A DNA stretch of 64,000 nt. Source: Macrolepiota albuminosa. Its lineage: Eukaryota; Basidiomycota; Agaricomycetes; Agaricales; Agaricaceae. The stretch is taken from positions 186,001-250,000 of the forward strand of contig JAMWFC010000115.1 of NCBI GenBank assembly GCA_027475525.1. Reading direction: 5' to 3'. This document shows, piece by piece, positions 1-64,000 of this stretch (position 1 is its first letter; every line of letters begins with the position of its first letter). The notes under the pieces are model-generated. The model saw only the letters and a program-made list of their open reading frames with translations. It did not search any database and was not told the DNA's origin. The position numbers were made by a program, and so were the translations under genes.

Positions 1-712
1 CTTGATCTATGGATACTCAGGTGTCTGGAACTCCGGGGCTAGGACTCTGGGATTCAAGACACGGATGGGGGGTTCTCCCAAGAAAGGGGACTTGATCTGG
101 GGGTTTTGGGGTTAGAGGTTGTGAGCTGAGTAGGGGTCAAGTCAAGAACCAGGGGTTCTAAGATGAGACCGGGTTAATAAAGTGTAAGTTGTGAAGTGCG
201 TACCAAACTCAGAGCACGCGGTTATTCAAGCGTGCCAGTCAGCGCATATCAGTCAAGCAAAGGGCACGCAGCAATTCAAGTTAATATGAAGACTAGCGAA
301 TATAACGGGGAACTACACTATAAGTACTACAGGGCTGGGTCTGGGTCCCTGGGGTTCTGGGGTGTCTGAGATAAGTTCCAGGAGGCATTGAGTAGCAGGA
401 AAGGGACTGTATACCAGGATTGTGCATGTAGGGCGCGCGATCAATTGGCGTGGAGGGAGTCACTATGCGTGATGCATCATGATAGCCCAGAAGTGGGCAG
501 CACAATCTGATCATTGATTGTGGTTTGATGGCAGTTGATCCTGGGGCCCATGATGTGGGTTGCTGGGGTGCCAGATAATGGTGGCCTTTAATGCATGTGA
601 TGGCAGTGTCGGTAGTCATGATGACAGAGCGCATTTGTGGGGTCAGAGAGAGGGTCCCAGATGGGGTTCCAGGGGTGTCCCTGGGTGGATCCAGAGGGGA
701 GGAGTTGTGACA
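1..712 (+). repeat. LTR (family A), 5' end cut by the window edge
   Basis: This stretch is a diverged second copy of the solo LTR at 55359-56047, in the same orientation. Shared landmarks include the run beginning CTTGATCTATGGATACTCAG at position 1 and the end ...GTTGTGACA at 712. About 58 bases of the 5' end lie outside the window. The sequence directly after it (713-906) reads as the continuing minus-strand Copia relic, so the LTR appears to have inserted into that relic. The probable right target-site copy is GTCTC (713-717). The left flank is not visible, so it cannot be told whether this is a solo LTR or the 3' LTR of a full element. Confidence 0.8.
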
Positions 713-1293
713 GTCTCTCTCCCATTGTCAGGCACAACCTTTGATGTTGAGACAGGAATCCAGTTAGATTGTCATGGTCATGGATTGTTGATAGGGATGT
801 CTCAGTGAGGTTCTGGTGTGACCGGTTCTTTGTTCAGGACCATGGAAATTTGATCAAGTTGTTCTGAGTCCCGATTGGGCATATGAGTTGGTTTGTCATC
901 TTCTACTCATAGACTTGGTTTAGAGGCTGAGCTCTTTTTGATGGCCTCAATAGAGGGTGTTGGAGTTTCTAGATGTATTTCTGGAGGATGTGGACTTGTG
1001 AAAGGTGATTTTGCTTGATTGTAACTCTTAATAAACCTGATGTGATATGAACTATACACTTTTCCAGTAGATCTTTTGAAGCAACAATAGGCTTTAGAAT
1101 TCATGTTGTAGCCTATGAGAACACATTTAATTGATCTTTTGTGAACTTTTGGATTGTGCTTGTTGAGGGTTAAAACAAATGCCCTATGACCGATCTCTTT
1201 CAAGTATGAGTAGTCAGGTTTCCTGCCAAACCATAATTCATTTGGCATGGTGTTTATGGTATTAGAGGTCTTTGTTATTCTATGGAGGTAGGC
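713..1293 (-). pseudogene. Ty1/Copia relic: integrase C-terminal end and start of RT linker
   Basis: On the minus strand the frame around 1248-907 reads PNELWFGRKPDYSYLKEIG, then HKRSIKCVLIGYN. This is the conserved integrase C-terminal region of Copia polyproteins (the 'NELW.G..P...LR.FG' and 'K...GYF.GY' blocks). Below 907 the frame continues with stop codons into the LTR insertion at 712. The upstream half of the same integrase is at 2207-2958 and the two halves are separated by a 0.9 kb insertion. It is a decayed fragment with no intact pol. Confidence 0.75.
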
Positions 1294-2206
1294 TGTGGTG
1301 ATGAGCTCCTACTATGGCTGGCCATGAATAGCACCAATACCCACACTGGGACCACCAGAAGCACCATGCTCTAGCACTTCTGGCACTAATTTTTCCATAT
1401 TTTTATACTAATAACTCACAGCTATAGCATCCAATTACTCCAAAACTACTTTCTATGGCACCACTATTGACACCTCACCGCACCTTGCCACCTGCACTGC
1501 AAGGCTATACCTTTACACAGATACTTGGCATCAGTCAATCTGAAATAATGCTCTTAGCCAGTGGCAGTGCTTACAAGATAGAATGATGAAGTATTTTCAT
1601 GACAGTATCATTATGGACCTTTTTACCATACAATTAACACTTACTTACATTCTTATCAGTTCACCATCCTCTAGCAGTGCTTAGCCTCTTAGTGTCAGCT
1701 AACTTCCTTTACTATAAATACTTACTTTTTATTAGTAGCACATCATCAATTTGGCAGTAGGGATTGTACCCCAACATTTTGGTCACTCTGCACAACAGAC
1801 TATCTTTTGTTGACCATGTCAGCAATAAGACTCTGCTTTAGTTCTCTCTCTTTCTCTAGCTCTATAGCCTCTTAGCACCTTGCAACTATGGCTTGGTGTT
1901 TGTGCTTAGATCTGCTAAGCAAACTTGTTATTTTATCATCTCATTTTAGGTGCTAACACTTAGTGCCTCTTAGCACTTTGCCTTAGCGACTCTTAGCACC
2001 TTTTCTTAGTGATTCTTAGTGCCTTTTCTTAGCGACGTTTAGTGCACTTCTAACCATCCACTTTTCTTGCCACCAACCTCTTGCCTACCATAAGTTCTCT
2101 GGGACCTGTTCAGGACTCAACCCTCAAACACTTAGCACACCAAAAGCAATATTGACTAAGTAGCTGTACTAATGCTAGTGCACCTTAGCTCAATTTGGCA
2201 TCATCA
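1294..2206. repeat. 0.9 kb insertion inside the Copia integrase, with clustered CTTAG motifs
   Basis: The Copia integrase reading breaks after a minus-strand FYLTA motif (near 2210) and resumes with AYLHRITKTSN (near 1293). The interval has TG...CA ends (TGTGGTGATG and GGCATCATCA) that are imperfect inverted repeats of each other, and no coding content. No clean target duplication is visible. Within about 1860-2040 the motif CTTAG occurs about nine times, often spaced near 10-13 nt (variants CTTAGCACC, CTTAGTGCC, CTTAGCGAC). It could be a solo LTR or a non-autonomous element; the type is not resolved. Confidence 0.5.
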
Positions 2207-2958
2207 GCAGTCAAATAGAATTTGTCTCATAAGTATGGTGGACACTTCACAGCTAAGCGCATTGAACAAGCTTTCCCATTTAATGTTCAATGCATTCATT
2301 TAATGCATCTCATATGTGCTGACATGTATGGAGCACTGACCTTAAGAATAATACCTTTTGACCTGTACCACTCCTTGTGTGTATCACCATTCAGTTCCTC
2401 ATCATGACCAGTACGTAATACTTTCAATATTTTACCACTCTCATTTTCATAAGCAAGAATCCAAGCCTTCAGTTCTCTGAACGCATCATCCTTTCCTTTC
2501 AAAGGAATAGACCAAGGTTTATCTGAGTAATCATCGACAATGTTCATAACATAATAGTTTCCAGTATGTGAAACAACTGCTGATGGTCCTGCAAGATCCA
2601 CCCAAACTTTTTCAAGCCTTCTCATGGCCTTATGCCCATTGCCTTTCTCCCTTGCTTTTGGTACTGGCATTTTAGCCTGTTTATCAAGTATGCAATGGTC
2701 ACATATAGGAGGCTTGGATAGAAAGGCTTTGGGCATATCTTCAATCATACCCATGCATGTCATTTGCAAAATAGCTTGATAATTTGCATGTCCCAGGTGG
2801 TTGTACCAAGTGGTGATATTGGGTATGTTGTGTACAGTGAATATGTGGTCAATATATAGGTTCAAGGCATAGAGGTCTCTTTTAAATGTGAGCATTCTGA
2901 TTACAATGATTGTGCTTGTAGCTTTCTTGATAAGAGTAGTGCCAGTATCATCAAACAT
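2207..2958 (-). pseudogene. Ty1/Copia relic: GAG-pre-integrase and integrase core
   Basis: The minus-strand frame from 2958 reads the GAG-pre-integrase module (WYNHLGHANYQAI, then the ICDHC zinc pair), and then the integrase core (EKVWVDLAGP, YYVMNIVDDYSDKPW). After the core come LRTGHDEELNG and SAPYMSAH, recognisable but altered versions of the D/E catalytic blocks. In-frame stops follow (for example after MRCIK and in CPPYL-stop-DKFYL). Order and spacing fit a Copia pol read right to left. It is non-functional. Confidence 0.8.
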
Positions 2959-4470
2959 AGTAATGATTCTGGCATGCTTTGCAAATTTGCTTACAGAAAA
3001 AGGCAGACCATGGACTTGGGAATGTAAAGAGCATTGTCAAGATATATGTATGTTCCTTTTTCTGTGTAAAGGTGGATACTGCTTATACCTATGGCAGCAA
3101 TCATTGAACCTCCTACTTCTCAAATCAGATGTCCTGTGATTGGTTTAAGGGAAGTGAAGTTGGATGAGTTTGGTGATATGTGTATCATCACACCTGAGTC
3201 TAGGTAGAAGGGTGAGGGCTCTATTGGTTGGATCAAGCTTGACAGGGTGATCTCATTTTTCTGATTGTGGTTGGATTGGTCAATCATACACTCCTTCTCA
3301 AGTGCAATCAGAGAGTCAAATTCTAGTGCCTCAACTTCTGCAATAGTGGCTGTGCCTGGAATCATGTCGGAAGCCAGCCCCACAAACTCAGGCTTAGCTG
3401 TTGGTGTAGTCTTCACTTCCTGTGATGTAAAGTATATGGCAATATTGTCAGAGTCCCCTTCAACCATAAATGCAGACCCCCCAAATGATGTGATGGTCAA
3501 TTGCATCGTCTTTTTTTTGTCCTTAGACTTCTGTTTATTGAAATGGGCAATACAGGCTTTACATGATTCCTCAATGGTCTTGCCAGCCATCTCTCCACCC
3601 TCCAATATGCACCAAGAGAGGGTATGGCCAGTAAAGTCTGTACAACCATGAGACTTGCACCTAATACAGACTAGCCTGTCATATTTTGACAACTTTGCTG
3701 CATAGATCATCAGAGTTATATCTGCTGGGGCAGTTCCAGCCTTGTCCACATCAATCAGTGTTTATTCACCCTCAAGGAAATGCCTGATCTCAGTTGGTCC
3801 ATATTCTGTGGTATCAACAGCAGAGGTAAGATCACAGGAAATGATTGATCTAATGTGGGTGTACAACTTATCAGAGAGGGAAGACAGTATGGCAATTGAC
3901 TGAATCAATTCCTTGGTAACGTCACCTGCCTCAAAGGCCCTATCAATCTTCCCAATGATATCATCAGCCATCTTCATCAAGGACTGACCTGGAGTACATT
4001 TCATCATGAGTGCCTCCTGAAGCAGTCAGACCTGCTGTACCAGCACAGCTCTCCCATGCCTCTCCATCAAATATATCCATAGGTTGGCAGGATTTCACTC
4101 ATCAGCACAGAGTTTCTGTTCTGTTGAGGACAATGTGTGCTTGATGAAGGAACAAGTGAGGCAATTGTTACTTGTCCATGCATAGTGCACTTGCAGCTGA
4201 TAGGTCTCCATGTGGTGGGAGAGGTTGGTGAAAGACATATTCCCAAAGTTGAGCCATGGAGAGCTCGAGGTTCATATTATACAACCACTCATCCCATCTA
4301 CCCTCATCTTTCTCCAATATGTGGCCAGTCCAAGCACTGGACACTTTCCTAGCAGGTAAGATGATAGGAGTAGCTGAGTTATCAATCCTTTGCATCTCAG
4401 CAATCTCCTCACTAGTGAAGGTGGTAGTAGGGGTAGTCATTTCAAACAGTAGTGCAAGAGTATTGCTCAA
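2959..4470 (-). pseudogene. Ty1/Copia relic: gag and aspartic protease
   Basis: The minus strand contains gag pieces at 4470-4168 (MSNTLALLFEMTTPTTTF, then EGRWDEWLYNMN), 4007-3762 (SLMKMADDIIGKIDRAFEAG) and 3749-3120. The last piece holds a Cys/His cluster beginning LVCIRCKSHGC and a Copia protease motif PFYLDSGVMIHISP, where the usual DSGAT is DSGVM. The pieces are separated by stops and frameshifts. They follow the primer-binding site at 4585-4593 in the expected order (PBS, gag, protease, integrase), so they belong to one degenerate element. Confidence 0.75.
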
Positions 4471-4584
4471 GCATAGAGAATAAAATCAATCAAGTTATTG
4501 TAAGTTCTCACATCAAGAGTAGCTGGATAGCTGGTTCAGTTACAATTGCAGTAAATATAGGTCAAGATTCAGAAACAGCAGTTG

Positions 4585-4593
4585 CCCATAACC
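4585..4593 (-). promoter_or_regulatory. Copia-type primer-binding site (half-tRNA iMet)
   Basis: The minus strand reads GGTTATGGGC at this point, just upstream of gag. It is complementary to the anticodon arm of eukaryotic initiator tRNA-Met (which contains GCCCAUAACC). This is the internal priming site known for Drosophila copia and many Copia elements. The same sequence recurs at 6774-6783 next to a second LTR-like structure. Confidence 0.7.
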
Positions 4594-4860
4594 TATTAGA
4601 ATCTGAACCTAGTGAGACCTAATAGAACACAGACACTGTTAGTGTCAATCCTCAGTCTGTATCATAAATGACTATATTTTGTACCTAATAGAACATAGAC
4701 ACCGTTAGTGTCAATCTAATGGTATGTAGTCAATATTGATATGTAAAATCTGTATATAAAATATAACTCACCCTCAGTCTGTATCATAAATGACTGAGGG
4801 TGCCCAACTATGGATGCAAGTATATAACTTGTCCAGTCCTTTATTTGTGCCATAATGATG
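4594..4860 (-). repeat. Copia-type LTR containing an intron plus its spliced duplicate (locus 1)
   Basis: The structure lies directly behind the PBS. The right end is set only roughly, because Gypsy coding relics resume near 4880. Read on the minus strand it is: TATA-like TTATATAC (4827-4820), hairpin, block B (ending ACTGAGG), a 56 nt GT...AG interval (4771-4716), block A (4715-4683), a 13 nt link GTACAAAATATAG, then B again joined directly to A (junction 4650/4649), then the LTR end and PBS. The two B blocks are identical and the two A blocks (about 33 bp) differ at two positions. The second B-A junction equals the spliced form of the first. Confidence 0.6.
4716..4771 (-). other. Intron within LTR locus 1
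   Basis: The minus strand starts GTGAGTTATA and ends CCATTAG. It is 56 nt long, typical for basidiomycete introns, with a branch-like TATTGACTAC near the 3' end. It lies between blocks B and A and is exactly absent from the adjacent B-A copy at 4650/4649. The 5' splice site GTG is the outer part of a hairpin arm (4769-4779 pairs with 4792-4802). Confidence 0.65.
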
Positions 4861-5890
4861 GTGATAATGGGATGTGATATTAGTGAGGGTGAACTGTGAT
4901 AAGGTAAAAGTAGTGAGGCATGCTCACAGTGTCCTTTGTTATTCCAACATAGTGGCCCACTATTCTGTGGGCCTGTTCTAGAATAGTTGTGGTCAATGAC
5001 TGCTCCTGGAAAATGCAGATGATCTTGGACCCTGTGGGTTTGTTGAGATATACAAGCTTCTGCTCTACTGTAAAGCACAGGTGCACATTTATATGATTCA
5101 GAATCTCTGCAAAGAGATTATTGTGACCATATCCTTGCTAGATACATGTACAAAACTGCACATCATTTTTGTTGGTCAGTGCTAGATGACAATCCTGTGA
5201 CTTTAATGTTTCTTGCAGTGTCACCTCCCTGCTACTAAGATGCACTCTCTGCACTTTTCTCTGGTGTACTTAGGTGACCTTGTGGTCAACCAACCTCTGA
5301 GCCTCAATATCTCAAGCTTCTCATTGTTCCTGTAGTCGCCTACTGTGATGTGTCTCCTGCACTTGCATGGCACATATTTTGACTATGCATTTTTTTATTT
5401 CATGGAATCTATGCAAGAGCAGATCTTTGCCCTCTAGGTCTATTTTTTTGTCTGGACAAACAGTCTGTGACTTTGTTCAGTTCACCTTTGACATAGATGA
5501 TATTAAACTGACATTGCAACATATAGTCAAGCCAGCAATGTTGTCACAGAGATAGATGCACTTGAGTTTTGAAAAAGTCAAGTGCTTTGTGATCCATGAT
5601 AATATGGATCTTATATCCCATTAGCTCATCCTCCCACTTCAGGAGAGCTTGTCACATAGAGACATCACAATGGTATATGTCATACATTGTAGAGGAGCTT
5701 GCTTTGCGCTGTACAATATGTGTCCAGCAGAGTCCACTACCCTGTAGTGGAGCAGTTCCCAGCGTGCTGGAGAATACAGAGCCATGGACATGTCACAATG
5801 TGCTGTATGACATGGTCCAGTGGATCGATAAAAGGCAGGCACACACATGCACATGCAGGCCCAGCAGACACTAGCAGACATCAACATGCA
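4861..5890 (-). pseudogene. Ty3/Gypsy relic: RNase H and integrase zinc-binding domain
   Basis: Read on the minus strand, 5660-5460 gives LLKWEDELMGYKIHIIMDHK and, after further residues, FNIIYVKGELNKVTDCLS. This is nearly the same as the RNase H end of the Gypsy element at 58700-58900. Next, 5086-4880 gives LVYLNKPTGSKIICIF and ILEQAHRIVGHY, the start of the H2C2 integrase domain. Frames are broken by stops. The Copia LTR of locus 1 interrupts it on its 3' side, which gives the order of insertion. Confidence 0.7.
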
Positions 5891-5938
5891 TCAGCAGCTG
5901 CTAGTGGGCATCAGCCCAATCAGTAAAAACCTCCTCTG

Positions 5939-6772
5939 TTAGCAGACATCATGGCATGAGTAAACCCTCCTCAAGGTTTCCCACTTCCCTCCCCTCTCCC
6001 TTCCTCCCTGCAACAACTTGAGGCTGCATGCCTCCCCTTCTCTCCTTTTTCCACCCTGTGTATAAGTGAAATGTGTTTGACAATTCTGGTGGTCAAAATG
6101 ATAAGAAAAATGTTGCAAATAAATTGATGAAGAGTCAGAGGAATTTAAATGAGGATGAGAGGTTTGAAATGTGTGATTAGCATTTGATAATGTAGAAGAA
6201 GTATGTGATGGTGGCAAAGAAATATTATGAGGTTGAATGTCTTCTGGGCAAACAGAATATGCCCAAAAAATATGTGTAGAGAAAGGACATGAAAGAGCAG
6301 GATTCAAATGTGAAGAAATTGTATATGACAAAACTGAAGAATCAGAATCAGAATAACATGTGTGAACTGAAAGAGGATGAACTGATGGCCATTGGGAAAC
6401 AGGCACATGAAATAAAGTGGATATATGCAGTAAGGGAGATGAAGAAACAAAAGAAAAAAGGGTCTGATAAAAAAATGATTATTCTGAAGATTATTAGGGG
6501 TATCAAAAGTGTTAAAAACATGTACAGAAGAATGAGGTCTTTGTGGATTGGTGATTGGTGGCTCAGGTGGCTGAGCAGTCATAGATGGGCCCATCATTGG
6601 TAGCATCTGAGCATTATTGCCAGTGTGAGGAAATCATTGAGGATGGTGTTTTCTCATGAAATAGCAAGACATAATAACATGAAAGGACTGAAGCACTGTG
6701 AAGGTGGCCACAAATGCCTGGTATATATGCAAACTGGCAAAATGATCTAGAGAAAGTCCAAGCGTAAAGGAA
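5939..6772 (-). other. Degenerate retroelement-like sequence downstream of LTR locus 2
   Basis: Two overlapping minus-strand open stretches (6606-6304, beginning MLPMMGPSMTAQPPEPP, and 6406-5939, Ser/His-rich) follow the PBS at 6774-6783 in the position of an internal region. An A-rich run near 6445-6480 may separate them by frameshift. I do not recognise a gag or pol domain. It could be remnant coding sequence or chance low-complexity reading frames. Confidence 0.3.
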
Positions 6773-6773
6773 G

Positions 6774-6783
6774 GCCCATAACC
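6774..6783 (-). promoter_or_regulatory. Second half-tRNA iMet primer-binding site
   Basis: The minus strand reads ...GATTCCA|GGTTATGGGCC. The LTR-like unit ends in CA and is followed at once by the complement of the initiator tRNA-Met anticodon arm, as at 4585-4593. Confidence 0.65.
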
Positions 6784-6998
6784 TGGAATCCCGGACCTAT
6801 ACAGACACAATTAAAAATAAGCCTCAGTGTCGAGCCTATGTAGTGGTTAACGACTATATTTGAAATACCTATACAGACACAAGTAAAAATACTGAGTAGA
6901 ATGTATAAGTATGATTGCAAGGATGAAGAATGGATAAGCACAAATTACTTACAGCCTCAGTGTCGAGCCTATGTAGTGGTTAACTACTGAGGCTGTAA
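6784..6998 (-). repeat. Copia-type LTR containing an intron plus its spliced duplicate (locus 2)
   Basis: On the minus strand: a hairpin (arms 6949-6961 and 6986-6998, 13 bp perfect), block B ending CACTGAGGCT, a 61 nt interval 6952-6892 with canonical ends GTAAGT...CTCAG, block A (6891-6867), a 15 nt link GTATTTCAAATATAG, then B joined directly to A (junction 6820/6819), the end GGGATTCCA and the PBS. The B blocks are identical over about 30 bp and the A blocks differ once in 25. Its sequence is unrelated to locus 1 apart from the CCTCAG/CTGAGG hairpin core and an ATATAG before the second B. It lies 126 bp upstream of the WASP start, in the opposite orientation. No TATA-like box is seen here. 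Confidence 0.6.
6892..6952 (-). other. Intron within LTR locus 2
   Basis: The interval is 61 nt with 5' splice site GTAAGTAATT and 3' end TTCTACTCAG on the minus strand. Removing it from the B-interval-A copy reproduces the neighbouring B-A copy at the junction (GAGGCT joined to TATTTTTA). The GTAA of the 5' splice site is paired in the hairpin with an upstream TTAC. Confidence 0.65.
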
Positions 6999-7123
6999 AA
7001 AAGAAGGGGACGACTGATGATGTCGCAAATCCACGTGATTGATCGGATGGGCGGAGATAAGACCTATGCCATAGGTCAACAGTTCCTTGTGTTCCGACTC
7101 CCGCAACTTTCACTTCGACTGGG

Positions 7124-8785
7124 ATGTCGCCCCCGTCCTCGCTCTCCAGCTCCGAAAAGGAAAAGGTAAAAACCGATGTCCCTGGCTCAAAGGTCCTTCA
7201 CGCCGCTCGGGCGCGCGTGTACTATGCCTATCCCGACCCGAAGAAATGGTCGTATGCGGGCCTCCAAGGAGCTATTGCGTTTGTGAAAGACGGTAAAACG
7301 GGGGTTTCGTCCTTCAAGCTTGTGGATCTGGAAGGAACGAGGGGCGTTATTTGGGAGCATGAGCTGTACAGCGGGCTGGAATATTTCTCGGATAGGACTT
7401 TTTTCCACTCGTTTGCTGGTGACGTGAGCTTGTGTTTGGTCGACTCCTCTCATTATCGAGAAATTGATGAAATGGATGTAGGAATGCATGATTGGATTTG
7501 TGTTCTCTCAAGAGACAGAGGCCAAGAAGTTCTTTAAGAAGGTAACGACAAGGAAAGAAGAAAAGTCGCGTACGTGTCACCACGTATTCGAGAATGTTTC
7601 GCTCATCCTCTTTCAGCCAATTCCCCTCAGAAGAAAACGAAATCCAAACTTGGCAAAGGCGGGAAGATCGACAAGTCATCTATCTCTGCTCCTACCGCCG
7701 GTTCGTTCGTGCATGTTGGGCACATGGGATATGACCAAGAAAAGGGATTTGTCTCAAGAGGTGTCGACCCTTCTTGGGAAGCCTTACTGAACAACCTCGA
7801 AAACCAAGGCGTACCAAAGGAAGTCATTGCAAAGAACTATGACTTTATTGCGGACTATGTCCGCGAATACCAAGACCAACAATCTGCGCCACACAAGGAG
7901 CCCAAAAAACCCAAACCGCCTCCTCCGGCCCCTCGACGCCCTTTCGTTGCAAATGGCAACGACTCTTCCGAGGCTCCTGTGCCCCCGCCTCCTCCATCAC
8001 GTGTCTCGCCGCCCCGTAGGTCGCCCTCTCCGCAGCCACCACAGCAAATACAGTCACCTGCGCCACCACAGCCCCAACCGTCTGCTCCCCCGCGCAGACC
8101 CCTACCTCCGTCCACACCCGCGCCCCCTGTACCCCCACATCCTCCCGCACGTCCACCGCCACCACGCGAGCCCATACGCGAAGCTCCGCCTCCTCCCTCG
8201 CAACCAAACACCGTTCCTCCCGCCCCTCCGCCTCCGCCCGTGCGTCCGAACGTTGTACCACCACCAGCACAATCTACCGAGGTACCCCCTCTGGCACCTC
8301 CTCCGCCTCCACCGCCTCCACCACCACCACCACCTCCTCCCCCGGTACACCCAACAGAAAGCGTCCCATCGCCTCCACCGCAACCCCCAACAGTAGGCGC
8401 CCCACCCCCTCCCCCGCCTCCACCCCCACCTCCACCTCCGCCACATGTAAATGGAAGTGCACCAACAGGTTCAACCCCCGCGAACATCCCCGCACCCCAA
8501 CCAGGCCGCGCAGCACTCCTGGACAGTATCCAAGGCAAGGGCATACACAGTCTTCGCAAGACGGATCAGAATGGCAGTGCGCGCGTGTCATCTCCTTCCG
8601 GTGGAAGTGGCGGTGGCGTGGCGGCAGAAGTCGCAGCGGGAGCGGCGGTAGGGGCAGTCGCAGGCGCGGGTGCGGTGGCGGGTGACAATTTGACGAACGC
8701 GTTGATTAATGCGCTTGCACAGAGGAATAAGGATATGGGGGATAGTGATGAGGAAGAGGATGATGATGATTGGGATAGTGATTAG
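7124..8785 (+). CDS. LAS17: WASP-family actin nucleation-promoting factor
   Basis: Activates Arp2/3-driven actin branching at cortical and endocytic sites. I read three exons, 7124-7423, 7482-7569 and 7617-8785, giving about 518 residues, with GT-AG introns of 58 and 47 nt that keep frame. The N-terminal WH1/EVH1 domain runs through HAARARVYYAYPDPKKWSYA and continues into exon 2 (MIGFVFSQETEAKKFF). A CRIB-type GTPase-binding motif follows (ISAPTAGSFVHVGHMGYD), then about 200 residues of polyproline for SH3 and profilin binding. A WH2 motif (GRAALLDSIQGKGIHSLRK) and an acidic end closing in DDDDWDSD, with the usual Trp, follow. A CRIB makes it closer to animal WASP than to S. cerevisiae Las17. 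The start is the first ATG in the WH1 frame. An antisense Gly-rich open frame over the proline tract is a shadow. Confidence 0.92.
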
Positions 8786-9051
8786 GGGGTTAACGGAGAG
8801 CAAAGTGGTAGACGTGGACGCTCTATTTATTTCTGATTTTTTTTCCCTCTCGGTTCTCTTGTGCATATTCTTACATTTCAACCTTTACATTCTCATTTGG
8901 CGGGGACTTTTTTATTTTTCTTGGTGTATATAATCTCCCGATGATGTACTCTGACAAGGAGGTGCTGCGGGATGGAGAACGAGCATGAAATGACCAAGGC
9001 CTCAGACCTCAATCGTGCATTCGGATCTTCACCGCTGTACGGATGGCTTCC
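8786..9051. other. Convergent 3' region between LAS17 and the GH105 gene
   Basis: The two genes converge here. I see AT-rich presumed 3' untranslated sequence and no further coding signal. Confidence 0.5.
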
Positions 9052-10708
9052 TCACAATGACAACCTCTCAATCTCCAAGCTCGCCAGAACAAAGGAAGCG
9101 AGACCTTTGAGGTCGTTCAAGTCGACGGGCTGGCTAATGTAGTACTGTTCAAAGCAAAGCTCAGACGCTCCATCGAGTAATAGAAGGATAACAAAGTACA
9201 TACATCAAAGTCGCCCGTAGTATCCAAACTCCCAACCTACCATCCCCACGAATTAACTCACATACGAAGGAAACACAAGAAAAGCACTCACCACGACCGT
9301 CCCTTCCCACCCCATCGTCCCATCTGCATTACCCACCACCCAATTCTCCACAATATACCCATACGCCCTCTTAGCCGCCTCCGTAAGACTGCCCTTCCCA
9401 TCCGGATTGTCCTGTACATACCCCTTCCTCACCGCCCTCAACAGCGCATACACAAACATCACAGCGCCGCTGCTCTCAAAGTAGTTCCCCGCGCGCCCGG
9501 GCTGCGTCAGCACGAGCCACCACACGCCACTCGTTTCATCTGCCGCGTCGCGAATGCGCGGGAATAGCGTGTGCAGGATCGTAAGGAGCGTGGTTCTTAG
9601 TTCCTTCGTCGAAGTGGAGGTGGAGGACGAGGGGAGGGAAGAGAGGATGTCGAGGACGTCGACGAGCGCCATGGCGTACCACCCCAGTGCACGGTCCCAG
9701 ACCTCGGGCGAGTGGCCCCGGTCGGCGGAGGCCCATGACGCGACGTGCGAGAAGTCGTACCCGTGATAGAGTAGCCCTGTCGTGTTCGGTGCGGTGGCGT
9801 TTTGCAGGGTGTTGGTGAACATGAGCTGGAATTGAGTTGTTATGTCGTCTTGTGGAGGTTGATATATGAGGATTGTGGATTCGGAAAGCGAAAGGAGACG
9901 TACCCCATGCGGTTTGATTAGTCGGTTCGAACATGGCGGTATATTGCGCATAGAATAGCTCGCCCATGTATATTCCGTCCAACCACCCTGCGCGACGCAA
10001 ATTTCGTTTAGTGCAACAAAAGATATGTGGGCTGGCTGATACGTACCTTGGTTAGGGTATCTCAGCTTGTGCCAGAACTGTCCTTGGGCAGTACGCGGAT
10101 GCTCATCTAGCTGGCGTCTGAACGTGTCTGCGGCAGTCTTGTACTTCGCCAGTCCCGTTTGCTCGTACCTGTATCGGGAAGAGGAGTTTAGCTTGAGGTC
10201 AGACGTACACGAGGAACCGACTACAGGTATAGGAAGGTTGGGCCAGTCCTACACACAAAGAACACTCAGCTCGAGCAGCTCGAAAAAATCATCACAAGAG
10301 CGAATATACAAACCTCACAGGATCCAACGAAAACTGGTCAAATCTGAACCGCGCCAATCCCAACAATCAGCACAACCTTCTTGTCCTGACAAAAGAATAA
10401 TAAACCCACACATAATCCCCACCCACACTCCCATCATCTGCCACAATCCTCCCGATGCCTTGCACGATGTAACCAAAATACGTCTGGTTTCCTGTCAGCT
10501 CGTACAATCTCCTCAGGCCTGTCTGAAACACCCCGTGTTCGTACGACACCGTGGGCGTGCCGGAAGAGCTGAGCCCGTTGCCTTGGCCTCGCGCGATGGC
10601 AGAGTCGGCGGCCCAAACTGCATTGGATGAGGTCCGGGCTGTAACCAGGATGGTGCGGAGAGGTAAGAAAAGGGAAAGAGAAAAGAGAGATAAAGGTGCT
10701 AGTAACAT
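9052..10708 (-). CDS. Glycoside hydrolase family 88/105, unsaturated rhamnogalacturonyl hydrolase-like
   Basis: GH88/105 enzymes remove the unsaturated uronic acid end left by pectate or rhamnogalacturonan lyases. The proposed start at 10708 gives a hydrophobic leader (MLLAPLSLFSLSLFLPL), so secretion is likely. The (alpha/alpha)6-barrel blocks appear in order: SYEHGVFQTGLRRLYELTG, then exons joining into FRRQLDEHPRTAQGQFWHK, GWLDGIYMGELFYAQYTAMF, GHSPEVWDRALGWYAMALVD, NYFESSGAVMFVYALLRAV, and the C-terminal GDFDYYISQPVDLNDLKG. About six introns of 45-60 nt are needed, for example a GTACGT donor after ...YPNQ. The stop is TGA at 9054-9052. An alternative in-frame start is at 10738. Pectin-degrading role is from the family. 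Confidence 0.82.
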
Positions 10709-10804
10709 AGTTTGCAGTTCAATTCCGGTGAAGCACAATGTATAGCGACTCGTTAAGAACTTGAAGTTGAAGTGTAACCTCGTGATGAGAGACGGGCCGC
10801 CGGC

Positions 10805-11539
10805 TCATGAAATGGAGCATGCTTCTTTCTTCAAAGCGGTCCGTTTCCGTCTTTGAGGTTCAGTGATTACATCGGAAAGCGAGCAGCGTTTCGGGCCGGT
10901 TGCGGTCCTCGAGAGACATCCATTACGGGTGGTCGAGTGATGGTAGGAGTATCGACAATATGCATCTGGGCTTGGACATGGAAGACAGGTAGGTGCTTCG
11001 ATGTGTCCGGATATGCTTCTCAGTCTTCTGCCAGTGTGTTGACTTTCAAACCAAATATAATAAGCCAAAATCGTCGCAAAAGAGGGTTGTTCAGCCGTAT
11101 TGAACAAGATTATCGTGCCATTTGCGACTTCAAGCATTCTTCTGGCAGCAGGCGTCATAATACAGCCATCCTTGTTCGAAATACGCTCCAGCCTTGGGAG
11201 TTGAGATATTTGTCCAGATGCCCGGACCATGTCATAACCATAGACCATAAAGTTCCTCCTGGTGGTTTTCAATAGTGGCAGACACAATTCGGACATCATT
11301 GATGGGTCGTGTAAATCATTGAAATACTTCTTTTTGACTACGAGGCAAGAGAGTAGAGGCTTGAGTCGGCAATTCCACCAGAGAAGAAACATGTGGCGAA
11401 TTCGAAAAACTTCCTGAACAAAAGTGCGAGAATGAAAATTAGAGATCACGACAAGTGGCTTCCGCATATGATGAGGTGGTAGGAGACATTGAAATTGGGT
11501 GCGTCGAAGAAAGGAGAGAGAGACAGAGGGTTGTATCAT
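10805..11539 (-). CDS. Hypothetical open frame, unrecognised
   Basis: A 244-codon minus-strand frame without introns. It has no signal peptide, no clear membrane segment and no motif I recognise. It contains SQLPRLERISNKDGCIMTPA and a region rich in basic residues near the end. A plus-strand open frame of 140 codons overlaps it, so length alone is weak support. It may be a decayed gene, or exons of a larger gene, or chance. Confidence 0.25.
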   Translation of the reverse strand: MIQPSVSLSFLRRTQFQCLLPPHHMRKPLVVISNFHSRTFVQEVFRIRHMFLLWWNCRLKPLLSCLVVKKKYFNDLHDPSMMSELCLPLLKTTRRNFMVYGYDMVRASGQISQLPRLERISNKDGCIMTPAARRMLEVANGTIILFNTAEQPSFATILAYYIWFESQHTGRRLRSISGHIEAPTCLPCPSPDAYCRYSYHHSTTRNGCLSRTATGPKRCSLSDVITEPQRRKRTALKKEACSIS

Positions 11540-12076
11540 CCTACGAAAAACAGGTAGACACTGCAGAACTGGTCAGAAAATGGGATTCAAGCTCGGAGTT
11601 CGCGCCCTGGGGACCGTGTGTTGGTCTCTGGCGTTGTTACTGGTAGTCGCGTACTATGATAACTCCCACAAGAGTTACAGTAGAGCGCAAGTAAGGTGTC
11701 CGCGGAAATTGCTCTTCATGTCATGGCTTTGCAGAACAGAAGGACTGGCATGGCACTCGTTCCAAATGAATCACGTGATAGGACAGGTGTCTAACTATTA
11801 TTTACCGCCACTGTATGTAGCAGAGGGAAATTATGGTACCACGAATATTAGCAGCAGATGCTATTGGATCAATTAACATGTCAAGTTGCAGAATTGTATC
11901 GCTATATAAGCTTGTTTTGTTCTCCTGCTCCATTGCATGGGCGTGTGAAGAAGTATGAACTTTGTTCTGAACGACATATTATGTCATCAATTATCCCAAG
12001 GCATGTCAATCCATCGACCGATCCTTATATACGTCACATCTATCGACAAAGGTAATCCAAATTGACCGTAAGTACT
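11540..12076. other. Intergenic region without recognised gene
   Basis: Short overlapping open frames only. No domain, RNA gene or repeat was recognised. Confidence 0.4.
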
Positions 12077-13023
12077 CTACGACGTCATCCAGCCCAGAAT
12101 GCCTGCCGTGACCAGACTGGACAACAAATTTACCTGATTGTTGGTTAACAAATCCAGTCCGCTGATCACTCTGCCCTCACTCCCTTCTTGTGAGATTACA
12201 CCCCTCTCAGCGTTGTAGCGTGTTCTTTGGACCGTGGCCCCGAGTAAAGAATCCACCAGGCTGCCAAAGCCACCTGCAAAGGAACCATACGCCACCATTT
12301 GAGTTACGATTCCAAAGCCACAGGCACCATTCTCCCACAAGAGAACCAAAGCCATGACTAGCCCAATGATGGCTCCGCCACAGACCGAGCATGCCGTTCC
12401 CCAAACGGTCATCCCACCATTTGTTCCTGGTGGCACTTCTTGCCCTGTCGTCACGAGTCGAGGCTTCTTGGTGCTCAGAATACCGAGCTCAGAGGCTAAA
12501 GTGTCGCCCATGCAGCAGCCAAAGTGGCCCAACACGGCAAACACAAAACCTCGGTTCCCAGATTGTGCTGCACACCACTCCTTTGCCACAAATGTTGGGC
12601 CATCGAGGTGCAATCCCAAAAATTCGAGCACTAATGCTTGGACACTTCTTGGAGCATGCGTGGCATTCCACAGCATCACTGCGATAACGGCCCACACGCT
12701 GTTGCTCAGAACTTGCCATCCCGAACGGTACCCCGCATCAACATAGCCTTCCTCCAATGTTCGCTTTCTTTCCTTTCCATCTGAAGCATAATTCTTTGTT
12801 AGTTGATGTATTCAAAGAAGGAAATAAACACACATTTCGTCGCTCTGCTTCCTAGGAGATAAAATACGATTAGTGCAATGCCAAAGACGCGCAATGCACC
12901 CGCGAATGTCAAGAACCCAACGATAAATGCTGTGGCTGCCCCGCTTGGAGACAACGACCTCTTGCGCAGACCGTGTAGGCTGAGTAGAGAGGCTATCGAG
13001 CCAGCGAATACAAGGTCGTTCAT
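12077..13023 (-). CDS. TMEM19 / DUF92 family integral membrane protein
   Basis: A multi-spanning membrane protein of the DUF92/TMEM19 family; plant relatives include a phytyl-phosphate kinase, and the fungal role is unknown. Exon 1 (from 13023) encodes GLRKRSLSPSGAATAFIVG and a hydrophobic span ending FYLLGSRATK. A short intron near 12836-12795 leads to exon 2, which runs to the stop at 12077. It has the family blocks EGYVDAGYRSGWQVLSNS, GHFGCCMGDTLASELGILS, KPRLVTTGQEVPPGTNGGMT and GGFGSLVDSLLGATVQRT. The donor near 12838 is not ideal (GTGTTT or GTGTGT), so the exact junction is uncertain. The ATG overlaps the stop of the small gene upstream (ATGA, 13023-13020). Confidence 0.85.
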
Positions 13024-13435
13024 GGTTGACTATACACACCTTGATATGATTTGAATCGAATCTTGATGCCTCTGATCGAAGTTTCGATCGTGGGAACGAT
13101 TGCCGAAGTGATGGCTTCGGCCATTTCGGTGTTACGTGTTCCTCTAAGTATATTCTCGGCAAGCTTGCCAGGGTCGATCGTGTCTCTGAAAGTGGCCAAA
13201 GAATTGACCTACTTGATTGGCAAATCCATTTTCTTTTAACCTTGGTGAATTCATCCCATGCGAACTGAGCAAACAGACAGACATCTATGTATCCTGGCTC
13301 AAGCAACATTCCACCAATCAATACAATAAACTTCTTGCTCAGCTTTCGGCGCTTAAGCTTTGGCGTTACTTTCTTGCTTGAATTTTTCCCAAGCTCTGGT
13401 TTATAAGAGAATGACGTTGCTCCTTTTATTATCAT
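13020..13435 (-). CDS. Small basic protein of unknown function
   Basis: Two exons, 13435-13241 and 13208-13020, would give 127 residues if the 32 nt GTTAAA...AAGTAG interval is spliced. That is short for an intron, but the join is in frame and the second part reads smoothly (TFRDTIDPGKLAENILRG, then MAEAITSAIVPTIETSIRG). The N-terminal part is Lys/Arg-rich (KKVTPKLKRRKLSKKFIVL) and is followed by a short hydrophobic stretch. I recognise no family. Its stop codon TGA overlaps the ATG of the TMEM19-like gene, unusual for neighbouring fungal genes. It might instead belong to that gene's transcript as an upstream ORF or alternative exon. Confidence 0.4.
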
Positions 13436-14574
13436 CTGGAGATTAGGACTAAAATATATTCATCCATAAGCTCGAGCTTGTGTCACTGTTTTGTTACTCA
13501 GTACAGACCTCGATATGGGCGCCATTACAGGCCGATATCGATGGATCGACTCTAAAAACATATTGGCCACGACACTTTATAAGCTTGAAACTCGAAGGAT
13601 GTTCGTTTCCTTGAACGTTCCAAACGAGCATACCAAAGTCATAATTATTCAAGCCCTCGTGTGTTGGAGGGATCCTTCTCTTTTGAACTATCAAAAGGTG
13701 ATGCTCATGGTCTCCTTTGCATCGTGTACTGGCTCAGTGTCCGTCCCTCTTCTCGAGAAAGCTGCTCAGACGGGTATGGAGTTTATAATCCTCACAGCTC
13801 TTTTTAAGACCTTTGTCAAACAATTGACTTTCTGGACCATTCAAAATGATACTCATACAAATGCGTGTACGAAGACTTAAGCTTTGTGACGACCTTGTTG
13901 AAGTATACGGTAATATGATTAATCGTGTCCAAGCGTGAATAGACAGTAGTCAAGACGTCATGATTGCCTCGTAATTAGATGGAAAGACCTCTTCAAGCTG
14001 TCCACTGTGTTCACACTTGGCGGTGTATATTCGGTACTATTTTTGTTTAGCAAGACTTCAGCTTCATCTTTTCAATGTTGCTAACTCCTCACTCTCATCA
14101 CTACTTCCCATCATGAAATTCAAGCGCGGGACACACAAAGAACTGGACCGCCTAATAGGCACATACAGCAATGACACCATGGATGTCCAGGTAGTACTTC
14201 ACCAGTAGCCCTCGTTACCATTGAAGATTGTCTCGCAATGGATTGGTAGTAAGATCCGGTACCAAAGTATCCCCGGAATGACCAGAGAATGATTTTGACT
14301 AGATGGCACCAGATGCTTATTCCGACAGATGCTGACGATGCTTGGTCTTTCAAGGCTTGTTTAGCCAGAAATACCACCTAGAGAATTCTATGCATACAGT
14401 AAAGGCAGGTCGTGTAATTGAAAAGACAGTGAATGATCACAATACAAGTCAAAGTTACCTTTGGAAATTGACTCTGAGGTACACGTGTCGAACTCCTTGT
14501 TCAAACAAGAGCCCCGCCTTGGAAATCATGTTGGCGACAGGGTTATGATACAATATCAGTGGTTCGAGACGAGT
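13436..14574. other. Intergenic region without recognised gene
   Basis: Open frames up to about 130 codons occur on both strands, but none shows a domain, consistent splice structure or codon pattern I can defend. Confidence 0.35.
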
Positions 14575-14937
14575 CTACGCCTCTAGACTGTAGGTATTCT
14601 TTTCGAGCTGATGAATCGAACGAGTCGTCAGAACATAGTGCATCATAAGAGTGACGAGAAATCAAATGTACCTCAGTCTCGAGTTCCTTTCTAACCCGAT
14701 ATTCTTCGTCGGCTTTGATAACCAAGTGATAGTCATCCAAGTCTTCAATAATGAAACTCTCCTTCTCGTTCATAGTTAACAAGATCTGCTTCACGGCAGG
14801 ATCACTGTAGTGCATTAATTGAGTCGAGCTGGGTTGATAGATATGATACTCTGCATTACCAGGTGAAAAGAACACCTTCAAAAAGTCATTGTGACTGAAT
14901 AAAGTTGCAAATGGATGTACCTTTGATTGCCCTCATC
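14575..14937 (-). CDS. TFB5: TFIIH subunit Tfb5 (TTDA/GTF2H5 homologue)
   Basis: The smallest TFIIH subunit, acting in transcription initiation and nucleotide-excision repair by stabilising Tfb2/p52. It is very short and split into four exons. Exon 1 begins at 14937 (MRAIKG); exon 2 is about 16 nt (14875-14860); exon 3 starts at the CDPAVKQILL junction; exon 4 ends at the TAG 14577-14575. Spliced, it reads MRAIKGVLFTCDPAVKQILL and then ESFIIEDLDDYHLVIKADEE, with a tail ending EKNTYSLEA. All junctions use GT...AG and keep frame. The length of about 65-70 residues matches the family. Automated gene finders could easily miss it because of the tiny exons. Confidence 0.9.
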
Positions 14938-15172
14938 AAGACTACAACAGATGGTCCTGTTCAGCAGTGCATAAATGGACGCTTTGAAACGCCCGAGACA
15001 GTGTGGAGAAGATCTCGTCTCGGGTTGAATTCACGCGCGACAAGCCCCGAAACAGCGGCGATCTGATCAGGCCTATCTTTGCATGCTGGCCCGGAGTCAA
15101 CTTGTCGCATACCAGCCACATCTCCTCCGTTTGTGCACCACAACCCTCCATCGCCCTTCGACAGTATACAGA

Positions 15173-16632
15173 ATGGTCAGCAATTCGTACGTCGTTTCGT
15201 CATGTTCTTTGAATGTGTCTGTCCTGATGTTTTTTTTTCTTTCGGCCCTCTTCACCATCTCCATCCAACTCGGACTTGAACCATCATGACGACCTTTATT
15301 TTGTATCCATCTTCTGATTCCTACTGACAGTGCTACAGGTTTGCTGATTTGAGTTTCACTGCCCCATTCAAACATCTTGTTCCGTCTGTAGTGAACGTCA
15401 TTGAAGCCTCAAAAAAGCTCGCGGCATATACCGCCGTGGACAAGCACATCAAGCCTGAGCACTTAGTGGGTGGACATCTACTCTTCTCTTCAACCCTAGG
15501 CTGACTGGCGGGTTCAAGATCATTGGAATCGGCTCTGGTGCGCATTTGTCTCAGTGGTGACTTCTTAACACTGGAATCCGCTTCTCCCAGGCTCGACGGT
15601 TCCCTACGTCGTAGATAGGATCGTACAACAGGGAGTAGAGGCCAACAAAAACCGCATCTTTGTTCCTACCGGTATGATACCGTGCTAGTTTTCAATTTTC
15701 ATTACTGATGTTTACTAGGTTTCCAGTCTAAAGAACTCATTGTCAGGGCTGGACTTACTCTTGGAGACGTAGATCAGATTTCTGCGATTGATGTGACTAT
15801 CGACGGTGCAGATGAGTGAGTCTAATCAACTCAGTATTCCGTCAACTAAGTCGCTAAGAATATTATTACTAGAGTTGACAAAGACCTCAACTGCATCAAA
15901 GGCGGAGGGGCATGTCACCTACGTGAGAAAGTCATTGCTGAAGCCGCATCCACGTATGTAAAAACCTGTTGCATTGCGAAACAAAGGAACTCACTATGAC
16001 TGCAACAGCTTCATCGTCGTCGCAGACTATCGCAAAAACGTTCAATTACTTGGCACGAACGTACGTCACTCCTTCACACTCCCATCTATTCATCATCTAA
16101 CATCTGTCAGTGGGCCCCAGGTGTCCCAGTTGAAGTCGTTCCCTTTGCCTATGTCAAAGTGCTAAGAGACCTTAAAGCCCTAGGATCCTCTAATGCTGCC
16201 CTCCGGATGGCCGTAAAGAAAGGTGAGGCTTTCCACCATTCTGAACCGCGTTCTCTTCTTACAACATATCGCTTACCGTGTTTTGTATTGCAGCTGGACC
16301 TGTTGTCACGGACAATGGAAACTTCGTCATCGATGCGCCATTTGCGAGGGATGACATGTTGGATCCTGCTGCTGTGAATATATTTTGTATTTCTCGTCTC
16401 GTGAAAGGTGCTTAAATTTGCGGTATAGGTGTTGAGGAAGATCAAGCTTCTCACTGGCGTCGTTGAAGTTGGGCTGTTTTGTAACATGGTCAAGGCTGCA
16501 TACTTTGGCAACGCGGTATGTTATTTTCGGTTCGATTGCTGATAATTGCTAAGTCTTTTTCCTTAGGACGGTAGCGTCTCGATTAGAAAAGATGACGGGA
16601 CCGATGAAACGCTCGCTCCTGAGAGCTCATAG
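15173..16632 (+). CDS. RKI1: Ribose-5-phosphate isomerase A type
   Basis: Interconverts ribose-5-phosphate and ribulose-5-phosphate in the non-oxidative pentose phosphate pathway. The N-terminal model is exon 1 (15173-15186, MVSNS) with a GTACGT donor, then exon 2 from 15339 leading into EASKKLAAYTAVDKHIKPEH. Later exons give IIGIGSGSTVPYVVDRIVQQ, AIDVTIDGADEVDKDLNCIK, KGGGACHLREKVIAEAAS, PVVTDNGNFVIDAPF and, at the end, VGLFCNMVKAAYFGNADGSV. These are the family's phosphate-binding GSGST loop, the DGADE catalytic block and the KGGGAC loop. The stop is TAG at 16630-16632. About eight short introns. The start exon is the least certain part. Confidence 0.92.
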
Positions 16633-16837
16633 AAAATCAAGACGGTCTGAAGGCGCATATATCTCATTGTTTGTATTACAACTATATGGATGCATTAGAA
16701 GACATACTAGATTCACAATGTAACATAGAACTAGCTAAAATTGACGATACCGTCTGTTTTGACTAGGATGGGTGTTGAACGTTCAACCCTTTCCGATGAT
16801 GAACTTGAGAATTCATGAGTTCATTAGGCATCAAGCT

Positions 16838-19105
16838 TCAAGGACTGTCGATCGCATTCATTGGTGACTTAGTTTCGAAATTGGGACAGGACAATATTGA
16901 CTCGAGCTTGACGCCTCCACAAGTTGAACAATTCGGCACTCTTCGACAGGTGCATGGCAGGAAGGGTATGGATGCATCTCGACATGTAGAAGCCGGTTCG
17001 GTTGTTAGTTCCTTGTTTTCTTCCTCCTTGACCTCCTCAGCTTCCTGCTCTTCCTTCTTCTTCTTCTCTCTCGCAACCCACTCAATCACTCGTTCTGCTG
17101 CTTCCATGGGCCGCGTCTTATAGGACATCAAATATCCTTGGAGGCTTGCCATCGAGCACTCGCGGTCAGGAACTGCATCAGCAAATTGTTCCGCCAGCGC
17201 TGCAATACGCACAGCGCTAATTGATGGGACACATCCGGCGTGTTTTTCATCAGTTGAGAGAGGAAGTTCTACGGGTGGAGTGACGGTTGCGTTTCCTTCT
17301 GGCGTCGACTTCTCGTTACAGGGACCAAAATCAATAGAAAGTTTCTCAGACCCATGTATATCTTTATCCTCCGCACGAGTTGGGAGATAGAAACGGTTGA
17401 AGAGCTCTTTGGCCTGGTATTTGCTGGCGTTCTTGAACTCGATGTGCACATCCATACGTCCAGGACGACATAGGGCTTGATCAAGGGCAGAGTATCTGTT
17501 AGTTGTGGCAAAGAGGATGCGACCTTCTTGGGCTCCGACGCCATCCAATGCATTCAAGAGCCCACTCAAGCTCAATCTGCCGTGGAGGATGAGTGGTCAA
17601 ATGAGAAAGATGATGAGAAGCATGTCAAGAGCTTAAGACGTACTTGCTTGTTGCAGTAGATGTGGATACAGGACTTACAAACCGCTGGTTCAACTTTTTA
17701 GAATCGTTTTCCCTGTCCAGCTCAGACGTATCACTGCGGGAGACACCATGTGTAAATGCCGCATCGATGTCTTCCATAAGAGCTATACACCGTTCGGGTA
17801 GAGCATTTACAAGTTCACTGAGAGACGCATCGTCCAGACCAGCCCGAGAGAGAGAGATGATGTAGACGTCGAGCATGAGTTCACCAGCCATGCAGTGGAT
17901 CATGCTTGTTTTTCCAGAGCCGGGAGCACCATACTAGAAAGGCAGATTGTGACTACATGATGTAGACTGAAGTCATCAGTCGGGAAAACATACAAAAAGG
18001 TAGCCTCGACGAAAAGGAATGCCACGTTCAGTGTACCAAGATTCACTCCGAAGAAAATCGCGGGCATCTTCTAGAAGGGCGTCCTTAACACCGGGATCCA
18101 GGACGATTGAGTCGAAGGACCTTTTCGCACGGCAGGCAATATGGTTCCAGTCGTTAGAGCTAAGTCACTGTCTGTTAGCAATGGTACACATAGATTAACC
18201 TCAATCGGACTGCACCTATTAGAGGCCCATACACACATACTATGCTCTTGGCCGGCCATGTAGAATTGACGAGCTTCTTGGAGAAGATCTGTAAGAATGC
18301 GATGCTTCCGTGTCAGGATGCTACGATACAGATCGAGATGAGCAACGTTAATGGACAAAAGACGTTCAAATTAACCTGATATGGAGTGTATTTTCCTTAT
18401 CCCCAAACAACCCTCTGGAAAGTGTAATTAGAGGGTTGAAAACAGCTAGATAAACATAACATACTCCGATCGCTGTATACGTGTTATGGTCATCCACCGC
18501 CTCTTGAACCATAGAGAATAAATCATGGATGGCGAAGGCAGATATGCAATCTTGCGCGATGATTTAAAGTGACGAGAATGAGAATATTCTTCTTCTCCCT
18601 CAAGCACGACGGCAGGGCTATTCCCTCCAAATACGCGTGTCGTAATCTGCATGTCATGAGTTCGACCTTTGACGAAATTATACCTTGCTCTTCGAAAACA
18701 TATTAAACTATATATGCTCACTCCAAGATGGTTGCTTGGACAGCCAGACGAGAATCCAGTCTACATCAAAGTGAAAGGTCAGATCAATGGTGTAGTTATA
18801 TTGTAATAGCGATGTTCACCATAACTTTGGTCATTGGAGTCAAAAGATGCTCGGATGAAGAATGAATCAAGGAACTTGTGGTACAAATTCATCAGGAAAC
18901 GGCGAGAAGACTCGAAGACTCCACCAATAACAATCAATTTGAGCCAATCATTCACTGCGGAGAATGAGAATAGGAAAGCAAGGGAGGAGACGACATTTGG
19001 GAATGTAGTTGGCTCTTCTGAAGGCATCGTTCCGTTCGCTTGGAGCAAGGAAGATTTATCCGTCGCATTGCCAAAAAAATGTTGAGCCCAAGAAAGGGAG
19101 GCCAT
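16838..19105 (-). CDS. BCS1-like AAA ATPase
   Basis: BCS1 is a mitochondrial inner-membrane AAA translocase that inserts the folded Rieske protein into complex III. From the proposed start at 19105 there is a hydrophobic stretch (VVSSLAFLFSFSAVNDWLKL), then BCS1-N type sequence (DSFFIRASFDSNDQSYGEH, ITTRVFGGNSPAVVLEGEEE). Further exons contain YTERGIPFRRGYLFYGAPG and Walker A GAPGSGKTSMIH (about 17934-17899), Walker B CIALMEDIDAAF, then LSLSGLLNALDGVGAQEGRI, LFATTNRYSALDQALCRPG and RMDVHIEFKNASKYQAKELF. A long charged tail ending in a Cys-rich piece follows the AAA module. Agaricomycetes have many BCS1-like paralogues, so orthology to yeast BCS1 itself is not claimed. Confidence 0.85.
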
Positions 19106-19705
19106 TACAGTGATAAATGTGAAAAAAACTTTGAGAAAAGCAGTTTTCAACGGGAGAAAACTTCCTGTGCACACGGGCTTTTTATGTGCCGGAACGGGGA
19201 CCTTCCAATTCTAGAGGTCAAAGCAAGGCGTTAAGCGCAAACCACTTTTACTTAATAATGATGAGAAGTACGCATGGCTGGGAGAATTAGGACACATGAG
19301 AAAGCTACTTGAACCGGAAAGGGCAGGTAAAATACACTATTCATCGCACATAATTCGCTTCAGGACATAAAGGTACCGACCCCAGTTGATCACAAGGCCA
19401 AATTATTGATGAATCTCCGTGGCGCTGGCAACAATTGAACATTTTAAGCATGCCCGAGGAAATTATATTTGATGAGTCAGTTGGAAGTTGCAACAGCCGA
19501 CGACATATCTGTCAATCTCGGCGCCACCATATGGGATACCTTAAGTGGATAACAATGACAGTTTTGCTGCGTCCCTTGAAGTCCCATGGCAAGTGTTTAT
19601 GTCGACTTTTAAGCGGCGATTATACAACACAAAACACAGTACTGAACTAGTAAATGATCGATCCCTAATCATCGGAGATTTAAGATATAGTCTTATCTCC
19701 TGACA
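19106..19705. other. Divergent promoter region
   Basis: About 600 bp between the minus-strand AAA ATPase and the plus-strand gene at 19706, which are transcribed away from each other. No clear elements were recognised. Confidence 0.45.
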
Positions 19706-20922
19706 ATGGACGCGGAGGCAGTTCCTGAGGCATGGATTGAAGAAGATTTATCATTAGATACAACACAAGCCCAGAAAGTAATCGACCACCACTCTTTTTC
19801 TTCCGATCGGCTAACTATCAGCAAATTGGTTGAACTCCCTAACGAGGGATACAGGTGAGTACTATTCACTATCACACACACTTGAAAAAAATCCTGTATT
19901 GTAGCCACACTCCAGATTTCAGAACCTATGTTGCGGATCTCAAACGCGGGGATACATCCACTCCAAGCTCGTCATGTTTCATCAGCATCGCACGCCCGAA
20001 CCCTAGTATACTGGGGGCATACTACGAGAATCCCCTCCCTCTAGTATCGAAACTTTTGAGAATGATTCGTACAAAAACTGGTATTCCAGTTAGGGAAACT
20101 ACTCTCGATACGTCTCTATCAATCGTCCCATTTCAGTATATTCTTTCTCCACCATCGCCGTTCCTCTCCACGTCGATTGTATCCCTTCCTGCTGCTCGCG
20201 CCTCAGGTCTTCTGTCAAAGAAGGCAGAATTTTCTATAGACCTTCTTCTTGGTGCGTTCCTTGGTCAATTGCACAGTGGTGTGCAAAACGACTGGTATGG
20301 GCAGCCAACCCTCGAGGATTCGCCCTCACCCCCAACCGAAACGGGGTATAGTTGGCAAGAGACGTTCACTGGTCTATTCGAAGGTGTGCTTGGTCAAGTA
20401 GAGAAGGACGAGGCAGCGTATGGCGTAAGTCTGCCGTATGCCGATATAAGATATTATTTCTCTCGCGCAATTGGTTCTTTTCTCTTTGATGATGTAGAAG
20501 TGCCATCATTGGTGTGGTTTACAGGGTCAGAAGATGACATTTACATCTCACTGCAGTCATCTTCGACCACATCGGAACCAGGAGCGATCGCGGCCATCTT
20601 ACCTACCGTTGTACATGCAATTTGGGGTGATCCACTCCTGGAGGCGTTTATGATGGGACCTGAAGATACAGTGGCGCAAGGCGAAGGTCCAAGCGCTGCG
20701 TTCATGGAAGGGTATCAAGGCGGAGGTGGAGGGCCAGTATTAGTATTCACCAGACAGAAGACAAAGCGCATCTGGTACAGTGTATTTTTGGCCTTGGTGG
20801 TGCTGACGAAATATGGTCCGAGCAGAGAGGGAGAAGGGTTATGGATCACGAAGAAAAGGCAGTGGGCGCGAGAAGTGCTCGGCAAAACCATACTGGCACT
20901 TAAAGATGCACCCTGTTATTAG
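19706..20922 (+). CDS. Conserved-looking hypothetical protein, 388 residues
   Basis: Two exons, 19706-19854 and 19905-20922, with a GTGAGT...TTGTAG intron of 50 nt, keep frame and give 388 residues. It starts MDAEAVPEAWIEEDLSLDTT and continues after the intron as SHTPDFRTYVADLKRGDT. It has a long open second exon with no stops, an acidic/polar middle and a hydrophobic stretch near the end (IWYSVFLALVVLTKYG). I do not recognise a catalytic motif or named domain. Its clean structure and good codon continuity argue for a real gene. Confidence 0.75.
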
Positions 20923-21326
20923 TTTTCCCGAACGCGGTTGTAATAACTGGTTTGAAGACCTATAAGTCAATCGGGGTACGTCCCCGAGTTCCCCATTGGT
21001 TTGCCAAATTTCTTCTTGGTGCCTCTGGGTGCATCAAAGTTCAGTCCTCCCACCTGGCTGTGCCACCGTCCTCGTGAACGCAAGGGCAGCATGTATGGAC
21101 AATTATCGGTTGATATGTTCGCCATTAAGATGTGAAAGTTGTATTGTTTTGCTCCCATGTTTTTTTTCTGAATGGGTAATCTTATTCATGTCGTATTGTA
21201 ACAGTATTCGAGTCTGTATGTAGGGCTTTTCTTTTGTATCTTGTTTGAGTACGTATAAGATTGTCTTTGTAACGGTGTGAGTTGGGCCCTTGTTTACTAA
21301 GCGGTAGGCTACGTTCAAGTCATGGT
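20923..21326. other. Intergenic / LINE-flanking sequence
   Basis: No gene recognised. If the element at 21327-22690 were a complete LINE, its ORF2 would begin here on the minus strand. Only short frames are present and no endonuclease motif was found. Confidence 0.4.
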
Positions 21327-22690
21327 TCAGCTGGTTGTGGGGGGTCGGTATTTCAATTTTTTGATCACGGGGGCATGTACCCAGTCGAGGGTGATTGGGA
21401 TGTCTGGGATGTTCTTCCAGGGGCATACGTCAAATCTGTGATCTTCTCCCCTGCAGTAGTTGCAAGGGCTTGGTTTTAAGAATCTGGCAATGAGCCTCCC
21501 GGTTTCCTTTGCTATAATATCTGTTGGAGTATCGTCTGTAAAGGTTGCCATTTTTACGTGGATGGCGAAAGCTTTCCCTGCTGTGTCCGCAGGGGTCCAT
21601 TCTCCCTTGATCTTGAATCCCTTTTCTCTGAGGTGCTGTTCTACCATTTTAATCGATTCCTCATTGATAGGTTCCGTGGTTTTGACAATAAGAGCCGTGC
21701 GTGAACTGACTCTCGCTTTAACCTCCCTGAACTGAATGAGTGCACCCAAGGTCCTGTGGTATACCCTTCCGATCTCTAGGAGCTGCTTTGCCTGCTGCTC
21801 TGATCTTGTTTTCACCATGACCCACCTATCTCTTTTTTCGAAGCACATCACCGATACTGGTGGTTGTTCGGCTAGAGTTTCTATCACCCATTTGATTTGG
21901 TTGATTGGTCCCTCTACACCGCCATCGTGATTTCCTGATATGGTCGCCCATAAGTATGTTGGGTCTCCACCGTATTCTTTACATTTGGTTTTGAATTCCT
22001 CCTGGGTCCACCTTTTTTCCTTCACGTTACGGCTGAGTCCGTTGAATAGGCGTAGATGGTTGAAGAAAAACGGTTCCGGAGTGGATCCTTTTAGGGCTGT
22101 TGCGTATGTGACTGGATTGGTTTTTTTTGTTTTTTCCGTGTTAGGTGTGAAGTGAAAACCTAAGCCTATTCCATCTGATTCTTCTCCCGAGTCTATCACC
22201 ACTTGTTCCTCTTGTTTGATTACTATCTCTTGACTGCTCTCCATTTTAACCTCTGGTTTCCTTCCTTTTTCCTTGGTCTCTTTCAGTTTGGTTTTCGGGG
22301 TTTCTTCTCCTCCCTTCCTCGATTTCTTCTTCACAGAGACTGACTCTGAGACTGTTGCTTCAACTGCAGCTGGGCGTTTGCGAGTCTCTGTCATTTGACT
22401 GGAGTAAAGCTGGGTAGAATTGATTTTATTACGTGGCATCCCCATCTGAGATCTGATCCATCCGGACCAGGGTGTAAACCTTTGATTAAATTGTTTTGAT
22501 TGCTCCAGGACTGTCCATTCCTCGCACGGGACAGTGACAAACGCCCAGTTGCTGGTCAACAACTCGGGATCTGCCACGCTCTCTGGCGGTGGCTCATGCG
22601 CTCTGGACTTTGGCGTCGAGGTACTCCCAGTCCCCCGATCCCTAACCTGACTCTCTCCAAGTCGGCGGTCTAATCTTTGATCGGTTGCCC
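21327..22690 (-). pseudogene. Lone ORF1 (gag-like) of a Tad1-type LINE
   Basis: A minus-strand frame open from about 22690 to the stop at 21327, over 420 codons. It carries a basic, low-complexity N-terminal half (KKKSRKGGEETPKTKLKETK) and an RRM-like central region. A CCHC zinc knuckle of form C-X2-C-X4-H-X4-C (CNYCRGEDHRFDVC) sits near the end, as in fungal LINE ORF1 proteins. No in-frame ATG precedes the coding start; the longest frame begins after a TGA and the first usable codon inside is GTG at 22577. An ATG in another frame lies just upstream. No ORF2 follows. It has no internal stops, so decay is recent or the frame is under some constraint. Confidence 0.6.
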
Positions 22691-24079
22691 TTGCTCATGC
22701 ATTTACATACTGCTCTGCTGGCCGGTCATTGCACGATTTGGGGTGGGTTTTTAAGGGTCAGTCTCCCTTCGTCTACAATATTCGACGAGTGCTTATAGTT
22801 TTCATCAACTTACCGTATATTTTGGGGAAACTTGAGGCAGAATCAATCGGCTTGGCACTTCGAACCAGCCCCGAAATCATAGGTGACGCGATCCAGCCCG
22901 GAAGTGGGACGCTGGAACGCGTATGAGGACGGGTGTACTCAAGACTCTGAGTAGGAACCATCAGACATACTGGGATGACCCCAGCAAATTCATCACACAG
23001 TTGCTCTGCGGAATTCCGTGCTTTTGGCATCGTCAACGAAAAGGTCAGCGTCAACCACGACGCGTGGGCAGCATGAAGAACGCTCTCCTCCGTCCTCATT
23101 GTGAAGCCGTCCCTAACCAAGCACGTTCCCCTCGCGAAGAAAATGAATCTTCAAAGCCGTCGAGTCGCAGACATTAATCCCGACAGTTTCGAGATGCCCG
23201 CCTACGGCAAGAAAAATTGCACTTGTCCAGCTACTTCCGCTTCATTCGGCCTCGAAGATATGGCCTTCAATGCAGGATTCCTGGAATGACCAACCCTCTC
23301 CGGCTCCCCATTACTTTTAGTATGATCTACTTCGTGATTATTCTTACAGTTATCCCGCTACCGTGTGTTCCCATCTCCGGAGATGTATAGACTATTACGA
23401 TGTCTTCAATACTTGGCGCTTCCCAATCCTAGGGCTTACAGCACTTCTTTCGACTGCGTGAACTTTGAATTACCGTGCACCAGGTATGGTTCTCATAGGG
23501 ATAACGAGCAATTCTGTATCCTGATCAAGATGCTTGCATTCTGTAATCAATCGCCCTCGAATACAACTGAAAAATGACTTTTTGTATGTTTAAACACTTA
23601 CCCGAATACCCTGCCGCTGTAACTGACATACCCAATTGCAAGGCTACTTTCCCTGGTTCCGGACAGGGTTGGGATTGTTTCCGTAATTATAAGATTTATG
23701 AGTCGTGTTAGTATGGTCGTTATGCCAATCTGTACATACCGATTGTTGGTCCGTATCTTATCAATTGACTGCGACCATTGGAGGTCCAGAAAAATCACCC
23801 GAACAGTGTGATGGATGATGAGTAACCTAGAAATCATTCGCACAGAACAACAGCAGAACTGTAAATTCAAAGAAAACCGTAAAAAGTGAAAGGTAATCTC
23901 AGCAAGCTTACGATCACATGAGAAGAGACTCTGAGAATTCGATCTCTGACATCTTCATTCACAAGGCGGCCAGGACAATTATCAAAGCAGACAATACATT
24001 TTTTTCATTTCTTCAACTTCTTAAACAATGGCATCCTATTTCTTAGCAACGAAACCCGGAGGATATTGTATAACATGAG
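22691..24079. other. 1.4 kb region without resolved gene
   Basis: Several open frames of 60-115 codons occur on both strands, for example 23120-22773 and 23870-23598 on the minus strand. None shows a recognisable domain and I could not build a consistent spliced model. A decayed gene is possible. Confidence 0.35.
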
Positions 24080-24799
24080 TTAAAGCGAGGCAAGGACGGC
24101 CGAGGCAGCAGTAACCGTGATCTTGCTGGGATCGGGCTCGACGGCCAGAGATGCAACCTTATCTTCATCTGTGACAATCACATAGCGCTGCATAACGGGA
24201 AAAGATCAAACAAAATCAGCCGTGGTCATGATCAAACGGTGGGAGTGCAGACGAACGAGAGAGCGTGTTCCACCGAGGATTGGGCTAGCATCAAAAGCAA
24301 GACCAATAGATTGAGAGAAGGTGGCAGTGTCATCAGCAATGAAGCGAACAGCTGAAAGCAAGATATGAAACATAACCCCATAGAGAACGCGTAGATGACG
24401 CACGAGAACCCTTGGGTGCAAGATTTTCCTTCCATGCCCTACAGACCCAAAATTAACGATCGCTAGTCATCGAATGTTAATAAAGAGGTACTTGGTCACG
24501 AAAACGTCATTGACTGAAAGGACATAGATTTCATTGATTCCCTTGGCTTTGAAATCACTGTAGGCCTCGAGATATCCTGGAATTTGAGCGTGGCAAGTAC
24601 CAGTGAATGCGCCGGGGACGCCGACCTAGAGAGCAATGATGGAACGATTTATCTTTCCTCATAGTTGATGGTGAAATGATAGTATACGCACGATAATGTT
24701 CTTGCCCTTTAATACAAGAGGTGTTGTCTCATTGGGTGCATTTTCTTTCACGGACTGTGAGGGAATAACACTGCCGACTTGAATGCGAGGAGTAGACAT
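24080..24799 (-). CDS. Peroxiredoxin, Prx5/AHP1/PMP20 type
   Basis: Thiol peroxidase reducing H2O2 and alkyl hydroperoxides. The start at 24799 gives MSTPRIQVGSVIPSQSV. The first intron (GTGCGT donor) precedes the active-site exon VGVPGAFTGTCHAQIPGYLE, in which the Cys of the P-X3-T-X2-C motif is the peroxidatic residue. Later blocks are NEIYVLSVNDVFVT, KAWKENLAPKG, VRFIADDTATFSQSIGL and FDASPILGGTRS. The C-terminal RYVIVTDEDKVASLAVEPDP runs to a TAA at 24082-24080. Length after splicing of about four introns is near 170 residues, as expected. No N-terminal mitochondrial leader and no clear SKL end, so a cytosolic location is likely. Confidence 0.9.
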
Positions 24800-25384
24800 G
24801 GTAAAAAAGCTAGAGAGGTTGATAGATGTAATGAAGAGAGACGATTGTGAGAATTAACGATATGTATAACAGAAAGTGATTGATCGATTTCGTTATCGAC
24901 CAGATATCAGAGATCTTTTGACTCGGCTTGGGGCCGCTATGAATCCGCCAATCCCTTTGTTGGCTCTTTTTCATCAGTATCAACTATGTCCCAGTATATA
25001 CATCCTAAACTCAAACGTTAAATATACCATCTCCGAGCGCCTTGTAAGAATCTGAATCAAGTACATGTATATCAGTCATTTGTTAGACTAACTAACGAAG
25101 GATTGTACATATAGTTATGCTACATGCCCCAGATGTCAAAAGAAGCGATATTCATTTACCCAACGAGACAGAATCGTACAATCGTGCGTTGACCGGGGAA
25201 AAAAGTATGTGAATGGTCCGGAAGGACAGCTATTTCGAGTTCTCCATGCATCTCAGCCCTTTGGAGAGACTTCAATTTACATTGAAAGCGTGTTGCAACG
25301 CCTTCTTGCTGTTGTATAATCGTGACCCAATAAGTTGATCTGTACTAACTTTCACCTTACTGGACCGAAGCGACAAGTCATCAC
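24800..25384. other. Intergenic region between peroxiredoxin promoter and the Cys-module gene
   Basis: Promoter side of the peroxiredoxin and 3' side of the next minus-strand gene. Nothing further recognised. Confidence 0.4.
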
Positions 25385-28208
25385 TTACAAAAAGAGCAAA
25401 CCCCCTGCATGGCCAATCTCATCCTTCAAGTGCATCGTATGGCAATGTACCTCGGATTTCTTACCGAGTATCTCAAAATCTGGCGTGACTACGGAATACT
25501 CGCCTTCAAACTTGAATGACACTTGTTTGACTGCCTGTGCCGGCTGAGTTGTTTGTTTGAAGCGCTTGTAGCACTGATGAGCTTCAAGGAAACCTGCTAT
25601 TCTCTTGTGGAAGACATTGAGGAGCGATGACCAACAGATATATTCCGTATAACGAGGAATCTACATGTTTCAAGGTTAGAAGCATTGAGATCAAGAGTGA
25701 GCCAACAAACAGTTTTCTTCGGAGCACGTGTTCTATCAGGCCGAGGTGCAGAGATGGGGCGGGCAGGAATACGAATTTTGAAGTTCGGACGTGCCTAGTG
25801 TACATTTTAGCCACATTTTCACGCATGAAGGTAGGGGAAAAAACAACCTCGTTAGACTCTTTGTCAGATAACCGCTCGTCAACATCGGATTCTTGAAGAT
25901 TAGACAGATCGCTAAGATCGCTGAGGTCACTATCCCATCCTGAAATTGACTGAGAATGTGTATCCTCGCTCGTGGAGCTCAATGTTGCGGGACCCTGAAT
26001 TGCAGCAACAGTAGAAGAAGAGTCAGACTTGGAGGGCAGAGAACGAGAGGACTTGTGAGTAAGGTCAATTTTGGAATGCAAGAATGCGGGACTGGTAGAT
26101 ACAATAGATGTAGGGGGGGTTTCTTGAAGAGGCGGTGACGAGTATGTAGATATCAAAGAATCATCTGCGGGCTGGTAAGATGGGCTGTCCGATGAAGATG
26201 GGATCTCCTTACAGCCTGAGGCCTCGGAGTTGGTCATTGTTGAGGTTGCACTCAGCAACGTGGAGGATTCCAAGGATGAGTTCAGTGGCCTAAGAGCAGG
26301 TATACGAATTTTCAACTTGACTGGCGTTTGCGTGTTCCCGCAATTTGAATCATGAGTTTCGTCCTTTTTCAAAATTGACACATCCTCGCTGGCACATAGA
26401 TCCACTTCCAGAATATCAGACCAGGTGACTGTTTTCCGTCTCTTGTGTGGTCGTGCTAAGCGTGCATCAGCATGAGCCTGAAGCTTCAATCGCCACTCCT
26501 TCTTAACACAGACAATACATCGCAAAGCTGTCGAGTCTGCAGGTAAAATCGCATTGCATTCGGGCGTTATACACCTGCGGCCAAACTGGAAAGAACAGAG
26601 ATGATTAGTTGCGGTAGAACAAATTCAATTAACCTGACCTTAGCTGGTGGAGGTTGTGAGCTTGGCACAGGCCGAGATTCGCTAGAGCTTTGGCATTGAG
26701 AAGTAAATGTCTTCGGTATTGTCTGTCTAGTGGTAGGCGGTAAAGACTAGAAATGGTATGGCTTAATACGAGATAATGATGATATGATGTGGGTAGTTAC
26801 TTGCCTCAATAGATGATGTCGAATGATGTAGCACACCATTAACTGGGAAAGGAATAGTAGGCTTTGAACTTGACCCCTCGTAGCGGGCCAACGGAGTTAA
26901 AGGCTGCGACATCTTGATATCTTCATTCTCAGGCTAGGTTAGCCAAGTTCAGATCCAAGTATACCCGACGGACATTAGCATGACACACCTCAGGATATTG
27001 AAGTTCCAGATCTTCCAGATCATCTAACACGTCTTCGGAAGTTTCAAATGGAGGTACAATCTCCTGGTGACAGAATCAGTATAAGAAAAAAAGGAAGCAA
27101 AAGAGCACAGTATGGTACCGAATGAACGACATCACTGACAACTATCAATCCTGCAGTGCAATCGGACTGAGGCATGTGTGAAGGTAGTGGAGAGGAGTGT
27201 CTTTGAAACAGCTGGTGACGTGGTTGGGATATAGTCATGTAGCATTTCGAACAAACATCAGGACCTTCATTCGGTAGCAAGGTGACGGCACAACCAGGCT
27301 GCGCACACCGTCGATGGTGCGGAGGCAGAGGATATATTGGCGGATGCGGTAGCACCATATTTGAAGGCAGCTTTTTAACCAGATAAACAAGTTGTCACTG
27401 TAGGTATAGAACACATACGATGGTGTGCGATATAATGGGGTCTACGAACTCTCCTTTTGCATTGAAATGAGGAATGGTTGGCATTGGGAGAGGTAACGAT
27501 TCGGTTGTCGGATAAGAGACAATCATCGAGGGTTGCTCAAGTTGTGTCTGATAACATGATTCGTTATAATTCTTGGGTATCTAGACACTACAGCTTAAAG
27601 CTTCTCTTATTTGGAGTACGAATTAGTAGCTCACCCAAAGTCGTCTGCCATGAACCTTTGTGTAATCCGCATGCGAATTATTGAAGACAGGCTGGATGTA
27701 TAGGTGTGAAATGAGAAGTTTTGTATAAAGAGGCATGAAGATCCACTACACGCGGTTGGCACGTATTGATGTGTCCTCCTTGTGTCGCAGGATAAGGTCT
27801 GGACACAAGCCATTGGTCCTTGCGAGGAACAACCGAGTATGACAATTATGTCAACTGAAAGAAGGTGCGAGTCAAGTGCTCTAACTCACGACATATTGTA
27901 TTTGCGCGCTTGAAGATGATTCTCTCTGCAAAAGGTTATCAGCTCAAGAGCGGAGATCTGAGGGTACCACTGACCTTTTTTCTCGCAAGACCTGAAGCAA
28001 ATACTTCTGCAGGTGTCGGAACGAGTTTCCAAAGTGGAGAAACCTCCATCACCGTAGATCGTTGTCTTTCTCCATCCCAATGTGCTTTACATCTCTCACA
28101 TGCGTCTGTCTGGGTTTTTGAAGTCAGCGGTTCTAAACATCGGGAACAGGCCTTCGCTTCAAGAGGATTGTAAATTTGCAGCGAACGCATTGGAGAATCG
28201 ATTTCCAT
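25385..28208 (-). CDS. Large protein with three spaced CxxC-type Cys modules, unknown function
   Basis: A multi-exon minus-strand gene, assembled by eye from frame and GT-AG signals. Exon 1 (from 28208) begins MEIDSPMRSLQIYNPLEAKA and holds module 1 (CSRCLEPL...ACERCKAHW). A later exon near 27330 holds module 2 (RRCAQPGCAVTLLPNEGPDV, then CSKC). The long exon from about 26585 holds module 3 (RRCITPECNAILPADS, then CIVC) followed by a basic stretch (ARPHKRRKTVTWSD). An acidic/Ser-rich region contains SDLSDLSDLSNLQESDVDE. The reading then passes a short intron into a C-terminal part with FKFEGEYSVVTPDFEI and a stop at 25387-25385. Each module looks like a two-CxxC zinc site. A nuclear, DNA-linked role is a guess. 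Exact exon borders are uncertain. Confidence 0.6.
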
Positions 28209-29279
28209 ATTCTAGACCATCAAGAGTATCGTAAGAAGAGCTAGAAAAAACGAAGATATGAGATGAAAGCCATGCCCTGATTGAGAATTGACGCAATCAT
28301 ACACAATTGGAGCTCCTTTCCTCTTTGTAGATCACTTGGACCAAAAAGACACCTAGCGTCGTCTGTAGGCACGCTCAAGATTAAAAAAATTACTTTTTTC
28401 CCAAAAGCCTATAATCGGCAAATTTCGATGACACATTTTCAAGCCGCGCATACATATGCATATACTAATCAAGATTTGAACGCGAACTTATTGAGCTCTT
28501 CTTGATGAGGCCTTCGTTCTCCGCGCATGCTTATCCATCGTCGACCTTTTTCTGGTCATAGTCGAGGAATTGGATGCTTCTTCTAGTGGTGCTGTATGAC
28601 CAGTGCTGCCCTAAAGTGATTGTTATCAAGGTTGGCAGGTTGGCCGGATATAGCCGACGCATTCAACTATGCTTCTTAAACGTTGTTTGTTAGTTACTTG
28701 TCTCCCCTGAAGTCTGTTTTGACTGATTCGCATTGTTCGTCGAATATAGTTGTTCACACCAATGATTTTGCTAGTCGGGGTTTCCTCAGGAACAGACTTC
28801 CAGCAATCATTATGGCCTATGACGGACCTAACAAAAGTTAGGGGTGCTGGATCATGGTGCTCGTGGAAAGACTCCCCCACCCCCGTTCTCAGAGTTTTAA
28901 CTGCATTGGAGCTTGATATTGGATAGAAATAGACCAATGTCTTTGAAACGGCTATTGTTGTGCGCCTCTAGTCCGCTTCGCGCAGCTGGAGCTAGCATTG
29001 ACTCAGGAGGGTGAATAAATACGCCGCGAGTGAACTGGGAAAATGAGTCCGTCTACCTTGCCAGACAACTCAACTAAAGCGCGGCACAGTCTCATTACGT
29101 TAGATATCATTATTTTAATTGCACCTCTAAAGAGTAATGAACAATCATCATGCGAGCGTATGGAAGAAAAGAACTACGTGAAGAGAAAAGAAATACTACG
29201 ACCTCTCATCCCCTCATCTCCCGTCGTGCTGTTCATCGGTATTGTTCGAGTTCGAAACAACACACAGGTACCTAGGCAT
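28209..29279. other. Intergenic region without recognised gene
   Basis: Only short frames. It includes the presumed promoter of the Cys-module gene (from 28209) and the 3' side of aconitase. No RNA gene recognised. Confidence 0.4.
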
Positions 29280-32184
29280 TTATGCAGCCCGAGCCTTGGC
29301 CTTAGCCGCCATCTACAACGCCCAATTCAGTCAACGAGCAATAAAAACAAAGAATAGACTCGACGCACGAGGTTGAGAGCCGAACCAGCCTTGAACCACT
29401 CAATCTGGCCCTCGTTGAAGGAATGGGCAAGAGCAAACTCTTGTGTCGAGCCATCCGCCTTCTTCACCTTGAGAGTGAGGTTCTTGCCGGGAGCGAAGCT
29501 CTCCAAACCAAGGATGGAAACCTTATCCGAAGGGCTGATCTTGTCGTAGTCGGCGGGGTCGGCGAAGGTGAGAGCAAGCATGCCCTGCTTCTTCAAGTTG
29601 GTTTCGTGGATACGAGCGAAGGAACGGACGATGATGGCAAGACCACCGAGGTAGCGGGGCTCAAGAGCAGCGTGCTCACGGGAGGAGCCTTCACCGTAGT
29701 TGGAATCACCGATGACGACCCACTTGATACCCTGGTCGCGGTACTCGGCGGCAACCTGGGGAACTCCTGCCCACTCACCGGTGAACTGGTTCTTGACCTT
29801 GTTAGCCTCGCCGTTCTCAGCGTTGATGGCACCGATAAGGCAGTTCTCTGTACGATGTCAGCGTGAAGTGATATACAAAGTCAAGATAGGTTACGTACGA
29901 GAGATGTTCTGGAGATGACCACGGTATTTCAACCATGGGCCACCAGCGGAGATGTGGTCCGTTGCTTTACGAGAGACTTTTGAGACTAGAATGATACAGA
30001 AGATCATGATACTTACTGCATTTGCCCTGAACCTTGATGAGGATGGGAAGGTCTTCGGGAGTCTTGCCATCCCAAGGCTTGAAGGGCTGGAGGACTTGAA
30101 GACGGTCAGACTTGGGGTCAACGGCGACTTGGACGCTAGCACGATCAGCAGGAGGAGGCTGGAAGGTGTTCTCGCCAGGGTCGTAGCCACGAGGGGGAAG
30201 CTCAGCACCGTTGGGGGCGGAGAACTTGAATTCCTTGCCATCAGCGCCAGTCAGAGTGTCAGTGAGGGGGTTAAAAGTGAGGCGACCGGCGAAAGTCATG
30301 GCCGTGACAAGGTCAGGAGAGGCGACATAGGCATGGGTGGCAGGGTTAGCGTCGTTGCGGCCAGTGAAGTTGCGGTTGTAAGAGGTGATGACTGTAATAG
30401 ACTAGTTCAGACCAATGTACTACGCAAACATGAGACAGACACGCACTAGAGTTCTTTTCACCCTTCTTGACGTCTTGCCTGTCCCATTGGCCGATACAAG
30501 GTCCACAAGCGTTGGCAAGGATCACTCCACCAACATCTTCGAAAACGCCGATTTGACCGTCACGGGCAATAGTGGCACGGATTTGCTCAGAACCGGGGGT
30601 GATGGTGAACTTGCTCTTGGTCTTAAGGCCATGCGAAGCAGCTTCCTTGGCAATTGAGGCAGAGCGAGACATGTCTTCGTACGAAGAGTTGGTGCAGGAG
30701 CCGATAAGTCCGACCTTGAGTTCCTCGGGCCAGCCGTTCTTCTTAACCTCAGCGGCAAACTTGGAGATGGGGGTGGCGAGATCAGGGGTGAAGGGTCCGT
30801 TGATATGGGGTTCAAGTTCAGAGAGGTTCTGGGAAGGCTTAGTTAGTCCCCGCAGGTTCACAAGATTAACGACGTACGATCTCAAGGAAACGGTCATATT
30901 CTGCTCCTTGGTCAGCGGCAAGGTTGTGCTTGAAGCTTTCCGCATATTTGGCAATTTCCGGGCGCTTAGTCGCGTTGAGGTAGTCGCCCATGCGTTTGTT
31001 CCAAGGGAAAAGCGAAGTCGTCGCGCCAATTTCAGCACCCATGTTGCAGATAGTAGCCATACCAGTGCAAGAGAGAGACTCGACACCAGCACCCATATAC
31101 TCAACGATCGCGCCAGTGCCACCCTTGACGGTAAGTTCACCAGCAACCTTGAGAATGACGTCTGTATGGTGTGAGCAGGCTTCATTCACGATACTGAAAA
31201 CCTACTTACCCTTGGGAGTAGTCCATCCACCGATTTGACCAGTAAGTTTAACACCGATAACCTTGGGGCATTTGAGTTCCCAAGGAATGTCCGCCATGAC
31301 ATCGACAGCATCAGCGCCACCAACACCGCAAGCAATCATGCCGAGACCACCAGCGTTCGGTGTGTGAGAGTCCGTGCCGATCATAAGTCCACCAGGGAAG
31401 GCATAGTTCTCGAGGATGATTTGATGAATGATACCAGAGCCGGGTTTCCAGAATCCAAGACCGTACTGAAATGATGAATTTGAATGAGTTTAGAACGAGT
31501 TGAAGGGGAAGGGGGCCAACCTTTGCAGTCGCAGTCGCCAAAAAGTCGTAAACTTCCTTGTTAATCTTGTTAGCACGTTCCAAATCCTTTACACCTCCAA
31601 CTTGAGCCTCGATAAGATGGTCGCAGTGAACGGTAGCGGGAACAGCAACAGTATCCATGCCAGCAGACATAAATTGGAGAAGGGCCATCTGGCAGTCATG
31701 TTAATCGTTATGCGGCAATGAGGAATTCAAGATTGAATTACCTGTGCGGTAGCATCCTGGCAAGCAACTCGCTGTGAAACATTCAGCATGAGAAGTGCAT
31801 TCATGATGAAACATGCTACTCACGTCCGGACGGAGCTTGAGGTAGCTGACACCACGCTCAATGTCCTGACCATGAGCATCATCGAGATGTCCGTAGAGAA
31901 TCTTTTCCGACAAAGTCAAAGGTCGGTTCAGCCTGATCATCGTCGGAAAAAATAGCAGAATAATCATCAGCGTTAAAGAAAAGATACAGTCCATGACTGC
32001 CTCACCTATTACGAACAATGACGAGATTGTCCTCGATACGCTGATAGTTGATATATGCGGTCTTCTCGTGCAAGGACATGGGGACTTTTGTATCACCAAT
32101 GCGGGGAGCAGCGGTGGCCATGCCTGCGGCCAGGCGCTGCAGCGCGCGCACTGCGCTTGCGGTCCTGTTAGAAAGGTTAAGCAT
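29280..32184 (-). CDS. ACO1: Aconitate hydratase, mitochondrial
   Basis: Converts citrate to isocitrate in the TCA cycle through a 4Fe-4S cluster. It starts at 32184 with a basic presequence ([21 protein letters not shown]), so import into mitochondria is expected. The domains run in order: [82 protein letters not shown] (cluster Cys), [14 protein letters not shown] (two further cluster Cys), [37 protein letters not shown] and [20 protein letters not shown]. About ten short introns. The last joins AGSALNL to [10 protein letters not shown] and the TAA at 29282-29280. The catalytic and cluster-binding residues I can check are present. Confidence 0.95.
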
Positions 32185-34928
32185 CGCCCTAACGACGACG
32201 ACGACGGGGAGAGGATGAAGAGTGGATGGAGACTTCCGGACCCGGGACGAACAAATTTATCCTTTTATTGCACGTGAATCAATCAGCGCCGGATCAGAAG
32301 TCGACCAATTAAAATCGCGGTTTTATGCAGTAGGGCTTAGCTAAGGCCCGCTCGGCATCACTTCTTCCGGTCGAACACGACGCTGCCCTGCGTCCAATTC
32401 TCTCTATGTATGTAGGACCAATCCGTGCGAGGGACTATCGTGTCCTTGACCTTGAAGCACTTTGCTTGTTTCCTATCTACCTGGACTTGCTTCACTTGTA
32501 TCCACACACGGCAGACTCGGGACGGCAATCAATTACCCGGATGTGTGCTCAAGTGTTCATATATCCACCTGTATCGATATCTTCAACGAATAATTTGCCA
32601 TGTACCACTTTGCATACTTTTCGCGTCAACAAAGCGAGTGCTATCTCTTGTCTCATTAAGCTACACCTATGTGTACTATCCGAGGAACTTGAAGCTCACC
32701 GATCAGCCCCTGTTCCTTCAGCATTTGAGTCGGAGCGTGTAGTGCATTATGACTAGATTTTATCAGTTTTCAGCACAGAATACCAACTTATATGCCTCAT
32801 GTTTCTACGGAACACATCGTCACAGTTTGACAGGGATCAAGTTGTATGTTGTCGACCTGGGGCGTCCTCATTTTAGACGTCCCGCCCTTTGCTCTATCGA
32901 AATTTGTCTTCTTTCCTTCTTTGTGGCTCTCTGAAGCACACGAGTGGAGCTGAAAGACATGTACCCTCTTGCATTCGGACCGTCAGAATAGAAGTCCAGA
33001 AAGACAGATATCTAGATGCTGGTTTTCTCCATCCGTAATTGAATAACACTATCTCTGACCCAATCAGGTGTTCACAAAGGTGATCCCTTTGTTGGAGAGC
33101 ATCTGCGGGTCGTGTCTCCCCAATCTTAACCACTCACGAAAACATAGCGTGAAGAAACGAAACATGATTTCGACTGTACTCACGTTGGTTATTGCCTCAC
33201 TTCCTCGTCAAGGGCAGCTTCGACGGAACACTATGATGTTATCTCATCTTTCTCCATTGCCTTTGCACATGTGATCGTGCAACATCTCTAAGCAGAAGGG
33301 AACGCGGCATACCAGGAAAACAGTCAGTCGAGGCGAAATAAAATAGCTCCACTATTTTTTCCGGAAAACGAAGTAGTAGGCGGGAAATGAGTAATGACCG
33401 CGCATGCAGAGTCTATGGATTAGGAGCTCGTCCCGGCGACTTTACGATGACATCTTCAGAATCTTTGCCATCGAGGCACGGTAATGATGAAAACCCGTAC
33501 TGCGTCGATCGACGGGGATGGGTGCTCAAATATGTAGTCACGAAGAGTACAAAGATGAGTACCTTGTTCACAGATGACATCTGATATGGTTTCCCTGTAA
33601 TAATGATATCAGTCACAAATCATAAAGAACAACATGTTCTCAAGTACTTATGATCGTAGCTAACCGAAGTGTACCTATTCATCAATCCTTTTCATCCCTG
33701 AAACCGACTGATGCGTAGTTGCTGCGACCCCGACACGCACAGCAAAGGGCGGCCCGACGAGTTCTCCTGGAAGTGATCTGTTTGACACGCCTCAGTTTGA
33801 GACTCCTGTTCGCCCTTTGTGGTTGCTTTATACACCCAATGTCAGGAGGACATGCGGTGCCCTGACCGACCTGGTTCTCATTGAATTACTTATTCGGCGT
33901 AATCAGTCGCACTCGTCCCGTCGAACATCACTTCGCTCGGCCATTGATGGTCGGACCAAGTTGTGAAAGAGTTTATGTGTGGACAGTCTTGAGATTTCCG
34001 GATGTCACACCCAGTCCTACTATCTCAGTTGATTGAGTTCCCGGAATTCCGGTGGTAACTAATTATTAGAACCTTCGGAAGTGTTGATCGTTGGTCCCTC
34101 CGGCCCGTAACTTCCATGAGGAGAAGTTATCCGAACAGTCCTTCGAATAACCCATTGCAAATCATTCACAGTAGATGACAGGTGCTCCAAGGGCGAGTAT
34201 AGCACTGTTGAAGTGCGATGTATCTTTATTATGATTTTCAGTTCTTTGGCGTCGAAAGAAGCGTATCGAGGAGCCCACGACACGTACGTTGAAGGGTGCA
34301 GGTTGCGTGGATGATTTTGTTTGGACGTCGAACAAATACTAAGGAGTCAACCGTTCCTTCCACTCAATTAATCACAATTGATGCATGTGCATGATCATGT
34401 ACCAGGATTATGTCAATGACTCAAATATCCTTAATGATACTCACGTTCACCTGACATGATGGGTTAACACTGTTTCTTTACTGGCTCTCCTCTCCCCTTT
34501 GCTGTTACTCTGATGGCTTCTAGGCACTCAATGAGCTCCAGTTCCTTCTGAACCACCTTGCGCTTTGCACTTATGAATCAGATCAATGTTTTACTTTATG
34601 TCTACCACCATCATCGAGAAGTCATTGAAGACTTTTGATCGTATCCTTCATGCACAGCCTAGTCGTTGACCCGCTGAAACTCCAGTTGTAAGGTGACGGA
34701 ACAACAGATTCGGAATGTTTGTCGTCACAGGGAAGGACGACACCTTGTATTTGACTATATTGGAGACAGAAGAACAAGGTTGCTCTCGGTAACCCGCTCC
34801 CCGACGGTTTGGGCGTGACGTTACCCTACTGCATTGACTGACGTATGGCGCCCATATAACACTCACCGAACCGCAAGGGCAAAAGGTGCGTCGGTCCCTC
34901 AATCCCCCCGACGTCCGCAAGATCCAAA
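32185..34928. other. 2.7 kb region without recognised gene
   Basis: The promoter of aconitase is at the left end. The rest has only scattered frames of 60-138 codons on both strands (for example 32406-32756 plus and 34648-35064 minus) with no domain or spliced model. No tandem repeat or transposon end was recognised. Confidence 0.4.
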
Positions 34929-36320
34929 ATGACGGTGTTGTTTCCTTCCAAGTCACCAGTTTTCCACTACCCGAATACTCCAGGACCGTACATCGGTGCC
35001 GTAGTTGTATGTATCTCCTTTTCCCGATGTCATAGTTTCTCTTTGATCCCATTCCCACCTTCATAGTTTGAACTATTCTTGTACGGTAAGTCGTAGATGC
35101 ACATTATCACCTGTCCTGCTTCTAATGCGTGACATTTAGGAATCTATGTCGTCTTTTTTTTCTTTTACGTGGCAATCCTCCTGCACAAAAAACGCGTTCA
35201 TTGGTTCCCACTGATCATCGCGGTTACAATGTTCGGCATCACAACGGCTGATGTTGGGTATACCTTGAACCTGTTATTCCAAAAATTGCTGGTTCAAGGA
35301 CTACTCAAATATGAAGAACTCCGGCCGAAATATATCTTGTATGTCATAAACAAGTATGTCTGTGTTCTTTATCTCACGCAAGACGCTGAAATATTTGACA
35401 AAGCATGATCGCCGACATATTCCTGGTAAGTACTATCGTGCGATATGTGAACTTATTTACGGAAGGCATCACCTGATTTGAAACATAGCTTTACAAGTTT
35501 TACCTCTTGTGGAATTCGAAGAAATGGATGCTCATTGGCCCGGGGTTTCTCTTAACCGCAGCTACTGGTACGCGAATGGCGAGACATCTATATAATATTT
35601 TAACGATGTTCAAGGCTGTGGTTTTGCAACTGAGGGGACAACTGCCTCTCTTTCTCGATATTCGTGGATCAACGTTAGCATGACGGTCGTTTTGAATTTA
35701 GTAGTCACTGGATTGTCCGGTGTGTATTCTCAATTTTTAACGGGCGAAACCCTTGGACTGAAAGAAACAGCGGGCCGAATCCTACATGTTGGGAAGTTTG
35801 CGCGTCCAATGTTGGCAGCAGGGGTGCCTGGCAGACTGACGACGTGCGCAGCAGTGATGTACGTGATCGTTTCTCTTCAGACGGAATCCATGATCTGACG
35901 TTAGTCCCCTAGGATTGAATCAGGAACACTGTATACCCTCTATGTGATTTTGGACCTCGCCTTCAGAGCGAATCCCACCATGAACGTATGCTTACCCTTC
36001 AGGTTTGACGACGACTTTTCTGCTTCTTACACTTTTGTTAGATCATTCTAGATGGTGGTCTTATTCAAATAGTGGTAAGTGAATGATCTAGTGTTATCTA
36101 CTCGGACTCTTGAACCCAGTACCAGGGCATCATGCCGACCCTCATTCTCGTCCAAATGTATTTGGGTCGTGCTTCAACCACTGGGACACAGTATGCGCTA
36201 CAGGAGATTACAGGGTCATCTTATTGGAGTGAAGAGACCCGCAGAACGCTTGCATTACCCACTGATATCGCTCTCAATGATTCGACGACAGGGTTCTCCG
36301 AGGGAACTACAGCCGTCTAA
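34929..36320 (+). CDS. Seven-TM type integral membrane protein (DUF6533/DUF6534-like basidiomycete family)
   Basis: The family is abundant in Agaricomycetes and of unknown function. The start at 34929 gives MTVLFPSKSPVFHY and exon 1 ends YIGAVV before a GTATGT donor. A very short exon (FELFLYG) follows, then IYVVFFFFYVAILLHKKRVH with the next spans (FPLIIAVTMFGITTADVGY). After further introns come LYKFYLLWNSKKWMLIGPG and TEGTTASLSRYSWINVSMTV, with a span VVLNLVVTGLSG. The last exons give TLYTLYVILDLAFRANPT and GIMPTLILVQMYLGRASTT. The soluble C-terminal tail ends at the TAA 36318-36320. Short exons and introns alternate, as usual in this family. One middle exon may extend too far, so the join near 35750-35900 is uncertain. 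Confidence 0.7.
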
Positions 36321-36850
36321 GCACATCAAACTAACCTGTTTGCTTCCTTATCACAGGTTTACTTTTCCTTTCTTTTTTGTCTTTCTTTCTTTTGGATACC
36401 CCTCGCCCAGGATCCTTGTTTTTTACTGAGTATCATCTCACTTCTTTTGCACTTCCCTTCACAACCTGTATTTCATATCCCCATCCCTAGCATGTCATTC
36501 CATCTATTTATTGTCACCACTATCCCCTACCTTTACGTATCCTTTTTCGTTCGTTCGCCATGCCACTATTTCGTAACTTATTGGATTGTTCAAGAAACTG
36601 CTTTAGTCGAAGTCAATGCATGGACCTGGGTCCGGTATTGAAAAAATGTTAACAAAATTCTAGTTGGCTCGTTTTATTTTTGCAGATATAAACCTCATCA
36701 AAAACAGACAAGGAATTGCTTTCAAGCACTGTTTTCTATCACAACGTTTACGGTGCATCATATTCTAGTATTACTGATGGTAAGCTACGGGCACAAGTTC
36801 CAACGTCGCTGGGTCAAGGTTGTATTGTATAGCCACCGGGTATTCACAAG
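36321..36850. other. Intergenic region, convergent
   Basis: Pyrimidine-rich presumed 3' sequence between two genes that point towards each other. No gene recognised. Confidence 0.4.
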
Positions 36851-38112
36851 CTAAACCCAAATCGCGTACTGACTTCTCCGTTGATTCCTGATATATGTTG
36901 GGCCCAGTGAGAAGATCCTCCGATTCCTTTCCCCCATGACCTGTCTGTCATGCGCAGCCTCCAATACGTCTACCAATCCAATTCTTGCGGTCAGCCCAAA
37001 TGTGCCAACCGCCACACACCACCTCGTGGAACTCCACAGAATACGTTGCATCCCTGAACAGAGTCTCATGCACTATATCCGTATCTCCATGCAGTGCACT
37101 CATTTGCTCTGCATAACAGGCGCGAAAGTAAACTTTGCCTATGACTTCATGCAGGCTGGAGCCGTAGTCCACGAGTTTGTGTTCCAGGGTGTAGTCTTCG
37201 GGCGACTAAGAAGGATCTCCAGTGGAAGTCCAGTCACATGGTATGGTATACCAGTCTTCGTTAAAATCCCATCGGGGGTTTTGAAAAGGATATTCACCAC
37301 TTATCCGGAGATCGTCTGGGTATTTGATCGTGAACATCAGGCGGAGGATTTGTGCGCCACCCCAATCATTGAACCTGTTATTTTTCAAATCTCTCGATGA
37401 GATTGACGATCCATCAAAGAAGATATTTCAAAATGCAATGTCAGGATGGTGTAGGACCAGAGAAAGGTAGGATTTTTGTGGCCGAAAGTGGGGAATGAGG
37501 TAGGACAGAAGCTGAAGGAGCTCAGAAAACATTTGTGTGGTACATGTGGGTCGCGGAAGTCATCAACAAGAAGGTCCGTTTCAAGAGTGCACCACTCTTG
37601 AAAGGCACGGCGAGCAATTCTGTCGTTTATCAGAATTGATGATCTTCCGCCCATCAGTGGAGGTCATATTTAACAAGTACTTGAACAGGGTCTGGCTTAG
37701 GACCCATTGTCAATGTAGTGTTCTGAAGAATTCGCGGTCTGGATTCGCTTCTTCGCAATCACAGCACAATACGAGATCTGAAAAAACCACATGCCCTACC
37801 ACAAAATCGACAGGACCTTAGGTCGACAAAGGTACATTTAGATGCATATGTACCTACATAATGGGTTTTCTCCATAGTGATTAAAAAGTTGTTAATTCTC
37901 CAGAGGTGACCATTGAATATTGAGACGGGACTCTGTGTAGCGGTTCGGGTTCCCGCTATGGAAATGACTGGCAGTACCAGAGCCTTGTCCACTCTGCGTA
38001 ACGGGTCACAGTATAGTAACGATGTTTGTTCTAATGGGACAGGTAGTCCAACTGGTTCGTCGAGTGCAATTCCGACGTGTTCCATTTTAGGCAAAACGTT
38101 ACACTCTGCCAA
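36851..38112 (-). CDS. Unrecognised multi-exon protein
   Basis: Several minus-strand stretches look coding and probably belong to one spliced gene. These are 38112-37870 (MAECNVLPKMEHVGIALDEP, then GHLWRINNFLITMEK), about 37650-37525 (RRAFQEWCTLETDLLVDDF), 37388-37206 (FNDWGGAQILRLMFTIKYPD, then NPRWDFNEDWYTIPCDW) and 37172-36948 (VFHE-like VEFHEVVCGGWHIWADRKN). A Cys-rich piece (FVDLRSCRFCGRACGFF) lies near 37830-37780. I do not recognise the family and could not fix the exon joins. It is head-to-head with the antiporter gene, so the two may share a promoter of about 110 bp. Confidence 0.4.
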
Positions 38113-38225
38113 TTCATCCTTTTCCGACTAGCGTCTGTGCCGAATGTCAAAAAATTGATTGACAGGCACGAGCGACAGTGGCAGGAATTGTACATGCAAG
38201 TTCAAAGCTGGGGAGGTCCACCGAT

Positions 38226-39710
38226 ATGCAAATAACACTCACTGAGTTGGGGTCTTCAACTCAGCGTCTTAAAGCTGAGCTGCTCATCAGTGACCAGCCA
38301 GGGTCCATAACGTCAAAGGCGCTGGCATATCACGAGCCCTCTCTCGAGACCATCCTCCTACAATCATTCTTCCTCGTTTCGTCCAATGTGGTACGCTATT
38401 TCTTGGACCGGCTTTTGGCGTGCGGCATCGTGGGACAGATCTTCGTCGGCATCTTGTTTGGGGAACCATCCAACCTCGGCCTGCTTACACCCGGTTTTCA
38501 GAGAGTAGTCGTGTCACTCGGTTACCTTGGCCTAATCTTGTTATGCTACCAAGGAGGCACCCATAGTTCGCTGGCGGACCTTTGGGCCAACAAGCACCTG
38601 TCTTTCGCCATCGCACTAACAGGCATCTTGCTCCCCATCGCCCTCTCATTCCTCCTCATCCCGATCTTCAATGCATCATCCTTGACAGCGGGCTCTGCCG
38701 ATGTGACAGCGTTGCAGGCCTTTGCGGCGGGCGCGGCGCTATCTGCAACCTCTTTAGGAACGTCTTTCAGCATAATTTCTGTGGCGGGACTACAGCAGGA
38801 GAAAGTGGGCATCATCTTGTCGAGCGCGGCGATGATGGACGATGTGGTGGGACTGATCCTAATTGCGATCACCAAATCGCTCGGTCCGTCTCACGAGGGA
38901 AAGCACCAGCAAAGCATTGGCAGTGCCATCGCCAGGCCTATCGTAGCTAGCGTTGGCAGCGTTGCAATACTGTCCTTTTTGTTGTGGACAATTCAACACA
39001 GTCTCCCAGCTCTCTGCCGACGAGCTACTTATCAGCGTCTTGCATCGAACTCAGCTTCCATCTCAGGATTATGGAGACGACATGCGTATCAAACTGGCCT
39101 TGTCTTTCAGCTGCTGACATTATTTACTGTGGTGTCAGCCGGTACATATGCCGGCACTTCACCTCTGTTCATGGCATTTGTAGCGGGCGTGCTCATCGCT
39201 TGGTCCTCCCAGCACATATCCTCAATCAGACGCCTTGTGCTGGATCAGACGATACATAAACGATATCTTCAGCAGATACAAGACTATATACTGCTTCCGT
39301 TCTTCTTCGCGTCTATCGGATTTGCGATCCCGATCTCTGACATGTTCTCGGCGCGTGTAGTATGGAAGGGTCTTGTCTACACCCTGCTCATGGCTCTGGC
39401 GAAATTCTTGACGGGCGCATGGCTCTTGCTATCCAAAGAGTCCTTTACTAGCAAAGTAAGTGCAGACAATGCGAGCCCGACGCTCAACATCACTCGCAAA
39501 AAAGCCGCTCTGCTTATTGGTTTCGCGATGATGGCGCGAGGAGAAGTAGCCTTTCTGATTGCGTCGATCGCTCAGTCAGCAGGGATTTTTGCCAACGACG
39601 AAATATATATGGTGATCATCTGGGCAGCTATGCTCTGCACTATCATTGGCCCCATCGGGACCGGCATCGTTGTCAAGACGATGGCCGTGCACCAGGATAA
39701 CTTAGGATGA
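38226..39710 (+). CDS. Monovalent cation/proton antiporter (CPA2, Na_H_exchanger family)
   Basis: Exchanges K+ or Na+ for H+ across a membrane. The first ATG of the long frame is 38226 (MQITLTELGSSTQRL); an upstream acceptor-like TTGACAG at 38158-38164 allows an extra 5' exon. About twelve hydrophobic spans follow, beginning LETILLQSFFLVSSNVVRYF, then CGIVGQIFVGILFGEPSNLG and LGYLGLILLCYQGGTHSSL. The conserved core is present: LQAFAAGAALSATSLGTSFS and ILSSAAMMDDVVGLILIAIT, where the DD pair is the expected ion-binding site. The C-terminal half has SPLFMAFVAGVLIAWSS and MMARGEVAFLIASIAQSAG. No introns are needed. About 495 residues. Substrate cannot be read from the sequence. Confidence 0.88.
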   Translation: MQITLTELGSSTQRLKAELLISDQPGSITSKALAYHEPSLETILLQSFFLVSSNVVRYFLDRLLACGIVGQIFVGILFGEPSNLGLLTPGFQRVVVSLGYLGLILLCYQGGTHSSLADLWANKHLSFAIALTGILLPIALSFLLIPIFNASSLTAGSADVTALQAFAAGAALSATSLGTSFSIISVAGLQQEKVGIILSSAAMMDDVVGLILIAITKSLGPSHEGKHQQSIGSAIARPIVASVGSVAILSFLLWTIQHSLPALCRRATYQRLASNSASISGLWRRHAYQTGLVFQLLTLFTVVSAGTYAGTSPLFMAFVAGVLIAWSSQHISSIRRLVLDQTIHKRYLQQIQDYILLPFFFASIGFAIPISDMFSARVVWKGLVYTLLMALAKFLTGAWLLLSKESFTSKVSADNASPTLNITRKKAALLIGFAMMARGEVAFLIASIAQSAGIFANDEIYMVIIWAAMLCTIIGPIGTGIVVKTMAVHQDNLG

Positions 39711-41248
39711 ACTCATTAATCAAGAAGACTTGCTGCTGGAGGAGGTTGGGACACATGTTTAATTTCTGGAGAAATAGATTACACCATACTCGTACCTCAT
39801 CTATTTCGCCAATGCAATGTTTCTCGGTGGGTTCTTCAGTCCGAGAACCACAATAATATTCATTTCACGTTTTTCAACTTACGAAGTGCCGGGTACCGGT
39901 CTCAACGCTTGTGCCTGCTTTGCAGCGACCACTTCTAATCTCACAAGAAAAACAAAGAAAAAAGTCGTAGGAATCTCAAAACAAAATGTTGAGCCAAGGC
40001 CCTTTTGTATATGTGCCAAAAATCTAACTCAACCATACTTATCTTCATAGCTTTTGAGACTGCGACGCCTGGGGCAATCAGAATATCAAAGCAAGGAGAT
40101 CAAAAGTACTGCAAGGCATTGACGTTGCAAGCACCCTAGTTTTCGCAGCAACTCGGAAAATACCCCCCTCCTCCGTCGTTTACGCTTCCTTCATGTAATC
40201 TCCCCAAACCCACACACATCCCGTTGGAACTTGAGAATTCTCCTTTGACGTACCGAAGTGTTTCTCGTCATCATGTCTGGTATTTATGTAGGCGTGTCTT
40301 GTCCTTGCACCACCTTCGTGCACGCGGGAACATGCACGCGCTACAACGCGCACCTATCCCATTGACTTCACCTTCGCACTACCGCCGCGTCTTCTTTTGC
40401 ATCAGCCTCTGCCTTCATGAGCTTCTAACCCACCGCAACCACGTGTGTTCTGGGGCTACCGCCTGTGAACCTATTCGTCAACCCCACATTCACAGTGTAC
40501 CCTCAGTTTGGTCCATACACAGCTGAGGGTACGTTACATAATCTACTACACACACAAATACTTACCATAAATTGTATACATGTATTGATCTAGGTGCACG
40601 TCACCTGTCACATTGTCTCTACAGGTTTCAACACAAAACACTTTACCCCGCCCACTTTATGACCGGGGATTGGAGCTCAGGTTACGAAGAGCCTTTATTG
40701 CGTAAACGGCCCGGCGGACCGACATCTTCCCATGGCCACACTGCATTGGGCGTTTGTGGGCCGGGCTTCCTTTCAGGAGAATTCAACAGCATTCCACAAC
40801 TAAAAACAACTTTCTAAACGTCTAGTCAAGATACCAGTCTACTGATCTCTGAATTCTGCTCAGAAAACGGTGAGAAATATGCGTAGTAATTGCCGATTTA
40901 CTGAAAATTTTTCCCACTCCCTGTTTGTACTTTCATCGCCACAGCTAACCCCAACTAAGGTGCCATAAATAAGCACAGAACGTCATGCCGGAGGTGATAG
41001 CCTGTGATCTCTACGTGACTGTAAATACGTATGACTTCTATCATATATGATTATGTTGGGAGAAGTCTCCTTTGAATCTGTCTTTTCCTCTCTCTTGTCA
41101 ACTTTGCAGTGTTGGATTTATGATGTCCAGTGACAAGAACCAAGACATGTCTGTCATCTTTCACCATGCCTTCATTACGATGAGCTGATAATCCTCCTAG
41201 CCCTAGTACTTTCAACGGCCAACATCCAAATAATGCCATAGGTCCTAC
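39711..41248. other. 1.5 kb region without recognised gene; holds hairpin locus 3
   Basis: No gene recognised. At 40497-40532 there is a 10 bp inverted repeat with the CCTCAG/CTGAGG core found in LTR loci 1 and 2 (separate entry). Confidence 0.4.
40497..40624 (+). repeat. Hairpin followed by intron-like sequence (possible LTR locus 3)
   Basis: GTACCCTCAG (40497-40506) and CTGAGGGTAC (40523-40532) pair perfectly around a 16 nt loop. The 3' arm runs straight into a 5' splice-site-like GTACGT (40529-40534), and an acceptor-like TCTCTACAG ends near 40624. This matches the hairpin-plus-donor of loci 1 and 2 but on the plus strand. No duplicated spliced copy and no GGTTATGGGC primer site were found nearby, so the match is partial. 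Confidence 0.35.
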
Positions 41249-42144
41249 CAGTACCCAGTTTAGTCTCTACTACCTTGACCAGCACAACTTGTGTCGCCAT
41301 TATAATGTGCTCATGAAACATCCAGGCTTGGTCCACTTCCAAATGATGGCTATTCAGTGTTGTTTAGTACCTCTATTTTCGCCAGTTTGACTGGTACTTG
41401 CCATGACAATGTGCTGATGATCTTTTTAGAGGTCTTGCCAATGAGCAGCAGATTGGCCCACCTACCAGTATCCAGTTAGTATCTTTGCTACCTCCACCAG
41501 CTAAATTATTTTTCTTTATTGCAATGTGCTGATTGTCCTTGTAGACCTGTTGTTCAACACTCGGATAATGCCTCCAGTGTCAGTTCAACAACTAGTTCTA
41601 GGACTAGTTCTGGTACACAGTTTAGTAGTACCTTTAGTACTACCAGTTCGAGCGATAGCCCAACTCCTCTCCCAACTGAATCCTCCCCATCGTCCAACAT
41701 CAAGACTACGAAAAATCTGGGACCTGTCATTGGTGGTATCATAGGAGTGGTGATTCTTGTCACCTTAATCGCCATCACAACAATTATTCTAATCAAAAGA
41801 CGAGTTCGCCGCCGAGCACAAGTCGCTCGAGCCCCTACTATCAATGATCTCCTACAAAGTCCACGCGCTACCGAGTATGCGACTTTGCAAGGCGGTAAAA
41901 TGTTTGTTACATGTTCCAATGCAATCGCTGACTATCAGGGGTAGATCTCCCCTCGACGAAGTTACTTCTCCTTGACAACATGAGCAATACTCAAATCCAA
42001 TCAACCCCACCGCCTTCATCTGTAGCCGTGGAATCGGCCATACAGCGTCAATTGAATTTGATGGCTCAACGTATCATAGCTCTAGAAGCCCAGCTCGAGA
42101 ATGTTCGCTCTCCCCCAGATTATGTCAGTCAAGCAACGGATTAG
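41249..42144 (+). CDS. Single-pass membrane protein with Ser/Thr-rich outer part (3' portion)
   Basis: The frame 41519-41944 encodes a Ser/Thr-rich stretch (SSTTSSRTSSGTQFSSTFST), one membrane span (LGPVIGGIIGVVILVTLIAI) and a basic stop-transfer (IKRRVRRRAQ). This is the layout of many Agaricomycete Mid2-like surface proteins. A later short piece at 41981-42144 reads SAIQRQLNLMAQRIIALEAQ and ends PPDYVSQATD, a coiled-coil tail that I think belongs to the same family and gene. The join between them, and any signal-peptide exons upstream of 41519, could not be fixed. The 41249-41518 stretch contains diverged copies of a roughly 217 bp unit. The gene may be truncated. Confidence 0.45.
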
Positions 42145-43313
42145 ATTATATTTTCTTCGCGCTTTGGGAAATTTTCTGTTGTAGGTCTGTTAAACACCTA
42201 TAATGATTTACACAGCTGTATGGAAACATGGTTTTGGGCAGCAACCTGTATATGTCGCCAGTGGCTTTTTAAGAGACTCATTAGTGTTTTAAAAACTACG
42301 ACACGGCATCTAAACATGTATCATCGACTGGTCATCAGCCTCCCATCTTCTTCGCGAAACTTTTTGACCATGTGCTGCGTTCCCAAATCTGTGGTACCTG
42401 TTTTCCTTTCACTCAAGGTCCTTGCCTCGTTTGTGACAACACTTCCACGGGTCGTAGAAGATCTATTACGATCATCAGCATGGTGATAGTTCCTATCCAC
42501 TAATTCATGCTTCTACATCTTTTCCTGATGAACAGCAACTGAAATGACTCACATCAAGATATGAGTTCATGCTCCATATGTTTTCCGTGATCCAGTGTTG
42601 AATCGAGCCAGAAGATAGGATATTTTTTATGGACTTTCACTGGCAAGGGATTGGTGCTTTCGTACTGGCCAACTGTTTCATGGCCCTCCAAATATGCGTA
42701 TTACTATTGAGCTGACATACGTCCAGAGAAGCCTCATTGGTTTCTTCTTTGCTTGACATTGGTCTTTTTCTTACACTTTCTCAGTGAGAATCCATTCCCG
42801 ATGTTTCTCCACAACTGACGCAGCATGACAATAATTCGATGTATTGAGTTGTAAGTTTACAATCGAACAATTTGAAGTTCGAGACCAAGAGATGGCTCGA
42901 ACTTCGAGTTGCGACGTGTTTAAGTATGCAAATACCTATGTCATATTTCAAAAAACTAAGGCACTTGTTGAATGTCAGATAGACCTGTATATGATGGTAA
43001 AAAGAAGAGAATCAGAATGGATAGAGGACACTAGAATACCTCATGAGAGGGGTTCCGTTCGAAGCGATGAAAGCGATCAGACAATGGTTGAGCGATGCCT
43101 TCTATGGATACTTATCCAAGCATGAGCAGATTCTCGCACCCTATCTTCAAGCAATGCACAAATCTTTCATTAAATTAACTCTAGCTTTCAGAAAATAAGT
43201 CGCTCATAGATTTTCATAGCCCACAGAGCCAAGCTACACAATTGGGTCAATGGGGGGTATCATGTTTACCCTTTGTTAACTCTCGCGATATGGTTGTGGT
43301 CTCCTGACCGCAG
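42145..43313. other. Intergenic region without recognised gene
   Basis: Two short plus-strand frames (42220-42486 and 42844-43125) without domains. Nothing else recognised. Confidence 0.4.
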
Positions 43314-44757
43314 ATGGGCTCCATCCACCAACTCAATCAACGTCTTCAAGCATGGTATCTGGAGCAGCCGCCGCCTGATACAGACATGTGTGTCAAGTCC
43401 GACTTGGTTGTGATGATTAACTGCTCACAGCCTGAGCCCAAGCTCCGTCTAAAAATGTCGACATTGAAAGTTTTCATGTCCTCACCCCGCCACATAATTC
43501 CCGTATGTTTCGGTGTCACTGCAGCAAGTACTGACACAAACCTCACTAGAATCTGCGCCTCCAAATGCGTAAATTCACTCTCGACTCCAGTAGCCCTTGG
43601 ACACAGTCAGTAATGACTATTTTGAAGACATTGAATGGAGAACCCTAACTTTTCTTACAAGGTCCGAACCCTACCAAACAGGCAAGCGCCTTCTACTTGC
43701 CCTCCCTTATCATGCCCAAACCATCAATGTCCGAGTTGTCAAAATGTATCCCCCGACCAACTCCGTAGTTCTCCTTGTTGACAACCTTAGCCCTTCCCCG
43801 GACATTCCCCCTCGAGTGATATTGAAGCTTGCTGATCGTCGGTTTGGAAATGCGCGAGAGGAGTACTTAGACGATCCAGCGTGGCCTTGGACAATAGACA
43901 GAGAACGCGACTTTCAAGCACGTTTACGCGCGTACATACAGGCCCATGGACATCCTCCCGATCTGAGTCTCAAGGTAAATAGTAATAATAAACCGGAGGA
44001 GGATGACGAGGATGAACCGACGTGGATGGAGGAGCTCCGACATTGGAACGCCTTCGATTCCCTCCATCAGAAGGAGAAAATGGCGTACTCATATTTAAAA
44101 GATGCTCAATTGCGTGGCTATGTCCCCCGATTTTTCGGTGCAGTCCGCATTGCTATGTCTTCTGAAAAGGTGCATCCCTCGCTTGATCACATCGATGGCC
44201 TCATGATGGAATATATCCCTGGCCGAACCATGGGCGAACTTGAACCAGGCGTTGACATATCCGATGATGATGCAGAGGAAGTTTCTCAGAAGGTACTGAC
44301 TCTTGGCCGGTATTTACGGCACTATGGCGTTGCGCATAATGATATACACCTCAACAACATCGTCCTCCGTGCACCATCAAATGATCCGGTTCTCATCGAC
44401 TGGGGCCAGGCTGACCTTGATAATGCCCAGAACAATTTCTCTGCTGAAGAGAATTGGGAGAGTATGGGAAACCGCCAAGATTTCGAGATGGATATACGGA
44501 CGATCCTTCATCACGGTCGTCCGTGGCATCGATTTAGGACTCCTATCTCTAATGAATGCAGAGAAGAGCAGGCAAAGCAGATGGGTTGGAGCAGAACCAA
44601 CTTTCATGTCATCAGTACTCTTACCCCTGAAGAGCTGGGAAAATTGTTTTATAGGGATTATAGTGTAGACCGGGACTCTGGGTTGATGTGGAAGGTCAGA
44701 CCAAATGTCAAAACTCGACCTATTGTTGAGCCATTCAAGCCCCTCCATGAGAAGTAG
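43314..44757 (+). CDS. Protein kinase-like / phosphotransferase fold protein
   Basis: The main exon (about 43610-44757) encodes a kinase-like fold. An N-lobe strand region (VILKLADRRFG) is followed by a highly charged insert (NNKPEEDDEDEPTWMEELRH) and the hinge-like LMMEYIPGRTMGEL. The catalytic loop is HNDIHLNNIVL (H-X-D-X4-N), and DWGQA stands where kinases have DFG. This resembles fungal APH/RIO-like and expanded Agaricomycete kinase families. The C-terminal part (PEELGKLFYRDYSVDRDSGL) is lineage-specific. An upstream exon starting at 43314 (MGSIHQLNQRLQAWYLEQ) is likely, but I could not find joins that keep frame through to the main exon. The start is therefore uncertain. Confidence 0.6.
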
Positions 44758-45280
44758 TCTTGCTCCAAGTTTTATCATTTCATCTTGCTTTTATTCTATT
44801 TTTGGTTTTGTCAGTGATACCAGGCCATATAGTCAGTTTGATATATTAAAGTCTTGTAAGTACAAGTCAAGCCATGATATATTACAGCTTGTCGTTACAA
44901 GTACACGTGACATGACCATGCAGGACCAAATAGCATGCTTGCACACCGGCTGCCTTCCGACGCTCTGGCCATATAGGTGTTCCTTGTATGTCCGCCTGCT
45001 TACAGCGCGCCCTTCCCGAGGACCCCTGACAATTCACCCAAATGCCTGATCCCGACTTGGCCTCTGAGACCTGCACCCCAAAAAAGGAAATTGATACCTG
45101 CATAGAGGATCATGCCTCGGAGGGTGGGGTCTCTGGACCTGCACCGGGATCAGGCCTTGCGGATTACCTTTTTAGGAAGGATTATGCCAAATTAGGAAAT
45201 TTTCTACAACAAATTTTATTTTGCTCTCTCGTACATAGGAAACAAAAAGTACCAATAAGTATACATCACGAACAAATGAT

Positions 45281-45426
45281 TCAGTCTTCATCAGAGTCTA
45301 AATTATTAGTCTGCGTGCTACCTTTTACAAGCTTTCGCCTAGTCAGTTCCTTTACGGCTTTGGTCACCATGCTGAGCTGTGCCTTGAGAGTCCTATATAT
45401 CTCCAATGATGCTGGCGTGAGTCGGA

Positions 45427-45430
<4 letters not shown>
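45281..45430 (-). pseudogene. 3' end of an older gene or element, cut by the LINE insertion
   Basis: The minus strand from 45424 to the TGA at 45283-45281 reads LTPASLEIYRTLKAQLSMVT and closes NNLDSDED. It looks like a genuine charged C-terminus. The frame is interrupted on its upstream side by the LINE poly(A) at 45431-45457. The 5' part would lie beyond the nested elements, outside the window. The identity is unknown; a transposase or unknown-gene tail are both possible. Confidence 0.4.

Positions 45431-45457
<27 letters not shown>
45431..45457 (-). repeat. LINE poly(A) tail
   Basis: Twenty-seven consecutive T on the plus strand mark the 3' end of the minus-strand LINE and its junction with older sequence. 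An uninterrupted tail suggests a fairly young insertion. Confidence 0.85.
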
Positions 45458-45622
45458 GGTGGTTCTGTAGGTATCTAGACGTATCTACATCGGTTAGCTT
45501 CTAGGTATCAGAAATGAGTTGTATCGTTATAGAGTATATGGTCCTCAGTGAGGAGAATGTCGGCCCACCTAAGGGAAATGCTCGTTATGCACGACGTGTG
45601 GGGCTCGGGTTGTTTCTCTTTC

Positions 45623-48600
45623 CTATCTATTCCACCCCAGGGGGCGGTCAACTCCCATACCCACTAAAACCCTTATTGCCGACTTCCATGCCTTGTGCAG
45701 TGCGAGGTATTCTGAGATGCATGGCATCCATGTGCTTGTTATCAGTTTTCTGTCCAGAGCTTTCTTTCCGTATCTCCTGTTGTCTGAGGCCATGCAATCT
45801 AGTTTTATTCTTCTCGCTATTACGGTGTTCCATCTGCATGCTACCTCTTTTTCTGAGGATATTTTTTCAGGGTCTGCGTCTCTCCTTATCTTCCATTCGC
45901 ATCTCATCTTCCATATTAGGCGTGCTGATTTGGATACGACTATCCAGAACATTCTGCTGCTTGCTTCTGTTGCTTTCCCATCCACCGTTTTGGGCCTTGC
46001 CAGGTTGCAGCCAAGGATCAGTCCTAGGCTTGGGGAGTTCCACTTTATGCCTTTCTGTTCGCATAGTGCACTTGTGCGTTTCCAGACATCCTTTTGGCCT
46101 GACGCCTCACACTGTGTTAAGATATGTTCCAGGTTTTCTTCAGTGTTGCATACGTGGCATTTGCTTCTCACTTCGTGATTCGGGATCTTTTCCCAGTACT
46201 CCCCTATCTAGTAAGTGTTGTGTATTGCCTTTCAGAGGAAGGCTCTTGCCTCCTTCATTATGGTTCTGTCCTTAAGCGACCTCCATATACTTTTGTCCAT
46301 TGGTTGGTTGCCATTTAGTTCTCCTATTGCCCACCTGATTCTGTCCAGGTTGATTGTCGTACCTCTCCTCTCAGGGGGGGGGGTTTGCCTCCCAGTATTC
46401 CTTTGTATAGGAGGGCTTGGGTTGCGGTGCTTAGCTTCATCCCTAGTGCATAGTTTCCTCTTGGTGGGTTTATATTCATCTGGTTTTCGTTGTTCATTTT
46501 TGCACCCTCCTTTGCAAGCTCATCGGCTCTATCGTTTCCTATCAGGCCACTGTGCCCTTTAACTTTTGTTAGTATTGTTTGTCCCTTTCTGCTCCTCATT
46601 TTTGCAGCTATAGCCTGCAGGATTTCTTTGTTTTCGATGCCGACCCATCCTTTGTCCTCCCATTCTGTTAGGTGCTTGGTTAGCCCCTCTATGGTAATTT
46701 TTGAGTCACTCAGGATTTCCAGGTGGTCATCTTCGTCAGTCTGGCTTGTTGTGATCAGGATTGCTAATGCCTCTCCGGCATTATTCGACTGTTTGAGGTG
46801 TGGTGGCACTTTTATTGCGGTGTTTCGTGGGTCTCCATCCCCGTACCATATGCCTGCCCCTGCTTTTGCATTCTCATACCCATTATTCTCGCAGGATCCA
46901 TCCATGTAGGCTCTGATCCACTGGGCAGGTCCTATCTTTGGCCTTGGGCTTCCCGCTACTTGTTGCGGGCTCCCACTTGTATTGCTTTTGTTCATTGTTT
47001 CAGTTTCTTCATTTGCAAAGACTCTAAAAGTTTCCTTCAGGGATGTGTCTACGTGCAAGGCTTTATTGAAGAGTATGGAGTCTTCATTGTCTAGCAGGTA
47101 TCTTATTCCTTCCCCTATTTGCTTGTTACTCAGGTTCTCTATAGTTAGGGGGTTCCATTCACCTCCGAGCGAGTTCAGAAGCCGTCTTGCGCTCTCTCCA
47201 CACTTGTGAGAGTTTTTACACCCCTCCTCTCTCATCTTCTGGCAGCTATCGCATTTGCAGTTTTTTCTCGGTTTGTGGAGCTTGTTTATGTTTCGGTTTG
47301 TCTGTTTTACAAGTGTGAGCAGATCTCCTACTGTCTTTACTCTATGGTTCCTTCTTTGACATTTCCCAGTTGCTGTGTTGAAACCAGGTCGCTTCATACC
47401 CACTAGCCCTGTATGGTACCAGATCGGCATGTCCATTCTGGTTTTGGGTTCTAATTTTGTGGGTGGCAGTTTAACTTTGTGTTTAAGTGCTGATCTTAGC
47501 ATCCTTCATAGGGAGCCCAGCAGGCCTTGCTCCCGTTCTCTTGTATCTACTTTCATGGTTTGTAGAAATACATTTTGGTAGGTCCCGTCTTCTTTTTCCC
47601 TCCATCTTTTGTTTAGGCCTATTTTTATTAGCGAGTCTGCAATTTTTGCCCAGATGGGTCTGGACTCTCCTAGGCTTAGGAATCTTTTTGTTTTCATCAG
47701 CTCTATAGCCTCGTTTCTTGCTCTCAGATCTAGGAGTTTCTTTCCTCCCTGTTCAACTGGCCTGTATAGGGTATCTAGTCCTACTGTCGGGTGTGTTGTT
47801 CCTCCCCACATGAAGTTTCTTATGATTCTTATTAGTCTCTGTTCTATTTCAGGTGGCATGCTCTGCACACTTGTCCGGTACTGGGTACGGCCCCCTATTA
47901 CCATTTCGACAATCAGGCGTCTTCCATCTATTGTCAGGTGACCCTTTTCCCATCGTTTGAGGTCCCTTGTTATAAGTTCAAGGGTGGGTGTCCATACACT
48001 TGGATTGTCAATTCCGTTTCCGATAAATGCTCCCAGCAGGCATGTAGCTTCTCCATCCTTGGTTATTTTTATTTCTTTGGGAATTTCTGGATGGGTTAGG
48101 GATGGCTTCCTTGTTTCTATTAGGCTTTTATGGAAACTCTCCATACCTACTGGTACGATTGCTGTTTTTGGTACATTGAACTTTCTTCCAGATGCGTTGC
48201 ACCAGTTTTTCAGTATTTCCTGGAGGTCATTTATGTTATCCTCTGCAGAGAGGTAGACAGTTGTATCATCTGCGAAGAGCTTTGCTATTAGACGTTCAGT
48301 CTCTCCTTCGATTTCAAAACCCTTTAACTGTGAGTCCCTTAGCATCTGTGCTAGTGATTCTATTGCAAGATTAAACAGGTGGCAGGACATTGGGTCACCT
48401 TGTCTGACACCCCGAGTAACTTTGAAGGAGGTACTTTGTTCTCCATTTATTAGTACTGTTGTCTCGGCATTCTCATACAGTGACTTAATGATCTTTATAA
48501 ACTTTCTCGGGAAGCCAAATCTTTCTAGGGTTGCCCATAAGAAGGTATGCCTTATCTTGTCGTAGGCTTTTTTCTGATCTAGGCATATGATCATGCCATT

Positions 48601-50988
48601 TATTCCTTTTCTCTCCCCCAGCTCAGTTACGAGGCTTGCTAACTCAGTCTGGTCCTCTATGTGGTGTCTTTTCATAAAGCCGGCTTGGTCTTGGTGGATG
48701 ATGTTTGGTGTCACTGAAGTCAGTCTGTTCACTATTGCTTTTGTGTATATTTTGTAATCCGTGTTTAGGACCGTTATTGGTCTGTAGTTCCCTATATTTG
48801 TTCTGTCCCCTTTTTTATATATCAGGCACATCCATCCATTTGTGAAGCCTGTTTCAGGATCTACACCGAAGTCTTCAATGTCGTTATATAGTATTGTCAG
48901 GTAGTCCACTATATCAAAGCCTGTCCTCTTCTCGGCTCTATTCTCTTGGTCTGCACTTTTCCCCTCTTCTTCTCTTTGACTTTCATTCAGGAGGCTTTTC
49001 CAGATTTCCTGTGGTATTCCATCCAGGCCCGCCACCTTTCCATTTGGAAGTTTTTCGATGGCTTCTCGCACTTTGTCATGTGTTATATTTGTCTTTATTA
49101 GTTGGGCGTGTTTCTCATTCAGTTTTACTTTTATGTGGGCAAGGGCCTTGCTTATGCTCTGTGCATGTTCGTGAGGGTTGTTCATCTGGTCTTTTGCCTG
49201 TAGGTCCTTATAGTATTTGCTTGCCAGGTTCGTCATCTTGTCTGATTGTCGTGTCAGGGGGGCATCAGGTCTGTCCAGGTCTCGGAGCGCCGCTATCATG
49301 TCTCTTTGTATTGTCTGCTTGTTTGCATTTATCCATGTTTTTCTCAGCATTTCTCCCTCTAGAAAGAACTTTGTTTCTGTGTTGTCTCGTGCTCTCAGCA
49401 TCCTCATCCTTTTAAGCTCTTTTATTCTTTCATCGATTATTGCTGCTTCCGTGTTCTTTTGTTCATCCTCCCCCTCACTTTCATTCAGGATCTTACATCT
49501 GTCAGCTTCCAGGTTGTTTATATTTCGGTCCATTTTTGATGAGAGGGTTTTCGCATACCGGCATATGGTGTTTATCATCTTTTCTTTCATCCGGCTATGT
49601 GTCTTCTGTGGGTTGGAGTCTTTCATCCTGGTCTTCTTCACTCTTTTAATCTCGTCATAATATTCTTCCCCAAGCTTGTAGAGTTCTCTTTCTAGGGGTT
49701 CATGTTCTAGGAGGAACATGGGCATTGCATATCTTCCAGGGCCCTGGTGAGGTTTCCATGGGTTTACCAGATTCATGCTTATTAGCCAGTGGTCAGTCTC
49801 GATCTCTGTACCATCAATTTGCCAGTTGTATGAGTACTCTAGGAGGTCTTCTTATATGTATATTCAGTCTATTCTTGAATGTATTTTGCCATTTTCTGTG
49901 CGGTATGTAAAATTTATTTCTGTTGGACTTTCTCTCCTCCATCCGTCAACCATGCTTAGCTGTGTTTTTAGGTCTGATAGTGCGTTTACTGTTGATGCAG
50001 GGTCAGTGTGTGCAGGTGTGCGATCTGCTGAGTCCTCGACCACGTTGAAATCGCCCAGTATACATGTGGGCTTTCCCCATCTTTCTTTTCTCCACCGTTC
50101 ACTGAGAGTCCTTCAGAATTCCTTGTTCTTTTGCGTCTGGTTTGGGGCATATATTGTTAGGCAGGAGATTTTAGTTTCCTGGGTCCATGGTATGTCCACT
50201 AAGAGGGCTCATCCTCTTATTATCACTTCTGAGCTAGCTTCCTTCCATCTAGTTGTTCCTTTGTTTAGTATGATAGCAGCTCCCATCCTATTTGGTGTTG
50301 TTTCATCTATGGTTGAGATGAAGTGCAGTCTTTTTTCATATGTCAAATTTAGTCTTTTTCTATTTTCTTCTGTAAGGTGTGTTTCCTGTATTGCAAGGAT
50401 ATCTATTTTTTCTCTCATCATCAGGCCACTAATTTTGCCCCACTTGTGTTCGGTGGTTGGTGAGCCTGTGCCTTTTATGTTCAAGGAGGCTATTTTCAAC
50501 GCTCCTCTTCTTGGCTGCTTTCTGGTTCTGTTTCTCATGTGCTCCTCAGAGTGCCTGGTTCTCTGGGTGTCATATATTTCACTTTGTGTTTCCTCTGGGC
50601 TGTTCTGCCGTTCTTCTGTAGGGGGGTGCATGTGTGCATATTGCCTCTCCTCTCTTCTTTCATTGCCCTTGTTTTGGGGCTTGCCCTCTGTGGCTCTGGC
50701 TCTATTTTGTCTAGCAGGCCCTCTGTGGGCCTCCCCCGTCTCTTTGGGGTCCCCCTCCTGTAGGGAGACAGACGTTTTTATTGTTTTATTGGCTGCTTGC
50801 CTGTCCGTGCTGGCTTCTTTAGCCTGAGTCCTCTCTGGACTCCCACCTCCGTTGCCCCAGTGGAGATCATCAGAAGTGCGAGCAGCAGCCTGGTCGTCAC
50901 TCCCTCCATCTTCTGGGGAGTTGTTGCTGTAAACCTGTGAAAAAAAGCCATAGTTAGTTGTCATATTCATTTTCTTGTACTTGTTCAT
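45623..50988 (-). pseudogene. LINE ORF2: endonuclease, reverse transcriptase, RNase H, zinc finger
   Basis: The EN region starts with ALKIASLNIKGTG and has ILAIQETHL (catalytic Glu); past in-frame TGA codons it continues with TCILGDFNVVEDSADRTP and the D-H ending EIETDHWLI. RT blocks lie in 49776-47506: VAGLDGIPQEIWKSLL, YRPITVLNTDYKIYTKAIVN, RGVRQGDPMSCHLFNLAIES and the catalytic LFADDTTVYLSAED (about 48290-48250). RNase H at about 46940-46480 shows its four acidic sites (AYMDGSCE, NNAGEALAI, ILSDSKITIEGL, GNDRADELAKEG). After a frameshift at a C10 tract (46383-46374) the frame holds the CCHC knuckle CHVCNTEENLEHILTQC. Defects are internal TGA stops near 50211, 50117, 49878 and 47506, and the C-tract shift. 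Confidence 0.85.
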
Positions 50989-51172
50989 ATTTGCTGGGTT
51001 GAGTTGAGTTGAGTTTGGGTTGTGTGTGTGGGAGGTGTGCTCATATGCTTTTTGCTAATTGGTCGCTACACTTTCATTGTAGTTCTGGTTTTCTCATTTT
51101 TCTTTCTCTTACTTAGGGGGGGGGGGTTCAGTTTCGCACACTTTTATTCTGGATCTAGCTTGGTGCTTGTAT

Positions 51173-52355
51173 TTACATACGACCTTGTCCTCTTTGTGAG
51201 TATCTGGATTCCCTGCCCCTGAAATAGCCTCCTCTGGAGTTTGGGTATCTTCTGCCTCTCCAGGAGTTGTTTCTCTGATGAGTCTCTGCCATGCTTCCCT
51301 CTTTGTCTACAAAGTCCATCATTCCAGCCGTATTTCCATGTCCATTTGGGCAGTAGCCAAGCCACCCAGGGAGTCTGGAGAATGGGCAGTTGTAGGAGTC
51401 ATGGTCTGCCGACTTACATCCGGTACATATCAGCTGCTCATCTGCTCTTGTCAGTGCATGTCCCTTGCCAAAGGTGAGGGTTTTAAATGTACAAGCTCTC
51501 ATCTTCCTTCAGAGCAACTTATATTCGTCCTCGTCAAGGCCAGGGTCCTCCACAAAATAGAGGTTCCAGCACTGAACAATGTTTGCTTGCTGTTTTATGA
51601 GTAGGAAGGATGCTCGGATGTTAAGAACTCTGTCAAGTTCATCTTCTGTGGTCTGGATTGAGTGGCTCTCGGTGATTGCTCGGATCTCTGAAGACATTCG
51701 GAAGGTCCATTTAGCAAGTTCCTCTATGAGTTCTTGGGCTCCTTCTGTGTTATTGTAGGTGAGACCTTTCATCGTGAGTATATACAGTAATCTGGATGGT
51801 TCCGTGGAAGGAAAAGAATTGTTGCCTCTGTGGTTACTACGACCTCTAGGTCTAGTAGTCTCAGTGCCTGTTGTGGGTCCAGGCTGACTATTAGGAGGTG
51901 GTACAGGTGCAGGTATCGATTGTCGTCCTTCGGAGGTAGGTCCTGGTCAGGGAATATTGCTGCTATGCTTTCATTGTGTTTCACATACACCAGTTTTTTG
52001 ATCACATTTTTAATCATATCTCTAGCTTTCATCCTCCCTGCCTCTGTTGATTTGTATTTTGCCCAGTACAGGCATGCCCATATCGTGAGTTTGGTTATGT
52101 TTCCCCATTTGCTTAAGGTTTCTGCAGCGATGTTGTATGCTGGGTGCGCTGCCAGATATACCTTTGGCCATCCTCCAGGGGGGGTGGCGGTTCTTTGCAG
52201 ACCCTTTCCATTTGTCGTAATGTCTTCTTCCATGGTCTTGAACCACAGTTCCGAATTGTTCTCATCAGGGTCTTCTTTGTTTCTCATTCCGCCGTAGTCC
52301 TCCTGGTTCGGAGTCGAGAGTTTCATCAGGCTCCCCTCTCTCAGGCCTTCCTTCA
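51173..52355 (-). pseudogene. LINE ORF1 (gag-like), 5' truncated, frameshifted
   Basis: Two overlapping minus-strand frames, 52355-51769 and 51772-51173, make up one gag-like protein: RYLHLYHLLIVSLDPQQALR in the first, then EELAKWTFRMSSEIRAITES and the knuckle CTGCKSADHDSYNC (C-X2-C-X4-H-X4-C) in the second. They overlap as ATGA at 51772-51769. One further stop lies just before 51502. The tail is Arg/Gly-rich (RGRRYPNSRGGYFRGRESR), as in RNA-binding proteins. The 5' end is removed by the Gypsy LTR. It is a different lineage from the ORF1 at 21327-22690, sharing only the general layout. Confidence 0.75.
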
Positions 52356-52560
52356 TGTAACATATCGTAGTATAGTTAAATAATTAATAGACAATTATAT
52401 TAATTATTTATTATTACTTTACATACCAGCTGGCTGCCTTACATAAGGCAGCCAATTTTACTGTCATACAATTATATTAATTATTTATTATTACTTTACA
52501 TACCAGCTGGCTGCCTTACATAAGGCAGCCAATTTTACTGTCATAACTCGTAGTACTAGA
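52356..52560 (+). repeat. Candidate 5' LTR of the Gypsy element (right end unresolved)
   Basis: Begins TGTAACATATCG, agreeing with the five bases TGTAA that follow the polypurine tract at the other end (63996-64000). The inner boundary and primer-binding site could not be fixed; no clear CA-end with adjacent TGG was found. Confidence 0.5.
52391..52544 (+). repeat. Two perfect 77 bp tandem repeats
   Basis: Units 52391-52467 and 52468-52544 are identical. Each contains a perfect palindrome GGCTGCCTTA-CA-TAAGGCAGCC (10 bp arms, 2 nt loop) and an AT-rich part. They lie in the candidate 5' LTR. Confidence 0.9.
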
Positions 52561-52773
52561 ATCGAATATCGATCTGGTTCTGTGGTGTGACCATAAGGCT
52601 AAACAATACTTGACCTTGTTTCACTTTTTTGAACCTTTCAGGTTCAATTCTGATACTACGGATGAAGACTACGTGTCTAGACTGATAGCCTAGACTGTGA
52701 TTGCATCGAACAGTGCATCAACTTCTTTGACACACGCTTCCAGATTAAAAGAGACGTAGCAACGCCTGATTGG

Positions 52774-55358
52774 ATGGAGACCAATCAATCTGCTGAACCA
52801 ACACGTGATGGTGAGACCATCAACCAGTCGTTGGCATATCCTCAATCTGCGGTGACTGACCCGGGTCGTCCCAGGTCAGAATATACTGAGGCTGAGCCTT
52901 TTCGGCAGCCTCAGGGAATGCCAGGAGGGACGCAATGGAGTGAAGTGCAGCTGACAGCTGCGCCAAGTGGTGCAGCGAGACCAGGGGCAGTTGTGGAAGA
53001 CCTGGAACAGCAATCCGGCAGGGATCACAAATTTCCCATACAGACTGGGAGGTCAGGGCAATAGTTCCAGAGCAGGAGTAATGTTCAGGAACCTACTGAA
53101 GGTCACAGACCTTTGTCGTACTTCCTGGGGAAGATGCCGAGGCCAGAGGTGGGCAGTTGGAGAGTGCCAACTGAATCCACTCCACTGACGCAACGTCAGC
53201 AGGGAGTTGGAGTGCCGCAGGAGACGACAATTCCCGAGCAAAGAACTCCAGCAGTACATTGGGAAGACAAAACTTCTGATGACGAAGAGAGTGGATGGAG
53301 TGAGTCCACCCTTCAGGTTCAGTGTGCCATGCTATGGAAAAGGTACCCTAGCATTACGAAGGATACCACGTGTGCTTGACTAGGACTGTATGTACTGAAA
53401 CACATACAGTTGATACAGACTAGAGGTGATAATGTACCTCAGTTGAATACCGTTGAATACATTATGTTGTATGTTCAGATTCTTGAGCTGGAAGCCCAAG
53501 CATATATGTACTGCAAAGCTAATCAAGGATCAGCTGCCTCGACCCCAGAGGGAGCAAATTTGATTCTGAATATACCCCCTGTGGCAAAGCCAGAGTTGTC
53601 TCCCCATCTGGAAGAGGCAATGAGCAATATATATGTGCCCCAGCAAGCAGGAGAGTCTGATGAGCAGTTCGCTCCAAGGTTCGCTGCAGCACAGAGACAA
53701 AATGTATTCAGAGGTCAACAAAGGAGACCTCTGTTGACAGCTGAATCAGTGTCTACCATACCTGTGGTAGACAGCAATCTAACCAAGGCGGGGGAGCCAA
53801 TGCACCCTCACACAAAACAGGAACCAGTGGAGAATATGCCACTGACAAATTGAGTGCCATTGGCAGATAAGTTTGCAGAGAGGGTAGCTTATCAGCGCAT
53901 GCGGAACCAAGACCTGAAATGCCAGGGACACTCCTGGATAGATGACCAGGAGATCTTATTTGATGGGATATCGCCCATTGATGAGATGAGAAGGCAGTAT
54001 GTCCAATGGACACAACAGCCTGACACTAGGAGGGGGGACCCGCCCACGGCAGATCCGAGTTGATTTCCTGGTAGACAGGTGACAGAAGAGCTAAGGGGAC
54101 AGGAGAGCCCACTGCATTGGAATGATGCAGAGAAAGTGCACTATACAGGTCACCGACCTGTACGCACATTCTCTGTGGTACCTCCTGCAGAAGGTAGGAA
54201 TAAAACACCTGGAATAACTGAGGCGACAAAGGTGTATACTGAGAATATGCACCAGCGCCTCAGTAGTATAATTGATGATGTGGTAGGCATAGCATTGCAC
54301 CTTCCCAAAGGTATCAAACCACGTAAGGCAGAATTGAAACACATCCACCCGTACAGAGGGGAGTCCAAGTTTAGTGACTTGGAAAACTGGACGATGGATG
54401 TGTGCAACCATCTGGCAGCATGCCAGTATGGGGGGGATCATCTGGATTGAGAACGTGTATTTGTTCTCCCAGAGTTCCTAGACGGACCAGCCAAGGCCTG
54501 GTTTTGACATCATGTCTTGCACTACAATCGTGCATGACAGCAATGGACGTTCAAAAATGTAATCCTTGAATTGTATAACCGGTTTGTGAGTGCATCCACC
54601 ATGCAGGATGCTCAGGAGGCATTCGTTGCAACCTCCTACACCGAACGATTGGGTGTTCAAGGTTTCTATGACACCTTGATAGACCACGCACAGAATATGT
54701 CTATTTACCCAGACAACTGGGTAATGATCGATACCTTCCTGCGTGGGATACCTGATGCAATGAGAGAGTCTCTCATTTGTGATGACAGGCTATCGCCCAA
54801 AGTGAATACTGTTGAGGAGTTCGTAGCGCATGCGTTGCGCTACAAACAAGCCCACAAAATAGCACGACACTTTGGGCTACATAGCTCAAAGAGTCGATTG
54901 ATGAACAAGACCAAGCCTCGGAAGGTAGGCACCTTCTGGGCCCATCGAAAAGAGATGGTGGGCAATACGAATCTGAGGTTCGTCGTAAGAACAGCACCTT
55001 GGCAGGAACGACACTTCCAGGGCGACTGCCCGGTGGACCGTAAAGATGCACCAGCACAGGATGCTCAGAGGGGTCCATGCCGAGAGGGTGCTCGGCCGCA
55101 TCAGGCTGCTGGTGAGGCCAAATTGCTGACACCGACTGGGCCACCAAAGTTTGAAGCAACTCGTCCTTTCGTGGCAAATAAGTGCTTCAAATGTGGCCAA
55201 CCTGGGCATTTCGCAAATGCATGTCCAGTGGGTGGTGGACGGCTGGTGGCTAAGCCACGTGCATATGTACGGGCGGCCCACACTGCTATCCCTGATGCTG
55301 AAGGGATAGACTCAGGAAATGAACCTGACATGGAAGACGATGAGGTGGAGAACCTCAG
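52774..55358 (+). pseudogene. Gypsy gag with zinc knuckle
   Basis: A single reading frame from ATG 52774 to the insertion point, interrupted by about seven stops: TAG near 53062 and TGA at about 53377, 53851, 54061, 54448, 54505 and 54529. Recognisable parts are the capsid-like region (FVLPEFLDGPAKAWF, then ELYNRFVSASTMQDAQEAF, and NWVMIDTFLRGIPDAMRESL) and a CCHC knuckle CFKCGQPGHFANAC at about 55183-55224. An acidic linker (EPDMEDDEVENLS) is cut by the solo LTR and continues at 56053. TGA-dominated stops fit CGA-to-TGA change. Confidence 0.85.
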
Positions 55359-56047
55359 TGTCAGGTTTCGCTGAGTCTGGGGCTTTCCATGAAAGCAACG
55401 CCCTTACAATGTGGACTTGACCTATGGATACTCAGGTGTCTGGAACTCCAGGGCTAGGATTCCGGGGTTCAAGACGTGGACAGGAGTAATCCTGGGAGGA
55501 GGGGACTCAGTCCGGGGTTTTTGGTTGTGAGTAGCTGGGGGATTGGGTGGGGTTGAGTCGTGAACCGGAGGTTCTAAGACAAGACCAAGTTAGCGAGTTA
55601 AAGTCATGAAGTACGTACCAAACTTAGAGCATGCAGTTATTCAAGTGTGCCAGTCAAAAGCATGCCAGTCAGTGCATACCAATCAAGCAAAGGGCACACA
55701 ACAATCAAAGTTAATATCAAGACTAGCGAATACAACGGGGAACTATGCTATAAGTACTACGGGACTGGGTCTCGGGGTTCCGGGAGTCATTGAGTAGTGG
55801 GCAGGGACTGTATACTTGGATTGCACGTGTGGGGTGCACAATCAATTGGCACGGAGGGAGCTGTGATGTGTGATGCGTGATGGCCGGAAGTGAGTCACGT
55901 GATCTGATCGTTGATTGGGGCTGGTGGTGGCTGATGGCGGTGTCAGTAGTCGTGATGGCAGGGTGTGTCCTGTGGAGTTGGAGGGAGGGTCCCGGATGGT
56001 GTTCCGGGGGTGTCCTGGGGTGGGTCCGGAGGGGAGGGGTCGTGACA
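55359..56047 (+). repeat. Solo LTR (family A), complete, with target duplication
   Basis: The 689 bp unit starts TGTCA and ends TGACA (5 bp inverted ends) and is flanked by CTCAG on both sides (55354-55358 and 56048-56052). Leaving out the unit and one CTCAG (694 bp) brings the upstream gag frame and the downstream protease frame into register, which confirms the borders. It is the same family and orientation as 1-712. It has no internal coding region. Confidence 0.93.
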
Positions 56048-56052
56048 CTCAG

Positions 56053-59000
56053 TCCTGAAGCACCAGAGGATGAAAATGCCTCTGGAGTAGAAGAGTTGTT
56101 GGATGACAAATACGTTGAGGTTGACGTATACAACAACGACTATTATGCCCAGGAGTCAGACTCAGAATTCATGGGAGCTCTGATGGACTACCCGGCCAGC
56201 GCATTAGACCGACCAGTTGGAGCAGCCAATGTGAAGGTGTATAAGGTACACCTTTGCAAGGCTCCAGAGAAGCTGGTGAGACTGGTGTTGAAGCACAAGG
56301 ACAAGGAGTGCCTGGCATCGTACGTTGAGGTGGATGGCCACAAGGCATGGACATTGTGGGATTCAGGTAGTACAACTACTGGGGTGACACCTCAGTTTTG
56401 TCAAGTGCATGATATCTCTGTCAGTGAGTTGAAGGAGCCACTACTCCTTCAATTGGGTACTGTGGGCAGTTGAGCTACAGTACAGTTTGGCATGCAGGCG
56501 AGTATTGCCTGTGCAAAATCCAGGATGAAAGAGTACCTTGACGTGGCAAATTTTGATCAATACGACTTGATTATAGGCATGCCGTATATGAGAAAGCACA
56601 AGGTTCTGCTTGATTTCAAGAAGAATGAGATAGTGGTGGATGGCACCACCATTCCTGCAGTGTGAGTGACCATAGATAATGGCGATGGACATCTCCATCA
56701 ACACCGCGCCACAGAGAAGAAGGTGCTAGTCAGGTGACACCGACTAGATGGAGGCAATAAATCGCCTACGGTGGAGGATGGAGAGGATGAGGAGCAAGCT
56801 CATGTGAGCTTGCCAGCAGATAGCCCAGCGGTGTTGATGCTGGAAAGCGAGGCTGTAAAGTACAAACATACTCTGAAGAGGGGGGAGAGCCCCAAGATGA
56901 AGTATGAAAGGCAGAGTAAGCCTGAGGACAAGTGGCCTCAGCACACGGCAAGCACAGAGTGCCAACTGACGTCGTCGTGAGTGAAGGTTGAGGACTTAGT
57001 AACGGATGACAAATAAGGACTGATGGAGGACAAGGCGTCCTCCACACATACAAATCGGTCAATCTGGGATCAACCGGTACCTCATCCCACGTTTGAATAG
57101 GTGTTTGATCCACGAATGCCTGCTGAGTAGAATGAGCTAGTGGCATCAATGTATGCGTGGAATGGACCATGATGGACATCGAAGGAGGAGTCATATCGTC
57201 AGGCTAGTGATGACGAGATATTGCCACCAAGTGAGGTATTCTTTGACAGACTGTCTGTGATGTCGTGGAGAAGCAAGAAGGAGGTGCCTGTGCGACTGCA
57301 CACACTAGATGACAGTGAGCTGAGGATTACTGCCCTCAGAGAGAAGTATGGCCGCCCAGCCATACAAGCAAAGCTGTCCGGGCATCCATGCAAGGATGTA
57401 GACTGGAAGGGCAAAGGTAAAACCAGTGGTTTTATGGAGGAGGACATTCCAGACCTACAATTGCAGTGGCAGCAGGAATTTGGGGATATTCTGAATAGAA
57501 CCAAGGAGGAGTTACCTTCTTGGCATGAGGTCAACTATGAAATCAACCTTATTGATGAGACAAAGGTGTATCAATATCATTTGCTACAATGTCCAATGGC
57601 ACTGCAGCAGCAGCTCCGAGACAAGACCAATCGGTATCTGAGAGCCCACTGGTGGAAGGCCCAACCGGCATCCCAAGCTGCTCCGCTATTGTGCATTCCG
57701 AAGAAAGATGATACCTTGAGGACGGCGTTGGATGCTCACCAACGCAATGACAACACTGTAAAGGACATGACGCCACTCCTGGATCAGGAAGTGATTCAAG
57801 AGGATGTTTCCAGAGCAAAGTTCAGGTCAAAAATTGACCTGATGGACACTTATGAGCAAGTGAGAATTTGCTTGTCTGATATCCCAAAGACAGTGTTCTC
57901 ATCAATCATGGGAACATATGTGAGCAACATTATGCAGATAGGAGATTGTAATGCTCCTGCAATGTTTCAGAGGTTGATGACCTCCATCTTCCAGGATGTT
58001 ATCAGGAGGTTTGTTCATATATATCTGGACAACATATTCATATACTCCGATTCAATCGAAGAACATGAAGAGCATCTTCATGTCATTTTTGAGCGACTGA
58101 GGTCTAATCTACTGTACCTCAAGTGGAAGAAATGTGAACTATATGCCGAGACAGTAGACTGCCTTGGACACAAGATTGACAGTCAGGGTATTCACCCTGA
58201 CCAGGACAAAATCGATCGCATACGCGAATGGCGTGTGCCTCGTAATTATAACAATGTGCAAAGATTCGTGAGACTGGTGAACTATATCGGCAACTGTCTG
58301 CCTGATATTACAGCGTATACTGGACCCTTGATGTCCATCATGCAGAACTGAGCTCCATTTATATGGAGACCTATACACCAGCGCTGTTTTGAGATGATCA
58401 AGAGGATCTGCCCAAAGACACCAGTCATTTGTCCCATAGATCCCCAACGTGATGAGCTGATTTGGCTCATCTGTGATGCCTCAAAGACTGGAGTAGGTGC
58501 AATGTATGGCCAGGGAAGTTCCTGGCAGAATTGTCAGCCAGCGGGGTTCATGTTGAGGAAGTTCACCTCAGCCCAACAGAATTATGTGGTCCATGAGCTC
58601 GAAACGCTGGCAATACTTGAGGCACTCCTTAAAGGAAGTTCACCTCAGCCCAACAGAATTATGTGGTCCATGAGCTCGAAACGCTGGCAATACTTGAGGC
58701 ACTCCTTAAGTGGGAAGACAAATTGATGGGATACAAGATCCACATCATTACAGACCATAAAGCACTTGAGTTCTTCAAGACTCAAGCAACGTTGTCTCCC
58801 AGGCAATGCCGGTGGATTGACTATATGTCTCGCTACAACTTTGACATCACATATGTCAAAGGCAAACTGAACAAGGTAGCGGACTGTCTCTCAAGGTATT
58901 TTGAGAGCAATAGAGTTGGTGAACACCATGATACGCATGATTATGTTGATGGGGATATTCATATTGATTCCCAGGGCAATGATCTTCCATACCATCACTA

Positions 59001-60728
59001 CAAAGAGGTGAAGGAGCATGTGGTCAAGCTTCGTGCTATGCAAGCGACTGAACTGCGATGCAGTCGACAACTGCAAGAGTGGCAAGAGGGCCGAGACATA
59101 GAAGCTGAGCAACTAGAGCAGGCTCAGCCAAAGGAGGCGACAATGCCACGCCAAAGCGAGACAGGGAGCAGTTGTGGACCGTATGGCCACGATATTACGC
59201 TTGCTGATGCGTTATCGCCTACAGGAGAGTATCGTAACCCTCCTGTTACTCAAACCAATGAGTACCTACAGAAGGTACTGAGGGGTTATAGCCGCAATGC
59301 GTTCTACACTGAAATCTGGCAGAATGCAGACGCCCACACACGCTTCAGCGTGGATGAGAAAATGAATGTTCAAGGGCACAACATGGTGTGTTTACCACAT
59401 GACCGAACATCGATCACGCAGATGTCACTCAAGCACATGAGGTTGTTGGTCACTTTGGAATCAACAAAACACTGGAATACCTGAGGCAATGGTACTGGTG
59501 GCCTCAGATGCAGAAAGAAGTGATGCACTTCTGCCAGACCTGCGAGGTCTGCCAGTGGTCGAAGACCAGCAATAGGAAGTCAGCAGGGAAGTTGCATTCC
59601 CTGCCCATCCTGACGAAGCTGTGGGACTCCATTGGAATGGACTTTGTTGGTCCATTCCCCGAGTCCAAAGATTATAACTACCTTTGGGTGGTTATTTGCC
59701 GAATGACCAGTATAGTGCATTTGATACCAGTGCACACAACCATTACTGCGTCCGCATTATCCTGGATCTACTTGAAGGAGATTGTAAGGCTACATGGCCT
59801 TCCAAGTTCAATCGTGAGCAATCGAGATGCAAAGTTTATGTCTCACTGGTGGTGAGAACTTCACAAGCTCCTGGGAGCTAAATTGCTCATGTCTACCTCG
59901 TTTCATCCGCAGACGGATGGACAGACAGAGCAAGCGAATAGAAGTATTGCCCAAATCTTTCGTATGGTGGCCTGACTGGACCAACATGATTGGGTAGATA
60001 GGATACCGCTAACTGAGTTCACGATCAACACAAGTGTGTCAGAGACCACGAAATATGCACCGTTCGAGCTCAATGGAGGATACATGCCCTCCATGCTGCA
60101 CGAACTAAGGACAGACGGAGTCGTCCACAAGGGGGTGAAGGACTTTGCATGGCAAGCATTGGAGAATCTATCCAGTGCACATGACGCTATCATTGCTGCG
60201 CATGTTATACAGGCACAACATGCAAATGATAGGCGGAGTGATGAACCAGAACTAACACCTGGGACGTTAGTATATCTGTTGACAGAAAACTTGAATCTTC
60301 CGAAAGGAAGGGCGAGAAAGCTGTGTCCAAAATTTATTGGACCATACAAAGTCTTGGTCGCAGAACCAAGCACATCAAACTATGCTCTGGAGCTGCCTGC
60401 AGCTCTGCAAGCACGTCAGATTGTGCCTAAGTTTCATGTATCACTACTTAGGCAATATAACGCAAACAATGATGCTATGTTTCCTAATCAGGTGACGCCT
60501 GAGCCATATGACTTTGGTGCCAGTGACAAACAGGAATGGTTTGTCGAGGACATTCTGGGCCATCGGTGGCAGAAAGGAACGCATCTCGAATTTGAGGTAT
60601 GATGGAGTGCGGGTGATATGGCATGGGAGTCATATCACACATGTGCTAAGTTGGCAGTGTTGGATCGATACTTAGAACTGCAGGGTGTGAAGTGCCCAAA
60701 TCAGCTTGCTAAGCGCTCACGTGCATAG
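56053..60728 (+). pseudogene. Gypsy pol: protease, RT, RNase H, integrase, chromodomain
   Basis: Protease: KAWTLWDSGSTTTGVTPQF (D-S-G) near 56350. RT (57221-58351): LLDQEVIQEDVSRAKFRSKI, AMFQRLMTSIFQDVIRRFVH and the active site YLDNIFIYSDS, where the usual second Asp is Asn. RNase H: ELIWLICDASKTGVGAMYGQ, then, after a 77 bp tandem duplication at 58556-58709 that shifts frame, WEDKLMGYKIHIITDHKALE. A second shift lies near 59440. Integrase: VVGHFGINKTLEYLRQWYWW, HFCQTCEVC, IGMDFVGPFPES, IVSNRDAKFMS (Asn for the catalytic Asp) and HPQTDGQTEQANR. The end is chromodomain-like (WSAGDMAWESYHTCAKL). Stops are mostly TGA (for example 56471, 58349, 59853, 59972 and 60600). Confidence 0.88.
58556..58709 (+). 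repeat. 77 bp tandem duplication inside RNase H
   Basis: Units 58556-58632 and 58633-58709 are direct copies containing TTCACCTCAGCCCAACAG. Since 77 is not a multiple of three, the second copy shifts the pol frame. The period is the same as the LTR tandem repeat at 52391-52544, though the sequences are unrelated. Confidence 0.92.
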
Positions 60729-60958
60729 CTTGATGGCGGTGATAAGATGTAGGCCAGATCAGTCGGAGCTTGGACCAACTGAGTATCTGATCTGGATCAG
60801 ATCATGATTGTGTCAGAAAGATAAGATGGAGATTTATCCATCTGATGAGATAATGCAGATCATGATGCGGAGTTGACAGTTGGATCAGGTTATGTAACCT
60901 GATGATGGGGAATTTAGTGTGTTTTTTCCTACTGACACGTCGACATTTTCGTAGTACC

Positions 60959-63814
60959 ATGTCATACCATTACCAGCGTACGACCAGTGAGCAGCAGTCT
61001 CAGAACCCACAGGGTTCTGGAGGAGGGGGGAATCGCCCCCAGCAAAGCATTCAGCAACCTGTAACAATGCCGACTGTGGCGTCATATCCAGTGGTGTCCC
61101 AGTTTGGGCAGAACCCAGCCCAATTTGGACAACCTCCGCAGTTTTACCCACCGTTTTTCCAGATGCCATACTTTCCAGGACCAGCTGGTCCTGGACAGCA
61201 GATGAGAGGACAGGTGATGTGGGGTATGCCCATGCCGATGCAGCAGACACAGACCCAAAGTGCAAGTACACTCCCTTTGGATGAAAAAGCACTAACTGCA
61301 CCACAGGTAGCACCCATGGACGTAGATGACGATGCAGGGCGTCAACAGCAAGGAAAGAGCGAGGTGGTGCAACCTCGATGACAGCAAGAGAGGATGCTGC
61401 CCCCGCAAGATGCATATAGAAGAGACTGGAGGCGATCACCTCTGAGGAGTACTGAGGCACAAGGAGGTGGGCCTCGGGAAATAATAGGGTGCAGACGAGA
61501 TGAGCCAGCAGCGAGGACGCAAAATCGAGGTCAACCCCGACCTCGAACACCACCTCAATGAGCATTGCCATCACCTCGTCATGCACCATCTCCGCAGCAC
61601 TTATCGTATGCAGAGAAAGGAAAAGGGAAGGAGATCGGGATGCCGTCAGAGGTTCTGGACCCTCAGGCAGAGGCAGTCTGGAGATGGCTCATATCTGCTG
61701 GCCAGCGAGTGCTGCCAGAGTCCACGTTTCTGGTGGATCTGGTGGCTCAGGTGGTAATTATGGGCCTGCTCAATGAGATCGTTATGCTGCAGCAGCGTAA
61801 TGACAATACAATTAAAACATTCACAAATGCCATGAAGAAGCGTCCGTCGTTGGAGGAGGAGCAGCCTGAGGCAAAACACCTCAGAGCACATGATGCAGTA
61901 CCAGAGGTTGGGGTGCAGGAAGCTGGAGAACTCACTCTGATTCCGGCCGAGTTACATGATGAGCTTGTGGAGGATGACACTAGTTTACGAGGATTGTCCT
62001 CGTCAACACATGTGCCCTCCCAGCAGTCAGGAACAAAGCGGCAGGATGAGGTGGTCCTGTCAGAAGTGGAGTTTGGAGCAGATGTCCCACGAGGAGCAGA
62101 CAGAGTAGTGATGCAGTTTGGAGCAGTGGTGCAGTTTGAGGCACCACTGAGGGCGTATGCATTCGCGGTTCCCATAAAGGACACAAGAACAGATGCCAAA
62201 GTAGAAGGGCGGCTCCTGACATTAGCTGCACTTGGTCTGAATGAACCAAGCGACGGGAGTGATTACAGAGAGTCATCAGATAAGACCCCCTCAGAAGGAG
62301 AGACCCCCGCTAAATGCCGAGTGCATTTAGACAAAAAACGCAAGAGAAAGGCTCAGAAGAAGCATGAGGCCGCCTGGCAGGCAAAGGTTGATAAAGACTG
62401 GGAGGAGCAGGCCACAGGCTGTATTTCTGATGGCCTAGGTGTGTTTGTCAGCGGAATGTCAGTGGAGCGGTCTAATTGGTTCTACGGTGGGGCACTTGAC
62501 CGCCACTTTTATTACTTCCAGCTCACAAATACGGTATTCGTGAGTGATGAAGCCTTAGCTGCAAAGACATATGAGGAGGAGAAAGGAGAAAGGTATTATC
62601 ATACCTTGAAGGAGCTGGACCGTGTGGTACCAAGGGGATTTCTGATGAATCCCCAGCAATTGCGAAAGCTCCATGAGCTTTCACAGAACAAGTTCAAGTC
62701 AGTGTCACTGCGCACTGAAGCCTACTACCTGTTGCGCGAGTTTCAGCGCATCAGCATTAACTGTTACACTACACTGAGGGATAAGACGATGACTCTGGTG
62801 TGTACACCAGAGTACGAACACATTTTGCTCCCTCTGGATCTTTCCTCCCATCACACGAACATCGTGGTCATGCCGACCCCAGACGGGTACCTGCGATGGA
62901 AGGACCGAGCCGGAAGACTGTTTTTTATGCTCACCGGGTTTGATTCTGAAGGTGTACGTTTCACCTTTGATCTGGACAAACTGGCGCAGAATGTACTCTA
63001 TTTCTGTCAACCAGGAATGATGAATTGAGTGTACAGCATTGCAGTAGATCGAGCGTATCGCATTCACTGGCGTACTCTGCTGGGACATGCCCTTACATGT
63101 GGACTGTCTCCCTCAGGAAGAGCGCGGGAATGCTTTGCAAGGCTGTTGGCCTTGATTTTTGCACGTCCTGGACTGTATTGTGAGGTGGTCACTAATTACG
63201 ACGCCGCTAATCCCAGCACACCGTTTGTACCCATGAGCTGGACTGATGTCCAGTTCCAACCCCCACATTTTGACGTGGCTAATGCTGTCAACATCACTGA
63301 TGCTGACATGCTTTGAGCTATGATAGCCAACCACGTACCCGTCGAGTGGGTAGATCATGCCTATACCTTCGGCGTGGTCTACCTTGAAAATCAGTTTCTT
63401 GTGGCCACAGCATCCATCGACCATTTCCGTGAGGTCGACAATGAACACCATCGTCGACTGGACATCTATAGAGAGCCTCCAGCCATTATACGGTGGGATG
63501 ATTGGCGATTGCCCACAGACGATGATATGATTCGTCTTCACGCATTACTAGCCCGTGAGTTTGCTCAAGGTCATGAGTACCTTGAAAGTGGACTGTACTA
63601 TCCCATGGAGATGAACCCCAACCGTCGAGATTTGTGGCAACACCGTTCTTAACACGGGCCATATCCCCCATCTCCTTTGCACACTGCCACATCAGTTCAG
63701 GCTCCTACAGCCTCAACATCGTCGGGCCCCGTCACCTCATCATCCTCGGTTAACGTCGACACTGAGATGAAGATCGATATGGCCAGCAAGTTGTCGCGTC
63801 TGCCGTCTGTGTAA
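60959..63814 (+). pseudogene. Third ORF of the Gypsy element, unknown protein (about 950 codons)
   Basis: One reading frame runs from ATG 60959 to TAA 63812-63814, broken only by TGA at about 61379, 61559, 63026 and 63314 and TAA at 63650. These are single-base stops and there is no frameshift. The N-terminal 150 residues are Gln/Pro/Gly-rich (QFGQPPQFYPPFFQMPYF). The middle carries a basic nuclear-signal-like HLDKKRKRKAQKKHEAAW after an acidic stretch. The C-terminal half is well structured (CISDGLGVFVSGMSVERSNW, then LLREFQRISINCYTTLRDKT, and YLRWKDRAGRLFFMLTGFD). No membrane span or signal peptide is seen, so it is not an envelope-like protein by sequence. I do not recognise a domain. It sits between pol and the polypurine tract in the same sense as pol. 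Confidence 0.75.
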
Positions 63815-63980
63815 TTATCATAGGCGGCTCATCTCTTTTTCAATTCATACTGTCGGTTAATGTTGGCGTTGTATTTTTTGACAGATGACTTGGACATTCT
63901 CAAGCCATGGAGGACCGAAGTGCCTCCCTATTTTTTGACCTGAACGAATTGTCCCTCCTTACATAGAGACTGATTACCAG

Positions 63981-64000
63981 TCTCAAAGGGGGGCATGTAA
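63981..64000 (+). other. Polypurine tract and first five bases of the 3' LTR
   Basis: CAAAGGGGGGCA followed by TGTAA. The purine run primes plus-strand synthesis in LTR elements, and TGTAA repeats the start of the candidate 5' LTR (52356). The LTR continues outside the window. Confidence 0.75.

Follow-up and report, generated by a model that had tools for sequence, protein, structure and literature searches.

Textbooks attribute the loss of introns to reverse transcription of spliced RNA, and the presence of two identical poly(A) sites, one at each end of an LTR element, is an old problem. Retroviruses of the HTLV/BLV type carry their major splice donor in R, with acceptors far downstream, and to our knowledge their spliced RNAs are not the normal template. 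Foamy viruses reverse-transcribe a genomic RNA in which the LTR donor is left unspliced. The parts of the foamy virus literature considered here describe an LTR splice donor upstream of the poly(A) signal, at which U1 suppresses polyadenylation in the 5′ copy, and 13 nt upstream of the start, found only in the 3′ copy, that alter the fold around the donor (PMC3694450). EVADE, a Ty1/copia element of Arabidopsis, and Ogre are described, in the section of the account drawn on, as LTR elements with spliceosomal introns that serve the production of subgenomic RNAs (PMC12786077), while for the fungal GalEa copia elements the relevant passages report a conserved hairpin at the primer binding site (PBS) that is thought to act in replication (PMC5445492). 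A word search of the open-access literature returned no description of introns inside retrotransposon LTRs of the kind considered below.

The locus lies in the window, that is, the whole 64,000-nt stretch of Macrolepiota albuminosa DNA that was analyzed, and is a copia-type LTR of 356 bp (TGTTGGAAT...GATTCTAATA; 4949-4594, delimited by LTR alignment) on the minus strand, to which all features of the element given here belong. A TATATA box (4826-4821) begins 31 nt ahead of the A that opens B1 (4795-4772), a 24-nt block interpreted as exon 1, with a putative transcription start at 4795 placed by the onset of homology with B2 and by the TATA spacing. The heptamer CACCCTC immediately upstream of this start (4802-4796) is the left arm of an inverted repeat whose right arm (4775-4769) covers donor 1. 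Intron 1 follows, a 56-nt interval with the ends GTGAGT..CATTAG (4771-4716) that is recognized from the sequence, from a split-repeat scan and from other copies, and then A1 (4715-4685), a 31-nt block ending in CTATTAG that would constitute exon 2, defined likewise from the sequence and other copies. An 11-nt spacer, x (4684-4674), opens with a candidate donor 2, GTACAA, and closes with AATAT, which together with the first base of the next block forms the poly(A)-signal-like hexamer AATATA (4678-4673). This next block, B2 (4673-4650), is identical to B1 at 24/24 positions and is fused directly to A2 (4649-4619), which matches A1 at 31/33 positions of the homologous block; the fusion point falls precisely where the 56-nt interval splits B1 from A1. 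B2 and A2 are the putative reverse-transcribed copies of exons 1 and 2, and x, B2, and A2 together would form a 66-nt intron 2 (GTACAA..CTATTAG; 4684-4619) with the end of A2 as its 3′ splice site. U5 (4618-4594) reads as the first part of exon 3 and is followed by the putative PBS GGTTATGGGC (4593-4584), whose bases would pair with the anticodon arm of a tRNA of initiator type.

An earlier note on this DNA had described B, the 56-nt interval and A, followed by B fused to A at 4650/4649, all of which can be read directly on the minus strand. The TATA-like box that it placed about 27 nt before the first B is present at a distance of 31 nt, and a candidate for the half-tRNA iMet primer site that it named is likewise there, although the match to the anticodon arm needs a putative tRNA intron to be left out. 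The second intron-like segment (4684-4619) goes beyond the parts it had listed, and its numbering of the site as locus 1, which implied further loci in the window, found no counterpart: no second copy of the element was found in the 64 kb. The split-repeat scan, run over both strands with 10-nt flanks, returned 4795-4594 as the single site in the window (in two registers 1 nt apart, one of them GT-AG), and there were no split repeats in 10 Markov-shuffled windows of one strand each. Beyond the LTR, a fragment of the element (2958-2299) contains a GAG-pre-integrase domain just over the cut-off and an integrase core under it, so that the window copy itself is represented by gag_pre-integrs and a weak rve match only; by eye, its gag region reads as broken, and no 3′ LTR was seen in the 900 bases past the window edge, where other DNA lies. 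Another repeat is found at that edge (1-65), in the place where the 3′ part of the element should go on, with an 89% identical copy at 55416-55480 and a further occurrence in another locus (L170). Elsewhere in the window, 47509-49776 carries the RVT_1 reverse transcriptase of a different retroelement in a 756-aa ORF. An exchanger gene has counterparts in Termitomyces with identities of 82%, 68%, and 67%, and the remaining named ones among the matches listed fall below 45%, which makes Termitomyces or a close relative the probable source of the assembly.

Copies elsewhere in the genome allow the element to be classified. When six ORFs beside LTRs of this type were scanned, copia-type gag or RVT_2 polymerase was found in five of them (Retrotran_gag_2 in L058, L059:1836-2705, and L071; RVT_2 in L057 and L072; Pol_BBD in L071), and L059:87-1379 gave no match. 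Fifteen LTR pairs were aligned, and a 5-bp target duplication is readable in 11 (AAAAG, TAGTC, GCCTT, GGAGT, GAGAA, ATAGA, CAACT, GATGG, TACAT, CATAC, and CAGGC), the remaining four being unreadable from the output. With gag, RVT_2, paired LTRs, a PBS, and a short target duplication, these are Ty1/copia LTR retrotransposons. The 25 distinct PBS strings comprise GGTTATGGGC (18), GGTTATGGGA (5), and GGTTATAGGC (2), in which GGTTAT(A/G)GG is fixed by the search string. A tRNA gene of initiator type (L193, approximately 1483-1565) matches the PBS over 10 nt in its anticodon arm once the putative intron in its anticodon loop, between CCCATA and ACCCC, is removed, and the primer site fits the spliced form of this tRNA only. 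ARAGORN labels the gene tRNA-Tyr, presumably owing to the putative intron. Searches with three patterns for an initiator tRNA found none, probably because the gene has an anticodon-loop intron, and a half-gene pattern matched 11 places.

A similarity search of the 100-Mb assembly yielded at least 42 matches, and the same order of parts recurs in LTRs of quite different sequence. The pattern CCTCAGTC-(5-20)-GACTGAGGGTGAG, which fixes the two arms and donor 1 (GTGAG) and nothing downstream, occurs at 330 places in the genome and at none when read backwards; no match was found in viral contigs, and a single one in a prokaryote contig (Humibacillus, L171) is perhaps due to chance. The loci collected, all copies coming from one genome, contain 103 distinct pattern sites once identical copies are collapsed. 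B-intron-A and B-A, for whose joint presence the earlier note had proposed to check other copies, stand together in 73 of these sites, in the full form U3-B-intron1-A-x-B-A-U5. B2 is lacking in 27 sites, about 16 of which read by eye as U3-B-intron1-A-U5 and the rest as broken or cut, and 3 of the 103 are upstream copies of 77-bp duplications. Clustering of the 73 full copies by single linkage at 75% identity of the U3 end plus intron 1 gives 28 families. A second group, found through L012, has the pattern CCTCAG..CTGAGGNTGTRAGT, with 261 matches (some loci match on both strands) and none read backwards; a script recognized the full form in 12 of 20 fetched loci, with introns 1 of the type GTAAGT/GTGAGT..AG, A1 ending at AG/GT in 12/12, and A2 ending in AG in 11/12. 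Since this group shows the same arrangement with other arms and donors, the architecture is not bound to one sequence. A looser scan of 39 loci found by similarity, including L044 and L045, which match flanking DNA only, detected a GT-AG split repeat in 17 (in L012 at a second, different LTR), while the others failed, as judged by eye, mostly through mismatches beside the junction or for want of B2; it also returned 195 non-GT-AG matches, which by locus trace mainly to tandemly duplicated sequence at a small number of places, L032 and L042 among them. The assembly has, at several sites, exact 77-bp duplications in direct tandem (52391-52544 and 58556-58709 of the window; L050, L093, and L094) and are probably an assembly artifact in which a k = 77 overlap was left unmerged. 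Such an artifact was considered as the source of the B-A copies and rejected, as these lack the intron and have spacings other than those of the 77-bp duplications.

The borders of the repeated blocks coincide with splice sites. The earlier note would have been contradicted by B-A joins away from the intron borders in other copies; an AG stands directly before A1 in 69 of the 73 full copies, the exceptions being three with TAA and one with AAC. Intron 1 extends from GTGAG, which is pattern-fixed, to AG in 69/73 copies with a length of 47-64 nt, and a CT(A/G/T)AY branch motif is present in 69/73 introns 1 but in only 42/73 of the A blocks. Treated as a GT..AG excision of one repeat period, intron 2 has a solution in 59/73 copies, unique in each, with GT immediately following A1 and an AG closing A2; the excised lengths are 51-70 nt, plus one case of 147 nt with a tandem duplication, and the donors are mostly GTAC or GTAT (GTACAG 30, GTACAA 6, GTATGN 10, and others). 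In their GT..AG ends, in lengths usual for fungi, and in the branch motif, these segments have the features of spliceosomal introns. This strict test fails in 14/73 copies, six of which are, by eye, LTRs without a PBS from families that take the final G from the PBS, and the remainder mutated or affected by indels. In families such as those of L071, L115, L116, L129, and L130, which L104, L108, L111, and L131 resemble, U5 is missing: exon A (..TCTACA) closes the LTR, the final G of the 3′ splice site is contributed by the PBS, and intron 2 would be spliceable in the 5′ LTR only. The bases after A2 are not GT in 17/59 copies of the main group and 11/12 of the second, and homology there stops at AG or one base beyond; where exon 3 lacks GT in this way, the right border cannot be due to shared bases. 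Removal of intron 1 alone would give the strong-stop B-A-x-B-A-U5, so that a second excision of one repeat period is needed, and the limits of the shared blocks imply that the two copies hold what a twice-spliced leader would contain, from the start site to donor 2. At the level of sequence, the evidence for intron 2 is strong.

Identity between B1 and B2 and between A1 and A2 averages 97.3% within an LTR, and between families it is 72.6% for B and 57.1% for A, the figure for B being raised by the pattern-fixed arms, which makes the contrast between within and between conservative. Family representatives were compared in 378 pairs, leaving aside those of unequal length, and B sites carried the same change in both copies 408 times, in copy 1 only 13 times, in copy 2 only 47 times, and other combinations 12 times; the corresponding counts for A sites were 262, 10, 6, and 12. 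These counts indicate that the paired blocks are subject to concerted evolution. Residual differences within LTRs are mostly transitions (81/98, with 5 of the 98 resulting from misplaced alignment of L038), an excess as expected from post-insertion decay. In L084 and its duplicate L085, two adjacent B2 bases differ from B1 and match both B copies of L147, and may record a strong-stop cDNA that passed from the RNA of one element to that of another. At the base before B2, 0.49 of 65 close pairs (which are non-independent) show a mismatch, compared with 0.05-0.34 at the 11 preceding positions; cap copying or a non-templated base at the transfer junction was considered and set aside, there being no G excess and the same base being the free base of AATANA.

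We put at roughly four in five the probability that this Ty1/copia element rebuilds its LTR from a twice-spliced 5′ leader and an unspliced 3′ end. The architecture, the splice-site borders, the concerted evolution, the LTRs exactly without both introns, and the covarying inverted repeat are properties of the DNA, and from them we infer splicing, the start site, poly(A) use, the function of the hairpin, and strand transfer to B2. Transcription would start at B1 and produce a leader of three exons, namely B, A, and U5 onward, with intron 1 lying between B and A, and intron 2 composed of the spacer and the B-A copy of an earlier generation, whose A would supply the 3′ splice site. The RNA 5′ end, spliced to B-A-U5-PBS and primed probably by half a tRNA-iMet, would yield the strong-stop cDNA B-A-U5. 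The RNA 3′ end, derived from the second LTR, would keep intron 1 and terminate downstream of the poly(A)-like signal, within B2 or beyond it; pairing of the strong-stop with this 3′ B2 and its extension through x, A1, intron 1, B1, and U3 would recreate U3-B-intron1-A-x-[B-A]-U5, with B2-A2 reset from B1-A1 in each cycle. The introns would thereby survive reverse transcription because the spliced exon copy sits downstream of the intron. The core of the earlier proposal, an LTR rebuilt per cycle from an unspliced and a spliced part, is retained here, other copies showing both B-intron-A and B-A. It also seems likely that the arrangement is a self-renewing intron system, in which leader splicing is part of each cycle, the exons are written back as the 3′ half of the intron, the 5′ poly(A) site is spliced out, and a hairpin dependent on the start site keeps the 3′ copy unspliced.

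Several features near the start site accord with such a cycle. Over the 28 families, homology between the copies opens at the A of AGTC, with identities of 1.00, 0.96, 1.00, and 0.82 at +1 to +4 and 0.43, 0.32, 0.21, and 0.04 at -1 to -4, CCTCAGTC being pattern-fixed in copy 1 and free in copy 2. A TATA-like hexamer (from a loose set of strings) lies 26-36 nt upstream in 58/73 copies compared with 60/1460 shuffles, and 14/73 copies have none in the last 60 nt. Homology onset and TATA spacing together suggest that B2 begins where the RNA would start, as strand transfer from the 5′ end requires. The bases just 5′ of the start are capable of pairing with the end of exon 1 and donor 1 as an inverted repeat. 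Eight of these pairs are imposed by the search pattern in the main group; at least three further outward pairs, reaching the GUG of the donor, are present in 21/28 families, with a mean of 2.68 extra outward pairs compared with 1.26 for unrelated U3 pieces. In the second group, the left-arm base opposite N is complementary in 19/20 loci (C/G 9, A/T 5, T/A 5, and one mismatch), against a mean of 7.2 and a maximum of 17 in 10,000 permutations, the loci not all being independent, and L118 has yet other arms that also cover the donor. In computed folds, the mean probability that the donor GU is paired to the 12 nt preceding the start is 0.81 (28 families) and 0.93 (20 loci), compared with 0.18 and 0.14 for shuffled U3; bare accessibility of the donor changes modestly, from 0.30 to 0.18 (0.25 when shuffled), and is lower in 60/73 copies. 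Predicted pairing and covariation at donor 1 agree. An RNA starting at AGTC would lack the left arm and the RNA 3′ end would include it, so the hairpin is possible only in the 3′ copy, where U3 is transcribed; there it could hide donor 1, probably shielding it from U1, such that intron 1 stays and the poly(A) site acts.

The candidate signal for that site, an AATANA hexamer that overlaps B2 by its final base, is present in 39/73 copies and 14/28 families (shuffled mean 0.75, maximum 4) and is missing in the other half of the families; that it never precedes B1 is uninformative, since the pattern fixes those bases. If poly(A) cleavage takes place at the usual distance of 10-30 nt after the signal, the RNA would end in B2/A2 and R would be equivalent to B2. 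The signal also lies inside intron 2, so that splicing would remove it from the 5′ leader, and the poly(A) site of the 5′ copy would be lost along with the intron.

LTRs without introns were sought with a further pattern, which gave 51 matches, 32 of which were fetched and read by eye. Thirteen of the 32, about 11 of them distinct, have the form U3-B-A-U5 with both introns exactly gone (L140, L143, L144, L148, L150, L154-L156, L160, L162, L163, L167, and L169), and the 32 include no clear case in which intron 1 alone is gone, L149 and L166 being ambiguous in that they may lack intron 1 and have an unrecognizable A2. About 14 have only point changes at donor 1, for example GGATGAG in L138, L142, L145-L147, L153, L158, L164, and L165; L141/L159 and L161 are otherwise altered, and of the 19 other matches, several seem to be the palindromic arms read in reverse. 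Pairing of the strong-stop with B1 in place of B2 would produce U3-B-A-U5 LTRs, which would then be an indirect sign of intron removal from RNA, and intron-free and single-B-A LTRs could alternatively originate by deletion between short direct repeats. The 5′ and 3′ LTRs of one insertion flanked by AAAAG (L054 and L053) differ, the former having the full form and the latter lacking x-B2-A2, and this difference within one insertion means that certain reduced forms originate at a late stage of the cycle or independently of it.

Other processes may be envisaged for the same arrangement. If replication were classical, with an unspliced template and R from B1, the B-A duplicate would have arisen once from spliced cDNA and been kept identical by gene conversion or recombination. 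The exact junction would be accounted for with an LTR unchanged per cycle, one- or no-intron LTRs could be deletions between repeats, and the difference in form between L053 and L054 is in keeping with such a history; conversion tracts, however, would have to homogenize short B (22-32 nt) and A (18-34 nt) blocks around a retained intron, and would be needed in each of the 28 families without tract spread or intron removal, which renders the explanation improbable. Splicing of intron 1 alone followed by transfer of the strong-stop B-A-x-B-A-U5, which is what the earlier note proposed if taken literally, is very unlikely. This single splice would be enough for one B-A junction, but the repeat would then be expected to grow into B-A arrays, or LTRs to lose intron 1 alone, and neither is clear (0/32, with the two ambiguous loci), and both the donor that follows A1 and the AG that closes A2 (59/73; 11/12 in the second group) are left unexplained; it is here that a second GT..AG intron has to be added to the earlier proposal.

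Selection on the sequence itself, for instance on protein binding sites, might keep B1 equal to B2 and A1 equal to A2, and the arms CCTCAGTC/GACTGAGG do recur at 330 places, the pattern itself fixing those arms. Nevertheless, the loops of B and most of A are free to diverge from one family to the next (73% and 57% identity, with the fixed arms raising the former value) but do so jointly in both copies, and we consider selection of this kind highly improbable. We would give hardly any credence to an introner-like intron having inserted into the first copy of a tandem duplication. A 56-nt intron-like insert in one of two repeats is what such an event would leave; against it, intron 1 and the U3 end vary between families (mean identity 0.64) at a constant intron position, and both copies change in concert. 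The near-identical introns at unrelated positions that characterize introners were not found among the 73 full copies, whose introns always lie between B and A.

Under the preferred reading, in which a spliced 5′ leader and an unspliced 3′ end jointly rebuild the LTR, the element seems to retain two introns by writing a spliced copy back downstream of the intron, and as a result splicing would underlie the borders of the LTR, its R region, and strand transfer. If true, a 5′ poly(A) site cut out as an intron would be a solution to the problem that both ends of an LTR element carry the same poly(A) site. Candidate places in this one mushroom genome number in the hundreds.

Retroviruses of the HTLV/BLV type share with the mushroom elements a splice donor within the LTR. 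In foamy viruses, we know of no second B-A copy and of no intron excised within the LTR. Theirs is nonetheless the closest published logic found, at least in the parts of the literature considered, in combining an LTR donor before the poly(A) signal with a difference in fold between the 5′ and 3′ copies (PMC3694450). Membership of this virus group was considered and rejected, as copia gag and RVT_2 were found instead of spumaretroviral proteins. For EVADE and Ogre the difference is that the section of the account drawn on mentions no intron within the LTR (PMC12786077). GalEa is similar in being a fungal copia element with a conserved hairpin, but there the hairpin takes the place of the PBS and lies away from any splice donor, and words for introns or splicing are missing from the text as consulted (PMC5445492). 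With Ty1/copia elements (Pseudoviridae) at large, the mushroom elements have in common the copia gag, RVT_2, a putative primer site of the half-tRNA-iMet type, LTR ends of the TG..CA type, and 5-bp duplications; to these they add two introns and a putative spliced retro-copy inside the LTR, which would itself be rebuilt from spliced and unspliced RNA ends.
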